From the NCBI GenBank assembly GCA_002254845.1, contig NKPT01000020.1, positions 1 through 50,948 of the forward strand: a DNA stretch of 50,948 bases, in the 5' to 3' direction. A program made the position numbers and the translations under genes. Below the pieces are notes generated by a model, which did no database searches, was not told the origin of the DNA, and saw only the letters and a list, made by a program, of their open reading frames with translations. How positions within the stretch are numbered: the first letter of the stretch is position 1; every line of letters starts with the position of its first letter. Source of the DNA: Chloracidobacterium sp. CP2_5A. GTDB taxonomy: Bacteria; Acidobacteriota; Blastocatellia; Chloracidobacteriales; Chloracidobacteriaceae. Below, in pieces: positions 1 to 50,948 of the stretch.

Positions 1-46
1 CGCGCTTTTTCTTTGACGCTGGATGCTTTCCAGCGGGTGAAACGCC

Positions 47-1771
47 ATGACCGTGGACCAGAAAGCCGTGGACCAGAAACGCCAACTGGCGCAGCGGTTG
101 CGCCATGGGGCCGCCCCGGCGCTCGACGCGCCTTCCATCGGAGCCTGTCTGCGCGCGTGGGCCGCGCAAAGATCGGAGGCGCCGGCGCTGGTCGCTTACG
201 ACGCCAACGGGGCGCGCCGCGAGCTGAGCTACGGCGCGCTATGGGAAGCGGTTCAGTCCGGCGCGGCCGCGCTGCGGGCGGCGGGCGTTGAGCCGGGCGA
301 CCGGGTCGCGGTACTGGCAGGCAACGACCTTGAAATTGTCGTGGCTTATTGCGCCATCTGGACGCTGGGGGCCTGCGTCGCGCCGGTCAACATGACCGAA
401 GACGCCGAGCGGCGACGCTTCATTGTCGAAAACGCCGAGGCGCGGCTGGTTCTGGCGCCGCCGGATCATCTTTCGGAAGCGCGGTCGCTGGCGGAAGCGC
501 TCCCGGCTCTTCGCGGCGCGCTCGCGCTGGGCGCCGGCGAGTGGCGCACGGGGCTTGTCGGCGCGGCCTATGCGCCGGACGCTGTCTCCGAGCGCGAAGC
601 CCTGATCGTCTATACGTCGGGGACGACCGGCGCGCCCAAGGGCGTCGTTTTGACGCAGGCGAGCCTGCTCCTTGACGCGCAGGCGCTCCGCGACTGGAAC
701 CGCGTCACAGCCGGCGACGCGCTGATGTGCGTCCTGCCGATTCACCATGTCAACGGCATTGTGGTGACGCTTCTGACGCCGTTTATCGCCGGCGCCAAGG
801 CGGTTCTCAATCACAAGTTTTCGCCCGCGACATTCTGGGCGCGAATCGCGCGCGAGGGCGTCCGCATCGTGAGCGTCGTGCCGACGCTGCTGGCGTTTCT
901 CCTCGAGCGCCCCGAGCTGTTTGCGCGCGAAGCGGTCGGCAGTCTCTCGCATCTGATTTGCGGCGCCGGTCCGCTCACCGTCGAGCTGGCGCGGCAGTTC
1001 GAGGAAACCTTTGGCGTCCGCGTGCTGCATGGCTACGGGCTGAGCGAAACCACCTGCTACTCGACCATGCTGCCGCTCGACTTGTCGCCGGAAGAACACC
1101 GGCATTGGATGCGGGCGTTTGGCTTTCCGTCCATCGGCGCGGCGCTCCCGGTGTGTAACGTCGCGGTCCACGATGCGGAAGGAAACCCGCTGCCGCCGGG
1201 CGCGCGCGGCGAAATCGTCATCTGCGGGCCAAGCGTCATGACCGGCTATTTCAAGCGCCCGGAGTCCACCTCCGAAGCCTTTGCCCACGGCTGGTTTCGG
1301 AGCGGCGACGAGGGCTTCTATGAACTCGACGCCCAGGGGCGGGCGTTTTTCTTCATTACTGGCCGCATCAAGGAACTCATCATTCGGGGCGGCGTCAATG
1401 TGTCGCCTTTCGAGATTGACGAGGTCTTGTCGCGCATTCCGGGCGTCAAGCGCGGGCTGGCCGTCGGCTTCGAGCACCGCTGGTACGGCGAGGAGGTTGG
1501 GGCCTACATCGTCCCTGAAGACGGGGCGACGCTGGACGCCGAGATGATTTTACGCGCCGCGCGGGAGCGGTTGCCGTTTCACAAGTCGCCCAAAGTCGTT
1601 GTCTTCGGCGCCGACATCCCCGTGACTTCGACTGGCAAGTACCAGCGCAACAAGCTGAGATCACGCTTTGCGCCGTGGCGGGATGTTCAGTTCGCCGCGC
1701 CGTCGCCGGCAGCCAGCGAAAAGGCGGAATCCCAGGAAAAGGCGGAACCGCAGCATCGGAAAGCGCGCTAG
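47..1771 (+). CDS. AMP-binding acyl-CoA synthetase/ligase
   Basis: Adenylate-forming enzyme of the ANL superfamily (574 residues). It should activate a carboxylic acid with ATP to an acyl-adenylate and pass the acyl group to CoA in the cytoplasm. Visible motifs are the phosphate-binding YTSGTTGAPKG (residues 189-199), GYGLSETT (329-336), the adenosine-binding Asp in RSGDEG (D421), the hinge region GRIKELIIRGG, and the C-terminal catalytic Lys in TSTGKYQRNK (K531). Length is normal for the family. The last 25 residues are a charged Glu/Lys/Ala tail with a short repeat (EKAESQEKAEPQ) beyond the enzyme fold. The substrate cannot be told; fatty acid or aromatic acid are both possible. The gene converges on hrpB and the two stop codons overlap by 4 bases. 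No strong ribosome-binding site precedes the ATG. Confidence 0.9.
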   Translation: MTVDQKAVDQKRQLAQRLRHGAAPALDAPSIGACLRAWAAQRSEAPALVAYDANGARRELSYGALWEAVQSGAAALRAAGVEPGDRVAVLAGNDLEIVVAYCAIWTLGACVAPVNMTEDAERRRFIVENAEARLVLAPPDHLSEARSLAEALPALRGALALGAGEWRTGLVGAAYAPDAVSEREALIVYTSGTTGAPKGVVLTQASLLLDAQALRDWNRVTAGDALMCVLPIHHVNGIVVTLLTPFIAGAKAVLNHKFSPATFWARIAREGVRIVSVVPTLLAFLLERPELFAREAVGSLSHLICGAGPLTVELARQFEETFGVRVLHGYGLSETTCYSTMLPLDLSPEEHRHWMRAFGFPSIGAALPVCNVAVHDAEGNPLPPGARGEIVICGPSVMTGYFKRPESTSEAFAHGWFRSGDEGFYELDAQGRAFFFITGRIKELIIRGGVNVSPFEIDEVLSRIPGVKRGLAVGFEHRWYGEEVGAYIVPEDGATLDAEMILRAARERLPFHKSPKVVVFGADIPVTSTGKYQRNKLRSRFAPWRDVQFAAPSPAASEKAESQEKAEPQHRKAR

Positions 1772-4245
1772 CCTGGCTCTGGGAAGGCGTGTTTTGGGTA
1801 GCGGCGCGCGAGCTGCGGGCGCAACTCGCGGTACGCTCGCTTCCAAAAGCCTTCCAAGTCGGTTGTGATCTGCACCGGACGGCGGTTTGGCGCGAGCAGG
1901 TGCAGCGTCAGGGGCGCGCGCCCATCGGCAATCCGCGGCGTCGCCTTCAATCCAAAAAAGTCTTGAATTGGCGCGGCGACATAGGGCGGGCCGCCATCTG
2001 GCGGATACTCGATGCGCGCCCGCCGGCGGCCAAGCTGGAGCGATTCCGGCGCAAGTCGGTCCAGCGTCGCGCGTTGCGGCGGCGTCAATCGCGCTAGCAG
2101 CGCCGCCGTCACATCGCCGCCGCGCGCCGCCTGGCGCACTTCTTCCAGCGTCGCGCACCCGACGCAAAGCTGCTCGACCGCGCTCCAAATCGCCTCTTCG
2201 TCGCAGGGAGCAAGGCATCCGGCGGCATAGGCGGCAGCGAAGGCCATTCGCGCGCGCAGCCGCTCGACGGCTTCGACATCGGCGTACGCCTGCCACCCAT
2301 CAGCCCGGAGACGGGCGACCAGCAGCCGCGCGGCGGCTTCCGGGTCAACGGCCGGGAGCGCCCGATCTTCAATTGTCACGCCATCGTAGAGCAGCCGCCG
2401 CAGCCGCGCGACGCGCCCATCGGGGCGAATTTCATGCGTATCGGTTTCCTCGATGTCGTCCAGAAAAAGCTCCAGCAGCCAATCCGGCTCAAGGCGAGCG
2501 GCCAGGCGCGCCAGCGCGGACCCGTCGGGCTGTGTTTCAGCGTCGAGCGTCAGAACCAGCCCTTCCGCCGCCACCACGCTCGTCGACGCAAGCTGGGCGC
2601 GGCCGCCGCGCCCAAGCGCCACCTCCCACACCCCCTGCGCGCTCCGCCGCAACCGCCCGACGCGGTCGGGAAATGCGGCCAGGAGCGCCTTGCCCAGGGC
2701 CGCGTCGCGGTCGTCCTCGCGGGTCGCCTGACCATCGTCGGGCAGCCGCTGCGCGATCTCCAGGAGCTGCCGCTCAACGCGCCGAATGCGCTTGACCGTC
2801 GCGGCGTCGTTGGCGGTTTCAAACGTTTCCAGCAGCGCCAGCGCATCGGAATGCCCATAGTCGCTCTGGCGCGAGGGCGCGGCGCGCGCCGCGCGCTCGT
2901 CTAGCAGAGCGGCAATGCGGCAGGCCTCGCGCATCACGCCCCGTCGCCGCCCCTCCGCGATGAGTCGCGCCAAGCGCGGCGCGGCTGGAAATTCAAGCAG
3001 GGCGTGGCCCAGCGGCGTCACGCCCCGCGCATCCAGCGCGCCCAGTCTGTGCAAAAGCGTCTCGGCGGCGGCTAGCGCCTCCGGCGCGGGCGGCTCGAAC
3101 CACGGAAAAGCGCGCAGGTCGGCGTAGCCGGCCGCCCGCAGTTCAAGAACGGTTTCGGCCAAATCCGCGCGGCGGATTTCCGGCGTCTCAAAGGCCGGGC
3201 GGAGGTTGAAATCCGCTTCGGTGTAAAGCCGCAGACACTCGCCGGCCCGCGTCCGCCCGGCGCGCCCGGCGCGCTGAATCGCTGACGACTGCGCAATGCG
3301 CCCGATGGCCGCTTGGGGCAGCCCCGTCCATGGCGAATGCTCGACGCGCCGGACAAGGCCTGAATCAATCACCACGGCGATGTTTTCAATCGTGACGGAG
3401 GATTCCGCGACGTTCGTGGCAAAGACGACCTTGCGCCGCTCGCCGGGCCGCGCGGCGGCGTCCTGCTCGGCGGCCGGCAAACTGGCATGCAGCGCATGGA
3501 GGGCCAGGTTGTAGCGGGCGGCCACTGGCGCGCAGGCGCGCTGACAAGCGCGGATGTCAGCCATGCCTGGCAGAAAGACGAGCATATCGCCATCAGGCCC
3601 GGCCCGGGCGTAGCGCTCGACGGCGGCGGCGACGCGCTCGGCTAGCGGGGCGGCGGTTTCCTGCGCCGCGTAGCGCGTCGTCACCGGAAACGCTTTCCCC
3701 GGAACCGTCACGACCGGCGCGCCATCGAGGAAGGCGGCGACGCGCTCGGCGTCAAGCGTCGCCGACATCACCGCCAGCTTCAGATCGGGCCGCGCGCGAC
3801 GCTGCGCGTCGCGCAGGCGCGCCAGGGCGATGTCGGTCGTCAAATGGCGCTCGTGAAACTCGTCAATGACAACGACGCCGACGCCGCGCAGCGTCGGATC
3901 CCGCAGCAAGCGGCGCGTCAGAATTCCGTCAGTGACAAAGCGCAGGCGCGTCGCGGCGCTCGTCCGGTCTTCGAAGCGCGCCGTGTAGCCCACCCGCCCG
4001 CCGAGCGTTTCTCCCATCTCGCTCGCCACGTAGCGCGCTGCCATCCGGGCCGCTAGCCGTCGCGGCACGACTACCAGGACGTCGCCGCCAGCCGCGCCGG
4101 ATGTCAACAGCGCCGCCGGCGCGCGCGTGGTCTTGCCCGCGCCCGGCGCGGCCTGGATCACAAGCCGGCCACCGTCGCGGATCGCGCCAACGATGGCGGG
4201 AAGGTACTCGTCGATCGGCAAGGGGGGCCTCTTTTCGTCAGTCAC
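1768..4245 (-). CDS. hrpB: ATP-dependent RNA helicase HrpB (DEAH family)
   Basis: DEAH/RHA-type helicase of about 825 residues, the usual length for HrpB. Seen in order: Walker A in APGAGKTTRAP (about 33-43), DEFHER as motif II (129-134), SAT as motif III, QRAGRAGR as motif VI, then the long HrpB-specific C-terminal region ending in the typical PVQITTDLEGFWKRAY and RRYPKHAFPE segments. HrpB is a cytoplasmic helicase of unclear physiological role in most bacteria. The frame is open to a TTG at 4263. I place the start at the GTG at 4245 because it lies 33 residues before the Walker A motif, but neither start has a strong ribosome-binding site. It is divergent from the S46 peptidase gene, with about 80 bases between them. 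Confidence 0.9.
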   Translation of the reverse strand: MTDEKRPPLPIDEYLPAIVGAIRDGGRLVIQAAPGAGKTTRAPAALLTSGAAGGDVLVVVPRRLAARMAARYVASEMGETLGGRVGYTARFEDRTSAATRLRFVTDGILTRRLLRDPTLRGVGVVVIDEFHERHLTTDIALARLRDAQRRARPDLKLAVMSATLDAERVAAFLDGAPVVTVPGKAFPVTTRYAAQETAAPLAERVAAAVERYARAGPDGDMLVFLPGMADIRACQRACAPVAARYNLALHALHASLPAAEQDAAARPGERRKVVFATNVAESSVTIENIAVVIDSGLVRRVEHSPWTGLPQAAIGRIAQSSAIQRAGRAGRTRAGECLRLYTEADFNLRPAFETPEIRRADLAETVLELRAAGYADLRAFPWFEPPAPEALAAAETLLHRLGALDARGVTPLGHALLEFPAAPRLARLIAEGRRRGVMREACRIAALLDERAARAAPSRQSDYGHSDALALLETFETANDAATVKRIRRVERQLLEIAQRLPDDGQATREDDRDAALGKALLAAFPDRVGRLRRSAQGVWEVALGRGGRAQLASTSVVAAEGLVLTLDAETQPDGSALARLAARLEPDWLLELFLDDIEETDTHEIRPDGRVARLRRLLYDGVTIEDRALPAVDPEAAARLLVARLRADGWQAYADVEAVERLRARMAFAAAYAAGCLAPCDEEAIWSAVEQLCVGCATLEEVRQAARGGDVTAALLARLTPPQRATLDRLAPESLQLGRRRARIEYPPDGGPPYVAAPIQDFFGLKATPRIADGRAPLTLHLLAPNRRPVQITTDLEGFWKRAYRELRPQLARRYPKHAFPEPG

Positions 4246-4325
4246 GGCTTTCGATTGGGGCAATTTCCAGCTATCGTCCCCGACTGCGTTACATCATTCC
4301 CTAAGATGGAGATAGGGCGTCATCC

Positions 4326-6530
4326 ATGTACAAAAGCATGTGCAAAAAACTGCTTGCCGGAGGATTGGCGGTCACGCTTTCCGCCGGATGGTTACCGCTT
4401 TCCGCGCGCGCTGAAGAGGGCATGTGGCTGCCGGACGCGATCAGCGCGCTGCCGCTCGTCAAAATGCGCGCTAAGGGCTTGGCGCTCAAGCCCGAAGACA
4501 TTTACAACCCGAATGGGCCGAGTCTCAAGGACGCCATTGTCATCATTGACGGCGGGACGGGGGAATTCGTCTCGCCGGAGGGCCTGGTGCTGACCAACCA
4601 CCACGTCGCCTTTGACGGCATCGCCGCCCTCAGCACGCCGGAGAAAGACTATGTCGCCAACGGCTTCGTCGCTAAAAGCCGCGCTGAAGAGCTGCCGACG
4701 CCGGGCTACACGGTGCAGACGCTCGACATTATGCGAGAGGTCACGAAGGAGATGCTCGACGGCGTGACGCCAGACATGCCGGCGACTGACCGCGAAAAGC
4801 GCCTTGCCGAAAACCGCAAAAAGCTCGTTGACGCCAACGCCGCGCCGAATCGCCAGGCGCAGGTTGTTGAAATGAACAGCGGCTTGCAGTTTTACCTCTA
4901 TGTCTATGACGTGTTTCCCGACGTGCGGATGGTCTATGCGCCGCCCAAGGATATTGGCTACTACGGCGGCGACCCGGACAACTTCGAGTGGCCGCGCCAC
5001 TGCGGCGACTTCACCTTTTTCCGCGTCTATGCCGACAAGGACAACCGCCCGGCCGCCTACGCCAAGGACAACGTTCCCTACCGCCCGAAGAAGCACTTGA
5101 CGATTTCGATGTCCGGCTACAAGGAAGGCGACTTCACGATGGTTCTGGGCTATCCGGGTCGGACGAACCGCTACCGCGAGGCCTCTTCGGTCGAGACCAA
5201 CGAGCGGATTCAGATTCCGCTGCTGATAGACTTCTTCGCCGGGCAAATCGCGGCGCTGGAGGAAGCCGCCAAAGTCGACCGGAAGCGGGCGCTGGCGCTG
5301 GCGTCGCAGATTTTCGGTCTCAGCAACTCGCTCAAGGCCTATCAGGGCGCGCAGCGGACGCTGCGCCGCGCGCAGTTCCTGGAGCGGCGACGCAAGGAAG
5401 AAGCCGCGCTGGCGCAGTTCATCGCCAGCTCGCCCGAAAGCCAAGCCAAATATGGCGACGTTATTCCCCGCTTGACCAAGCTCAACGAAGACTACCGCCC
5501 CATGCTGGCGAGCGACTTCCTGCTGCCGCGCCTGCCGGGCTTTGTCAGCCAGGTGGCTGGCCTGGCGAATCTGGCCGTGGCGCGCGCCGTCGAAGCCGAT
5601 AAGCCAGAGGGGGAGCGCAACCCGCAGATCGCCGCGCAGGCGGCGCGGGTCAAAGCCGTTCTGCCGAACTTCTTCCGCGAGCGCGACACGGCGCTTGAGC
5701 GGCAGCGGCTCGTCGCTCTGTTTGAGCTGGCCGACAAGCAACCCCAGGGCGCGCGCGTGGCGCTTCTCGACAAGCAGTTTGAGGGCAAGACAGGCGAGGC
5801 GCGCGCCGCGGCCCAGCGGGAGCTCGCCCGGCGCATTGTGGAATCGCCCTATTACGACACGCCGGGACGCTTGCAGGTGCTGTTCGAGCTTTCCGCGACG
5901 CAGCTCAGGGCGCTGGATGACCCTGGCCTCAACTTCTTGCTCGCGCTCGCGCCGGAAGCCGACGCGGCCCGGAAGCGGACGGAGCGGTACAACGCCGAGG
6001 CGAGCGCGCTGCGGGCGCGCTACATTGGGGCGCTGGCGGCCAGTCGCGGCAACCAGCCGTTTTACCCGGACGCCAATCGGACGCTGCGGTTCACCTATGG
6101 CGAGGTCAAGGGCTACACGCCCAAGGACGGCGCGACCTATCGCTACTACACGACGCTCTTTGGCGTGGTGGAAAAAGACCGCGGCGCGGACCCCTTCGCC
6201 GCGCCGCCGGCGGTGATTGACCTGTATCGGCGCAAGGATTACGGGCGCTATTACGAGCCGATGTTCAAGGACGTGCCGGTAAACTTCCTTTCCACCAATG
6301 ACATTATTGGCGGAAACTCCGGCAGCCCGATTCTCAACGGGCGCGGAGAGATCATCGGCGTCGTTTTCGACGGGAACTTCGAGGGGCTTGGCAACGACTT
6401 TCTCTATGATTACGACGCGCAGCGCGCCATCAGCGTGGATATTCGCTACGTGCTGTTTTTGACCGAGAAAATGGCTGGCGCGGATTACCTCTTTAAGGAA
6501 ATGACCTTTAGCGCCGCGCCGCGCAAATGA
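4326..6530 (+). CDS. S46 family dipeptidyl-peptidase (DPP7/DPP11 type), exported
   Basis: Exported serine dipeptidyl-peptidase of family S46 (734 residues, normal length). Residues 1-29 form a signal peptide (basic start, hydrophobic core, cleavage near SARAEEG). The catalytic triad is visible: His in LTNHHVAF (H92/H93), Asp in RHCGDFTFF (D228) and Ser in GGNSGSPILN (S665). Eighteen residues after the Ser is Gly (FDGNFEG, G683). In characterised members Gly here goes with DPP7-like preference for hydrophobic P1 residues, and Arg with the acidic preference of DPP11, so this should be DPP7-like. The family usually has Cys after the double His; here it is Val. It likely trims oligopeptides in the periplasm for peptide-based nutrition. 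It is followed on the same strand by an S55 protein after 42 bases. Confidence 0.93.
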   Translation: MYKSMCKKLLAGGLAVTLSAGWLPLSARAEEGMWLPDAISALPLVKMRAKGLALKPEDIYNPNGPSLKDAIVIIDGGTGEFVSPEGLVLTNHHVAFDGIAALSTPEKDYVANGFVAKSRAEELPTPGYTVQTLDIMREVTKEMLDGVTPDMPATDREKRLAENRKKLVDANAAPNRQAQVVEMNSGLQFYLYVYDVFPDVRMVYAPPKDIGYYGGDPDNFEWPRHCGDFTFFRVYADKDNRPAAYAKDNVPYRPKKHLTISMSGYKEGDFTMVLGYPGRTNRYREASSVETNERIQIPLLIDFFAGQIAALEEAAKVDRKRALALASQIFGLSNSLKAYQGAQRTLRRAQFLERRRKEEAALAQFIASSPESQAKYGDVIPRLTKLNEDYRPMLASDFLLPRLPGFVSQVAGLANLAVARAVEADKPEGERNPQIAAQAARVKAVLPNFFRERDTALERQRLVALFELADKQPQGARVALLDKQFEGKTGEARAAAQRELARRIVESPYYDTPGRLQVLFELSATQLRALDDPGLNFLLALAPEADAARKRTERYNAEASALRARYIGALAASRGNQPFYPDANRTLRFTYGEVKGYTPKDGATYRYYTTLFGVVEKDRGADPFAAPPAVIDLYRRKDYGRYYEPMFKDVPVNFLSTNDIIGGNSGSPILNGRGEIIGVVFDGNFEGLGNDFLYDYDAQRAISVDIRYVLFLTEKMAGADYLFKEMTFSAAPRK

Positions 6531-6572
6531 CGCGCGAGCGGCGGCTTGTCTGAGGGCGTAGGGAGGCTGAAC

Positions 6573-8441
6573 GTGGCGGGTCGCATGGCGAGGGGCTTAC
6601 TAGCTTGTCTGCTCTGGCTGGCGGTTGCCGGCGGAGTCAGTGGCGCGCATGACAAGTCTGCGCATGACAACAGCGCGCGGAGCGGAACGCGGTCGGCCCT
6701 GCGCGTCGCGGCCGACGACCCGCGCTTTTTTCCGCTCGCGGCGCTCAAGCCAGGCTTGGTTGGGGTCGGGCGGACGGTTTTCCAGGGCGACCGCGTCGAG
6801 GAGTTTGGGGTTGAGGTGTTGGGCATTCTCCCTGGCGCGCCCAACCCCAAGCAGTCTTTCGTCGTGGCGCGCCTCACGGGAGCGAATGTCGAGCGGACGC
6901 TCGTCTTTGCCGGCATGAGCGGCAGCCCGGTCTTTATTGACGGCAAGCTGGTCGGCGCGGTGTCGGCGGCCTTTGCCTTCGCTAAAGAGCCAATCGCGCT
7001 CATCATGCCCATCGCCCATATGATTGAAGTCTTCGCGGAGAGCGACCAGCCATCCCTGGCGCGGCGCAGCGCGGCGCGCGCGCCGATTCCGGTTGACGCG
7101 GCGCTGGCGGCGCGCATTCCGGCGCTGCGCGACGCGGCGCGGGACGGCGCGGCGTTTATGCCGATTGCGACGCCGCTGGCGGTTTCCGGCTTCCCCGCGG
7201 ATGTCCTGTCGCCATTTTCGGCAACGTTTGAGGGGCTGGGCTTTCGCGTGGTGAGCGGCGGCGGCGCGCCGGCGCGACCGGCCGCGCTGGGCGCGATCAC
7301 GCCGGATACGCTCGCGCCGGGGCGGACGGTCTCGGTGGACTTGATGCGCGGCGACTTCGGCCTCAGCGCCTCCGGCACGGTGACGTGGCGCGACGGAGAC
7401 GACATTCTGGCCTTTGGGCATCCGTTTTTCAGCCCCGGCGGCATCGGCGGCGTGCTGTTTCCGATGTCGGAAGGCGAGGTGGTCACGGTGATTCCCAACG
7501 TTGGCAACTCGTTCAAGCTCACGGTGCCCAAGGCGCCGGTCGGGGCGATGACGCAGGATCGCTCGGCCGCCATTCGCGGACGGCTCGGCGTAACGGCGCC
7601 GATGATTCCGGTCACGATTGAGGTGAAAAGCGCGCTGGGCGCGGCGCGGCGCTATCAGTTTGAAATTGTCGAGGACGCCTTTTTGTCGCCGATCCTGGCC
7701 AACATCGGCGTCGCCGCGAGCCTGACGGCAACGGAACGCAGCATTGGCGAAGCGACGCTGCGCGCGGAAGGGCAAATCGAGCTTGACGGAGCGCCGCCGG
7801 TACGGTTTGCGCGGGCAATCGCCTCCAACTTCAGCCCGGCGACCGGCGTCGGCGCGAGCGTCGCGCAACCGCTGGCGACGCTGCTCAACAGCGGGCTGGC
7901 TAGCGGCAAGGTTCGCTCCATTCACGTCACCGTCACGGCTCGCGACGCTCGGCTCAGCGCCACGCTGGAGGGTCTGTGGGCTGATCGGCTACGCGTCCAG
8001 CGGGGCGAAAGCCTCAGCCTGACGCTGCTGGCGCGGGACGCTTCCGGTCAGACGCTCGTCGAGCGCGTCACCGTGACGATTCCGGTCGACGCGCGTCCCG
8101 GCGCGGCGACGCTCGTGGCGGGCGACGGGCGCGTGATGGACGGGATTGATCCCATCGTGGTCGGCGCAGCGCAGACCCTTGGGCAAGTCAGCGCCGCGCT
8201 CAATCGAATGCATCGCTCCGACCGGCTCTACGTCCGGCTTTACAGAAGCGAGCCCGGGGTCGTCATTGCCGACGAGGCTATGCCGGGGCTGCCGGCTTCC
8301 TATCTGGCCACGGTCGGCAGCGCGCGAGTGAAAGCGGATGGGCGAGCGCTGTCAACGCTCACCCTGCTCAAGCAGGAGCTTCCGCCGGGCGAGTGCGACG
8401 TGACTGGCCGCCAACAGCTCGATATTGAAATTCTGCCATAA
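6573..8441 (+). CDS. SpoIVB peptidase S55 domain protein, exported
   Basis: Exported protein of about 622 residues with an S55 (SpoIVB) serine peptidase signature, FAGMSGSPVF, with the presumed nucleophile at S116. The N-terminus is a signal peptide (MARGLLACLLWLAVAGG). A second conserved block follows (DILAFGHPFFSPG). The rest has no named domain that I can recognise. In Bacillus SpoIVB triggers sporulation sigma-factor processing, but nothing here points to sporulation, and such proteins occur widely in Acidobacteriota. A role in envelope proteolysis or signalling is an inference. I start at GTG 6573 because GGGAGG lies six bases upstream; the frame is open to TTG 6546. It sits between the S46 peptidase and mutS on one strand. 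Confidence 0.82.
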   Translation: MAGRMARGLLACLLWLAVAGGVSGAHDKSAHDNSARSGTRSALRVAADDPRFFPLAALKPGLVGVGRTVFQGDRVEEFGVEVLGILPGAPNPKQSFVVARLTGANVERTLVFAGMSGSPVFIDGKLVGAVSAAFAFAKEPIALIMPIAHMIEVFAESDQPSLARRSAARAPIPVDAALAARIPALRDAARDGAAFMPIATPLAVSGFPADVLSPFSATFEGLGFRVVSGGGAPARPAALGAITPDTLAPGRTVSVDLMRGDFGLSASGTVTWRDGDDILAFGHPFFSPGGIGGVLFPMSEGEVVTVIPNVGNSFKLTVPKAPVGAMTQDRSAAIRGRLGVTAPMIPVTIEVKSALGAARRYQFEIVEDAFLSPILANIGVAASLTATERSIGEATLRAEGQIELDGAPPVRFARAIASNFSPATGVGASVAQPLATLLNSGLASGKVRSIHVTVTARDARLSATLEGLWADRLRVQRGESLSLTLLARDASGQTLVERVTVTIPVDARPGAATLVAGDGRVMDGIDPIVVGAAQTLGQVSAALNRMHRSDRLYVRLYRSEPGVVIADEAMPGLPASYLATVGSARVKADGRALSTLTLLKQELPPGECDVTGRQQLDIEILP

Positions 8442-8484
8442 CGAAGCTGGATTGGCTCCGCCGCGTCAAGGAGGAATCAAGTCG

Positions 8485-11136
8485 GTGTCCATGGCGATGA
8501 CCCCGATGATCCGTCAGTACTTCGCCATCAAGGCGCAGCATCCCGGCGCGCTGCTCTTTTTTCGGCTGGGCGATTTCTACGAGATGTTTTTTGATGACGC
8601 CCAAGTGGCGTCGCGCGAGCTGGATTTGACGCTTACCGCTCGCCACAAGGACACCGCGCAGCCCGTGCCGATGTGCGGCGTTCCGCATCACGCGGCCGCC
8701 GGTTACATTGCGCGGCTGGTTGAGCGCGGCTATCGCGTCGCCATTTGCGAGCAGACCGAGGAAGCCGCGGGCAAGACAAAGCTGGTCGAGCGGGCGGTGG
8801 TGCGCATTGTGACGCCGGGCACTTCGATTGAGGACCAGCTTCTCCAGGGCGCGGAGAATCGCTTTCTAGCCGCGCTGGTCGGCAGCGGGCAGGGGACAGC
8901 CGTCGCCCTGCTCGACGCGACGACCGGCGAGTTTTGGGTAACAGAGCTTCGCGGCGACGCGCATCTGGAAGCCGCGCTCAACCTGCTGGAGCGCTTTGAC
9001 CCGCGCGAAGTCTTGGCCGCGCAGTCGCTGGCGCCCTTGCTTGCCCCGGCGTTTCCGCCGCCGCCCGCCGCGCCCGCGGAAAGCGCCCGCCGCCCGCCGC
9101 CCCGCTTTCCCGCCGCGCTGACGCTGGCTGAAGACTGGCGCTTCGCCCCGGATGCTGGCGAGACGCTGCTCCGCGAGCATTTTGGCGTCCTGTCGCTGGC
9201 GGGCTTTGGACTGGAAGGGAAGCCCTACGCCATCGGCGCGGCGGCGGCCGTCCTGCGCTACCTGCGCGAGACGCAGATGAATGGCGCCCGGCACGTGACA
9301 ACCCTGAGCTGGCTTGAGACGACAACGACGCTTGAGCTGGACGCCCTGACGCTCAAAAACCTGGAGGTCATCGCGGGCGCGGATGGGAGCCAGCGCGACT
9401 CGCTCCTGAGCGTCCTCGATGAAACGGTCACCAGCATGGGCGCGCGCCTGCTCCGGCAATGGCTGCTACGCCCGTCGCGCGAGCTGACTGTCATCAACGC
9501 TCGGCTCGACGCCGTGGCGGAACTGCATCAAGACCCTATCCGGCGCGATGGCTTTCGGCAGCTTCTCCGGTCAATTCAGGACATCGAGCGTTTGGTCGGA
9601 CGGCTTTCGCTCAACCTGGCGACGCCGCGCGATGTCGCGGCGCTGCGGGAAAGCTGCGCCGGCCTGCCCGCGCTCAAGGAGCGGCTTTTGGCTTGCGCCG
9701 CGTCGCTTCCGCTGACGCTCGGCGAGTCGCTCGACGCCTGCGAGGACCTCCGCCAGCGCATCGCCGACACCATTGTGGAAGCGCCCCCCGCGAAAATTGA
9801 GGACGGTCAAGTCATCCGCCCGGGTTTCAACGCGGAGCTCGACGAGCTGCGTCATGCGCGTCATGACGCCAGCGGCGCAATTGCGGCGATTGAGCGCCGG
9901 GAGCGCGAGCGAACCGGCATCGGCTCCCTCAAGATTCGTTTCAACAACGTCTTTGGCTACTACATTGAAGTGACCAAGGCGAATCTCGCCCGCGTCCCAC
10001 GCGATTATGAGCGCAAGCAGACGATTGCCAATGGCGAGCGATACACAACCGCGGAGCTGAAACAGCTTGAGGCTCGACTGCGAGACGCGGAAACGCGAAT
10101 CGTCGCGCTTGAGACCGAGATTTTCGAGGCGCTGCGCGACTTTCTCGTCGAGAACGCGCGCCGCTTACAGGCGGCGGCGCGCATCGTCGGCATGCTGGAC
10201 GCGCTGGCGGGGCTGGCGGAGGTCGCCGCCCGGCGGCGCTACGCTCGGCCCGAGCTGCACGCTGAAGATGAACTCGTCATTGAGGACGGCCGCCATCCGG
10301 TCGTCGAGGCCCGCGTCGCGGGGTTCGTTCCCAATGACGCGCGCCTAAACAATTCCACTGACCGCTTGCTCGTCATCACGGGTCCGAACATGGGCGGCAA
10401 AAGCGTCTTTTTGCGACAGGTCGGCTTGATCGCGCTTATGGCGCACGTTGGCTCATTCGTGCCGGCGAGGCGCGCGCGCATCCCGCTGATGGATCGCATT
10501 TTCACCAGAATTGGGGCATCTGACAACGTCGCCCGCGGCCGCTCGACGTTTATGGTCGAGATGACTGAAACGGCCTGCATCCTCAACGCGACGACCCCGC
10601 GCAGCCTCGTTCTGCTGGATGAAATCGGGCGCGGGACGGCGACCTTTGACGGTCTTTCGCTTGCGTGGGCGGTCTGCGAATACCTGCACGATAATGCGCG
10701 TCATGCCGCGAAGACGCTCTTCGCCACGCACTATCATGAGCTGGTTGATCTGGCGCGCATCCTGCCGGGCGTCCGCAACGTCCAGTTAGCGGTTTCCGAA
10801 CGGGACGGCGACATCGTGTTCCTGCATCGAGTTATCGAAGGCAGCGCCAACAAGTCGTATGGCATTGAAGTCGGACGGCTCGCCGGATTGCCGCCAGCGG
10901 TTGTGGCGCGCGCCAGAGAGATTTTAGCCAATCTCGAAGCCAATGAGCTGGACGTTCTCGGCAAGCCGAAGCTGGCCCGCCACCTGCCGGCCCGCCGGGG
11001 CAAGCGCGACCAGCCAACGCTGTTTGAAGCCGCGAATGAAAGCGTCATCGAGGAGCTGCGCGAGCTTGATATCAGCGAGCTAACGCCGGATATGGCGCTT
11101 GTCGCCCTGCGCCGATTGCAAGAACGGCTGCTGTAG
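8485..11136 (+). CDS. mutS: DNA mismatch repair protein MutS
   Basis: MutS1-type mismatch recognition ATPase, about 883 residues. The N-terminal mismatch-binding motif GDFYEMFFDDA carries the Phe-x-Glu wedge that stacks on the mismatch. The C-terminal ATPase has Walker A GPNMGGKS (633-640), Walker B LLDEIGRGT (D712) and the ATHYHEL switch. Between them are the connector, lever and clamp regions at normal length. The start is a choice between GTG 8485 and ATG 8491. AAGGAGG at 8468-8474 lies 10 bases before the GTG, which favours it. The C-terminal stretch is acidic (VIEELRELDISELTPDMALVALRRLQERLL region), as in MutS proteins that end with a dimerising helix-turn-helix. No mutL lies in the window. 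Confidence 0.97.
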   Translation: MSMAMTPMIRQYFAIKAQHPGALLFFRLGDFYEMFFDDAQVASRELDLTLTARHKDTAQPVPMCGVPHHAAAGYIARLVERGYRVAICEQTEEAAGKTKLVERAVVRIVTPGTSIEDQLLQGAENRFLAALVGSGQGTAVALLDATTGEFWVTELRGDAHLEAALNLLERFDPREVLAAQSLAPLLAPAFPPPPAAPAESARRPPPRFPAALTLAEDWRFAPDAGETLLREHFGVLSLAGFGLEGKPYAIGAAAAVLRYLRETQMNGARHVTTLSWLETTTTLELDALTLKNLEVIAGADGSQRDSLLSVLDETVTSMGARLLRQWLLRPSRELTVINARLDAVAELHQDPIRRDGFRQLLRSIQDIERLVGRLSLNLATPRDVAALRESCAGLPALKERLLACAASLPLTLGESLDACEDLRQRIADTIVEAPPAKIEDGQVIRPGFNAELDELRHARHDASGAIAAIERRERERTGIGSLKIRFNNVFGYYIEVTKANLARVPRDYERKQTIANGERYTTAELKQLEARLRDAETRIVALETEIFEALRDFLVENARRLQAAARIVGMLDALAGLAEVAARRRYARPELHAEDELVIEDGRHPVVEARVAGFVPNDARLNNSTDRLLVITGPNMGGKSVFLRQVGLIALMAHVGSFVPARRARIPLMDRIFTRIGASDNVARGRSTFMVEMTETACILNATTPRSLVLLDEIGRGTATFDGLSLAWAVCEYLHDNARHAAKTLFATHYHELVDLARILPGVRNVQLAVSERDGDIVFLHRVIEGSANKSYGIEVGRLAGLPPAVVARAREILANLEANELDVLGKPKLARHLPARRGKRDQPTLFEAANESVIEELRELDISELTPDMALVALRRLQERLL

Positions 11137-11212
11137 CGCGCTTTCCAAGAGGCGCGGGGCGCCACGCTCGGCGACCTGAAAAAGGCTGACGCGGCCCCTG
11201 CGAAGAGCGAGC

Positions 11213-13396
11213 CTAAGCCAGGCGAATCTCCAGAATCAGGTCCTGGCGCGCGAGCCGGTCAAGAACATCCAGCCCCTCAATCGCTTGCCCGAAGCAAGTG
11301 TAGCCGCCGTCCAAGTGCGGCTGCGGCAGGTGACAGATGAACCACTGGCTGCCGCCGGTATCCTTGCCGGAAAGCGCCATGCCGACGCTGCCCCGCAGGA
11401 AGGGTCGCTCGTTGATTTCACAGCGAATTTGATAGCCGGGGCCACCGTCCCCGTCGCCGCGCGGATCGCCGCCCTGCGCGACGAAGTTCGGCACGACCCG
11501 ATGAAACGTCAAGCCGTCGAAAAAGCCCCGCTCCGCCAGCGCGAGGAAATTCTCGACGGTCAGCGGCGCGTCTTCGGAAAATAGCTCCAGCGTCAGGTCG
11601 CCTTTGGTTGTCGTCACAATCGCGCGCGGGTGGCGGGCGGGCTGCCTTACCAGCCGACTGTAGAACGCCTCGACGCGATTGACGCGGCAGATGCCAACGC
11701 GGCGGCGCAGTTCCGCAAGCTGCGCCAAGCGCCCGTCCGCGTCTGGCGCGGGCGGCAGCCGGCGCCGCAGCAGGTCGCCCGCCTGCTTGCGAACGAGCCA
11801 GTCCGCGTCGCGCAATGCGGCTTCAAGCGCGGCTTGCGCCTCCGCGCTCGGATCATCTGCCAGGGCATTGACGATGGCCAGCTTGGCGTCATTCTGCGCG
11901 TCGTCCCGCGCCGCCTGCAAAGCCGCGATCAGCGCCGCCCGCCCGGCGTCGGTCACGGGCAGCGCGGCCAACGCCGTGGCCGCCGCCGCGCGCGCCATCA
12001 CGTCTGGATAACGCAACTCCGCCGCCCAAAACGTCGCCCGCTCCGGCGTTTTCGGCACGGCGGCCAAGAGCGCCGTCCGCGCTCGCGGGTCTAGGTCAGC
12101 TTGGGCCAAAAACCGCTCGACAACCTGTCCGCGGCGAGCGTCATCTGGCGGCAGCGCCGCCAAGCCCGCGAAGTAGCTCGCCTGCGCGCGCCAGTCATCC
12201 GTCGGCGGAAGCGCCGGCTTTTCCAGGTCGGCTCCGAAGAAGGCGTCCGCGCCCAGCCGCGCTAGGGCGACTTCAACCTCCGGGTTGGCCCCAACGCGCC
12301 CGGTTGGGAGCGTCCGCAGGGTCTCCAGTAAGGGCTGCGCGGCCAGGACTTTCAAGCGGCCCAGCGTTTCCGCCAGCGTCAGCGTCTCAAGCAAGCCCGC
12401 CCAGGTTGGACGCTCCGCCGCCGGAACTTCCGCATAGCGCCCTAGATTGTCTTTCAATCGCGCTAGCAGCGCCGGCGCGGCTTGCTCCGGCGATCGGGCG
12501 TTAGCCAGCGCCCGAATGACGGCGATCCGAATTGCCGCGACATCCGAGACAAGCCCCTGGAGCAGGGAGTCCGTCGCTTCCGCGCTGCCTAGCGCGCCAA
12601 GGGCGCGCGCCAGCGCCACGCGGATGACGACTTCCCCTTCCTCTCGGAAATGCGTCAGGAGCTTTTCTTGCGCGCCGGCCAGCGTCCGCCCGGCTTCGGG
12701 CAAGTCGCTGAGTCGCGCCAGCGCGTTGGCCGCGTGGAAGCGAATGGAAGCGTTCGGCGACGCCAGCAGCTTGATAAGCGTCGGAGCGCTCGCCGCCTGA
12801 CGCATGCGCATCGCCGCCGTCAGACACAACGCCGCTAAAGCCTCGCGCTCGCCATTGGCGGGGACGTCGTCGGTTGGCTTGGGGAGCGACGCCAACACGG
12901 CCGCAAGCATGCTCTGCGCCGTGTCGGCGTCGAGCGTCTTGGCGTTGGCGGCGACGATTTTGCCAAGGGCCTCCGCGCACCGCGCCCGTACCGGCAGGTC
13001 CTCGACCTCGCGCAAAAGCGTCCGGCGCAGATCTTCCAGCGGCTCGGTGGTTTCAAGCTCTCCGAGCGCAAACGCCGCCATTGCGCGGACGCGGGCGTTT
13101 CCGTCGTCATAAAGCCGCTCCAGCAGCAGACGATAGGCCTGCGGGTCGCCAATCCGTCCCAGCGCCAGGCAGGCTCGCCGCCGGACGCGCGCATTCGCCG
13201 AGCCAAGAAAATCCAACAGTTCCTCTTCGTGATAGTAACGCTGATCCTCAAGCTGGAGCAGGCGGGCAAAGGCGCGCTGCGCCGAGTTGGCGCGACCTAA
13301 CGTCGGTACGGTCGTTGGACGACGCTGACCCCAGGCCGCTTGTCGCAAGCCGGGGAAAAGGCAGCACGCAAGCAAGAAATGGCGACGTTTCATCAT
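11213..13396 (-). CDS. Exported HEAT-repeat protein with C-terminal cyclophilin-type peptidyl-prolyl isomerase
   Basis: A 727-residue fusion. The N-terminus is a signal sequence that begins KRRHFLLACC, which resembles a twin-arginine motif and contains a possible lipobox. Residues about 50-560 are alpha-helical HEAT-like repeats, with recurring units such as VRRRACLALGRIGD and VRAMAAFALGEL. From residue 592 to the end is a cyclophilin domain with the catalytic Arg in FHRVVPNF (R633), the QGGDP segment, GSQWFI and LDGGYTCFGQ. It should catalyse proline isomerisation on exported or envelope proteins, using the HEAT solenoid to hold a partner. The gene is alone on its strand between mutS and a lipoprotein gene. 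Two ATGs in a row start it and no clear ribosome-binding site is visible. Confidence 0.88.
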   Translation of the reverse strand: MMKRRHFLLACCLFPGLRQAAWGQRRPTTVPTLGRANSAQRAFARLLQLEDQRYYHEEELLDFLGSANARVRRRACLALGRIGDPQAYRLLLERLYDDGNARVRAMAAFALGELETTEPLEDLRRTLLREVEDLPVRARCAEALGKIVAANAKTLDADTAQSMLAAVLASLPKPTDDVPANGEREALAALCLTAAMRMRQAASAPTLIKLLASPNASIRFHAANALARLSDLPEAGRTLAGAQEKLLTHFREEGEVVIRVALARALGALGSAEATDSLLQGLVSDVAAIRIAVIRALANARSPEQAAPALLARLKDNLGRYAEVPAAERPTWAGLLETLTLAETLGRLKVLAAQPLLETLRTLPTGRVGANPEVEVALARLGADAFFGADLEKPALPPTDDWRAQASYFAGLAALPPDDARRGQVVERFLAQADLDPRARTALLAAVPKTPERATFWAAELRYPDVMARAAAATALAALPVTDAGRAALIAALQAARDDAQNDAKLAIVNALADDPSAEAQAALEAALRDADWLVRKQAGDLLRRRLPPAPDADGRLAQLAELRRRVGICRVNRVEAFYSRLVRQPARHPRAIVTTTKGDLTLELFSEDAPLTVENFLALAERGFFDGLTFHRVVPNFVAQGGDPRGDGDGGPGYQIRCEINERPFLRGSVGMALSGKDTGGSQWFICHLPQPHLDGGYTCFGQAIEGLDVLDRLARQDLILEIRLA

Positions 13397-13714
13397 AGCC
13401 TAGCGTTGTAGCGCGATTTGGGGGCGATGCGCCACCGCCTGGCGGCCCAGCGTTGTGATGAGCCTGACCGGCGGCGGTCGCCCCCGCCTCGGAGCGCCGC
13501 GGCGTTCCGCCGCTTGCGCGCCCGCCGAGAGGGCTGGCGCTTACATTTTTAGTACATTCTTAGCGCGCTTTTTTCGGCCGCTTTCCGCAACGCTTGGGGA
13601 CGGCGGGGCCGCCGTCCCGCCAGGTCTGTTTTCTTCCACCCTCTTCCGAATTAAGCCGCAAGCTGGTAAAAAGGCCGACCTGGTTATTTAGGCTTCAAGA
13701 GAGGACTCGTCATC
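13397..13714. other. Intergenic region between divergent genes, with tandem 11-bp repeat
   Basis: This 318-base gap separates the divergent HEAT-cyclophilin and lipoprotein genes. No gene is seen. It holds two directly adjacent copies of TACATTYTTAG (13542-13552 and 13553-13563) inside an inverted GCGCT/AGCGC pair, followed by a T6 run at 13569-13574. AAGAGAGG at 13697-13704 is the ribosome-binding site of the lipoprotein gene. Confidence 0.6.
13542..13563. promoter_or_regulatory. Tandem 11-bp direct repeat, candidate response-regulator site
   Basis: Two copies of TACATTYTTAG abut exactly, with one mismatch, so the repeat period is 11 bp or one helical turn. Head-to-tail 11-bp units are the classic layout of PhoB/OmpR-family binding sites. 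The site lies about 150 bases upstream of the lipoprotein start. Which regulator binds, if any, cannot be told. Confidence 0.35.
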
Positions 13715-14422
13715 GTGATACTTTCGCCTTCTTCGCTGGATGTCGCGCGGCGGCTTGAGCGGCGACTTGACTTGAGGCGCGGACTGCTCGCGGTCGGCTT
13801 GAGCGCGCTGGCGCTTATTTTCGTTGGCTGTGAAGCCAGGGAAGCGCCTAGGCCGGATGACCAGCCGGCCGCCCCGACCGCCCCCGCGGCTGACGCCGCG
13901 CCGCTAGCCGACGCGGCGGACACCGACCCCGACTTTCAAATCCTGTCAACCGACAAAAAGAAAAAGACCGTCACCTTCCGCAATAAAAAGACCGGCAAGA
14001 CCGAAACGCTTCCCCTCGACGCTTTCTACAAGCGCTTAGCCGAGCGCGAAAAGGCGGGCGCCGCGGAACGCGGCGACTCGCCCGCGAAGCCTCAGCCTGG
14101 TGTCAAGGAGGCCCAGCCCGAAGACTTGCCGCCGTGGGTGGCGCTTTACGCAGGCGCGGAGGTCAAGACGAATGTAAAAGCCGACCGCGACGGCAAAGTT
14201 GCCGGGCGCATCATTATGATGACGAGCGACAGCGCCGACAAGGTCGCCCAGTTTTACGAAAAGCGGCTTGAAGACAACGGCTTTACGCTGATGCGGTCCA
14301 ATTCGGACGCGACGCGCTCCATCAGCGCGCGTCGCAAGTCAGGCGAGATAGTGAGCCTTTCCATCAACCCCAACAGCGAAACCAAGAAAACCACCGTTAT
14401 GCTGACCTACGCGATGCAGTAG
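13715..14422 (+). CDS. Predicted lipoprotein of unknown function
   Basis: A 235-residue exported protein that I do not recognise. The N-terminus has a basic region, a hydrophobic stretch (GLLAVGLSALALIFVGC) and a lipobox-like FVGC with Cys39, so it is probably lipid-anchored. A Pro/Ala linker follows. A small Lys-rich segment comes next (STDKKKKTVTFRNKKTGK), then a C-terminal alpha/beta region at about 150-235 with the repeated sense of a stand-alone domain (KVAQFYEKRLEDNGF). The GTG start has AAGAGAGG ten bases upstream. It is divergent from the HEAT-cyclophilin gene and convergent with the pyrophosphatase gene. Confidence 0.75.
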   Translation: MILSPSSLDVARRLERRLDLRRGLLAVGLSALALIFVGCEAREAPRPDDQPAAPTAPAADAAPLADAADTDPDFQILSTDKKKKTVTFRNKKTGKTETLPLDAFYKRLAEREKAGAAERGDSPAKPQPGVKEAQPEDLPPWVALYAGAEVKTNVKADRDGKVAGRIIMMTSDSADKVAQFYEKRLEDNGFTLMRSNSDATRSISARRKSGEIVSLSINPNSETKKTTVMLTYAMQ

Positions 14423-14451
14423 ATCAGCCGGCGGGTCTCCGTCGCCCATCG

Positions 14452-15165
14452 TCAGGCGCGCATCGCCTGCGCGGCTGACGATACGCCGGTCAGCGCCCGA
14501 TTCAGCAGCGTTTCAAACTCGCCGTATGACGCCAGGTAATCCTCGCGGCTCAACTGGATGACGCGGTGCGCTTCCGCCGCGTCATAGACGTGGGTGATTT
14601 CCGTGCGGCGCTCGGTCGCGCCGGGGATTTCCTTGTAGGTCAAAAAGTAATGTCGCAGGCGCTCGACCAAGTTTTTCGGGCACTCGCGGATGTCGCGCCA
14701 CTCGCCATAGACCTCGTCACTGCGCAGCACGGCGATAATCTTGTCATCGGCCTCGTTGCCGTCAATCATCCGTAGTCCGCCAATCGGAATCGCCTGCACG
14801 AGAATGTCGCTGTGGTGAATCGGCTTTTCGGTCAGAACGCAAATATCAAGCGGGTCGCCGTCGCCGGCCATTTCATCCCGTCCGGCTCGCTCGGCGCAAA
14901 ACGCGCCCACGCGCGGGCCGCAATAGGTTTGCGGAATCAGCCCGTAAAGCGTCGGGCAATGGTTGGAATACTTTTGCGGACGGTCAACTTTCAAATGTCC
15001 GGTCGTCTTATCAAGCTCGTATTTGATGGCGTCGGTCGGCACGATTTCAATGTAGGCCGTGACCTGCGCCGGCGAGTGTTCGCCAATTGAAACGCCATGC
15101 CATGGGTGCGCTTTGAACAGCGTGCGCATCATGTTCCAAAGGGCGGCTTCAAGGGTTTGATCCAT
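14452..15165 (-). CDS. ppa: Inorganic pyrophosphatase, family I
   Basis: Soluble family I pyrophosphatase, about 237 residues. It hydrolyses pyrophosphate to phosphate in the cytoplasm and pulls biosynthetic reactions forward. The signature GDGDPLDICVL gives the metal-binding Asp trio. Other family segments are IEIVPTDAIKYELDK near the N-terminus and DDKIIAVL toward the C-terminus. The protein is longer than typical bacterial enzymes of about 175 residues, with an added N-terminal helix and a C-terminal extension. The frame is open to a TTG at 15207, but ATG 15165 is the more natural start. The gene follows larC on the same strand after 119 bases. Confidence 0.92.
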   Translation of the reverse strand: MDQTLEAALWNMMRTLFKAHPWHGVSIGEHSPAQVTAYIEIVPTDAIKYELDKTTGHLKVDRPQKYSNHCPTLYGLIPQTYCGPRVGAFCAERAGRDEMAGDGDPLDICVLTEKPIHHSDILVQAIPIGGLRMIDGNEADDKIIAVLRSDEVYGEWRDIRECPKNLVERLRHYFLTYKEIPGATERRTEITHVYDAAEAHRVIQLSREDYLASYGEFETLLNRALTGVSSAAQAMRA

Positions 15166-15284
15166 AGCGGTTGCATGCTCGTTCTGTAAAGCTAACCCCA
15201 AACGCAAACCGGCGGCTCGGCGCAGGGGGGACTCAAAAACCTGCGCCGTAATCAGGCCCGGCAGTGTAAAGCGCGGGATTACGC

Positions 15285-16580
15285 TTATTCTGCACCTTCC
15301 CTTCGTTGCTTTTCGTACGCTTCCAGCGCTTCGGCGTAAATCGTCCGCAGCGGCTTACCCGTCGCCTCCGCCAGCGCGCGGCAGTCGTCATATTCCGGCG
15401 TTGCCGTTTCCGTTCCGTCAGGCTGCGCGGCGATTTTGATACGAGCCGCGCCGCTGGCAGTTGTAACGCGAGCTTCCCGTCGCGGCAGCGCGTAGCGCTC
15501 AGACAAGCGCCGCCGGAGGCCGAGCGTTGTCGTCTCGCGGAAGATGACGGCCGCCAGCCGGCCTTCGTCTTCCGGGCGGCAAAGAACGGTCAGCGCCGCC
15601 GCCAGGCGCTGTTTTTTCATCTGAATCGGCGTGAAAAAGACATCGAGCGCCCCGTCCGCCAGCAGGCGCTCCATAACGTAGCCCAGCTGCTGGGGCGATT
15701 GGTCATCGAGGTTGGCTTCCAAGATAGCGATGGTTTCACAAATGAGCGCGCCGCCATCCGATTTGTCGCTCAGCGGCGCAGCCGCGCCGGAAGCGTCGCC
15801 GAGGAACACGCGCAGCGCGTTGGGGAAATTCGGCAGGTCGCGCGTTCCGGCGCCGTAGCCCGTATGCGTCACGGTAAAGTTGGGCGCCCGCGCGTAAGCG
15901 TCGCAGAGCGTCGCGATGATTGCCGCGCCGGTAGGCGTCGTAAACTCGCCCTCGATGTCGCCCGCATAAAACGGCGCGCCCTTGAGGAGCTCGGCCGCGC
16001 CAGGCGCGGGAATTGGGTAACGCCCATGCGCGCAGGCAACTAGTCCGAATCCAACCCGCAGCGGGGAAGCCGTAAGGCGCTCGACGCCGAGCTGCTCAAG
16101 GCACAGACAAGCGCCGACCACATCCAGGATGGCGTCCACCGCGCCGACTTCGTGAAAGTGCACCTCTTCCGGCGCGATGCCGTGAACTCTTCCCTCAGCT
16201 TCCGCCAGTCGCCGGAAGATGAGGATAGACTGCGCCTTGACGCGCTCGCTCAGGTCGGCCGTCGCGATGATGTCCGTGATCTCGCCGAGACCGCGCCCAT
16301 GATGATGGTCGCGATCCTGATGGTCATCCGCCGCGCTCGCCGGAGGGCGGGGATGGCGGTGGTCGGCTTCCGCGAGATGCGTGTCAAATTTGGCGCAGTC
16401 AATGGCGGCTCGCTTGACGCGCCGCAGTGATAGCTCGTACCCGTCAAGCCGGAGCTTGGCTAGGTCGGCGCGCAGCGTTTCAAATGACGCGCCGGCGTCA
16501 AGCAGCGCTCCGATGATCATGTCGCCGCTTGCGCCGGCGAAGGCGTCAAAGTGAAGGCGACGCCCGCGAATGGTCTCCAT
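15285..16580 (-). CDS. larC: LarC-type nickel insertion protein (nickel-pincer cofactor)
   Basis: LarC family protein, 431 residues. In lactate racemase maturation LarC inserts nickel into the pyridinium pincer nucleotide in a CTP-dependent step. The N-terminal signature HFDAFAGASGDMIIGALL is present. A His-rich metal-binding stretch lies around residues 70-90 (DHRHPRPP, then DHQDRDHHHGRG), and the conserved EVHFHEVGAVDAILDVVG follows. The C-terminal half is continuous, unlike the Lactobacillus gene, where larC1 and larC2 are joined by a programmed frameshift. ATG 16580 is chosen because AGGAA lies about ten bases upstream and the protein then begins at the usual place. No larA, larB or larE lies nearby. 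Confidence 0.9.
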   Translation of the reverse strand: METIRGRRLHFDAFAGASGDMIIGALLDAGASFETLRADLAKLRLDGYELSLRRVKRAAIDCAKFDTHLAEADHRHPRPPASAADDHQDRDHHHGRGLGEITDIIATADLSERVKAQSILIFRRLAEAEGRVHGIAPEEVHFHEVGAVDAILDVVGACLCLEQLGVERLTASPLRVGFGLVACAHGRYPIPAPGAAELLKGAPFYAGDIEGEFTTPTGAAIIATLCDAYARAPNFTVTHTGYGAGTRDLPNFPNALRVFLGDASGAAAPLSDKSDGGALICETIAILEANLDDQSPQQLGYVMERLLADGALDVFFTPIQMKKQRLAAALTVLCRPEDEGRLAAVIFRETTTLGLRRRLSERYALPRREARVTTASGAARIKIAAQPDGTETATPEYDDCRALAEATGKPLRTIYAEALEAYEKQRREGAE

Positions 16581-16797
16581 AGCGAAATTTCCTGCTTGCG
16601 TTGGCGAGATGGGGCGCTGCACCATGCGATACGCGCCAAGCGGATGCAAGCCTGTCTGGCTGATCGCCGCCTCGGATCGACAAGGGGATCGGCAAGGCGA
16701 GACGCATCTTGCGCAGGCGCTCAGGCAGGAATGGAGAACCTGAGCGCGGCTTCAGGCGTTTGGGTTGGGCGTCATCCGAGGCGAAAAGGAGGCGTCT

Positions 16798-16818
16798 GTG
16801 GCCGGAGCGAGCGCTTGA
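16798..16818 (+). other. Very short ORF behind a strong ribosome-binding site, upstream of htrA
   Basis: AAAAGGAGG at 16784-16792 is one of the best ribosome-binding sequences in the window. It is followed six bases later by GTG and only five more codons before TGA. The protease gene starts 56 bases downstream. It may be a leader peptide or a chance match. Confidence 0.2.
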
Positions 16819-16874
16819 GTCCGGACGACTTTTGGCGGCGGCGCGACAACGGATGTTGAGGGAGGGCGGGGCGT

Positions 16875-18341
16875 ATGACGGTTAATCCGCAGCGTATCCG
16901 TTGGGCCGGGCTTGGCTTGGCGTTGGCAAGCGCCGTCGGCGCGGGCGCGCTGCTGGGGCGGCAGCTGCCGGCGGGGATGGTTTCTTATGCCACCCCAAGC
17001 CCGACTGCCGACGCCCTCAGCTTGGCTTTTAGCCAGGTGGCGCAAATGGCGCGGCCGGCGGTGGTCAACATTCGGGCGGCCGGGCCGGGCCTTGCGCGCG
17101 GGATGGGGGGCGCGACCGGCTCCGGGTTTGTCATTGACCGCGAAGGCCACATCGTGACGAACCTGCACGTCGTTCAGAACGCCGCTCGGCTGACGGTTCG
17201 GCTGGCGGACGGCACGCAGCTTCCGGCGCGGCTCGTAGCCGGCGACGCCGAAACCGACTTGGCGGTGCTCAAGCTCATCGGGCGCGCGAGCGTCGAGCCG
17301 CTGGCGTTTGGCGACTCCGACGCTCTGCGGGTCGGCGAATGGGTCGTGGCGATTGGAAGCCCGTTTGGACTGGATCAAACCGTGACGACTGGCGTCATCA
17401 GCGCCAAGGATCGCGTCACCGACCGGCGCAACACGCTCCAGCAGTTTCTTCAGACCGATGCCGCCATCAACTTTGGCAACTCCGGCGGCCCGCTGCTCAA
17501 CTTGGCGGGCGAGGTCATCGGCGTCAATACGCAGATTGCCTCGCGGGACGGCAGCTACAGCGGCATTGGGTTCGCGCTGCCCTCGTCCACGGTGCGCGAT
17601 GTCACGCGGCAGCTTATCGAGCGCGGCCAGGTGTCGCGCAGCTTGTTGGGCGTTCACGTGGATCGCCTCACGCCGCAGTACGCGCGGGTTTACGGGCTGC
17701 CGAACGAGCAGGGGGCGCTCATCCAGCATGTTGAGGAAGGCGGGGCAGCCTATGCTGCCGGGCTGCGGAGCGGCGATGTCGTGGTCGAGTACGCTGGCCG
17801 CCGCGTCAGCAGCGACCGCGACCTCATCCGCGAGTTGGCGGCGACGCCCGGCGATACGACCGTGGAGGTGCGCTACTTCCGCAACGGCAAGCCCGCCGCC
17901 GTCACGCTGCGCACCGAAGAGCGTCTATCGCCGTCCTTCAGAACAACGCGCCCCCGCTTCGAGCGGCGCGGCGGGCCGGCGAGCGACGCGCCGCTCGCCG
18001 AGCCAGAGACGACGCTCCGCCGGTTGGGGCTGAATGTGGCTGACGCTTCGCCGCTCAAGCTCATGCAGCTTGGCGTCAAGGATCTCTACAGCGGTCAACC
18101 CGGCGCGCTGATTACGGAGGTCAGCCCCGTGGGGCTTGCCGCCGAGAGCGGCCTGCAGGAAGGCATGCTCATCACGTCCGTCAATCGGAGCGCCGTGCGA
18201 AGCGCGGACGATTTTCTGAGCGCGCTCGCGGCATTGCGTCCTGGCGACGACTTAGTGCTGGCCGTGAGCCGTCCCCTGGGGCGAACCGCGCAGGGCGAGC
18301 GCCGCGCCGTCACGAACTTTTTTTCCTTCACGCTGCCTTGA
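16875..18341 (+). CDS. HtrA/DegP-type serine protease with two PDZ domains
   Basis: Trypsin-like periplasmic protease, 488 residues. An N-terminal membrane or signal segment (WAGLGLALASAVGAGALLG) precedes the protease domain. The catalytic triad is visible as H98 in VTNLHVV, D128 in AETDLAVLKL and S203 in NFGNSGGPLL. Two PDZ domains follow, at about 245-335 and 380-475 (GLRSGDVVVEYAGRRV and GLQEGMLITSVNRSAV). It should degrade or refold damaged envelope proteins. The ATG follows a GGGAGGGCGGGG ribosome-binding region. It is divergent from larC, with 294 bases between, and convergent with the glycerophosphodiesterase gene. Confidence 0.93.
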   Translation: MTVNPQRIRWAGLGLALASAVGAGALLGRQLPAGMVSYATPSPTADALSLAFSQVAQMARPAVVNIRAAGPGLARGMGGATGSGFVIDREGHIVTNLHVVQNAARLTVRLADGTQLPARLVAGDAETDLAVLKLIGRASVEPLAFGDSDALRVGEWVVAIGSPFGLDQTVTTGVISAKDRVTDRRNTLQQFLQTDAAINFGNSGGPLLNLAGEVIGVNTQIASRDGSYSGIGFALPSSTVRDVTRQLIERGQVSRSLLGVHVDRLTPQYARVYGLPNEQGALIQHVEEGGAAYAAGLRSGDVVVEYAGRRVSSDRDLIRELAATPGDTTVEVRYFRNGKPAAVTLRTEERLSPSFRTTRPRFERRGGPASDAPLAEPETTLRRLGLNVADASPLKLMQLGVKDLYSGQPGALITEVSPVGLAAESGLQEGMLITSVNRSAVRSADDFLSALAALRPGDDLVLAVSRPLGRTAQGERRAVTNFFSFTLP

Positions 18342-18350
18342 TCGGCGCAG

Positions 18351-19085
18351 TCAGTCGCCAAGCCAGGCGAGCAGGCGAGCGGGGTAATCCGTCACGATGC
18401 CGTCCACGCCGCAGGCGACGACGCGCCGGAAGTCCGGCTCATCGTTGACCGTCCAGGTAATAACCCGCAGCCCGCGCCGGTGGGCGGCCGCGACGCGGGC
18501 CGGCGTGACCAGCGCGTGATGCGGGTGCAGCGCGGCGAGGCGCAGCAGGCGGGAGGTGGGGAGCCGGCGCAGATACCAGGGCGATTGCGGCTGATAGAGG
18601 CATGCCAGCGCGATACGCGGGTCGCGCCGCTCAATCCGCCACAGCGCCAGCGGGTTGAACGACGACACCAGGCAGCGGTCATGCAGCCCGAACCGGGCAA
18701 TGAGGCGCGCCACTGCTGGCTCCTCGCCGTGGCTGCGCAGGTGATTGCTCTTGATTTCGACGTTGATGAGCTTGCCCGCTGGAAGTCGGTCGAAAACCTC
18801 TTCCAGCGTCGGGATGCGCTCGCCAGCGAATTCCGAGCCGCGCCATCCGCCAAAATCGAAGGCGCGCAGGGCGGCAAGCGAGAGCGCATCCACGCGGCCC
18901 GCGCCGTTTGACGAGCGGTTGATGGTCTCGTCGTGAATCACGACCGCTTCGCCGGAAGCGCAGCAGCGGGCGTCCAGCTCGATGCCGTCGGCCCCGTCGG
19001 CAAAGGCCTGGCGGAAAGCGGCGTGCGTGTTTTCCGGCGCTGTCCCCGCCGCGCCGCGATGACCAAAAATGGCGGGACGCGACAC
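18351..19085 (-). CDS. Glycerophosphodiester phosphodiesterase
   Basis: GDPD-family TIM-barrel phosphodiesterase, 244 residues, cytoplasmic as no signal peptide is seen. It releases an alcohol and glycerol-3-phosphate from glycerophosphodiesters. The metal and active-site residues are visible: H9 and R10 in FGHRGAAG, E18-N19 in APENTHAAF, E36 and D38 in IELDAR, and H51-D52 in VIHDETINR. Further on LINVEIKS and the C-terminal ITWTVNDEPDFRRVVACGVDGIVTDYP complete the family pattern. The start is GTG 19085. It lies upstream of, and divergent from, a promoter-like sequence at 19121-19149. Confidence 0.93.
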   Translation of the reverse strand: MSRPAIFGHRGAAGTAPENTHAAFRQAFADGADGIELDARCCASGEAVVIHDETINRSSNGAGRVDALSLAALRAFDFGGWRGSEFAGERIPTLEEVFDRLPAGKLINVEIKSNHLRSHGEEPAVARLIARFGLHDRCLVSSFNPLALWRIERRDPRIALACLYQPQSPWYLRRLPTSRLLRLAALHPHHALVTPARVAAAHRRGLRVITWTVNDEPDFRRVVACGVDGIVTDYPARLLAWLGD

Positions 19086-19120
19086 AGCGGGCCACCCGGA
19101 CGTAAAAAGCGGAAACTTGG

Positions 19121-19149
19121 TTGCCAGTTGAAACCGATAGGTGTATAAC
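19121..19149 (+). promoter_or_regulatory. Sigma-70 type promoter facing a gene-free, hairpin-rich stretch
   Basis: TTGCCA (19121-19126) and TATAAC (19144-19149) are separated by exactly 17 bases and match ten of twelve consensus positions, which is striking in such GC-rich DNA. Transcription would start near 19156 on the plus strand. No plus-strand gene follows for several kilobases, so the product would be a short structured RNA ending at the hairpins at 19269-19316. Confidence 0.5.
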
Positions 19150-19155
19150 TACGTT

Positions 19156-19300
19156 AGTTAGCCTGCCCTGTGACGGCAGGGCTTGGACGCTCAAGCGCCC
19201 AATAGTTTCGTTTCCGCCACGAAACGAGATCCGTCAACCCGCCTCGATCACAACGCGTTGTGAATCGGAAGCCCTTCTCCCTACTGGGAGAAGGGCTTCT
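19156..19300 (+). ncRNA. Candidate small structured RNA
   Basis: About 145 bases between the promoter at 19121-19149 and a 13-bp stem-loop. Successive inverted repeats are visible: CCTGCC/GGCAGG (19162-19180), a TCAA-loop hairpin at 19184-19199, CGTTTC/GAAACG (19209-19226), the perfect 16-base palindrome TCACAACGCGTTGTGA (19248-19263) and the terminal stem. It does not show the conserved marks of 6S, SRP, RNase P, tmRNA or a tRNA. Evidence is structural only. No transcript is known. Confidence 0.35.
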
Positions 19301-19316
19301 TCCCCATAGGAAGAAG
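19269..19316. terminator. Tandem overlapping stem-loops, probable bidirectional terminator
   Basis: The first stem is AAGCCCTTCTCCC (19269-19281) with GGGAGAAGGGCTT (19286-19298), 13 perfect pairs and a TACT loop. The second stem is CTTCTTCC (19296-19303) with GGAAGAAG (19309-19316). The two share three bases, so they compete. They would end the minus-strand sufR-mrp run, and a plus-strand transcript in the other direction. There is no long T tract. Confidence 0.6.
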
Positions 19317-19335
19317 GAAGTTGCCATTGCCTCAA

Positions 19336-19554
19336 CTAGGCCGCGGCTCGCGCCGGGCTGTCATCGTGGATGTCCACCTGAATGAGCCCGTTACGGTAGA
19401 GCGCGTAGCCGCTAGCGGTGCTGGCGATAATAGATGGAATCCCGCGCTCGGCAAACCACCGCTGCCAACGCTCCAGGTCGCGGTAGCCTTCAGACTTCTT
19501 GCTCTTGACAAAAGTGGAGAAACGATTTTCTTCAGAAATCATAACCGGTCCCAT
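19336..19554 (-). CDS. Unknown 72-residue protein coupled to mrp
   Basis: I do not recognise this small protein. It begins MGPVMISEENRFSTFVKSKK, continues with an aromatic, charged helix (GYRDLERWQRWFAERG) and ends with an alternating stretch typical of beta strands (YALYRNGLIQVDIH). It has no Cys, no signal peptide and no membrane segment. ATG 19554 lies four bases after the mrp stop codon, and GGAGGG inside the last mrp codons serves as its ribosome-binding site, so it is probably made together with Mrp. Downstream are two strong stem-loops. Its place behind a SufR-type regulator and Mrp suggests a link to Fe-S proteins, but that is inference from position only. Confidence 0.65.
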   Translation of the reverse strand: MGPVMISEENRFSTFVKSKKSEGYRDLERWQRWFAERGIPSIIASTASGYALYRNGLIQVDIHDDSPARAAA

Positions 19555-19558
19555 TGTC

Positions 19559-20638
19559 TTACCCTCCAAGGTTCAGTTCAGGAAGTTCGGGAGATGCCAT
19601 TGCCGCCACGGAAACCTGGGCGGCTAGTCGTTCAGCAATGGCTTGAAACGCTTTGGCTTGCGTGCTCTGGGGGTGTCCGACGACGACCGGCACGCCACTG
19701 TCGCCGCCTTCCCGGACCTCAATGCTCAAGGGAATTTCGCCGAGAAAAGCTGTTTCAAACTTTTTAGCCATATCCGAGCCCCCGCCCTTGCCGAAGATGT
19801 AAATCGGCTCAGGGATGTTCGGATGCGTGAAGTAGCTCATATTTTCAACAATGCCGAAGACCGGAACGCCAACTTGCTTGAACATGTTGAACGCCTTGCG
19901 CACGTCGGCGAGCGCCACTTCCTGCGGCGTCGTCACGAGAACCGCCCCCGATACGGGCACGAGTTGCGCCAGCGACAGTTGCACGTCGCCCGTGCCGGGC
20001 GGCATATCCACGATGAGGTAATCCAGCTCGCCCCACGCGACATCCCGCAAAAACTGCTGCACAACGCCGTGCAGCATCGGTCCGCGCATAATCACCGGCT
20101 TGTCGCCCCGGTTGATGAGGCCAATGGACATGAACTTTACGCGGTAGGCCTCGCGCGGGATAATTTTGTTGCCCAGAACGCGCGGCTCTTCCGCGACGCC
20201 CATCATGATCGGGACGTTTGGGCCGTACACGTCGGTGTCCAGCAAGCCGACGCGCGCGCTGGTCTGCGCCAGCGCGACCGCCAAGTTGACGGCGACCGTG
20301 GACTTCCCGACGCCGCCCTTTCCGGAACTCACGGCAATGATGTTTCTGACGCCGGGGATGCCGGCTTTTTCCGGGACGCCGCGTCCCTGCGGCACTTGCG
20401 CTTCCATTTTGATCGTCACCTGCTCGACGCCGGGGATCGCCGTGACGACTTCCCGCGCCTGGTATTCAAGCTGTTCCTTGACCGGACAGGCCGGCGTCGT
20501 CAGCACAAAGCGGAAAGCGACGGCGCCGTCCTGAATCTCCACGTCCCGAATCATGCCGAGCGAAACGACATCCCGGCGCAAGTCCGGGTCCTGAACGGCG
20601 CGCAGGGCGTCGAGCACTTGTTGTTCCAGAATGCGCAT
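19559..20638 (-). CDS. mrp: Mrp/NBP35-type Fe-S cluster carrier ATPase (ApbC)
   Basis: P-loop ATPase of the Mrp/ApbC family, 359 residues, that binds and transfers Fe-S clusters in the cytoplasm. Residues 1-80 form a MIP18/DUF59 domain (VQDPDLRRDVVSLGMIRDV, with Cys in TPACPVKEQ). The deviant Walker A is SSGKGGVGKST around residue 106, followed by LLDTDVYGPN, YLIVDMPPGTGD and the ENMSYF block. The usual CxxC of this block is not visible; the sequence reads ENMSYFTHPN. ATG 20638 overlaps the last base of the sufR stop codon (TAATG), so the two are translationally coupled. The frame runs open upstream to 20875, inside sufR. Confidence 0.94.
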   Translation of the reverse strand: MRILEQQVLDALRAVQDPDLRRDVVSLGMIRDVEIQDGAVAFRFVLTTPACPVKEQLEYQAREVVTAIPGVEQVTIKMEAQVPQGRGVPEKAGIPGVRNIIAVSSGKGGVGKSTVAVNLAVALAQTSARVGLLDTDVYGPNVPIMMGVAEEPRVLGNKIIPREAYRVKFMSIGLINRGDKPVIMRGPMLHGVVQQFLRDVAWGELDYLIVDMPPGTGDVQLSLAQLVPVSGAVLVTTPQEVALADVRKAFNMFKQVGVPVFGIVENMSYFTHPNIPEPIYIFGKGGGSDMAKKFETAFLGEIPLSIEVREGGDSGVPVVVGHPQSTQAKAFQAIAERLAAQVSVAAMASPELPELNLGG

Positions 20639-21315
20639 TATCCACGCTCCCGCTCGGAATCTGAGGCGCGCGCGACCGACGAAGGCGGAAAAATTCGATA
20701 GGCGCAGACCCCGTCGCCATCCGCCATCCGCTGCTCGCGGACGACCTTGCCACCCAGCAGCGCCTCGTAAAGTTGTCGTTCCTGCGCGCACAATTCGGAA
20801 TACACCTTGGCGACGTTGATCGTCGGACAGTTGCGCTCGATGAGCCGGAACGAGCCGTCGGGGAGAGCTTCGCATTCGGCAAGATACCCGCGCTCGATGA
20901 GGAACTCTGCGAGTTTTGCTACACGCGCCGCAAAATCAAGCGGCTCCAAGTGCGGGGCCAAGTGACGCAAGACAAGTTCGGCGCGGGCGCTGATGACCCG
21001 CAACACGCCCTGTTGCCCAAAGCACTCCTGCGTCATCTGCAGCAGCTCGCAGGCCAGCGCGTCGTAGCTCCGGGGAAACAACTCCGCCGCCCGCGCCGTC
21101 AGCGAGTAGGAGTAGCTCGGTCGCCCGCGCCCGCGGGTGACGGCGCGATAGGCTACATAACCCTGCCGCTCAAGGATTTCCAGGTGACGCCGCGCGCTGA
21201 CGCGGGTGAGCCCAAGCGCCGCCGCCAGCGATTCGCAGGTCATCTCGCCATGCTGCTTAAGCAGACGGACAATGTCGCTCCGGTGTTCCTTGAGAAGCGT
21301 GGCCAGCGTCGTCAT
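20638..21315 (-). CDS. sufR: SufR-type Fe-S sensing transcriptional regulator
   Basis: DNA-binding regulator of about 225 residues. The N-terminal winged helix-turn-helix reads EMTCESLAAALGLTRVSARR and then LEILERQGYVAYR. The C-terminal half carries a three-Cys pattern: CPTINVAKVYSELC (C-x12-C), then a third Cys 27 residues on in DGVCAYRIF. This matches SufR-like proteins, which hold an Fe-S cluster and repress cluster-assembly genes when clusters are plentiful. Its overlap with mrp supports the assignment. Start choice is open between ATG 21315 and ATG 21330. A TTGACA at 21349-21354 would place a -10 element over the 21330 ATG, so I prefer 21315. Confidence 0.8.
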   Translation of the reverse strand: MTTLATLLKEHRSDIVRLLKQHGEMTCESLAAALGLTRVSARRHLEILERQGYVAYRAVTRGRGRPSYSYSLTARAAELFPRSYDALACELLQMTQECFGQQGVLRVISARAELVLRHLAPHLEPLDFAARVAKLAEFLIERGYLAECEALPDGSFRLIERNCPTINVAKVYSELCAQERQLYEALLGGKVVREQRMADGDGVCAYRIFPPSSVARASDSERERG

Positions 21316-21325
21316 CACGGACGTA

Positions 21326-21380
21326 AGCATGCGCCCGGACGCGATTTTTGTCAATAAAAAATACTTTATTTTTCTAAAAT
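21326..21380 (-). promoter_or_regulatory. AT-rich promoter/operator region of sufR
   Basis: On the minus strand a perfect TTGACA (21349-21354) is followed after 17 bases by CATGCT, a weak -10. Just upstream lies the inverted repeat AATAAA-N6-TTTATT in a run of about 35 mostly A/T bases, overlapping the end of hisA. This is the most AT-rich spot in the neighbourhood. It may let sufR-mrp be transcribed apart from hisA and could be where SufR binds its own gene. Confidence 0.4.
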
Positions 21381-22109
21381 CGCGCCGCCGACTGCTTGCC
21401 AGGCGGCGCGCAAGGTGAATCGCCCTTCGTAAAGCGCCTTGCCGACGATGCAGCCTTCAATGACGCCCGTGGCGGCCAGAGCTTGCAGGTCGGGGAGGTC
21501 GGCGACGCCGCCCGACGCGATGACCCGCAGCCTGGTCGCTTGCGCCAGCTCCGCCGTGGCGGCGACATTGACGCCGATCAGCATGCCGTCGCGGGCGATG
21601 TCGGTGTAAACGATCCGCGTGACGCCCTCCGCCTGCATGCGCTGGGCGAGTTCCAGTGGCGCGCAGTCGCCGGCGGCTTGCCAGCCGTGGGTGGCTACTT
21701 TGCCCTGTTTGGCGTCAATGCCGACAACGATGGCTTCCGCGCCAAACCGGGCGACCAGCTCGGCGACCAGCGCCGGCCGCTCGACGGCGACTGTGCCCAG
21801 AATGATGCGGCGTACGCCAAGGTCAAACAGCCGCTCGGCCGCCGCTCGGCTGCGGATGCCGCCGCCGAACTGGATCGGGATGCCCACGCTCCGCGCCATG
21901 CGCGCCGTCGCCTGAAGGTTCTCCGTATCGCGCTCGTCAAACGCGCCGTCGAGGTTGACGACATGGAGCCAGCGCGCGCCTTCGTCGCGCCACTGCTGGG
22001 CGACCGCGAGCGGATCGTCGGCATAGATCGTGACGCGGTCCTTATCGCCCTGGCGCAGCCGCGCGCACTTGCCCTGGCGTAGGTCAATAGCCGGGATGAC
22101 TTCCAGCAT
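21366..22109 (-). CDS. hisA: HisA, phosphoribosyl-formimino-AICAR ribotide isomerase
   Basis: Histidine biosynthesis isomerase (247 residues) that converts ProFAR to PRFAR by an Amadori rearrangement in the cytoplasm. It is a (beta/alpha)8 barrel. The first catalytic Asp is in VIPAIDLRQGKCARL near the N-terminus and the second in IVYTDIARDGML. Phosphate-binding loops are QFGGGIRSR and IASGGVADL. Length is typical. It is not with other his genes; it sits six bases after the fused E1 gene and just before sufR on the same strand. The last codons are AT-rich and overlap the proposed sufR promoter region. Confidence 0.95.
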   Translation of the reverse strand: MLEVIPAIDLRQGKCARLRQGDKDRVTIYADDPLAVAQQWRDEGARWLHVVNLDGAFDERDTENLQATARMARSVGIPIQFGGGIRSRAAAERLFDLGVRRIILGTVAVERPALVAELVARFGAEAIVVGIDAKQGKVATHGWQAAGDCAPLELAQRMQAEGVTRIVYTDIARDGMLIGVNVAATAELAQATRLRVIASGGVADLPDLQALAATGVIEGCIVGKALYEGRFTLRAAWQAVGGAILEK

Positions 22110-22115
22110 AGGCGC

Positions 22116-24245
22116 TCAGTATTCAGCCAGCGCCGCGATGGCGCCAACCAAGTCGGGGATTTGGGGCAGGATGTAGTCCTCAACCTGCGGCGCGTAGGCC
22201 ACAAACGTGTCGAGCGCGCCGATGCGTCGGACAGGCGCGTCGAGATGCTCGAAGAGTTCCTCCCCAATGCGCGCCGCGATTTCCGCGCCGTAACCCCACG
22301 ACAGCGACTCCTCGTGCGCCACAATCGCCCGGCTGGTTTTCTTGACCGACGCGACGATGGCTTCCCAGTCGTAGGGCGAAAGCGTCCGCAAATCAATGAC
22401 CTCGACGGAAATCCCGTAGTCGCGCTCAACCTCCTTAGCCGCGACGAGCGCCTGCTGCACGAGCGCGCCATAGGCGATCACCGTCAGGTCGGAGCCTTCC
22501 CGCGCCACCTTCGCCTTCCCGAAGGGAATCATGTAGTCGGGTCCCGGGTAGACGCCCTTGTTGTAGGCCTGCCGGTACAAATGCTTATGTTCGAGGAAGA
22601 TCACTGGGTCGTCGGCGCGGATGGCCGTCCGCAGCAGCCCGTTGGCGTCCTCAGCCGTCGAAGGAAATACAACGCGCAGGCCCGGAATGTGCGTGAAGAG
22701 CGCTTCGCCGGATTGACTGTGATAGACCGCGCCGCCCTTGAGGTAGCCGCCAATCGGCACGCGGACGACGACCGGACACTTAAACGCCCCGTTTGAGCGC
22801 CAGCGCAGCAGCGCCATCTCGTTGCGAAGCTGCATGTAGGCGGGCCAGATGTAGTCGAAAAACTGAATCTCGACCACCGGCTTGAAGCCGGCTGTCGCCA
22901 AGCCGATGGCGCGGCCGATGATGTTGGCTTCGGCGAGCGGGGAGTTATACACTCGGTCGCTGCCGTAAAGCCGTTGCAGGTTGTGCGTCACCTTGAAGAC
23001 GCCGCCCTTGCCCTTGACTTCCTTGAGATTTTCCTCGCGGCTGGCGTCGGCGACATCTTCGCCGAAGATCAGAATGCGCGGATCGCGAGCCATTTCGTCG
23101 CGCAGGCAGGCGTTGAGCAAATCCACCATCGTGGTCGGCGCGCCCTCGCTATGCGTCCGTGGGCTGTCGAACGCGGGCGAGGTCGGGTCAACGTCTGGCG
23201 AGTAAACGTGGAGCGTTGCCGTTTCCGGGGCGGGCTGCGGGCTAGCCAGCGCCTCGTCCGCGGCGGCGTTGACTTCGCGCTCGACATCGGCGCGCAGCGC
23301 CGCCAAGTCGGCTTCCGTGGCGATGCCTTCGCGCAGAAGAAAGTCAGCGAAGGTCACGAGCGGATCGCGCCGGGCGTCGCTTGCGCGCTCATCAGGCGCG
23401 CGATAGAGCCGCTCATCGTCGGAAAGCGAATGCGAATAGGGGCGGATGACATGCGCGTGCACGAGCGCCGGCCCGCGCCGCTCGCGGGCGTAAGCTACGG
23501 CCGCTTGCATTGTCTGATAGCTGGCAAGCAAGTCCGTGCCGTCCACTTCCAGCACGAGGAGGTCGGGATAGCCGCGCACGAGCCGCGAGATGCTCCCGCC
23601 AGCGGTCTGCACCTCGACTGGCACGGAAATCGCGTAGCCATTGTCTTCGATCAGATAAACGACCGGCAGCTTGAGGTTGCAGGCCGTGTTGAGCGACTCG
23701 AAGAACTCGCCTTCGCTGGTCGTCCCTTCGCCCGCCGAGCAGTACACCACGGCGTCTGATGGAAATTCCTGACCAAGCTCGGCGGCGGAGAGCTTTAGCC
23801 GCGCCTGGCGGTGCATCGCTTCGGCGAAGCCGACGGCCTGCAGAAACTGCGTTCCAGTGCAGCTTGATTTGGAAACGATGTTGAGCGCCTTGTGCCCCCA
23901 GTGGGAAGGCATCTGACGCCCGCCGGAGTTGGGGTCTTCCGCCGCGCCTACCGCCGACAGCAGCATTTCGCGTGGCGTCATGCCGAGTTCAAGGCACAGC
24001 GCCCGGTCGCGATAATAGGCATATACCCAATCGTAGCTGGGGCGCAGGACGCGCCCGGCCGCGACGAGAATGGCTTCGTGGCCGGCGCCGCTGATTTGGA
24101 AGAAGACTTTGTTCTGTCCCTTGAGCTGAATTTCCTTGTCGTCAAGGCGGCGTGACAGCGTCATCGAGCGATACATCGCCATGAGGTCGGCGGCCTTGAG
24201 ACCGGCATACGTCAGGTGAAGGACGGGTTGGGGCTGCACGAACAT
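22116..24245 (-). CDS. Fused alpha-beta E1 subunit of a 2-oxoacid (branched-chain type) dehydrogenase
   Basis: A single 709-residue chain joining both E1 subunits. Residues about 10-340 are E1 alpha, with SGAGHEAI, the ThDP/Mg motif that opens [13 protein letters not shown] and closes at EDNGYAI, and the phosphorylation-loop-like [11 protein letters not shown]. After a short Pro/Thr linker (about 345-370) comes E1 beta, with IFGEDVADA, the ThDP-activating Glu in [21 protein letters not shown] and a transketolase C-terminal domain. It should decarboxylate a branched-chain or related 2-oxoacid and load the acyl group on a lipoyl E2. No E2 or E3 gene is nearby. AAGGAG lies just before the ATG. 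Confidence 0.92.
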
Positions 24246-24374
24246 GCTCTCCTTTTGGCCAGATTTGATAACGGACGTACCCGCGCCGTCGGCTCGTCCA
24301 ATCTAACATCATCCCGGGCGTTGTCCGGCACGGTTTTTTCAGACGCGGGCGGCGCGCGGGGCGGGCCGCCGCCG

Positions 24375-25829
24375 TCACCAGCGCCCCAGCGCCTTCCACC
24401 AGAGGGCGCCAACCGCGAGCCAGACGACCAGATTGACCAGCGAGGCGAGCAGCCCCAGCCGCCACCACGCGCGTTGGCTGACATACCCGGGGGCGAAGTA
24501 AATCGGCGCGGGCGTTGTGCCATAGTGCGTCAACCCAGCGCACAGGTTGGAGGCGTAGGCCAGAACAAGCGCCCCTAGCAGGGGCGGCGTCCCGGCCGCC
24601 AGCAAGACGACGAGAAACGGCGCGTACATCGCCGTCGCATGCGCGGTGATGCTTGCAAAGGCGTAGTGGGCGTAAAAGTAAGCGGCGACCAGCGCCAGTC
24701 CGGCGACGGGCCAGGACCAGCCGGACGCCTGGCCGGCCACGACTTGCGCGAACCGCTCGGTCAGCCCTGTCTCGCCAAGGGCTTCCGCCAAGCGAACCAG
24801 CCCGCCGTACCAGAGAAAGACGTCCCAGGCGAATCGCTCGCCCGTCACGTCTTCCCAACTTAGCGCGCCGGTCAGCAACAACGCGCCGACGCCAATCAGC
24901 GCCACGACGGCGTAGTTGAGCAAGCCTTCCAGCCCCAGGCTGCGCAGGAGCGCCGCCGCGCCGGGGACGGCGGGCGCGAGCCACAGCGCGATGACAAACA
25001 GAAACACGCCGGCCAGAACCCGCTCGTCTCGGCTGGCCGGGCCGAGCCGAGCGAGTTCGTCCTGCGCCAAGCGCGGCGCATCAGGCGTTTGCTTGATCTC
25101 CGGCGGGAACAGGCGGTAAAGCAGCGGCGGGACAATCGCCAGCGAGACGAGCGCCGGGACGATGCCGCCGATGAACCAGCCTCCGTAAGTCAAGTCCACA
25201 TTGGCGGTCGTCTTGGCTAGCTTGGCAATCAGGGCGTTCGATGCCTGTCCGGTGAGGAAGAGGGCGCAGGCGATGACTTCGCATTGATAGACCATCACGA
25301 CCAGAAACGCGCCCAGTCGCCGCGCCGTCGCTCCAGGGCGCGAGTCATAGGCCTCGGCGACGCTTTTCACAATCGGAAACAGCACGCCGCCCGCCCGCGC
25401 GCCATTCGACGGAATGGCGGCGGCAAGGACGACATCGGCGGCGACCAGCGCGTAGCCCAGCCCCAGCGTCCGGCCTCCGATAGCGCGGATGAACCAGAAG
25501 GCGAGTCGCCGCCCAAAGCCAGTGCGCGTCATGGCGCGCGCCATCAGGCAGGCGGCCAGCACGAGCCATACCGTGGGGTCGCCGTAACCGGCCAGCGCCG
25601 ATTTGGGCGGCAGCGCGCCGGTGACGGTCGCGGCGATAACGCCAAGCAGCACGACCAGTCCGCCCGGAGCCGGTTGCAGGATGAGTCCGGCGATGACGGC
25701 GGCGAAGACGCCTGCAAGCGGCCGCGCGTTAGCGGCCAAGTCGGCTGGGCACAGCGCCCAGGCCGCGCCGCCGCCGCTGAGCGTGACGGCCCAGCGCCAG
25801 GCTTTGGAGGCTTTGGGAAGCTGTGTCAT
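24375..25829 (-). CDS. DASS/CitT-family anion transporter
   Basis: Polytopic inner-membrane protein of 484 residues with about a dozen hydrophobic segments. It belongs to the divalent anion:sodium symporter/exchanger group that moves dicarboxylates, citrate or tartrate. Family marks are AIPSNGARAGGVLFPI (the first SNT-like loop), ALFLTGQASNALIAKLA (the second), and THYGTTPAPIYFAPGYV near the C-terminus. The substrate is not determined by sequence alone. In the first loop Gly replaces the usual Thr of SNT. It is divergent from the acyl-CoA dehydrogenase gene across 156 bases that contain a strong palindrome. Confidence 0.88.
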   Translation of the reverse strand: MTQLPKASKAWRWAVTLSGGGAAWALCPADLAANARPLAGVFAAVIAGLILQPAPGGLVVLLGVIAATVTGALPPKSALAGYGDPTVWLVLAACLMARAMTRTGFGRRLAFWFIRAIGGRTLGLGYALVAADVVLAAAIPSNGARAGGVLFPIVKSVAEAYDSRPGATARRLGAFLVVMVYQCEVIACALFLTGQASNALIAKLAKTTANVDLTYGGWFIGGIVPALVSLAIVPPLLYRLFPPEIKQTPDAPRLAQDELARLGPASRDERVLAGVFLFVIALWLAPAVPGAAALLRSLGLEGLLNYAVVALIGVGALLLTGALSWEDVTGERFAWDVFLWYGGLVRLAEALGETGLTERFAQVVAGQASGWSWPVAGLALVAAYFYAHYAFASITAHATAMYAPFLVVLLAAGTPPLLGALVLAYASNLCAGLTHYGTTPAPIYFAPGYVSQRAWWRLGLLASLVNLVVWLAVGALWWKALGRW

Positions 25830-25879
25830 GGAAGCGCGTCGGCGGGGCGCCGGCGGGATTGGCTTTGGCGATATTTTAG

Positions 25880-25903
25880 CTTATCCTTGGATAAGATTTT
25901 TTT
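25880..25903 (+). terminator. Stem-loop plus T7 in the transporter/dehydrogenase intergenic region
   Basis: CTTATCC-TT-GGATAAG (25880-25895) followed by a T7 run (25897-25903) has the form of a rho-independent terminator on the plus strand. No plus-strand gene lies upstream, so it would be either an attenuator in the leader of the dehydrogenase gene or an operator between divergent genes. Confidence 0.4.
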
Positions 25904-25985
25904 ATAGAGCTGAGTCTGTGTGAGGCGACTTGGCTGAGCGTCCGCATATTTTTCCGCCGCTTGACGGCAGCAAGGAGCAGCACTG

Positions 25986-27140
25986 ATGAGCCTGATGCAC
26001 ATTGACCTCACCGAAGAGCAGAGCCGAATCAAGTTTTCCGTCCGCGAGTTCGCCGAAGCGGAGATCGCGCCCTACGTGATGACGTGGGACGAGCCGCAGC
26101 AGTTTCCGCTTGAGCTTCAGCCCAAGCTGGCTGAAATGGGGCTGATGGGCGTTATTTTCCCTGAAGCTTATGGCGGCGCGGGGCTGGGGTATGTGGAATA
26201 CGCCACCATCGTCGAGGAGTTAGCGCGGGTCGATCCGTCGGTGGCGCTGGGGGTCGCCGCCCACAACTCGCTGGGAACGAATCATATTTTCACGGCGGGC
26301 ACGGCCGCGCAGCGCGAGACATTCGTCACGCCGCTGGCGCGCGGCGAAAAGCTTGGCGCGTGGGCGCTGACCGAGCCCGGTTCCGGCAGCGACGCGGCGG
26401 GGTTGGCCACGACGGCCGTTCGGCGGAACGGCCACTACATTCTCAACGGCAATAAGAACTTTATCACGCACGCCAGCTACGCCGACACCTGCGTGGTCCT
26501 GGCCAAAACGGACCGGTCAAAAGGAACGCACGGCATTTCGGCGTTCATCGTGCCGACCGACACGCCGGGCTTTGTGCGCGGCAAGAAGGAAAACAAGCTG
26601 GGCATGCGCGCCTCCGACACGGCGAGCCTGGCCTTTGTGGATATGAAAGTGCCCGCTGAGAACCTGCTCGGCAAGGAAAACGAGGGGTTTGTGGATGCGC
26701 TCAAAATTCTCGACGGCGGGCGCATTTCGATTGCAGCCCTCTCGGTCGGCATCGCGCAGGGCGCGTATGAGTCGGCGCTGCGCTATGCCAAGGAGCGGCA
26801 TTCGTTTGGGCGTCCAATTGCCGAGTTTCAAGCCATTCAGTGGAAGCTGGCCGATATGGCGACGCAGATTGAGGCGGCGCGGCTGCTGACGTGGCGGGCG
26901 GCGGCAATGAAGGACGCCGGCCGGCGCACGACGCGCGAATCAGCGATGGCGAAGCTTTACGCTTCGGAAGTCGCCGTCAAGGTCGCCGAGGAAGCTATTC
27001 AGATTCACGGCGGCTACGGCTACACGAAGGACTATCCGGCGGAGAAGTTCTGGCGCGACGCCAAGCTCTGCACGATTGGCGAAGGCACGTCGGAAATCCA
27101 GCGGCTTGTCATCGCGCGCGAGATTTTACGGCATCACTGA
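25986..27140 (+). CDS. Acyl-CoA dehydrogenase
   Basis: FAD flavoprotein of 384 residues, the usual length of short/medium-chain or butyryl-CoA dehydrogenases. It oxidises acyl-CoA to trans-2-enoyl-CoA and passes electrons to ETF. Signatures are [15 protein letters not shown] and [11 protein letters not shown] in the substrate and FAD regions, and [17 protein letters not shown] in the C-terminal domain. The catalytic base is Glu366 in [16 protein letters not shown] lies eight bases before the ATG. It is divergent from a DASS transporter and convergent with thiE, with three bases between the two stop codons. It may degrade branched-chain or fatty acyl groups, which would fit the fused E1 2 kb away, but that link is inferred. 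Confidence 0.95.
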
Positions 27141-27143
27141 CCG

Positions 27144-27779
27144 TCATCCGGGAGCGCGGGCGGGCAAGCCGCTCGCGCTCGCCCCCTGCTCAAGCGAAAA
27201 CAGCTCGGCAAAGGCGCGAATGGCCGCGAAGCCAATCGCGCCCGCCTCAACCGCCAGCCGAGCGTTGTCATCCGTGACGCCGCCCAAGGCAAACAGCGGC
27301 AGGCTGGTTGCGCGAGCTAGCGCCGCGAAGGCGGCCAGCCCCAGGACGGGCTTATCCCCCGAAGGAAACACGGGGCCGCACGCCGCGAAGTCGGCGAAGC
27401 CCTCGGCCTCTGCAATCTCGGCCCGGTTGTGCGTCGAAACGGCGATGAGGAAATCCTTTGGAACGCAGCGCCGGACGACCGCCGCCGACAGCGAGCGCGT
27501 CGTCAGATGGACGCCATGCGCGCCAGCCGCCAAAGCCGCGTCAAAGCGATCATTGACCAGCAGCCGCGTCCGCGAGCCAGCTAGCGCCGCGACCATGGCG
27601 ACCGCCATCGCCGTCAGCCGCCGCGTCGAAAGGTCTTTTTCGCGCAGTTGGACGTAGTCAATGCCGCGTTCAGCCGCGAAGCGGGCGAGCGCGACCAGTC
27701 GCTGTCGGGCGACATTTTCATCGAAGGTCTCGCCCGCCCGGAAGAGGCGGCGGCGGTCGGTGATCAGGTAGCGTTGCAT
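27144..27779 (-). CDS. thiE: Thiamine phosphate synthase ThiE
   Basis: TIM-barrel enzyme of about 211 residues that joins hydroxymethylpyrimidine pyrophosphate to thiazole phosphate. Family marks are MQRYLITDRR at the start, DYVQLREKDLS (pyrophosphate-binding Lys), LLVNDRFDAALAAGAHGVHL, and FALGGVTDDNARL near the end. The FAACGPVFPSGDKP loop differs from the usual GPIFPTxTK, so a TenI-like variant is possible. The frame extends to 27968, but ATG 27779 is where homology-like sequence begins and GAGGG lies upstream. A 10-bp stem-loop (27788-27815) abuts this ribosome-binding site. The 227 bases upstream hold no other gene that I can support. No TPP riboswitch consensus was seen. Confidence 0.85.
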   Translation of the reverse strand: MQRYLITDRRRLFRAGETFDENVARQRLVALARFAAERGIDYVQLREKDLSTRRLTAMAVAMVAALAGSRTRLLVNDRFDAALAAGAHGVHLTTRSLSAAVVRRCVPKDFLIAVSTHNRAEIAEAEGFADFAACGPVFPSGDKPVLGLAAFAALARATSLPLFALGGVTDDNARLAVEAGAIGFAAIRAFAELFSLEQGASASGLPARAPG

Positions 27780-27787
27780 ATCGCCCT

Positions 27788-27815
27788 CGCTTGGGTCGCG
27801 GAAGAGACTCAAGCG
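27788..27815 (-). promoter_or_regulatory. thiE: Stem-loop abutting the thiE ribosome-binding site
   Basis: CGCTTGGGTC (27788-27797) pairs with GACTCAAGCG (27806-27815), ten pairs with one G-U and an 8-base loop. On the thiE strand the stem ends directly at GAGGG, eight bases before the ATG. It lacks TPP-riboswitch sequence, so any control of thiE here would use another mechanism. Confidence 0.35.
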
Positions 27816-28006
27816 AGACGATCTCGCCGGCCTCGCCCGCGGTAGGCTGATCGGTCGCGCGACGCGTCCTGACGACCGGGTTGGCAATGGGTTAGCAATT
27901 TCGAGCGCCGCCAATGGCGTCCCCAATGCCATCCGCGTCGGCGACGCGTTCGGCTGTGACGAAGTCAATCAGCGGCGCGCCGGACGCTCCGCGCTCATCA
28001 TCCGCG

Positions 28007-29227
28007 TTAGTCAAAGGCGTGCATCAGCAGCCCCGACCGAAGCTTTGGCTCAAACCACGTGGACTTCGGCGGCATGACCGCGCCTTGGTCCGAAACTGCG
28101 AAAAGCGCGTCCAGCGAGGTCGGATAAAGCGAAAACGCGACTGCGGCCTGACCGCGATTGACGCGCTGCTCCAGCTCGCCCGTTCCCCGAATGCCGCCGA
28201 CAAAATCCAGCCGCTTATCTGTTCGGGGATCGGCGATGCCCAAAAGCGGCGCCAACGCCTGAGTTTGGAGGCGACTGACATCAAGCCGCGCCAATGCGTC
28301 GTCGTCTTCCGCCGGACGAAACCGAAAGCTGTGCCAGTCGCCGGCGCAGTACACTGAAAAATCGCCTTCCGCGACCGGCGTCGGCGCGGCCGGGATGGTT
28401 TCAAACCGTTCTCGCAGCGCTTCCAGCAGGGTTTCCGGCGTGTAGCCGTTCAAGTCGCTGACCACGCGGTTGTAGGGCAGAATCCGAAGCTGTCCGGCTG
28501 GGAAAAGGACTGCCAGGAAAAAGTTATATGGCGCGTCGTCCGCCGGGTTGGCCTCCTGAGCGCGCAAGATCGCCCGCGCGCGGCTCGCGCTTGCCGAGCG
28601 ATGATGTCCATCGGCGATGTAAAGCGTCGGCACATCGGCAAAGGCGGCGCTTACCGGGACGGCGTCCGGCATCCGCCAAACCGTGTGCCGGATGCCGTCC
28701 GGGGCGACAAAGTCATAGAGCGGCGGCGCGGCGCAAGCCTCCGCCATGAGCGCGTCCAGCGGGGGCGCGTCGCGGTACGCCAGAAAAACCGGCTCGACGT
28801 GAGCGCGCAGGGCCAGCGCGTGGCGCGTCCGGTCGTCTTCCTTGTCGGGGCGCGTTTTTTCGTGCTTGCGAATGATGCCGCGGTCGTAGTCGTCCACCGC
28901 GCACGCGCCAACGATGCCGGTCTGGGCGCGGCCATCCATGACGAGCCGGTAGACGAAAAAGCTCGCTTCGGCATCCCTGACCAGCGGCGCTTCCCGGATG
29001 AGCCGCGCAAGGCTGGCCCGCGCCTTTTCGTACTGAAGGTTGGCATCCGGCGGGGTGTCGTCCGGCAAATCAATGTCGGGGCGAGTGACGTGCAACAGAC
29101 TGTACGGGTTGCCGGCGGCGAGCGCGCGGGCTTCGGCAATGTTGACAACATCATAGGGCACCGCCGCCACCGCCGCGACTTGGGCGGCTGCGGGACGGAG
29201 CGCGCGAAATGGGCGAACAACAGCCAT
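28007..29227 (-). CDS. DUF1015 family protein
   Basis: Conserved cytoplasmic protein of 406 residues, the usual length for DUF1015, whose function is not established. Typical family segments are seen: VRPFRALRPAAAQ and VAAVPYDVVNIAEARALAAGNP at the start, IRKHEKTRPDKEDDRTRH near residue 130, and LYIADGHHRSASASRA near 230 with a His-rich active-site-like loop. The C-terminus ends KLRSGLLMHAFD, as in other members. The ATG lies 51 bases after the class C26 hydrolase gene, and two perfect palindromes sit in that gap. Confidence 0.9.
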   Translation of the reverse strand: MAVVRPFRALRPAAAQVAAVAAVPYDVVNIAEARALAAGNPYSLLHVTRPDIDLPDDTPPDANLQYEKARASLARLIREAPLVRDAEASFFVYRLVMDGRAQTGIVGACAVDDYDRGIIRKHEKTRPDKEDDRTRHALALRAHVEPVFLAYRDAPPLDALMAEACAAPPLYDFVAPDGIRHTVWRMPDAVPVSAAFADVPTLYIADGHHRSASASRARAILRAQEANPADDAPYNFFLAVLFPAGQLRILPYNRVVSDLNGYTPETLLEALRERFETIPAAPTPVAEGDFSVYCAGDWHSFRFRPAEDDDALARLDVSRLQTQALAPLLGIADPRTDKRLDFVGGIRGTGELEQRVNRGQAAVAFSLYPTSLDALFAVSDQGAVMPPKSTWFEPKLRSGLLMHAFD

Positions 29228-29231
29228 GCGT

Positions 29232-29256
29232 GAGAGCTCTCGCGGAAAATTTTCCG
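29232..29256. repeat. Two adjacent perfect palindromes before the DUF1015 gene
   Basis: GAGAGCTCTC (29232-29241) and CGGAAAATTTTCCG (29243-29256) lie one base apart in the 51-base gap between the C26 hydrolase and DUF1015 genes. On the coding strand GAGAG could act as the ribosome-binding site, nine bases before the ATG, and would be hidden if the first palindrome folds. Confidence 0.45.
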
Positions 29257-29278
29257 AAAAATGGTTAGGGCTTGGGGC

Positions 29279-30031
29279 TCACTCCAGCGGCGGCCGCTGC
29301 CGATGCAGGGCGGCCTCGGCGACAAAATGCTTGAACAGAGCTTGCGAAAAGGGATCGTGGTCGGCGTTGATTTCCGGGTGCCACTGGACGCCCAGCGCGA
29401 AGTGATCCGGGCGCGTCCCCGCGACGGCTTCAATCACGCCATCGGCCGCCCAGGCAATCGGGCGCAGGTCGCGGCCAAGCTCGTCTATGCCCTGATGATG
29501 GTGACTGTTGACGCGCGCGGCGACGCCGCCCGCCAGCTTCGCCAGCAGGCTGTCTCGGTCAATCTGGATGCCATGCGCGACGCGGCGAAACGACCCGCGC
29601 TGTTGGTGCTGCATGACGTTCTCGACCTGCGAGGGCAGGTCCTGAAAGAGCGTCCCGCCGCGATGGACATTGAGGATCTGCATCCCGTAGCAAATGGCGA
29701 GCAGCGGAAGCCGCTTGGCGTCGGCGAGCTCGAGCAGGCGGGCGTCGGTTTCGTCGCGCTCCGGGTGAACGGGCCCCAGCGCGACGTGCGGCGCTTGGCC
29801 ATAGCGGGCCGGATCAACGTCGCCGGGATTGCCGGTCAAGAGAAGGCCGTCAAGCGCGTTGACGATGGTTTCCAGGTAGCCCGGCTCGGCGATGAGCGGA
29901 ATGAGCAGCGGCGTGCCGCCCGCTTGCTGGATAGCCCGCGGATAGGTCGCGCGCAGATGATAGGTGTCATGATCCGGGTCAATGCGAACCGTCATGCCAA
30001 TCAGCGGGCGCTTCGTGTATGGTGTGGACAT
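29279..30031 (-). CDS. Class I glutamine amidotransferase-like hydrolase (peptidase C26, PuuD-like)
   Basis: Cytoplasmic hydrolase of about 250 residues related to gamma-glutamyl-GABA hydrolase PuuD, which cleaves gamma-glutamyl amides in putrescine degradation. The nucleophile is C114 in LLAICYGMQ, with the His-Glu pair in GVQWHPE (H218, E220) and the [12 protein letters not shown] loop near residue 68. Other puu genes are not nearby, so the substrate is open. The start at ATG 30031 gives the usual N-terminus ([11 protein letters not shown]). The gene is divergent from the FKBP gene, with 67 bases between starts. Confidence 0.88.
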
Positions 30032-30098
30032 CGTAAGACCTTTTCGCGGACGCCGGCGAGCGTTCCCCGTCGCTGGGTCTAAAGCTTTTCGATACGCA

Positions 30099-30455
30099 AT
30101 GGTATCGAGCCTCAAGGATGACGACAACGTGGAAAAGCTTGCAATTGAAGACCTCCAGACTGGAGCCGGCGCGACCGCTGAAAAGGGCAACGTCGTCGCC
30201 GTGCACTACACCGGCTGGCTGCTGGATGGGACAAAGTTTGATAGCTCTCTGGATCGGCGGCAGCCGTTTGAGTTTACGCTGGGCTTGGGAGAAGTCATTC
30301 GCGGCTGGGATATGGGCGTCGCCGGCATGCAGGTTGGCGGCAAGCGGCGACTGACGATTCCGCCGGAACTCGCCTACGGCAGCCGCGGCATCGGGCCGAT
30401 TCCGCCCAACGCCACGCTGCGCTTCGAGGTTGAGTTGTTATCCGTCCGACCGTGA
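30099..30455 (+). CDS. FKBP-type peptidyl-prolyl cis-trans isomerase
   Basis: A minimal single-domain FKBP of 118 residues with no signal peptide, so probably cytoplasmic. Core family segments are [38 protein letters not shown] and [17 protein letters not shown], and the protein ends [16 protein letters not shown]. These hold the aromatic residues that line the proline pocket. The start is uncertain: ATG 30099 lacks a ribosome-binding site, while GTG 30129 has AAGGA about ten bases upstream and would give a 108-residue protein that begins at the fold. The next gene starts three bases after the stop. Confidence 0.93.
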
Positions 30456-30458
30456 GCG

Positions 30459-31118
30459 ATGACGACCAAGGAGCTGGCGATTGTGCCAGGCCATGCCATT
30501 TGCCTTGCGCCGCATGCGCCGGACTTGACGGCGGACGCGGCCTGGGCGCTCCAACCCTATCAGCGCGGCGAAGGGGGTTGCTATCTAGCGCATATCGAGG
30601 CCGGCGTCCGTCTGGCCGCCGAGTCCGCCGGACGGTGGCTCATGTTCTCCGGCGGGCGGACGCAGGTCGCGCATCCGGCGCTGAGCGAAGCCGAAAGTTA
30701 CCGGCAAGTCGCACAGGCGCGAGCGTGGTGGCATTGCCCGGAGGTGGCCGAACGGGCGCTGACCGAGACGTTCGCGCGCGACTCTTATGAAAACCTGAGT
30801 TTCAGCCTGCATCGCTTTCACGACGCGCTTGGCGAGTGGCCCGCCCGGGTCTATGTCGTTGGATGGCGATTCAAGGAGCGACGCTTTCAGCTTCATGCCG
30901 ACGCGCTGGGCTGGCCGCCGAGCCGGTTTCGCTACGTCGGGGTCAACAATCCTTCGGACCTTGCGGCGGCATGGGGTGGGGAAGCCCAAACCCTACAGGC
31001 TTTTCTCGACGACCCCCGCGGGCTGAGCGGCGGGCTGGCGGCCAAGCGCGCCGCCCGCAATCCATTTGGCGACGCGCCGCCCGCCCGCTGGCAGACGAGC
31101 GATCAACCGTGGCGATGA
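30459..31118 (+). CDS. DUF218-like (YdcF/SanA fold) protein
   Basis: A 219-residue cytoplasmic protein. The pattern VPGHAICL at the start, MFSGGRTQ near residue 62, SEAESYRQVA near 76, RDSYENLSFSL near 107, and RVYVVGWRFKERRF near 129 matches the DUF218 layout (a strand, a GG loop, an E-A block, an N-S block and a C-terminal strand). Related proteins include ElyC, SanA and YdcF, whose reactions are poorly known. The ATG is three bases after the FKBP stop, so the two are probably co-translated. I am fairly sure of the fold but not the function. Confidence 0.65.
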   Translation: MTTKELAIVPGHAICLAPHAPDLTADAAWALQPYQRGEGGCYLAHIEAGVRLAAESAGRWLMFSGGRTQVAHPALSEAESYRQVAQARAWWHCPEVAERALTETFARDSYENLSFSLHRFHDALGEWPARVYVVGWRFKERRFQLHADALGWPPSRFRYVGVNNPSDLAAAWGGEAQTLQAFLDDPRGLSGGLAAKRAARNPFGDAPPARWQTSDQPWR

Positions 31119-31722
31119 CGATGAACCTGACGATGAACCATCCGGTTCAGTCTTTTAGACGTCTTCGCCGTGGCGAAGCGCCGCGCGCCGGCGGACGCGG
31201 GTTCGTCGCGCAGCCAGAGCGCTCGCTCTTCGAAACGCGGCAATCAAGCCGGGGGCGCGGCCCCTATCGCGACTGAGTCGCCTTCCTCCGCCCCTCCGTC
31301 GAGTTCTCCGTCGGGCCAGTCGATGAAGATGGAAACGGGCGCGCTTGCGGCGGACGGTTCTTTTACGCCACAGTCATCCATTCCAAGGTCAAAGCGAGCG
31401 GATCGTTTGCCGTCTAAACCTGTATGAAGTCGCCCCAAACGACCTTTACAGCGCCTACTGGCGCGTGGATGACGCGCCTGGCGACAGCATGGGGCGAATG
31501 GCTTGCGACATCCACGCGAAGCCACTTGCCGAGACGCATGTGCGGCGGGCGCGGCAGCCAAATGGGGTGCGCCTCGATTTCACGCTTATGCTTATGATTG
31601 CTGCCTCCAACCCTCTCTATCGGGGACTCTATCGAGTCGAGGCGGTCAAAAGCGGGCAAAGGATAGACTTCACTCGTTTCCGAAGCGAGTTAGGGGCTGA
31701 ATCGTTCAGACTAACAAGCTAA
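31115..31722 (+). pseudogene. Frame-disrupted hypothetical gene
   Basis: Coding-like sequence moves between frames. One frame from GTG 31170 gives a Ser/Pro/Ala-rich part, then SMKMETGALAADGSF, ending at a stop at 31427. A second frame would read FYATVIHSKVKASGSFAV across about 31363-31417. A third, from about 31400 to 31722, reads LNLYEVAPNDLYSAYWRV and continues to ESFRLTS. Together these look like one protein of about 180 residues broken by single-base shifts near 31363 and 31417. A separate ATG-rich start region (31115-31135) lies in yet another frame. I do not recognise the family. It could instead be two overlapping small genes, or sequencing error. Confidence 0.35.
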
Positions 31723-31734
31723 CAAGCCGGGTTA

Positions 31735-33108
31735 TTACAGCGGCTGGCGGGCCAAGTCCGACGACAGTTGCGGCGACGGAGCGACTTTTGTCACCCGCAC
31801 CCGGGCCACCCGACGGCGCTCAACCCGCTCGACGCGGTACTCATGACTTTGATACTGCACCACATCGCCTGGAGACAGCAGTCGCCCGGCCTGCGTCATC
31901 AAAAAGCCGGCCAGCGTGGCGTAATCGTCGGATTCGGGCAGATTCAGTCCAAACTTTCGATTGATTTCGCGAATGGCGATTGAGCCATCGAAGATCAGCG
32001 CGCCGTCCGGCTCGTGCCAGACCATGGCCTCCTCGTCGGTAATGTCATGCTCGTCGCGGATGTCGCCCACGAGCTGCTCGATGATGTCTTCAAGCGTCAC
32101 GATGCCTTCCACCGTGCCATGCTCGTCCACGACGACGCCAAGCGGCGACTGCGCCGCCCGAAGCTGGCGGAGCGCCTCTTCGAGGTGCGCCGTGTCGGGG
32201 ATAAATACTGGGCGGCGCAGCAGATCCGCCACCGACAGATCGTCCCCGCGCGCCAAGCGGCGAAGGATGTCTTTGGCATGAATAAACCCGACAATGTTGT
32301 CCGGGTGCGCTTCGTGAACCGGAAGTCGGGAATAGCCTGACTCGCACAGCGTATGCAGGATTTCATCCGAGGTCGCCGTCAGCGGCAGGCTAATGACTTC
32401 CGGGCGCGGCACCATGACCTCGCGGACGACCGTATCGCTGAAGTGAAAGACGTTGTGGATGAGCTCGCGCTCGTCGGCATTAAGGTGCCCGCTCTGGTGA
32501 GAAAGCGCGACCAGTTGCTGGATTTCTTCCTGCGTGTAGGCGGCGGCGTGGTGTCCGCCGCGCGCCGGGACGACGCCAAACAAGCGCACCACCTGTCCGC
32601 CGGCTCGATCCAGCAGCCAGATAAAAGGACGGAACGCGCGACAAAAAACGTCCAGCGGGAGCGCGACCGCGAGCGCCAGCCGCTCCGAGCGCGCCAGCGC
32701 CAGGGACTTGGGCGCTAGCTCGCCAAAAACAATGTGCAGCGTGGTAATGATGGCAAAGGCGACCGCTACCGCCAGGGCGTGCGTGGAAATAAACAGCCAC
32801 AGCGCGCCGGGGATCAGGGCGGCCAGCCAATACTCAAAAATGCGCGCAAAGGCCATTTCGCCAATCCATCCCAGGGCGAGACTGGATAGCGTGATGCCAA
32901 ACTGCGTCGCTGAAATGGTGCCGTCGAGGTCATCCATCAGCCGGAGCGCGGTCGCGGCCCGCCGACTGCCGCCCGCCGCCAGCGGCAGCAGGCGCGGACG
33001 TCGCGCGGCCACTAGGGCAAATTCCGCCGCCACAAAAAAAGCGTTTGCCGCCACGAGGAGCGCGACAGCAATCGCTTTGAGGACGACAATGGGAACGGAA
33101 TCGTCCAT
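31735..33108 (-). CDS. CorC/HlyC-family membrane protein (DUF21, CBS pair, CorC domain)
   Basis: Inner-membrane protein of 457 residues. Residues 1-190 are the DUF21/CNNM membrane domain with three or four hydrophobic segments, including AANAFFVAAEFALVAAR and GALWLFISTHALAVAVAFAI. Two CBS domains follow at about 215-335 (VMVPRPEVISLPL and GVVVDEHGTVEGIVTLEDII). A C-terminal CorC_HlyC domain comes last (VWHEPDGALIFDGSIAIREINRKF region). Relatives are magnesium or cobalt exporters, and some were once called hemolysins. The CBS pair likely senses nucleotides. It lies 62 bases after carD on the same strand and may be co-transcribed with it. Confidence 0.92.
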   Translation of the reverse strand: MDDSVPIVVLKAIAVALLVAANAFFVAAEFALVAARRPRLLPLAAGGSRRAATALRLMDDLDGTISATQFGITLSSLALGWIGEMAFARIFEYWLAALIPGALWLFISTHALAVAVAFAIITTLHIVFGELAPKSLALARSERLALAVALPLDVFCRAFRPFIWLLDRAGGQVVRLFGVVPARGGHHAAAYTQEEIQQLVALSHQSGHLNADERELIHNVFHFSDTVVREVMVPRPEVISLPLTATSDEILHTLCESGYSRLPVHEAHPDNIVGFIHAKDILRRLARGDDLSVADLLRRPVFIPDTAHLEEALRQLRAAQSPLGVVVDEHGTVEGIVTLEDIIEQLVGDIRDEHDITDEEAMVWHEPDGALIFDGSIAIREINRKFGLNLPESDDYATLAGFLMTQAGRLLSPGDVVQYQSHEYRVERVERRRVARVRVTKVAPSPQLSSDLARQPL

Positions 33109-33170
33109 CCCTGGCAGCCTGGATCAGCGGCAACGCCGAGCCGGCATCGCCGCAGGGGGAGGGGAAAGCG

Positions 33171-33710
33171 CTACACCGCAGCCGAAGCCGCGGTCGCCTT
33201 GCCATTTTTCTTCTCGAACTTCACAAAAGCTTTTTGAAGCGCCTGCTCGACCGCTTCCTCAACCTTGCCCTGCGGCTTCCCGGAAGCCATGGTCAGCTCG
33301 CTAATGACCAGGTAGCGCGCTCGCTCCAGCAACCGCTTCTCCCGAAACGACAAAGGCTTGAGGCTGCCAAGGTAGGTAAGGTGCTTGAGGATTTCCGCCA
33401 CGCTGAAGATGTCGCCGGTGCGCATCTTTTCCGAGAATTCCTTGAAGCGGTCTTTCCAATCGGATGGCGGCGCGACGAAGTTGGTCGCCAGCAGCTTCAG
33501 GAGCTTTTCGCCATCAACGGTTTTGATCGGCGTTCGAATGCCAATAGACTGCACTTTATCAACTGGGACATTGACGGTTGTGTTATTCCCATTGAGGCGC
33601 AGCTGATAAAATTCTATCTCGACGCCATCGAACTCCATGCGCTTGATAACTTCGATGATGCCGATGCCGTGATTGGGATAAATCACTTTGTCGCCTACTT
33701 TGAATCCCAC
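33171..33710 (-). CDS. carD: CarD-family transcriptional regulator
   Basis: CarD/CdnL-type RNA polymerase-binding protein, 179 residues. The N-terminal Tudor-like RNAP-interaction domain is FKVGDKVIYPNHGIGIIEVI. The C-terminal helical DNA-binding part includes WKDRFKEFSEKMRTGDIFSVAE and SFREKRLLERARYLVISEL. In mycobacteria and Myxococcus such proteins stabilise open complexes at rRNA and other promoters. The GTG start has AGGAGG eight bases upstream. The last 20 residues are a Lys/Ala tail. The divergent 254-base region toward the methyltransferase-like gene should hold its promoter, but I see no convincing consensus pair. Confidence 0.95.
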   Translation of the reverse strand: MGFKVGDKVIYPNHGIGIIEVIKRMEFDGVEIEFYQLRLNGNNTTVNVPVDKVQSIGIRTPIKTVDGEKLLKLLATNFVAPPSDWKDRFKEFSEKMRTGDIFSVAEILKHLTYLGSLKPLSFREKRLLERARYLVISELTMASGKPQGKVEEAVEQALQKAFVKFEKKNGKATAASAAV

Positions 33711-33964
33711 AGTGATAACCTCCTGAGTGACGAAGAAGCAGCCGCGCGAGCGATGTGGCGCAGCTCGGGGAGAAGCGGCGGACTGGCCAGGCTACAAGGA
33801 CGCTACCCCCAAACATAAAACAAGAGCTTAGAGGATTTTACGCCGTAGAAGGCGGACGGTCAAACCGATTGCGATACCCCTAGGCGACAACTGGGGCGAC
33901 CTGAGCGCGCAGCAGCGCCGTCGCTCGGCTCTCGCCTAACCGCTCGCTGGAAGGATTTCACGCC

Positions 33965-34861
33965 ATGTTAGATTTGGACGGCCGCGCCCGCGCCCTCGTG
34001 CATGACCTCGCTATCGCGCCCATGTGGCGCGAATGCTTTGATCGACTGCTCGCCGAAGCCGTGTCCCTGCCGGACAGCGGACGCATCCTGCTCATCGAGT
34101 GCGGCACTGGCGGGTTAGCGATTGAGCTTGCCCATCGGCTCCGCGAGACGGGCGCCGTGACAGCTAGCGACAGCGACCCGGCGCGGCTCCAGATTGCGCG
34201 CGACAAGCGTCAGGTCGCTAAGCTCGACAACCTGCGCCTAGTGGAGACGCGCTATTTGGTCGATGACCCGGTTGAGGATGGCTACGACTTGGTCGTGGGC
34301 GACGCCTCCTTGCTCGCGGCGGACGCGCTCGAGCCGATGCTGGCGCTGCTGCGCGATCAGGTTGGAGAAGACGGGCAGGTCGTCGCCTATGTCGTCGCGC
34401 GCGGCAGCTTCGACGAGTTTTTCTCGATTTTCTGGGAGGCGCTCTATGAATGCGACTTGGCGGAAACGCTTGCCGCGCCGCTTGAGGCAATGCTTCGCGT
34501 CCACCCTACGCAAGCCGACCTGAGCGCGCAGGCGGCCTCCGCCGGGCTGCATGGCGTCAGGGTTATGGTTGGGAAAGAAATCTTCAGGTTTGATAGCGGA
34601 CAAGAATTTCTTGAATCGCCGCTTATTGCCGGATATTGGCTCGATCGCTGGCTGTCGATTGTGCCGCCAGCGTATCTTGACACGGTCAAGGCCTCCGTGC
34701 GGGACCTTATTGACCGCGACCGTGGCGACTATCCGTTCGAGGTCAGCCTCAAGGCGGCGCTGCTGACTGGTCGAGCAATCCCCGTTTGCGCTGACGAGGA
34801 CGAGCCTGAAGATGAGACCGGGCTGGAGCTGGATGATGCGGGGGCCGGGAACGCCATTTGA
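33965..34861 (+). CDS. SAM-dependent methyltransferase-like protein
   Basis: A 298-residue cytoplasmic protein. The first half has a Rossmann methyltransferase layout: motif I ILLIECGTGGLAIELAHRL near residue 40, an acidic turn (TASDSDPARL) near 60 that could hold the ribose, and YDLVVGDASLL near 110. The second half (about 185-280) has no named domain. The C-terminus is very acidic (DEDEPEDETGLELDD). AAGGA lies ten bases before the ATG. The next gene overlaps or abuts it, and the two may be coupled. The substrate is unknown. Confidence 0.7.
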   Translation: MLDLDGRARALVHDLAIAPMWRECFDRLLAEAVSLPDSGRILLIECGTGGLAIELAHRLRETGAVTASDSDPARLQIARDKRQVAKLDNLRLVETRYLVDDPVEDGYDLVVGDASLLAADALEPMLALLRDQVGEDGQVVAYVVARGSFDEFFSIFWEALYECDLAETLAAPLEAMLRVHPTQADLSAQAASAGLHGVRVMVGKEIFRFDSGQEFLESPLIAGYWLDRWLSIVPPAYLDTVKASVRDLIDRDRGDYPFEVSLKAALLTGRAIPVCADEDEPEDETGLELDDAGAGNAI

Positions 34862-34889
34862 CCGGCGGAGCTTGAGCGAGCGCCGGCGG

Positions 34890-36143
34890 GTGAAAAGCGC
34901 CGCCGGCCGCCGCGTCCAGTGGGCGCGGGCGTTGTTAGCCGGCTGGCTTTGGCTGGGCGCGGGGCAGCCCTCCCTGCTAGCCCAGTCCCCTGTCGAGCCG
35001 GCGGCGCGCGCGGCGGCGCTCTTCGAGGCCGGGCAAAACGCTCACCAAGCGGGCAAGCTCAGCGAGGCGCTAGGGCTTTACGACGAAGCCCTGGCTCTCG
35101 ACGACGCCCTCGCGCCCATTCACTTTCAGCGTGGCATGGCGCTGTTGGGGTTGAATCGGCCGGCGGAAGCGGTCGCCGCTTTTGAGCGCTGCGTAGCCCA
35201 TCAGCCGGATTTCCGGCGCGGATGGCTGCGGCTTGGCGCGGCGGCGCTGAAGATTGGCGACGCCGCGAAGGCGGAACGGGCGTTTGCCAAAGCCCTTGAA
35301 CTCAACCCGGACGACGCAGCGGCCCGTCTGCAACTGGCGCGGCTGGCGCTGGCGCGCGCCGCCGCCCCGGCCGCGCTTGAGCTGCTCGCGCCGCTGGATG
35401 CCGGGGATGCCGAAGCGGAAGTCAACGCGCTCCGCGGGCAGGCGCTGCTGCAGATGAACCGCCCCGCCGATGCCATTGCCGCGCTCTCAAAGGCGATCGC
35501 CCGCGAGCCAAGCTGGGCGGAAGCGCGCCGCCGCCGCGGCGACGCCTATGCCGCGCAGAACGACCTTGAAGCGGCGCTGACCGATTGGCAAGCGGCGTAT
35601 GCCGCCGCCCCGGAAAGCGAGTTAGCTGGCGACATCGCCGGCGCCTTGCTTCAGCTCAATCGCGTTGACGCGGCGCAGTCCTTTCTCAAGTCGGCGCGCG
35701 CCGCTTTCCCGGCTGATGCGCGGCTCGCCGCTTTTGCAGCGGAAGCGGCGCGCGACGGCGCTCTTGCCCAAGCCGCTCAAATGCTCCGCGCGGGCAAGTT
35801 TGCCGAGTCCGCCGCGGCTTACGCGCCGCTTGTTGCGAGCGACCCGGAAGCCGCGGCGCCGCGCGCCGGGCTGGCGACGGCGCTGTTCAAGCTGGAGCGC
35901 TTTGGCGAGGCCGCTCAAAACTTTGAAATCCTGCGTCGCCGACAGCCCGAAATCGCCGCAACCTACTTTTTTCTTGGCGTCTGTTATGACAAAATGGGCG
36001 ACTACAGAGCGGCGCTGGCAGCTTATGAAGCGTTTCTGGCCCGCGCCGATGGCGTTCACAACCGACTCGAGATTGAAAAGGTCCAACTTCGGTTGCCCAG
36101 TTTGAGACGGCAAGCCGAACAATCGAAACCACGGAAGCCCTAG
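34890..36143 (+). CDS. Exported TPR-repeat protein
   Basis: Tetratricopeptide-repeat protein of about 417 residues. From GTG 34890 the N-terminus is a good signal peptide (basic KSAAGRRVQWAR, core ALLAGWLWLGAG, cleavage near LLAQSP). Then come about ten TPR units of 34 residues, such as AGQNAHQAGKLSEALGLYDEAL and RAFAKALELNPDDAAARLQLA, reaching the end. It probably works as a scaffold in the periplasm. The frame is open up to ATG 34812, which would overlap the preceding gene by 50 bases; the shorter start is preferred because it gives a clean signal peptide. It heads a run of exported proteins that ends in uvrC. Confidence 0.8.
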   Translation: MKSAAGRRVQWARALLAGWLWLGAGQPSLLAQSPVEPAARAAALFEAGQNAHQAGKLSEALGLYDEALALDDALAPIHFQRGMALLGLNRPAEAVAAFERCVAHQPDFRRGWLRLGAAALKIGDAAKAERAFAKALELNPDDAAARLQLARLALARAAAPAALELLAPLDAGDAEAEVNALRGQALLQMNRPADAIAALSKAIAREPSWAEARRRRGDAYAAQNDLEAALTDWQAAYAAAPESELAGDIAGALLQLNRVDAAQSFLKSARAAFPADARLAAFAAEAARDGALAQAAQMLRAGKFAESAAAYAPLVASDPEAAAPRAGLATALFKLERFGEAAQNFEILRRRQPEIAATYFFLGVCYDKMGDYRAALAAYEAFLARADGVHNRLEIEKVQLRLPSLRRQAEQSKPRKP

Positions 36144-36189
36144 CTTGGCGGTGGCCTTGCCGGCGGCTTCCCTGCCAATGGAGGTCACG

Positions 36190-36741
36190 ATGATGCGGCA
36201 TTCGACGTTGTGTTTCGATGGTCGTCAGGCGCGCCGAATCTTGAGTCTCTGGCTTTGGGTCATGGCGTTTGGTTTCGGAGTCTGGGCGGATGACCTAGCA
36301 AAAGCGGCGGCGCTGCCTGCCGGACTTTCCGAGTCCGAGCGAAAAACGCTTCAGAAGGAAGCCAAACCCAAAGACCATTTTGACGCCTGCCTGAAAATTG
36401 GCATTGCCCGGCTTGCCACCGCGGCCGAGTCCATCAAGCGCGAGAACTTTGACGTGGCTGCCCAAGCGCTGCGCGTTTACGCCGGCGTGATAGATTATGC
36501 GCACGGCTACACGCGACAAGTCGCCAAGCAAAAAGCGCGCCAGCAGATGCTGCGCAAGCTGGAAACGACGCTGCGGCAACACCTCCCGCTTCTTGAATGG
36601 ATGGCAAACGGCATGCCTGAATGTCACGAAGGTTGTGTCCGCCAGGCGTTGAGCCGCGCTCAAGTCATCCGGCGCGAGTCGCTCAACGCCTTTTTTGGCA
36701 GCGAATTTCTCAAGGCTGGCGCCGAGGCGACAACCGAGTGA
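36190..36741 (+). CDS. Exported protein of unknown function, Cys-containing
   Basis: An unrecognised 183-residue protein. A signal peptide covers about residues 1-33 (ILSLWLWVMAFGFGVWADD). The mature part is helical and charged, with HFDACLKIGIARLATAAESI, a Tyr-rich segment (LRVYAGVIDYAHGYTRQ) and a paired-Cys segment (MPECHEGC). It resembles the next gene product in layout (helix, LRVYA/LMAYA segment, helix), so the two are probably distant paralogues. The first of two ATGs has GGAGG six bases upstream. It follows the TPR gene by 46 bases and reaches the next gene with at most 14 bases between. Confidence 0.65.
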   Translation: MMRHSTLCFDGRQARRILSLWLWVMAFGFGVWADDLAKAAALPAGLSESERKTLQKEAKPKDHFDACLKIGIARLATAAESIKRENFDVAAQALRVYAGVIDYAHGYTRQVAKQKARQQMLRKLETTLRQHLPLLEWMANGMPECHEGCVRQALSRAQVIRRESLNAFFGSEFLKAGAEATTE

Positions 36742-36755
36742 CGGCTCAGTCAGCG

Positions 36756-37280
36756 ATGATGCGCGCCCTGCGACCCAGAAAGCTTCATTTGCTTGCCGCG
36801 CTGCCCCTGCTTGCGCTGGCGGCCAGCGGATTTGGCGCTCCTCAACGACGAGGCGACACGCTGAATGAGCAAGAAGTCGCGCGTATCCGCGAGGCGCAGG
36901 AAATAGACCGCCGCGCGGATGTTTTTCTCAAGCTGGCCGCGCGCCGTCTCGACGCGCTTGAAAGTCGCCCTGATCAGCAGCCCAAGCGCGAGGAGTGGGG
37001 CGACCCGCCCAGCGGAACGCCGCGTCAATTGCTGATGGCCTACGCGCGGATTCTCGAAGAGTTAGCCGACAAAATTGACGCCGCGGCGGAAGCCAATGGC
37101 GAAAATGACCCCAAGCTGCGCAAGGCGCTGGCGCGCATTCGCCACGACGTGGAATCGCATCTCACCCGCCTTGAGCGGCTCTCCGTGAGCGATGAAGACT
37201 TGGCGCCGCGCCGCGCCGCTCTGCAAATGGCGCGGATGCTGCTTGACGGCGCAAGCAACGCCTTGTCGAAATCGCCCTGA
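36756..37280 (+). CDS. Exported helical protein of unknown function, paralogue of the preceding product
   Basis: An unrecognised protein of about 174 residues. A signal peptide is visible (HLLAALPLLALAASGFGAPQ). The mature part is mostly helical: IDRRADVFLKLAARRLDALE, then QLLMAYARILEELADKI, then KLRKALARIRHDVESHLTRLE. The order matches the preceding protein (a D..LK.A..RL helix, then an L..YA.I helix), but this one lacks its Cys residues. ATG 36756 gives the best signal peptide. A GTG at 36738 overlaps the previous stop codon (GTGA) and is a possible coupled start. Confidence 0.65.
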   Translation: MMRALRPRKLHLLAALPLLALAASGFGAPQRRGDTLNEQEVARIREAQEIDRRADVFLKLAARRLDALESRPDQQPKREEWGDPPSGTPRQLLMAYARILEELADKIDAAAEANGENDPKLRKALARIRHDVESHLTRLERLSVSDEDLAPRRAALQMARMLLDGASNALSKSP

Positions 37281-37339
37281 CTGATTCGCCTCGGTTTGCG
37301 TCAGATTGACGCTTTGCCCGGACGCGACAGGGGCTGGGC

Positions 37340-37543
37340 ATGCCGTACAGGAGGGAGTCCTGGCTGGACGATGCCGCGTCAGCCGCGGCGGCTGATTTTG
37401 AGGAAGCCTCCGGCTTTGAAGAAGCCTCCAGCGAGGCGCGGCTCAAAGGTTTGTCGGCTGGCGAAATCAAGGCTTGCTTGGCTAAGCTGCTTCGGGAAGA
37501 CAAGCCGACGGGATCTTCATTGAGGCAATATGTCCCTCGCTGA
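37340..37543 (+). CDS. Small acidic protein overlapping the start of uvrC
   Basis: A 67-residue open frame with a Glu/Ala/Ser-rich first half carrying a short duplication (DFEEASGFEEASSEA) and a basic helix in the second half (GEIKACLAKLLREDK). It starts at ATG 37340 behind an AGGGGCTGGG region and ends 14 bases inside uvrC. The overlap suggests translational coupling with uvrC. I do not recognise it, and it could be a chance frame, though composition is unlike the antisense noise around it. Confidence 0.45.
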   Translation: MPYRRESWLDDAASAAAADFEEASGFEEASSEARLKGLSAGEIKACLAKLLREDKPTGSSLRQYVPR

Positions 37544-39413
37544 AAAGCTGTCCAGTCTGCCAACTTGTCCTGGCTGTTATCTCCACAAGGACGCGCGCGG
37601 CGCGGTCATTTACGTCGGCAAGGCGAAGAGCCTGCGCGCCCGCGTCCGCAGCTACTTCCAATCCAGTCGCCAGCATGACCCGAAGACGCGGGAGCTCGTG
37701 GCTCGCATCCGCGATTTCGAGTTCATCGTCACGGACACGGAAGTCGAGGCGCTGGTTCTTGAAAGCAATCTCATCAAGCAGTATAAGCCGCGCTACAATA
37801 TCCTGCTCAAGGACGACAAGCAATATCCGCACCTGAAGCTGACGCTCAACGAGCCCTTCCCGCGCGTCATGAGGACGCGGCGCGTTCTCAATGACGGGGC
37901 GCTCTACCACGGGCCCTATTTGCCGGCCTCGCTGGCGCGCGAGACGCTCAAGCTCGTCAACCAGATGTTCCAGTTGCGGACGTGCGAAATCGAGATTGAC
38001 GGCAAGCGCGAGCGCCCCTGCTTGGAGTACCACATCAAGCGGTGCTTGGGGCCTTGCGTCCGCGACCTCTGCGGCAAGGCGGACTATGCCGAGGCCGTCC
38101 GCGACGTGAAGCTTTTCTTCGAGGGCAAGCACAAGGAACTGCTGGCCGAGCTTGAGGCGCGCATGCTGCGCGCGTCGGAGGAGCTTCGCTTTGAGCAGGC
38201 CGCTCGTTACCGCGATCAGATCCGGTTGGTGGAGCGTTTGCGCGAAACGCAGAAAATGCTGCTCAAGAACGCCGCCGACGTGGATATTTTCGGCTACCAC
38301 CGCGCCGGCGCGCGGTTGGCGCTGCAACTGTTCACCATGCGCGAGGGGCGCATCATCGGGCGGCGCGAGTTCTTTTGGGAGGACCTGCCGGCGGGAGACG
38401 CCTTCGACGCCCCGTCTTTTCTTGGCGAGGCGCTGACGCAGTATTACGCGCTGGGCAACTACGTGCCGCATGAGATTCACGCGCCGCATGATTTCGCTGA
38501 CCGCGACGTGCTGGAAGCGTTCCTATCGGCGCGCCGCGCCGCTAAGGTGCGCATTTTGACGCCCCAGCGCGGGCAAAAGCGCGAGTTAGTCGAATTGGTT
38601 GAGCGCAACGCGCGCGTCGCGTTTGACCAGCGGTTTCGGACGCTCAAGCCCGACCTCGCTTGCGCGCTTGACGAGCTGGCCGATCTGCTGGAGTTGCCGC
38701 GCTTTCCGGCGCGCATTGAGTGCTTTGACATTTCGCATATTCAGGGCGCGGAAGCCGTGGCGGCGCTGGTCGTGTGCGAAAACGGGCAGCCGGCCAAGGA
38801 TGAGTATCGAAAGTTTCGCATCAAGACGGCGCCCGGCGGCGATGATTTCGCCTCGATGCGCGAAGTTGTCAGACGCCGCTACGAGCGTCTCCTGCGCGAG
38901 GAAAGGCCGCTGCCGGACCTGGTCATCGTGGACGGCGGCAGGGGGCAGCTTAGCGCCGCGGCGCAGGCGCTGCGCGAGCTTGATCTGGAAGCCCTGCCGC
39001 TCGCCTCGATTGCCAAGCGCGAGGAAATCATCTTTGTCAAAGGGCGGGAGAGCGACCCGATTCAGCTTGAGCGGCATTCGCCGATTCTGCGCCTCGTGCA
39101 GATGATTCGGGACGAGGCGCATCGTTGCGCGGTGGCTTTTCACCGGCAGCGGCGCGCGCTGCGCGATTTTGATTCCGAGTTGTTGGCGATTCCGGGCATT
39201 GGGCCGAAGCTCAAAAATCGTCTTTTACGCAACCTCGGCAGCTTGGATAACATTCGCCGGGCCGGCATCGCGGAAATGATCCCTTTTGTCGGCGAGCCGC
39301 GCGCCCGCGCCATCTGGCAGCATTTTCACCAGGAAGCAGCGTTTTCAAGCGAATCCGTCCAAAGCGCGCCGGGCGATTCTGAAGCGGATCAAGCCGGCGC
39401 CCGCCCGCGCTAG
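37530..39413 (+). CDS. uvrC: Excinuclease ABC subunit UvrC
   Basis: Nucleotide-excision repair endonuclease, 627 residues, normal length. The N-terminal GIY-YIG nuclease is CPGCYLHK then VIYVGKAKSLRARVRSYF. Four Cys in RTCEIE, RERPCLEY and KRCLGPC match the Fe-S cluster site of UvrC. The UVR motif for UvrB binding lies near residue 215 (EELRFEQAARYRDQIR). The C-terminal RNase-H-like nuclease starts ECFDISHIQG and includes LVIVDGGRGQL. Two helix-hairpin-helix repeats end the protein (IPGIGPKLKNRLLRNLGS and IPFVGEPRARAI). It makes both incisions around a lesion. It converges with tamB, overlapping its stop by 4 bases. Confidence 0.97.
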   Translation: MSLAEKLSSLPTCPGCYLHKDARGAVIYVGKAKSLRARVRSYFQSSRQHDPKTRELVARIRDFEFIVTDTEVEALVLESNLIKQYKPRYNILLKDDKQYPHLKLTLNEPFPRVMRTRRVLNDGALYHGPYLPASLARETLKLVNQMFQLRTCEIEIDGKRERPCLEYHIKRCLGPCVRDLCGKADYAEAVRDVKLFFEGKHKELLAELEARMLRASEELRFEQAARYRDQIRLVERLRETQKMLLKNAADVDIFGYHRAGARLALQLFTMREGRIIGRREFFWEDLPAGDAFDAPSFLGEALTQYYALGNYVPHEIHAPHDFADRDVLEAFLSARRAAKVRILTPQRGQKRELVELVERNARVAFDQRFRTLKPDLACALDELADLLELPRFPARIECFDISHIQGAEAVAALVVCENGQPAKDEYRKFRIKTAPGGDDFASMREVVRRRYERLLREERPLPDLVIVDGGRGQLSAAAQALRELDLEALPLASIAKREEIIFVKGRESDPIQLERHSPILRLVQMIRDEAHRCAVAFHRQRRALRDFDSELLAIPGIGPKLKNRLLRNLGSLDNIRRAGIAEMIPFVGEPRARAIWQHFHQEAAFSSESVQSAPGDSEADQAGARPR

Positions 39414-42400
39414 AACCGCTTCGTCACGCGCACGTCGAAGCCAAAGTTCCCGCGCTGGTCGCGCAGGCCGATGATCGAGAGGTTATTTCGCAGGCGATAC
39501 TCGATGAGGATGATTTGCTCCTCGGCCGTTGCCAGATTGGTCGAGAACGTCACGCTGAGGTCCTTCGTGATGCGTCGCCCGACCGTGAGCCGGGCCGTCG
39601 GGTCGCCGCCGCGACCGACCAGCAAGGGATCAATCTGGAACTGATTAATGCCGAAGAGTCGCCCGGTTTGCTCCTCGATGCGCTCGGTCAGCAGCTCGGA
39701 AAGGAGCGTCGTCGCGGCGCTGACGTTCGCCCGCTGGGCGGCGGTCGCCGTGTTGGCGATGTCTGGCGGCGGGAGCGTTCCGGTCGCCAGCAGCGACAGG
39801 ATGCTTGATTGCGGCAGGTTCGGCTCAGAGCGCAAAATGGGGTTGAAGTTGTCGGCCGTGCCGGTCAAGCCGACGATGATGCGGTAGCCCTGAATCGTCG
39901 CCTCGGCTTGAATATCGTAAAACGTTGTTCCGGTCGGCCCTTCGGGGATGGACACCACGCCGCGCGTGACTTCAAAGCGGTCGTTGCGGAATTCAAGCTG
40001 CCCTCGCGTGATGAGAATTCGCCCGGAAACATCCGGGTTGTCCACCGAGCCGCTCAAGCGCAGCGAAGCCGATCCGACGACATCCGCGATGTTGTTCCGA
40101 ATAAACAGCGTGTCGGGAGCTTCAACGCGCACGTCGAGCGTCGTGAACGCGCTGCGGTTCCGGCGCGTCTGAAGCGAGCTGCCGACGCCGCCCAGCCCGA
40201 TAAACTGCGTGCGAACGAGCGTCGCCAAGTCAGTGTTGGTGGTGTATTCGGCCCGCTTGATGCGAATCACGCCGCTCAGAACCTGGACCGACGGATTGCC
40301 CTGCAAGACCAAGTCGCCGTCGGCCAGCGAGCGAATGTCGCGGGGGTACTTCACGCGGATATTTTCGGCCCGCAGCCCGAAGCGCCACCGAACGTCGGTC
40401 AGCCGCTCAAAAATGGCGCCGCCTGTGACTTCGATTTTGCCGCTGCCCGCGTCGGCCGTCAGCGTTTCGATTTGCGCCCGATTGGCATTGAACAGAATGC
40501 GTCCGCCGCCGTTTTCAAGCGCCAGCGGAACCTCTGTCATCCGCAGGCCGAAATCGTCAAGGTCGACGTAGCCAGTCAGGCGCGGATTCGCAAGGCTTCC
40601 GGCGACTTTGGACTTGATCGTCAGCAGCCCGCGCGATGTGACGCGCTTTGAAAAAGCCCGGAGCAGCTTGAGATCAACTCGGCCTTCCGCTGTCACCACG
40701 TCGCGCCCGCCGGTCAGTCCCAACCGCCCGCCCAGCGCGAAGGAAGTCGTGTCGCCCTTTTCGTCTCTGAGGCGAAACTGCTTGAAATCAAGCGTCCGGT
40801 CGCTGACCGAAAACTTGAGCGGCCCGTCATTGACCACCACATAGTTGTCAGTCGTCGCGCTCAGCTCGCCCAGCGGCACAACCAAGCGCAGCGTTGAGAA
40901 GTCGCCGGTCAGCGTCAGCTTGTTGGTCGTGAAGCCGCCCTCGTCCGTCGCCGGGTCGACGGCGTAAAGCGGCCCCGCTAGCCGGAGTCGCCCAGTGACT
41001 TCGCCAGCGAGGTTTTGCGGCCCGATGTCAAAAATCGCCAAGACTGGCGTCAGCGGCGTTTGGTCGAAATCAAACTGGCTTTCGACCAGCAGCGCCAGCT
41101 CGCCGTCCGGGTCGAGATAAGTCACGGTCGCGTCGGCGCGGTAAGGAAAATCCCGGTACTGCGCCGTCAGCGTCAGCTTGGCTTTTTCACCGGCGTCATC
41201 GCTGGCGGCGGCGAGCCTAACATCCTTGAAGTCGTCGTTGCCGACCGCGAGCTGGTCGCTGGTCAGCTTTATCGTAAAGTCGAGGTGATTGGACAGAAGG
41301 CGGTTGACGGTCGAGGCGGAAGTCGCGTCCAGCTTCACGACGCCAGCCAACGGCAAATCCGGTCGCCCCAACGCGCGCGCCAGGGTGGCCGCGTCGAGAC
41401 CATCCGAGCGCAGAGCCAGGCTGTAGGCGCCGTCTGCCAGGCGATAGCTGCCCTGGCTGCTGATGACGCCGGACGGGAAGCGGGCCACCAGCCCGTCTAA
41501 GTTCAAGCCGGCGTCCTGGAACGACACCCGGGCCTCGCCGCGCTGAAGCTCGCCGAGCGGCGTCTTGACCATCGTGAGCGCCAACGTTCCGGTACCGCGA
41601 ATCTGCTCAGCGGCTTTTGTCCAGTTGCGCAGCGCCAGCCCGGCTTGAAGCGCCGTCAGCGCGGGCAGTCCGGTCACGTCGAGGTCGCCGTCAGCGCGTC
41701 CGCCAATCTCGGTCAGTTGATTGCCCAGCGCCTCCGTCGCCGGTATGGAGCGGCCGATCGCGCCAAGCGAGGCCAGGCTGAGTTCATAGGCTTTGAGCTT
41801 GATGCGCGTCGGCTGGGCGTCTGTCCAGCCGCCATCGAAGCTGACGATGAGGCAGCCGCCGTCCGGCTGAATGAGCGAGGCTTCGGTAATCGTCAACGTG
41901 GTCGGCGAGGCCTCAAACTGGACGGCGGCGCGTCCGATGCGCTGATCATTGACGCGAATTTCGCTCACGCTGGCCGTCCCGGCGGCCGCGAGCGCCGCGA
42001 GCTTGCCGGAAACCCTAGCCGTGATGTCTCCCGCGCCGCGCAGCTCCAGCTTGGCGTCCGCGGTTTGCGTTGTCAGGGCTGGAATGTCGAGGCCGAGCCG
42101 CCGGGCCAGCGTCTGCGCCTCATACAACTCCGGCGTGTGGTAATCGAGTAGCGCGTCAACTTCGCGCGCTCGCCACAGGTAGCGCCCAGAAGCCGTCAGC
42201 GCGCCATCGCCGATGCGGGCTGCGAGCGACGCAATCTGAACGACGCCAGGCGTCAGCGCGGCGCGCGCTTCGATCGCCAGCGGCAGCGGCTCGGCGTCAG
42301 GAGCGTCACCGGGCGGCGGCGCCTGGCCTGTGAACGTCATCTGCGCTCGCCCGCTCGCTTGCAGAGCGTCCAAGCCGGGCCAACTTGCCTCCGCCTGGAC

Positions 42401-43693
42401 GTTGCCGCGCCCGGCGAGCCCGCGATACGGAAGGCGCGCGAGGCGGATAAGCTGCGCCGCGTCCAGACCTTCCGCCTCGAGCTTGGCCGTCGAGCGGTCG
42501 CCCGCGCCGGTTGAATAAGCCAGCCGAGCCTGTCCGCGGACCCGTCCGCCCAGCGCGCGCGCCGTCAGGTCGGTCACCTCCACAAATGCCGGCGAAACTG
42601 CGACATGCGCGCCAAAGCCATCGAGCGCGTAGCCGCTGAAGGCGACTCGGCCAGCTTTGACGTCGGCTTCGGCGCGCGTTGGAAACCCTGCCAGCGGCGC
42701 GGCGAGCTGATAGCCGGCGGTCAGTCCAGTGACATCGATGCCGAAAAACCGCCCGGCGAGGGGTTCGAGGTTGCCTTCGAGCGTAAAGCTTTCCGCGTCG
42801 CCGCTGAAGCGGGCCGGCATCTGGACGCGCCCCGCGAGCGGCAGCCCGGCCAGCAAGCTTTGACTAGCTTGCGTCAAGTCAACCGTAAGGTAGGCGTTTC
42901 CGGCGTAACGGACTCGCTTCTCCGGCCAGCGGACTTCCCCGGCAGCCGTTAGCTCGCCCAGCGGCGTGGTCAGAACCAGCGACACAATGTCAGCGGCGTC
43001 TTTCTTGACTTCGGCGGCGAGGCGCAGCTGCGCGTCGCGCAGCGAGCGCGTCGCTCCCTTGGCGTCGGTCACGTCCGCGCCGCCCCGCTCAAAGCCGGCC
43101 TCGATCCGCAGCTTCTTTCCGTCGCCGGCGTAGCCAAACAGCTTGAAATCAGCGATTTGTCCCGTTACGCCGTAAGTCGCCGCGCCAATTCGGATAACGC
43201 CATCCTGAACGACGAGGCGCCCCCCGTGGAGCGCTTCATCCATCAGCGGCTCGTCGGCTTCCTGCGGGAGCTTGCGCTCGCGGCGCGGCGGCATCCGAAT
43301 TCGCGCGAGGTTGAAGCCCCGCTCGTCAAAAGCAAGGTTGAGGGTCGGGCGGTCAAGCGCGGCCTGGCGCAGGGAGAGACGCTGCCGCCACAGGCTTTCG
43401 ACGGCAATTTCCGCTGCGAGGCGGTCGGCGGTCAGGAATGGCTCCGCGTCGCCGGGCAGGAAGCAGGCGATGCGCTTGACTTCAACGGACGTTGAAAATA
43501 AATGCAGGCGCAACTCGCCGATTTCAGCGCGAATATCGGTTTGGCGCTCAAGCTCGGCGATAAGCGTCCGCCGCGCCCAGTCGTCGAGGCCGCCGCCCGT
43601 CACCCACCGGACGCCCAGCGCGAGCGCGCCAGCCAAGACAAACAGCGTCCCTAACAGAGCAAGGATGATTATGCGTCCGCGCGAGAAAGCCAT
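39410..43693 (-). CDS. tamB: TamB-family translocation and assembly / lipid-transport protein (DUF490)
   Basis: A 1427-residue AsmA-like protein. The N-terminus is a single membrane anchor (IIILALLGTLFVLAGALALG). The long middle is beta-rich and repetitive. The last 350 residues are the DUF490/TamB domain (GRILITRGQLEFRNDRFEV, RVEAPDTLFIRNNI, FSTNLATAEEQIILIEYRLR), and the chain ends in Phe (FDVRVTKRF), as outer-membrane substrates do. TamB proteins bridge inner and outer membranes and move phospholipid or help insert outer-membrane proteins. It implies a diderm cell. No tamA or bamA gene is next to it. ATG 43693 starts a normal N-terminus. Confidence 0.9.
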   Translation of the reverse strand: MAFSRGRIIILALLGTLFVLAGALALGVRWVTGGGLDDWARRTLIAELERQTDIRAEIGELRLHLFSTSVEVKRIACFLPGDAEPFLTADRLAAEIAVESLWRQRLSLRQAALDRPTLNLAFDERGFNLARIRMPPRRERKLPQEADEPLMDEALHGGRLVVQDGVIRIGAATYGVTGQIADFKLFGYAGDGKKLRIEAGFERGGADVTDAKGATRSLRDAQLRLAAEVKKDAADIVSLVLTTPLGELTAAGEVRWPEKRVRYAGNAYLTVDLTQASQSLLAGLPLAGRVQMPARFSGDAESFTLEGNLEPLAGRFFGIDVTGLTAGYQLAAPLAGFPTRAEADVKAGRVAFSGYALDGFGAHVAVSPAFVEVTDLTARALGGRVRGQARLAYSTGAGDRSTAKLEAEGLDAAQLIRLARLPYRGLAGRGNVQAEASWPGLDALQASGRAQMTFTGQAPPPGDAPDAEPLPLAIEARAALTPGVVQIASLAARIGDGALTASGRYLWRAREVDALLDYHTPELYEAQTLARRLGLDIPALTTQTADAKLELRGAGDITARVSGKLAALAAAGTASVSEIRVNDQRIGRAAVQFEASPTTLTITEASLIQPDGGCLIVSFDGGWTDAQPTRIKLKAYELSLASLGAIGRSIPATEALGNQLTEIGGRADGDLDVTGLPALTALQAGLALRNWTKAAEQIRGTGTLALTMVKTPLGELQRGEARVSFQDAGLNLDGLVARFPSGVISSQGSYRLADGAYSLALRSDGLDAATLARALGRPDLPLAGVVKLDATSASTVNRLLSNHLDFTIKLTSDQLAVGNDDFKDVRLAAASDDAGEKAKLTLTAQYRDFPYRADATVTYLDPDGELALLVESQFDFDQTPLTPVLAIFDIGPQNLAGEVTGRLRLAGPLYAVDPATDEGGFTTNKLTLTGDFSTLRLVVPLGELSATTDNYVVVNDGPLKFSVSDRTLDFKQFRLRDEKGDTTSFALGGRLGLTGGRDVVTAEGRVDLKLLRAFSKRVTSRGLLTIKSKVAGSLANPRLTGYVDLDDFGLRMTEVPLALENGGGRILFNANRAQIETLTADAGSGKIEVTGGAIFERLTDVRWRFGLRAENIRVKYPRDIRSLADGDLVLQGNPSVQVLSGVIRIKRAEYTTNTDLATLVRTQFIGLGGVGSSLQTRRNRSAFTTLDVRVEAPDTLFIRNNIADVVGSASLRLSGSVDNPDVSGRILITRGQLEFRNDRFEVTRGVVSIPEGPTGTTFYDIQAEATIQGYRIIVGLTGTADNFNPILRSEPNLPQSSILSLLATGTLPPPDIANTATAAQRANVSAATTLLSELLTERIEEQTGRLFGINQFQIDPLLVGRGGDPTARLTVGRRITKDLSVTFSTNLATAEEQIILIEYRLRNNLSIIGLRDQRGNFGFDVRVTKRF

Positions 43694-44171
43694 TGAGAAA
43701 CGCCGCCGCGTGAGCTTCGCGCTCAGCCGTCCGCCGGCCGGCGCGTTGCCAGTTTTTTATCATGTTTCAGCTTTGCAGCCGGCATCTAGGGGGACGTGAC
43801 CGCCAGCGTGGCTAAACGCTTGGCCGGCGAGTTCGTTTCAATGAGAAAACAAGGCGTTGAGCGGCGAGGTTGCGCCAACCGCTGGAAAGAGGAAGCGACA
43901 AGGCGCCGGCCGCCCTCTAGTCCGCTTTCCGAGGCGTAGCGGCAGCAGAGCTGAGGTCGCCGCGGGCGGCGCTCAACCCAGCGGGCGCCCCAGCCGCCGC
44001 CCAGGGAAGAAGCGCTTCACGGCTGCCCTGAAGTCGCTTCGCTTGCTTGCGAAGCGCGCCAGCTCGCTTTGCGAAGCCACAGCTATTACAAAAACGCAAT
44101 TAAGCCTTGTTGCGGGCGTGTCCCGTTCAGTAAGCTGCCGTCTAAGCAATTTTAGCGCTTGACTCAACGGG
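43694..44171. other. 478-base gap without a convincing gene
   Basis: Short frames exist on both strands (for example 43857-44162 plus, 43973-44188 minus), but they lack ribosome-binding sites and look like noise. It contains a GCCGGCCGGC palindrome near 43735, a T6 run near 43754, and a 7-bp stem-loop CGCTTCG/CGAAGCG (44035-44056). Its sequence becomes AT-richer from 44080 to 44160. The promoters of tamB and the prepilin-like gene must lie here; a TTGACT at 44159 has no matching -10. Confidence 0.5.
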
Positions 44172-44723
44172 ATGGGGCTAGGTCGCATGCGACAGCGCGC
44201 CGTTCATCTGCGAAACCTTGCCTGGCGGGAAACTGCCCGCGCGCGCGGCGCGAGTCTCATCGAGGCGCTGCTGGCTGTCGTCACGCTTGGCGTTCTGCTG
44301 GCGCTCGCGGCGCTGGCGTACCAGTGGGCGCTCGTTGTCGTGGCCGAGCGCCGCGCCGCCAAAAACATCCACGCGATGGTCACCGCCCAGACCGCCTACT
44401 TCGCCACGCATGGCAGCTTTGGCACATGGGAACAGCTTATTGACCGCATGGGGCTTCTGGATGGGTTTGAGCGGCGGCTGGCAGGCGTGGCCGCCAGCGA
44501 AGTCATTGGCGATGGCTGGTATGGTTACAGCCTTCGCTTTGAGTCAAGCGCCGCCGGTTTTACGCTTGACGCCGACCCCAAACTGACCTACGCGCGGCGT
44601 TGTCGGCGCTTTCGCTACCGCTTGCGCTCCACGGCTTTACGGCGTCAAACGGGGATGATTCTGGCGGCCTCGCCTAGCGAGGACGCGCCGCCGGAATCCG
44701 CCTATCAGCCATTCAATCCGTAG
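44172..44723 (+). CDS. Type IV prepilin-like protein
   Basis: A 183-residue protein with a prepilin-type leader. The basic leader ends RARG, followed by ASLIEALLAVVTLGVLLALAALAY, so processing after Gly26 would leave Ala1 and the conserved Glu at position 5 of the mature chain. The rest is a globular domain with KNIHAMVTAQTAYFATHGSFG, the usual pilin helix-end and alpha-beta loop region, and a basic C-terminal part. It could be a minor pilin or a pseudopilin of a type II secretion system. No pilus assembly gene is adjacent. A terminator-like stem-loop follows at 44723-44747. Confidence 0.82.
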   Translation: MGLGRMRQRAVHLRNLAWRETARARGASLIEALLAVVTLGVLLALAALAYQWALVVVAERRAAKNIHAMVTAQTAYFATHGSFGTWEQLIDRMGLLDGFERRLAGVAASEVIGDGWYGYSLRFESSAAGFTLDADPKLTYARRCRRFRYRLRSTALRRQTGMILAASPSEDAPPESAYQPFNP

Positions 44724-44757
44724 CGTCTCCGCCGTTTAGGGAGACGCCTTATCTTTT
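44723..44757 (+). terminator. Stem-loop after the prepilin-like gene
   Basis: GCGTCTCC (44723-44730) pairs with GGAGACGC (44740-44747), eight perfect pairs with a 9-base loop, followed by CTTATCTTTT. It begins at the stop codon of the prepilin-like gene and precedes the AAGGAGG of the next gene. A likely rho-independent terminator with a modest T tract. Confidence 0.65.
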
Positions 44758-44778
44758 AGGCCCAAGGAGGAAACTTTG

Positions 44779-45162
44779 ATGGCATACAAACGCTCCCTGC
44801 TCGCTCTGTTGGTCGCTTTGCTGCTAACCGGCTTTGGCGGTTTGACTGTCACGTATGCGCAGAATGCGCCGGCGGCTGAGGAAGGGTCCAAGCCCAAGAA
44901 AAAGAAGCCGCGCGGCAACAACCCCAACACCGACTACGGCAAGGCCCAGACCAAGCTCAAGGAAGCTGGTCTCTACCAAGGCGAGGTAACCGGCTACAAG
45001 AACGCCGAAACGACCGAAGCCATTCGCAAGTATCAGGAGCAGAACGGCTTGAAAGTGACCGGGACGCTCAGCAATGAAACCCGCGAGAAGCTGGGACTGC
45101 CCAAGCGCAAGCCGCCGGTCAAGAAAAAGAAAGAGGAAGGCGGCGAAGCGACGCCTGCGTAG
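44779..45162 (+). CDS. Small exported protein with a peptidoglycan-binding-like domain
   Basis: A 127-residue protein. The signal peptide is MAYKRSLLALLVALLLTGFG with cleavage near VTYAQNAP. A Lys-rich linker (KPKKKKPRG) leads to one PG_binding_1-type three-helix domain (AQTKLKEAGLYQGEVTGY, then ETTEAIRKYQEQNGLKV, TGTLSNETREKLGL). A second Lys cluster ends it (KKKKEEGGE). It could hold to the cell wall without enzymatic activity. AAGGAGG lies eight bases before ATG 44779, one of the strongest sites in the window, so it may be well expressed. A weak stem-loop (45174-45189) follows the stop. Confidence 0.8.
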   Translation: MAYKRSLLALLVALLLTGFGGLTVTYAQNAPAAEEGSKPKKKKPRGNNPNTDYGKAQTKLKEAGLYQGEVTGYKNAETTEAIRKYQEQNGLKVTGTLSNETREKLGLPKRKPPVKKKKEEGGEATPA

Positions 45163-45270
45163 CTTCGGGCGCGGCTTCCTGCGGGAAGCGGGCCGGCCGG
45201 TTTGAAAGCGATGACGGTTTCGGCGTATGTTCGCGGCGTCGAAACCGTTCTTTCCTTGGTCGCCCAGCTT

Positions 45271-45474
45271 ATGGAAATCACCATCAACGGCGAAAAGCGC
45301 GCGCTCCCCGGTCATCTCACGCTGGCGGAACTGCTGGCGGAGCTTGGCCTGACTGACCTGCGCCGCGTCGCCGTCGAGCGCAACGGCGCGCTTGCGCCGC
45401 GCGACCAGTGGGGCAAGCTTCAGCTTGCGGACGGCGACCAGCTCGAAATCGTCCACTTTGTCGGCGGCGGTTGA
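45271..45474 (+). CDS. thiS: Sulfur carrier protein ThiS
   Basis: Ubiquitin-like sulfur carrier, 67 residues, that is adenylated and thiocarboxylated on its C-terminal Gly and donates sulfur for the thiazole ring. It starts [12 protein letters not shown] and ends VHFVGGG, with the essential Gly-Gly at the terminus. The frame is open upstream to 45202, but ATG 45271 gives the family N-terminus. It lies 24 bases before thiG, its partner, on the same strand. No thiF, thiO or thiH is nearby. Confidence 0.9.
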
Positions 45475-45498
45475 GCCGCTTCCGTTTGACTTGCGCTC

Positions 45499-46302
45499 AT
45501 GACCAACGCTTCGCCCTCGGATGACGCCCTTGTGATCGCCGGTCGCCGCTTCGCCTCGCGGCTCATGATCGGCACGGGCAAGTACCCTGATCTTGAAACC
45601 ATGCGCGCCGCGCACCGGGCCTCCGGCGCGGAGGTCGTCACGGTCGCCGTCCGGCGGGTCAACTTGGCTGACCGCTCGGCCGGGTCGCTGATGGACTATC
45701 TCGACCTTGACCGGATGCTCATTTTGCCGAACACGGCCGCGTGCTACACGGCGGAAGACGCCGTTCGGACGGCGCGGCTTGGGCGCGAAATTCTCGGCAC
45801 GCCGTGGGTCAAGGTGGAAGTCATCGGCGACGAAAAAACGCTTTTTCCCGACAACGCCGGCCTCATTGAGGCGACGCGCGCGTTGGCCAAGGAAGGCTTT
45901 ATCGTCCTACCCTATTTCAACGACGATCTGGTTGTGGCGCGGCGGCTCGTTGACGCCGGCGCTGCCGCCATTATGCCGCTGGCGGCCCCGATCGGGTCGG
46001 GGCTGGGCATTCAGAACTTCACGACGCTGCGGATCCTGCGCGAGATGATTACCGAGGTTCCGATCATTGTGGACGCCGGCGTGGGGACGGCGTCGGATGT
46101 CGCCATTGCAATGGAGCTGGGGATGGACGGCGTGTTGCTCAATACGGCGGTGGCGACGGCGCAGCATCCGCCCCTGATGGCGGCAGCGATGAAATGCGCC
46201 ATCGAAGCCGGACGCCTGGCGTATTTGGCCGGACGGATGCCGCGCCGCCTCTACGCCAGCGCAACCAGCCCGCTGGACGGCCTCATCGGGCCGCGCCCGT
46301 GA
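45499..46302 (+). CDS. thiG: Thiazole synthase ThiG
   Basis: Cytoplasmic TIM-barrel enzyme, 267 residues, that builds thiazole phosphate from deoxyxylulose phosphate, dehydroglycine and ThiS thiocarboxylate. The Schiff-base Lys is in [13 protein letters not shown] near residue 100. Other family segments are [29 protein letters not shown] and [31 protein letters not shown]. It is next to thiS and is followed after two bases by an SDR gene. Confidence 0.96.
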
Positions 46303-46304
46303 CG

Positions 46305-47072
46305 ATGTTTCGCCTGGACGGCAAAACGGCGCTCATTACCGGCGGCTCTAGCGGCATTGGCCGCGCCATCGCCGAGCTTTTCGCGGAAGTTGGCGCGCGG
46401 GTCGCCATTGTGTCGCGGCGGTTGTCAGCCGGACAGGAAACCGTCGCGCATCTGACCCTGATGGGCGGGCAGGCGATTCACATCCAAGCCGACGTGACGA
46501 GCGAAGCGGATGTCCGGCGCAGCCTGGACGCGACGCTCGACCGCTACGGACGCCTTGATATTGTCGTCAACAACGCGGGCGTCAACCGCCGCGTCGCGCT
46601 CGAAGCGACGACGGACGACGATTGGGGAGAAACTTTTGATGTCAACGCCCGGGGGGCGTTTCTTTACGCCAAGCACGTCATGCCGCGCTTTCAGGCGCAG
46701 CGGCAGGGCTGCATTGTCAACATTGCCGGGCTGCTGGCGGTCAAGGGCGGCGCGGGGGCGTCGCCGGCCTTTGCCGCGTCGAAGGGAGCGCTGCTGTCGC
46801 TGACGAAATCGCTGGCCGCGCGGTACGGCCGCGACGGCGTGCGCGTCAACTGCATTTCGCCTGGCTTTGTCCCAACTGAAAGCAACCGGCGGCTTATTGA
46901 TGACGCGCCCGATCCAGCGGCGCGGCGGCGCGAGTTTGAGGCAGGCTACCCCTTGGGCCGGCTAGGCCGCCCGGAAGACATCGCCTACGCCGCGCTCTAC
47001 TTAGCTTCTGGCGAGGCGGGCTGGGTGACGGGCATCAACTTGGTTGTCGATGGAGGACTGCTTGCCAAGTAA
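46305..47072 (+). CDS. Short-chain dehydrogenase/reductase fold protein lacking catalytic Ser and Tyr
   Basis: Classical SDR of 255 residues. The cofactor motif TGGSSGIGRAIAEL and the VNNAG block are intact, and the C-terminal part (RVNCISPGFVPTES, WVTGINLVVDGGLL) is typical. The active site is not: the Tyr of Tyr-x3-Lys is Phe156 (SPAFAASKG, Lys160 kept), and the Ser of the catalytic triad is Gly or Ala (VNIAGLLAV). Both codons read clearly. It likely binds NAD(P) but cannot use the standard mechanism. ATG 46305 follows the thiG stop by two bases, so it is probably made together with ThiG. A GTG at 46299 overlaps thiG. Confidence 0.88.
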   Translation: MFRLDGKTALITGGSSGIGRAIAELFAEVGARVAIVSRRLSAGQETVAHLTLMGGQAIHIQADVTSEADVRRSLDATLDRYGRLDIVVNNAGVNRRVALEATTDDDWGETFDVNARGAFLYAKHVMPRFQAQRQGCIVNIAGLLAVKGGAGASPAFAASKGALLSLTKSLAARYGRDGVRVNCISPGFVPTESNRRLIDDAPDPAARRREFEAGYPLGRLGRPEDIAYAALYLASGEAGWVTGINLVVDGGLLAK

Positions 47073-47093
47073 AGGCGCGCAAGCCGCGACGCG

Positions 47094-47735
47094 ATGAATC
47101 AGCTGCCTGATTATCAAGCTGAGTGGGATGCCAAGTACCGGAGCGGCTACGGGCTAGGCGAAGCGCCAAATGCGTTTCTCGCCTCGCAAGCGCATCGGTT
47201 GCGTCCCGGCTGGAAAGCGCTGGCCGTCGCTGACGGCGAGGGCCGCAACGGCGTCTGGCTGGCGGAGCAAGGGTTGGATGTCGTTTCGGCGGATGTGTCG
47301 CCGGTGGCGCAGGAGAGAGCGCGGCAACTGGCGGCGCGGCGTGGCGTCGCCGTGACGCTTGAGCGCGTCGACCTGCTGACGGCGGCGCTTCCCGAAGCTG
47401 CATTTGATGTCGTCGCAGCAATTTTCATTCAGTTCGCCGGCCCGCCCGCCCGCGACGAACTCTTTGCCAAGCTCAAGGGCGCGCTCCGGCCCGGCGGGCT
47501 TTTTTTGCTGGAAGGTTACCGAACGGAACAGCTGAGTTACCGTACCGGCGGGCCGCCCTGTGTCGAGAGCCTCTACACGGAAGACTTCATCCGCGCGACT
47601 TTCGCCGACTTTGAGGTATTGCATTTGGCGTTGCGCGACGCCGTCCTCGAAGAGGGATCGGCGCACCGCGGGATGTCAGCGCTGCTCGACCTGGTCGCCC
47701 GCAAGCCCGGCCTGTTGATGGACGCTTTCCGCTAA
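47094..47735 (+). CDS. Class I SAM-dependent methyltransferase
   Basis: A 213-residue Rossmann-fold methyltransferase, cytoplasmic. Motif I is ALAVADGEGRNGVWLAEQG near residue 42, where the more usual GCGEGRN has changed to ADGEGRN. The acidic loop SADVSPVAQERA follows, then a motif IV region FDVVAAIFIQF and ALRPGGLFLLEGYR. It resembles the thiopurine methyltransferase/TehB group in layout; the substrate is unknown. It lies 21 bases after the SDR gene. Confidence 0.82.
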   Translation: MNQLPDYQAEWDAKYRSGYGLGEAPNAFLASQAHRLRPGWKALAVADGEGRNGVWLAEQGLDVVSADVSPVAQERARQLAARRGVAVTLERVDLLTAALPEAAFDVVAAIFIQFAGPPARDELFAKLKGALRPGGLFLLEGYRTEQLSYRTGGPPCVESLYTEDFIRATFADFEVLHLALRDAVLEEGSAHRGMSALLDLVARKPGLLMDAFR

Positions 47736-47755
47736 AGGCGCCACGCCGACTCAGC

Positions 47756-47800
47756 CAGGCTGGAACATCCGGGCTGGAACGTCTCGGCGACATTCCAACC
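47756..47800 (+). repeat. Three copies of GGCTGGAACRTC-like 12-mer, two direct and one inverted
   Basis: GGCTGGAACATC (47758-47769) and GGCTGGAACGTC (47772-47783) are direct repeats 14 bases apart. The reverse complement of a third copy, GACATTCCAACC, lies at 47789-47800, so copies two and three can form a stem with ten of twelve pairs. The set precedes a strong GGAGGGGGAGG. It looks like an operator or a structured leader. Confidence 0.5.
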
Positions 47801-47823
47801 AACCGCTGGAGGGGGAGGTCCTC

Positions 47824-48300
47824 GTGTCTGAGAAGCGCGCGCTTGGGCGATACTCCAACAGGCGTCAAAGGAGCTTGAACAAGCTTCAAAAGCGATTGCG
47901 CCGCCTTCGGTTGAGGCTCGCTCGCTGCGCCGCTCGCAACAGGAAGCCGACTGCCAGATGAAAGAAACCGAATGAAAGAAACCGAGCGGCGGCTCGCGAG
48001 GCCCGGCAAGCGGTTTGGCGACTTTGGCAACAGCTTCGGACGCGACAGCTGCTCTATCCGTCGCTCAAGCGATTGCTGTAGGAACAGCTCGGCTTTGACT
48101 CCGCGACGCCGCGACTCGCCATCGAGAAGAATATCTGGAGTTCGATGCGGCGCTTTCTCCACGGAAGGCCTCGATACGGCGCGCCTTGTTGAAAGCAAGG
48201 CCGGCTTTGACGCTGGCGATGTCAAGCGTCTGCCGGATGTCCTGCGTTGGGCGGCGAGTTTTCATCCGAGGCTCGCGGCAGGGGCGTCCGCGGCTTGGCG
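47824..48300 (+). pseudogene. Probable decayed gene behind a strong ribosome-binding site
   Basis: GGAGGGGGAGG (47808-47818) is followed by GTG at 47824, but the frame shifts within a few codons. Coding-like pieces then appear in turn: ARAWAILQQASKELEQASKA (about 47836 on), RQAVWRLWQQLRTRQLLYPS (about 48003 on, broken by TAG at 48078), EEYLEFDAALSPR (about 48124 on) and LDTARLVESKAGFDAGDVKR (about 48170 on). An exact tandem duplication of ATGAAAGAAACCGA (47958-47985) adds 14 bases and alone breaks the frame. I do not recognise the family. Pieces suggest a helical protein of about 150 residues. Confidence 0.4.
47958..47985 (+). repeat. Exact 14-bp tandem duplication
   Basis: ATGAAAGAAACCGA occurs twice without a gap (47958-47971 and 47972-47985). 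Because 14 is not a multiple of three, it shifts the frame of any gene crossing it, as expected of a recent slippage event in a decaying gene. Confidence 0.85.
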
Positions 48301-48512
48301 GCAGCGGACTTTCCGGTTGGCCCGAGCCGCAAGTAAGACGACGGCGATTGTCCTGCGGATGGGGCGTCTCCGACCGCCAGCGAAGCGGCGAGACGGTACG
48401 GGCAGTGCCGACAACCGGCGCCGCAGCAGTGGCCGCGGTTCAGCAGATACCGCGCCGTGAACACATAACGACCCCGTTCAACGTAGTAGTCCCGACCTTC
48501 GATAAGCGCCAT
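48222..48512 (-). CDS. DUF5522-type Cys-rich small protein
   Basis: The first 43 residues are a DUF5522-like domain: MALIEGRDYYVERGRYVFTA, then ARYLLNRGHCCGAGCRHCPY. The Cys pattern CCxxxCxxCP suggests metal binding. No function is established for the family that I know of. The last 50 residues are low-complexity Ser/Pro/Ala sequence and may not belong to the original gene, since that part lies opposite the decayed locus at 47.8-48.3 kb. It follows the glycosyltransferase gene by 32 bases on the same strand. Confidence 0.72.
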   Translation of the reverse strand: MALIEGRDYYVERGRYVFTARYLLNRGHCCGAGCRHCPYRLAASLAVGDAPSAGQSPSSYLRLGPTGKSAAAKPRTPLPRASDENSPPNAGHPADA

Positions 48513-48544
48513 CCGAGTCAACCGACAGGCTGGCGAGCCGCCTG

Positions 48545-49777
48545 TCACGGGCGGTCTGTGGGGGCGGGCGGCGGCGTTCGCCCAAGGATTTCCGCTCGCT
48601 GCGCTGAAACAAGCCGGTAAGCGATGCCGCGCCAGACAATGACGCGGCGGAACAGCGAAGCCGCCGTATTGGCAGCATACAGCATGGCCGTCGGAAGATG
48701 GAGCGAGCAAAAAAGCAGCCGGCGTTGCCAGTCGCCAATGTGCTTCGGACCGAGCGCTCGCTTGACGGCTGTGAGGGAAAGGGCGTCGTCCAGCCCGCCC
48801 AGCAGCAGGAGCAAGGCGAGACCCGCGTGGGCGGCGGAAAGTCGCCCCGCCAGCCCGTCGTGGATGCCTTCAAGCAAAGCGGCGAGGATGACCATGGTAA
48901 AAAAGCCATACCACAGCAGCGCGACGCGCCACATCGTCGGATGGTAGATGCGCGTAATGACGATCTGGCGAGTGGTGAACTCCCACAAGTCGCGCCAGCC
49001 AAGGCCGTCGGGCGAGGCGACCAAGCAGGTCGGGACGAACATCATTCGCAGCCGTTGCTCGCGCAGGGCGGCGCTCGCCACATAGTCATCGCTGAGTGTC
49101 CCGCGCCATCGCTCAGCCAAGCGCAATCGCTGGAATGTCGCGCGTCGCATCGCCATCGAGCCGCCCCATACAAAGCTTGAGCCGGCAGGGCTGAGGTTCG
49201 TCAGAATGACCGTATTCCAGTTGGCGCGCCAAACGCTTGGCAGGTTTGCGCCGGCGAGCGAATACCACCGCATGCCGCTCGTCGCCCCAACTCGCTCGTC
49301 GCCTAGTGGCGCGACCAATTCCCGGAGCCAATCCGGCGCGATTTCAATGTCAGAGTCGAGAAACGCCAGGACTTCGCTTGCCGGATGCGCGGCGCTCGCG
49401 CCGGCCAGCAGGTTATGAACCTTTTGCCCGCCCTCGGTCGCTAGTCCCGCGACGACGACGCGCATCCGGTCTGGATGTCGGCGCGCAAGGCCGGAAAGGC
49501 GCGGAAAGGCCGGGTCGGCTTCGCTTTCGACGACGAAAACAATTTCGTAGCGCGGAAAGTCGAGCGCCGCGAGGGTCGGCAAGCTGCGGCGAAGCCCTTC
49601 GTCATCGCCCTTACAGGGCGCAATGACCGTGACGGGCGGGGCGTAGGGCTTGGGCTGCGCGCGCGCCGCGACAAAGCTTTGAACGTAGCGGATGAGTCGC
49701 CGACCTTCCCACAGGCGCAACAGCGCGCGTCCCAGCAGCGGTAGCAGGAGCAGGTCAAGCCAGTGAGCGACCGCCAT
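48545..49777 (-). CDS. Membrane glycosyltransferase, family 2 (ceramide glucosyltransferase/HpnI-like)
   Basis: A 410-residue GT-A glycosyltransferase with membrane segments at both ends (WLDLLLLPLLGRALL at the start; VALLWYGFFTMVILAALL and AHAGLALLLLLGGL near the C-terminus). Catalytic marks are VTVIAPCKGDDEGL, the metal-binding DSDIEIAPDW, FVWGGSMAMRR, the base-bearing TLSDDYVASAAL and an RQIVITRIYHP segment in place of the Q/RxxRW motif. The layout matches GT21-like enzymes that add sugar to ceramide or to hopanoid lipids. The acceptor is not known. The ATG lies three bases after the glycerate kinase stop. Confidence 0.85.
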   Translation of the reverse strand: MAVAHWLDLLLLPLLGRALLRLWEGRRLIRYVQSFVAARAQPKPYAPPVTVIAPCKGDDEGLRRSLPTLAALDFPRYEIVFVVESEADPAFPRLSGLARRHPDRMRVVVAGLATEGGQKVHNLLAGASAAHPASEVLAFLDSDIEIAPDWLRELVAPLGDERVGATSGMRWYSLAGANLPSVWRANWNTVILTNLSPAGSSFVWGGSMAMRRATFQRLRLAERWRGTLSDDYVASAALREQRLRMMFVPTCLVASPDGLGWRDLWEFTTRQIVITRIYHPTMWRVALLWYGFFTMVILAALLEGIHDGLAGRLSAAHAGLALLLLLGGLDDALSLTAVKRALGPKHIGDWQRRLLFCSLHLPTAMLYAANTAASLFRRVIVWRGIAYRLVSAQRAEILGRTPPPAPTDRP

Positions 49778-49780
49778 AAG

Positions 49781-50935
49781 CTAGGTGGCGCCGAAGCCGC
49801 TCCGCGCGAAGCTGTCGGCCACGCAGGCCGACAGGACCCGATACGCTTGCTTTGGCGGATGTGGAGGCAGTTCATAGACGGCGGTAAAGCCCGCCGCCCG
49901 CCAGTCGGCTTCAGCCAAGGCGACGCGCCCGGCGAAGGCGATGACCGGCGTGTTGCGCGCTCGCCCGAGCGTCGTCAAAAAGCCGGCGGTCTTGCCGGAA
50001 AGGGACTGCTGGTCGAGCTGGCCCTCGCCGGTCACGATAGCCTTCGCCTGCGTCAGCGCCGCCTGAAAGATCGGCAGCGACGTCAGCCATTGCGCGCCTG
50101 AGACGAGTTCCGCCCCAAGCCCGGCGGCCAGCGCGAACCCAGCGCCGCCCGCCGCTCCCGCGCCGGGCAGGTCGCGGGCCTGGCGGCCGAGCGTCGCTTC
50201 GAGCAGATCGGCCCAGCGGCGCAGGTTGGCTTCGAGCTGTGGCAGCTCGGCGGGCTTCGCGCCCTTCTGAAGCGCGAACGTATAGACCGCGCCGCTTGGG
50301 CCGAGGAGCGGGTTGGAAACATCGCAGGCGCAAACGATGCGTCCGCCGCGGGCGGCAAACGCCTGCAAGTCCGGACTCAGCTCGGACAGGTCGAGGCGAG
50401 CCGCCTGACCCAGCCCAAGGTTGCCGGGCGCGACCGGCTCGCCCTGCCGATTCAAAAGCTTGACGCCAAGGGCGGCCAAAATGCCGCTGCCGCCGTCCAG
50501 CGTCGCCGTATCGCCAAGCCCAATGACGATATCGCGGACGCTCGGTCGCGCCATAATGGCTCGCATCAGCTCGCCGACGCCGTGGCTCGAAAGCGTAGCC
50601 GGACAGCGCGCCGCTTCGGGAACAAGGTGGATGCCCGCCACCTCCGCCATTTCCGCATAAGCCGCGCCCTTTTCATCCTCGAAGAAGAACGCCGGCCTCC
50701 GTCTTCCAACTGGCGGACGAACGGTTTTCTGATGTCGCCGCAGTCCGGGTTGGAGCGCTTTGAGCGTGGCCAGAAAGCCGCGGCCGCCGTCGCTCATCGG
50801 AAAGCTGATCACTTCGTCTGTCGGCAGGGCGCGCCGCGCGCCGGCGGCCATCGCCCGCGCGACCCGCAAGGATGAGAGCGTCTCCTTGAAGCCGTTCGGC
50901 GCAATCAGAAGCGCCCGCCGGTCGCTCCTTTTCAT
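49781..50935 (-). CDS. Glycerate kinase (GarK family), divergent
   Basis: A 384-residue cytoplasmic kinase of the type I glycerate kinase family, which phosphorylates glycerate to 2-phosphoglycerate. Family segments are LLIAPNGFKETLSS, FAFxxxPGAGAAGG-like LPGAGAAGGAGFALAAGLGA, VCACDVSNPLLGPSGA and AIVTGEGQLDQQSLSGK. Two usually invariant sites differ: DGGEGT is DGGRGF (SFPMSDGGRGFLATL), and GGSATNDGG is GDTATLDGG. It may therefore act on another sugar acid, or weakly. It begins 13 bases from the end of the window with GGGAG upstream, so it appears complete. Confidence 0.85.
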   Translation of the reverse strand: MKRSDRRALLIAPNGFKETLSSLRVARAMAAGARRALPTDEVISFPMSDGGRGFLATLKALQPGLRRHQKTVRPPVGRRRPAFFFEDEKGAAYAEMAEVAGIHLVPEAARCPATLSSHGVGELMRAIMARPSVRDIVIGLGDTATLDGGSGILAALGVKLLNRQGEPVAPGNLGLGQAARLDLSELSPDLQAFAARGGRIVCACDVSNPLLGPSGAVYTFALQKGAKPAELPQLEANLRRWADLLEATLGRQARDLPGAGAAGGAGFALAAGLGAELVSGAQWLTSLPIFQAALTQAKAIVTGEGQLDQQSLSGKTAGFLTTLGRARNTPVIAFAGRVALAEADWRAAGFTAVYELPPHPPKQAYRVLSACVADSFARSGFGAT

Positions 50936-50948
50936 CCGCCTTGCTCCC

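Follow-up and report, generated by a model that had tools for sequence, protein, structure and literature searches.

Few small RNAs have been catalogued for the Acidobacteriota. Four sRNAs of Acidobacteria are given in Table 1 of PMC9029176, and PMC2864571 presents Acido-1 (RF01686) and Acido-Lenti-1 (RF01687) as non-coding RNA candidates of this group. Among the literature matches listed for Chloracidobacterium, no description of small RNAs was found. The window analysed here is a 50,948-nucleotide contig of Chloracidobacterium sp. CP2_5A (NKPT01000020.1), in which 250 bases without a recognised gene separate a GDPD gene from a frame of 77 amino acids. An original prediction, made from the letters of the DNA, had placed a possible stand-alone small RNA gene in this interval, and the promoter, the fold, the conservation and the compensatory changes described below support that reading. 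On sequence grounds the locus very probably holds a structured RNA gene that is conserved together with its promoter. The full reading that I propose, with a probability of about 0.6 for the whole, is a stand-alone, previously uncatalogued sRNA gene of about 150 nt on the plus strand, whose product would be a trans-acting base-pairing regulator, possibly working with Hfq.

The described RNAs that the candidate most resembles are the Hfq-associated intergenic trans-acting sRNAs, with which it shares a promoter of its own, a short intergenic gene, tandem hairpins, a terminal hairpin and an invariant unpaired stretch; Hfq, moreover, is encoded in 15/15 genomes. It differs from them in that it has neither a 3' U-run nor an Rfam family, and in that its targets are conjectural. 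With 6S RNA it has in common that it is a small, conserved, stand-alone RNA, and the 6S gene of the genus has a similar -35 element and the same 17-base spacing. However, the long rod with a central bubble that characterizes 6S RNA is absent from the candidate, which is made of tandem short hairpins. The 6S RNA (RF00013) is in fact encoded by a separate gene (G000:C27:141821-141999, 46.1 bits, just below the gathering score of 46.4), and a 6S match was obtained in 18 of the 20 genomes searched. Within the genus the 6S RNAs (L113-L119) score from 31.7 to 50 bits, six of the seven lying under 46.4, so that a search at the gathering threshold would miss most of them. The SRP RNA (RF00169) likewise lies elsewhere, at G000:C49:18967-19064. 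Neither in the window nor in the loci of three relatives did any Rfam family reach its gathering score, and the matches obtained at relaxed thresholds were chance-like; Acido-1 and Acido-Lenti-1 gave none in the window at either threshold. A minus-strand match to chrB-b RNA (RF03086) at 19176-19222 was set aside as being at chance level (15.5 bits and E 0.79 for a gathering score of 36.5, and on the opposite strand). The locus had been said to lack the marks of 6S RNA, SRP RNA, RNase P RNA and tmRNA, and indeed none of the four has an Rfam match in the window, which for RNase P RNA and tmRNA is the sole ground of exclusion.

The GDPD gene diverges from the candidate RNA gene, and the 77-aa frame, hereafter orf77, converges on it (Table 1). 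The product of orf77 is a conserved small protein, with matches in 14 of 162 genomes of the class, these being the 14 of the same order, and 13 of them have it in two places. The near-consensus promoter that had been proposed (TTGCCA-17-TATAAC) is present, agrees with the consensus at 10 of 12 positions and has conserved hexamers: all seven aligned genus sequences have TTGCCA and GGTGTATAA without change, as well as the TATAA of the -10 box, whose sixth base is C in 6/7. The promoter scan did not list it, since its rule accepts only second hexamers that end in T. The 6S RNA genes of the genus carry, as read by eye, TTGC(C/T)C-17-TAT(C/T)GT in 7/7 cases, with which the promoter type of the candidate RNA fits. 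Transcription would start from this sigma-70-type promoter and run toward the end of the mrp-orf77 pair.

Table 1. Positions of the candidate RNA gene, its parts and the neighbouring genes in the window.
Feature	Position	Strand	Remarks
GDPD gene	18351-19085	-	Pfam PF03009
Promoter	19121-19149	+	-35 TTGCCA 19121-19126, 17-base spacer, -10 TATAAC 19144-19149
Small RNA gene	about 19156-19305	+	start predicted about 7 bases past the -10 box; end predicted after the terminal hairpin
H1 hairpin	19165-19182	+	sequence invariant in genus; two compensatory pairs in G008
H2 hairpin	19183-19202	+	the variable hairpin; 84.6% of cells paired
H3 hairpin	19205-19230	+	10 pairs, 4 with compensatory changes
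Linker, unpaired	19231-19244	+	14/14 columns invariant in genus; putative pairing seed
H4 hairpin	19245-19267	+	16-base palindrome at 19248-19263; no compensatory changes observed
H5 terminal hairpin	19268-19299	+	14 perfect pairs, 4-base loop; 4 pairs with compensatory changes
TTCTTCC-type tail (with last bases of H5)	19300-19306	+	conserved, 5/7 columns invariant; footprint ends here
orf77	19336-19569	-	no Pfam family; overlaps the end of mrp
mrp	19559-20875	-	Pfam PF10609/PF01883

The consensus structure comprises five tandem hairpins and 45 pairs. The fold of 19152-19317 on the plus strand has a z-score of -6.53, none of 200 shuffled sequences folding equally well. As the fold of the minus strand is likewise good (z -5.73), folding by itself does not tell the strands apart. 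The product of the gene would thus be an RNA of about 150 nt that consists of these five hairpins and ends at the strong hairpin H5, its exact ends being predicted. A perfect stem-loop at the end of the stretch had been foreseen with 13 bp; it exists, with 14, and is the longest perfect stem of the window for loops of 3-9 bases, the next longest having 9 bp. The second stem that was said to overlap it (19296-19303/19309-19316) is present in this genome, but gives a good fold in only three of the six genus sequences tested. The palindrome TCACAACGCGTTGTGA in H4 is perfect in this genome, as had been predicted, and its perfect symmetry is peculiar to it: CGCGC replaces CGCGT in the other six genomes of the genus, so that the conserved feature is the hairpin and not the palindrome. 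A canonical intrinsic terminator with a U-run, which is usual in an sRNA gene without being required, was not found: the scan for U-run terminators returned none, H5 being terminator-like without a U-run, and this weakens both termination at H5 and Hfq binding. By eye, the 6S genes of the genus are not followed by a U-run either, so its lack does not disqualify the candidate RNA; a short one, GTTTT, belongs to the SRP gene (read by eye).

Conservation delimits the candidate gene well. A DNA search of 58 genomes retrieved the stretch from 7/7 Chloracidobacterium genomes, its own included, and from 0/51 others, the identity of the other six genus sequences being 80-88%. Measured as mean pair identity, conservation is 0.54 ahead of the promoter, 1.00 in H1, 0.64 in H2, 0.82 in H3, 1.00 in the linker, 0.97 in H4 and 0.84 in H5, and falls to 0.27 over the 29 window bases that follow the tail; the footprint therefore runs from the -35 box to the tail behind H5. 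The identity of the RNA (0.79-0.89) is higher than that of the fourfold sites of mrp (0.49-0.78) in 15/15 genus pairs. A background set was drawn from a 400 kb comparison of G001 with G005: 90 segments, each 100 bases long or more, that were not masked as conserved coding sequence. The best 100-base window of each was scored; nothing aligned in 32 of the 90. The candidate RNA scores 91, and the best background windows score 100 (rRNA-like), 93 and 92 (two short ones resembling unmasked coding sequence) and then 82. Two 100-base windows outside masked genes, at about 137836 and 159415 of G001:C1, show 82% and 81% identity in the comparison of G001 with G005 and are further RNA or leader candidates.

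The original prediction had named conservation of the stems in relatives as a touchstone, and the stems are conserved. In a model-fitted alignment (seven distinct rows, including G008, a genome of the sister genus described below), 11 of the 45 pairs display compensatory changes, as against a mean of 4.0 in shuffled alignments, 0/500 of which reached as many; sliding the structure partners left 1-3 such pairs. In an unfitted alignment of the genus (six distinct rows), seven pairs changed on both sides, for a shuffled mean of 3.4, with 3/500 shuffles as high. The RNAs of G001 and G004 are identical and were counted once in these pair counts. The changes fall in four of the five stems (H1, H2, H3 and H5) in the fitted alignment and in three of the five in the unfitted one. 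A measure of further pair types gave no excess over shuffles in either alignment (84/500 as high in the fitted, 173/500 in the unfitted). Of what marks a stand-alone bacterial sRNA gene, the locus hence has a conserved promoter of its own, a conserved secondary structure with compensatory changes and, as far as sequence can tell, independence from coding sequence and from the neighbouring transcripts, given the insertions and deletions within the genus and the divergent and convergent neighbours.

The range of the RNA was explored with a covariance model built from the seven genus sequences. Among 162 genomes of the class, it found one further clear full-length match (59.1 bits, E 9.5e-15), in G008, which belongs to another genus of the family. 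This copy is syntenic (mrp-orf77-RNA-GDPD), is preceded at the same place by promoter-like elements (TTGCAA-16-TATACT, read by eye) and, when folded alone, adopts the same tandem-hairpin layout with a terminal stem like that of H5 (z -3.84), the fourth hairpin being in the best structure and absent from the centroid. The linker is only partly conserved in it, and its identity to the genus RNAs is 0.56-0.59, versus 0.34-0.48 at fourfold sites of mrp. The gene beyond GDPD in G008 (L025 2529-3128, minus strand), which we take from its appearance to be the coproporphyrinogen III oxidase gene hemF, occupies the place of a degP-like gene in the genus. With a second covariance model, neither 18 chosen genomes nor 396 genomes of the phylum yielded another credible member; the larger genome searches used stricter filters, by which weak matches are lost. 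Two other genomes of the family, G007 and G009, keep the order mrp-orf77 then GDPD, and the RNA was not found between them.

Weaker matches were not counted as relatives, since they cover mainly one hairpin or align poorly. They occur in seven other genomes of the class (G160, G041, G022, G135, G152, G159 and G044; E 0.027-0.58), those of G135 and G152 being judged from table rows and the others by alignment, and in three outliers of the phylum, G488 (23.9 bits, E 0.0025), G192 (19.7 bits) and G388 (18.2 bits). Long open frames contain the best matches of these three and one match of G160 (L066); in G488 the sole frame of this kind runs on the match's own strand and need not be a gene. The G192 alignment shares part of the linker sequence. 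Five proteins encoded around the RNA gene were sought by tblastn in the loci of the weak matches (L026-L032, L066-L069), and none was found there. An exact 19-base pattern of H1 occurred in five stretches in a search of contigs. Two are from members of the genus (L034, L036), and those from Gemmiger, Mesorhizobium and Puniceibacterium were rejected, the model matching them over 18 bases only. About two chance occurrences of such a pattern are to be expected by estimate.

How might the RNA act? The linker is unpaired and invariant in the genus, which is what a pairing seed is expected to be, and its C-rich core would suit purine-rich ribosome binding sites. I infer that the linker, together with the conserved loops, may pair with mRNAs near their ribosome binding sites, possibly with the assistance of Hfq. 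Screens for targets gave negative results. Complements of the linker with at most two mismatches numbered 132 in seven genomes (six being the RNA gene itself), compared with 121 for the reversed control, which is no clear excess. One of the 22 such matches in G001, G001:C1:1305594-1305608, lies 83 bases from the hfq match on the opposite strand, probably by chance. Linker duplex energies were computed for the leaders of 107 of the 208 conserved genes found in G001 and G005 (400 kb of each), with starts guessed from alignments; the other 101 leader pairs were dropped because no start could be picked, the leader was short or it contained N. In these two genomes the linker did no better than shuffled linkers, 26 of 40 controls being as good for the top duplex and 10 of 40 for the mean of the top five. 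In the leader of the antenna gene fmoA, in seven genomes (G004 left out), the duplex gave no signal, the lowest share of shuffles as good being 9/100.

With such screens negative, base pairing is the default inference, and its chief rival is that the same stand-alone RNA gene encodes a protein-binding RNA that serves, like 6S RNA or CsrB, as a decoy or scaffold and does not pair with mRNAs. This alternative is rather unlikely, yet has to be taken seriously: besides the outcome of the screens and the lack of a U-run for Hfq, the very strong structure (z -6.53) agrees with it, as does the fact that H1 is invariant and H4 nearly so within the genus, in sequence as in structure. Against it, the tandem short hairpins do not form a 6S-like rod, the 6S gene lying elsewhere. 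Repeated GGA loops are a feature of CsrB and RsmY, and none were seen by eye in the candidate.

Readings that deny the RNA a gene of its own are far less probable than a base-pairing regulator. H5 could be a mere terminator or barrier between convergent transcripts, with the remainder a leader or spacer, as its standing as the longest perfect hairpin of the window and its position at the end of the mrp-orf77 pair, where transcripts converge, would suggest. But it is H1, the linker and H4, and not H5, that are most conserved, the promoter hexamers are conserved as well, and H1, H2 and H3 covary, which makes this view very improbable. There is equally little to be said for placing the stretch in a structured 3' portion of the mrp-orf77 transcript, on the minus strand, or in a 5' leader of GDPD. 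The minus strand does fold well, but G-U cells, 22 on the plus strand versus 8 C-A cells (which would be wobble pairs on the minus strand), favour the plus strand; as one invariant pair accounts for 7 of the 22 and the plus strand was itself the source of the structure, this count is supporting evidence only. A minus-strand start or leader would furthermore lie at 19307-19335, where conservation is low, and G007 and G009 retain the flanking genes with no RNA found between them. An operator or dispersed palindromic repeat, which the perfect palindrome of H4 might evoke, is scarcely credible: the palindrome is imperfect in relatives; with at most one mismatch, in six genomes (G002 and G004 left out), it is confined to this locus in four, G001 and G006 each having one further imperfect place; and the DNA search found the stretch at one place per genome, except that H5 matches its own complement in G000. 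Finally, the 62-aa frame at 19121-19309, though open here, is disrupted by single-base insertions and deletions within the genus and has no Pfam match, so that a short coding gene is just as implausible.

The distribution of the candidate RNA coincides with that of the FMO antenna protein (PF02327). FMO was found in 8 of the 14 genomes of the order, which are exactly the eight RNA carriers; the other six have neither, two of these being only 83% and 87% complete. In the sample of 396 phylum genomes, FMO occurs in four, the same four that carry the RNA. In an mrp tree covering 13 genomes, G008 branches as sister to the genus with a support of 89/87, below the strong-support mark of the program. 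As the carriers of RNA and FMO form one clade, this is one coincidence and not eight independent ones. The RNA would have arisen or become fixed in the sole acidobacterial clade in which FMO was found here. In Rhodobacter, small RNAs are known to influence photosynthesis genes. By analogy, the candidate could conceivably be a riboregulator dedicated to chlorophototrophic life in Acidobacteriota, tuning genes for pigments or photooxidative stress to light or oxygen, a speculation that is unlikely to hold as it stands. The candidate is well bounded by its promoter, structure and range within one FMO clade, and as such might offer an entry into the control of phototrophy. A separate observation concerns the fmoA leader (L105-L112): a 12-base element, TGCGTCCCCTGC, is invariant in it in 8/8 genomes and is a candidate control element of the antenna gene, and a conserved GCAGGAGA is found near the start codon.
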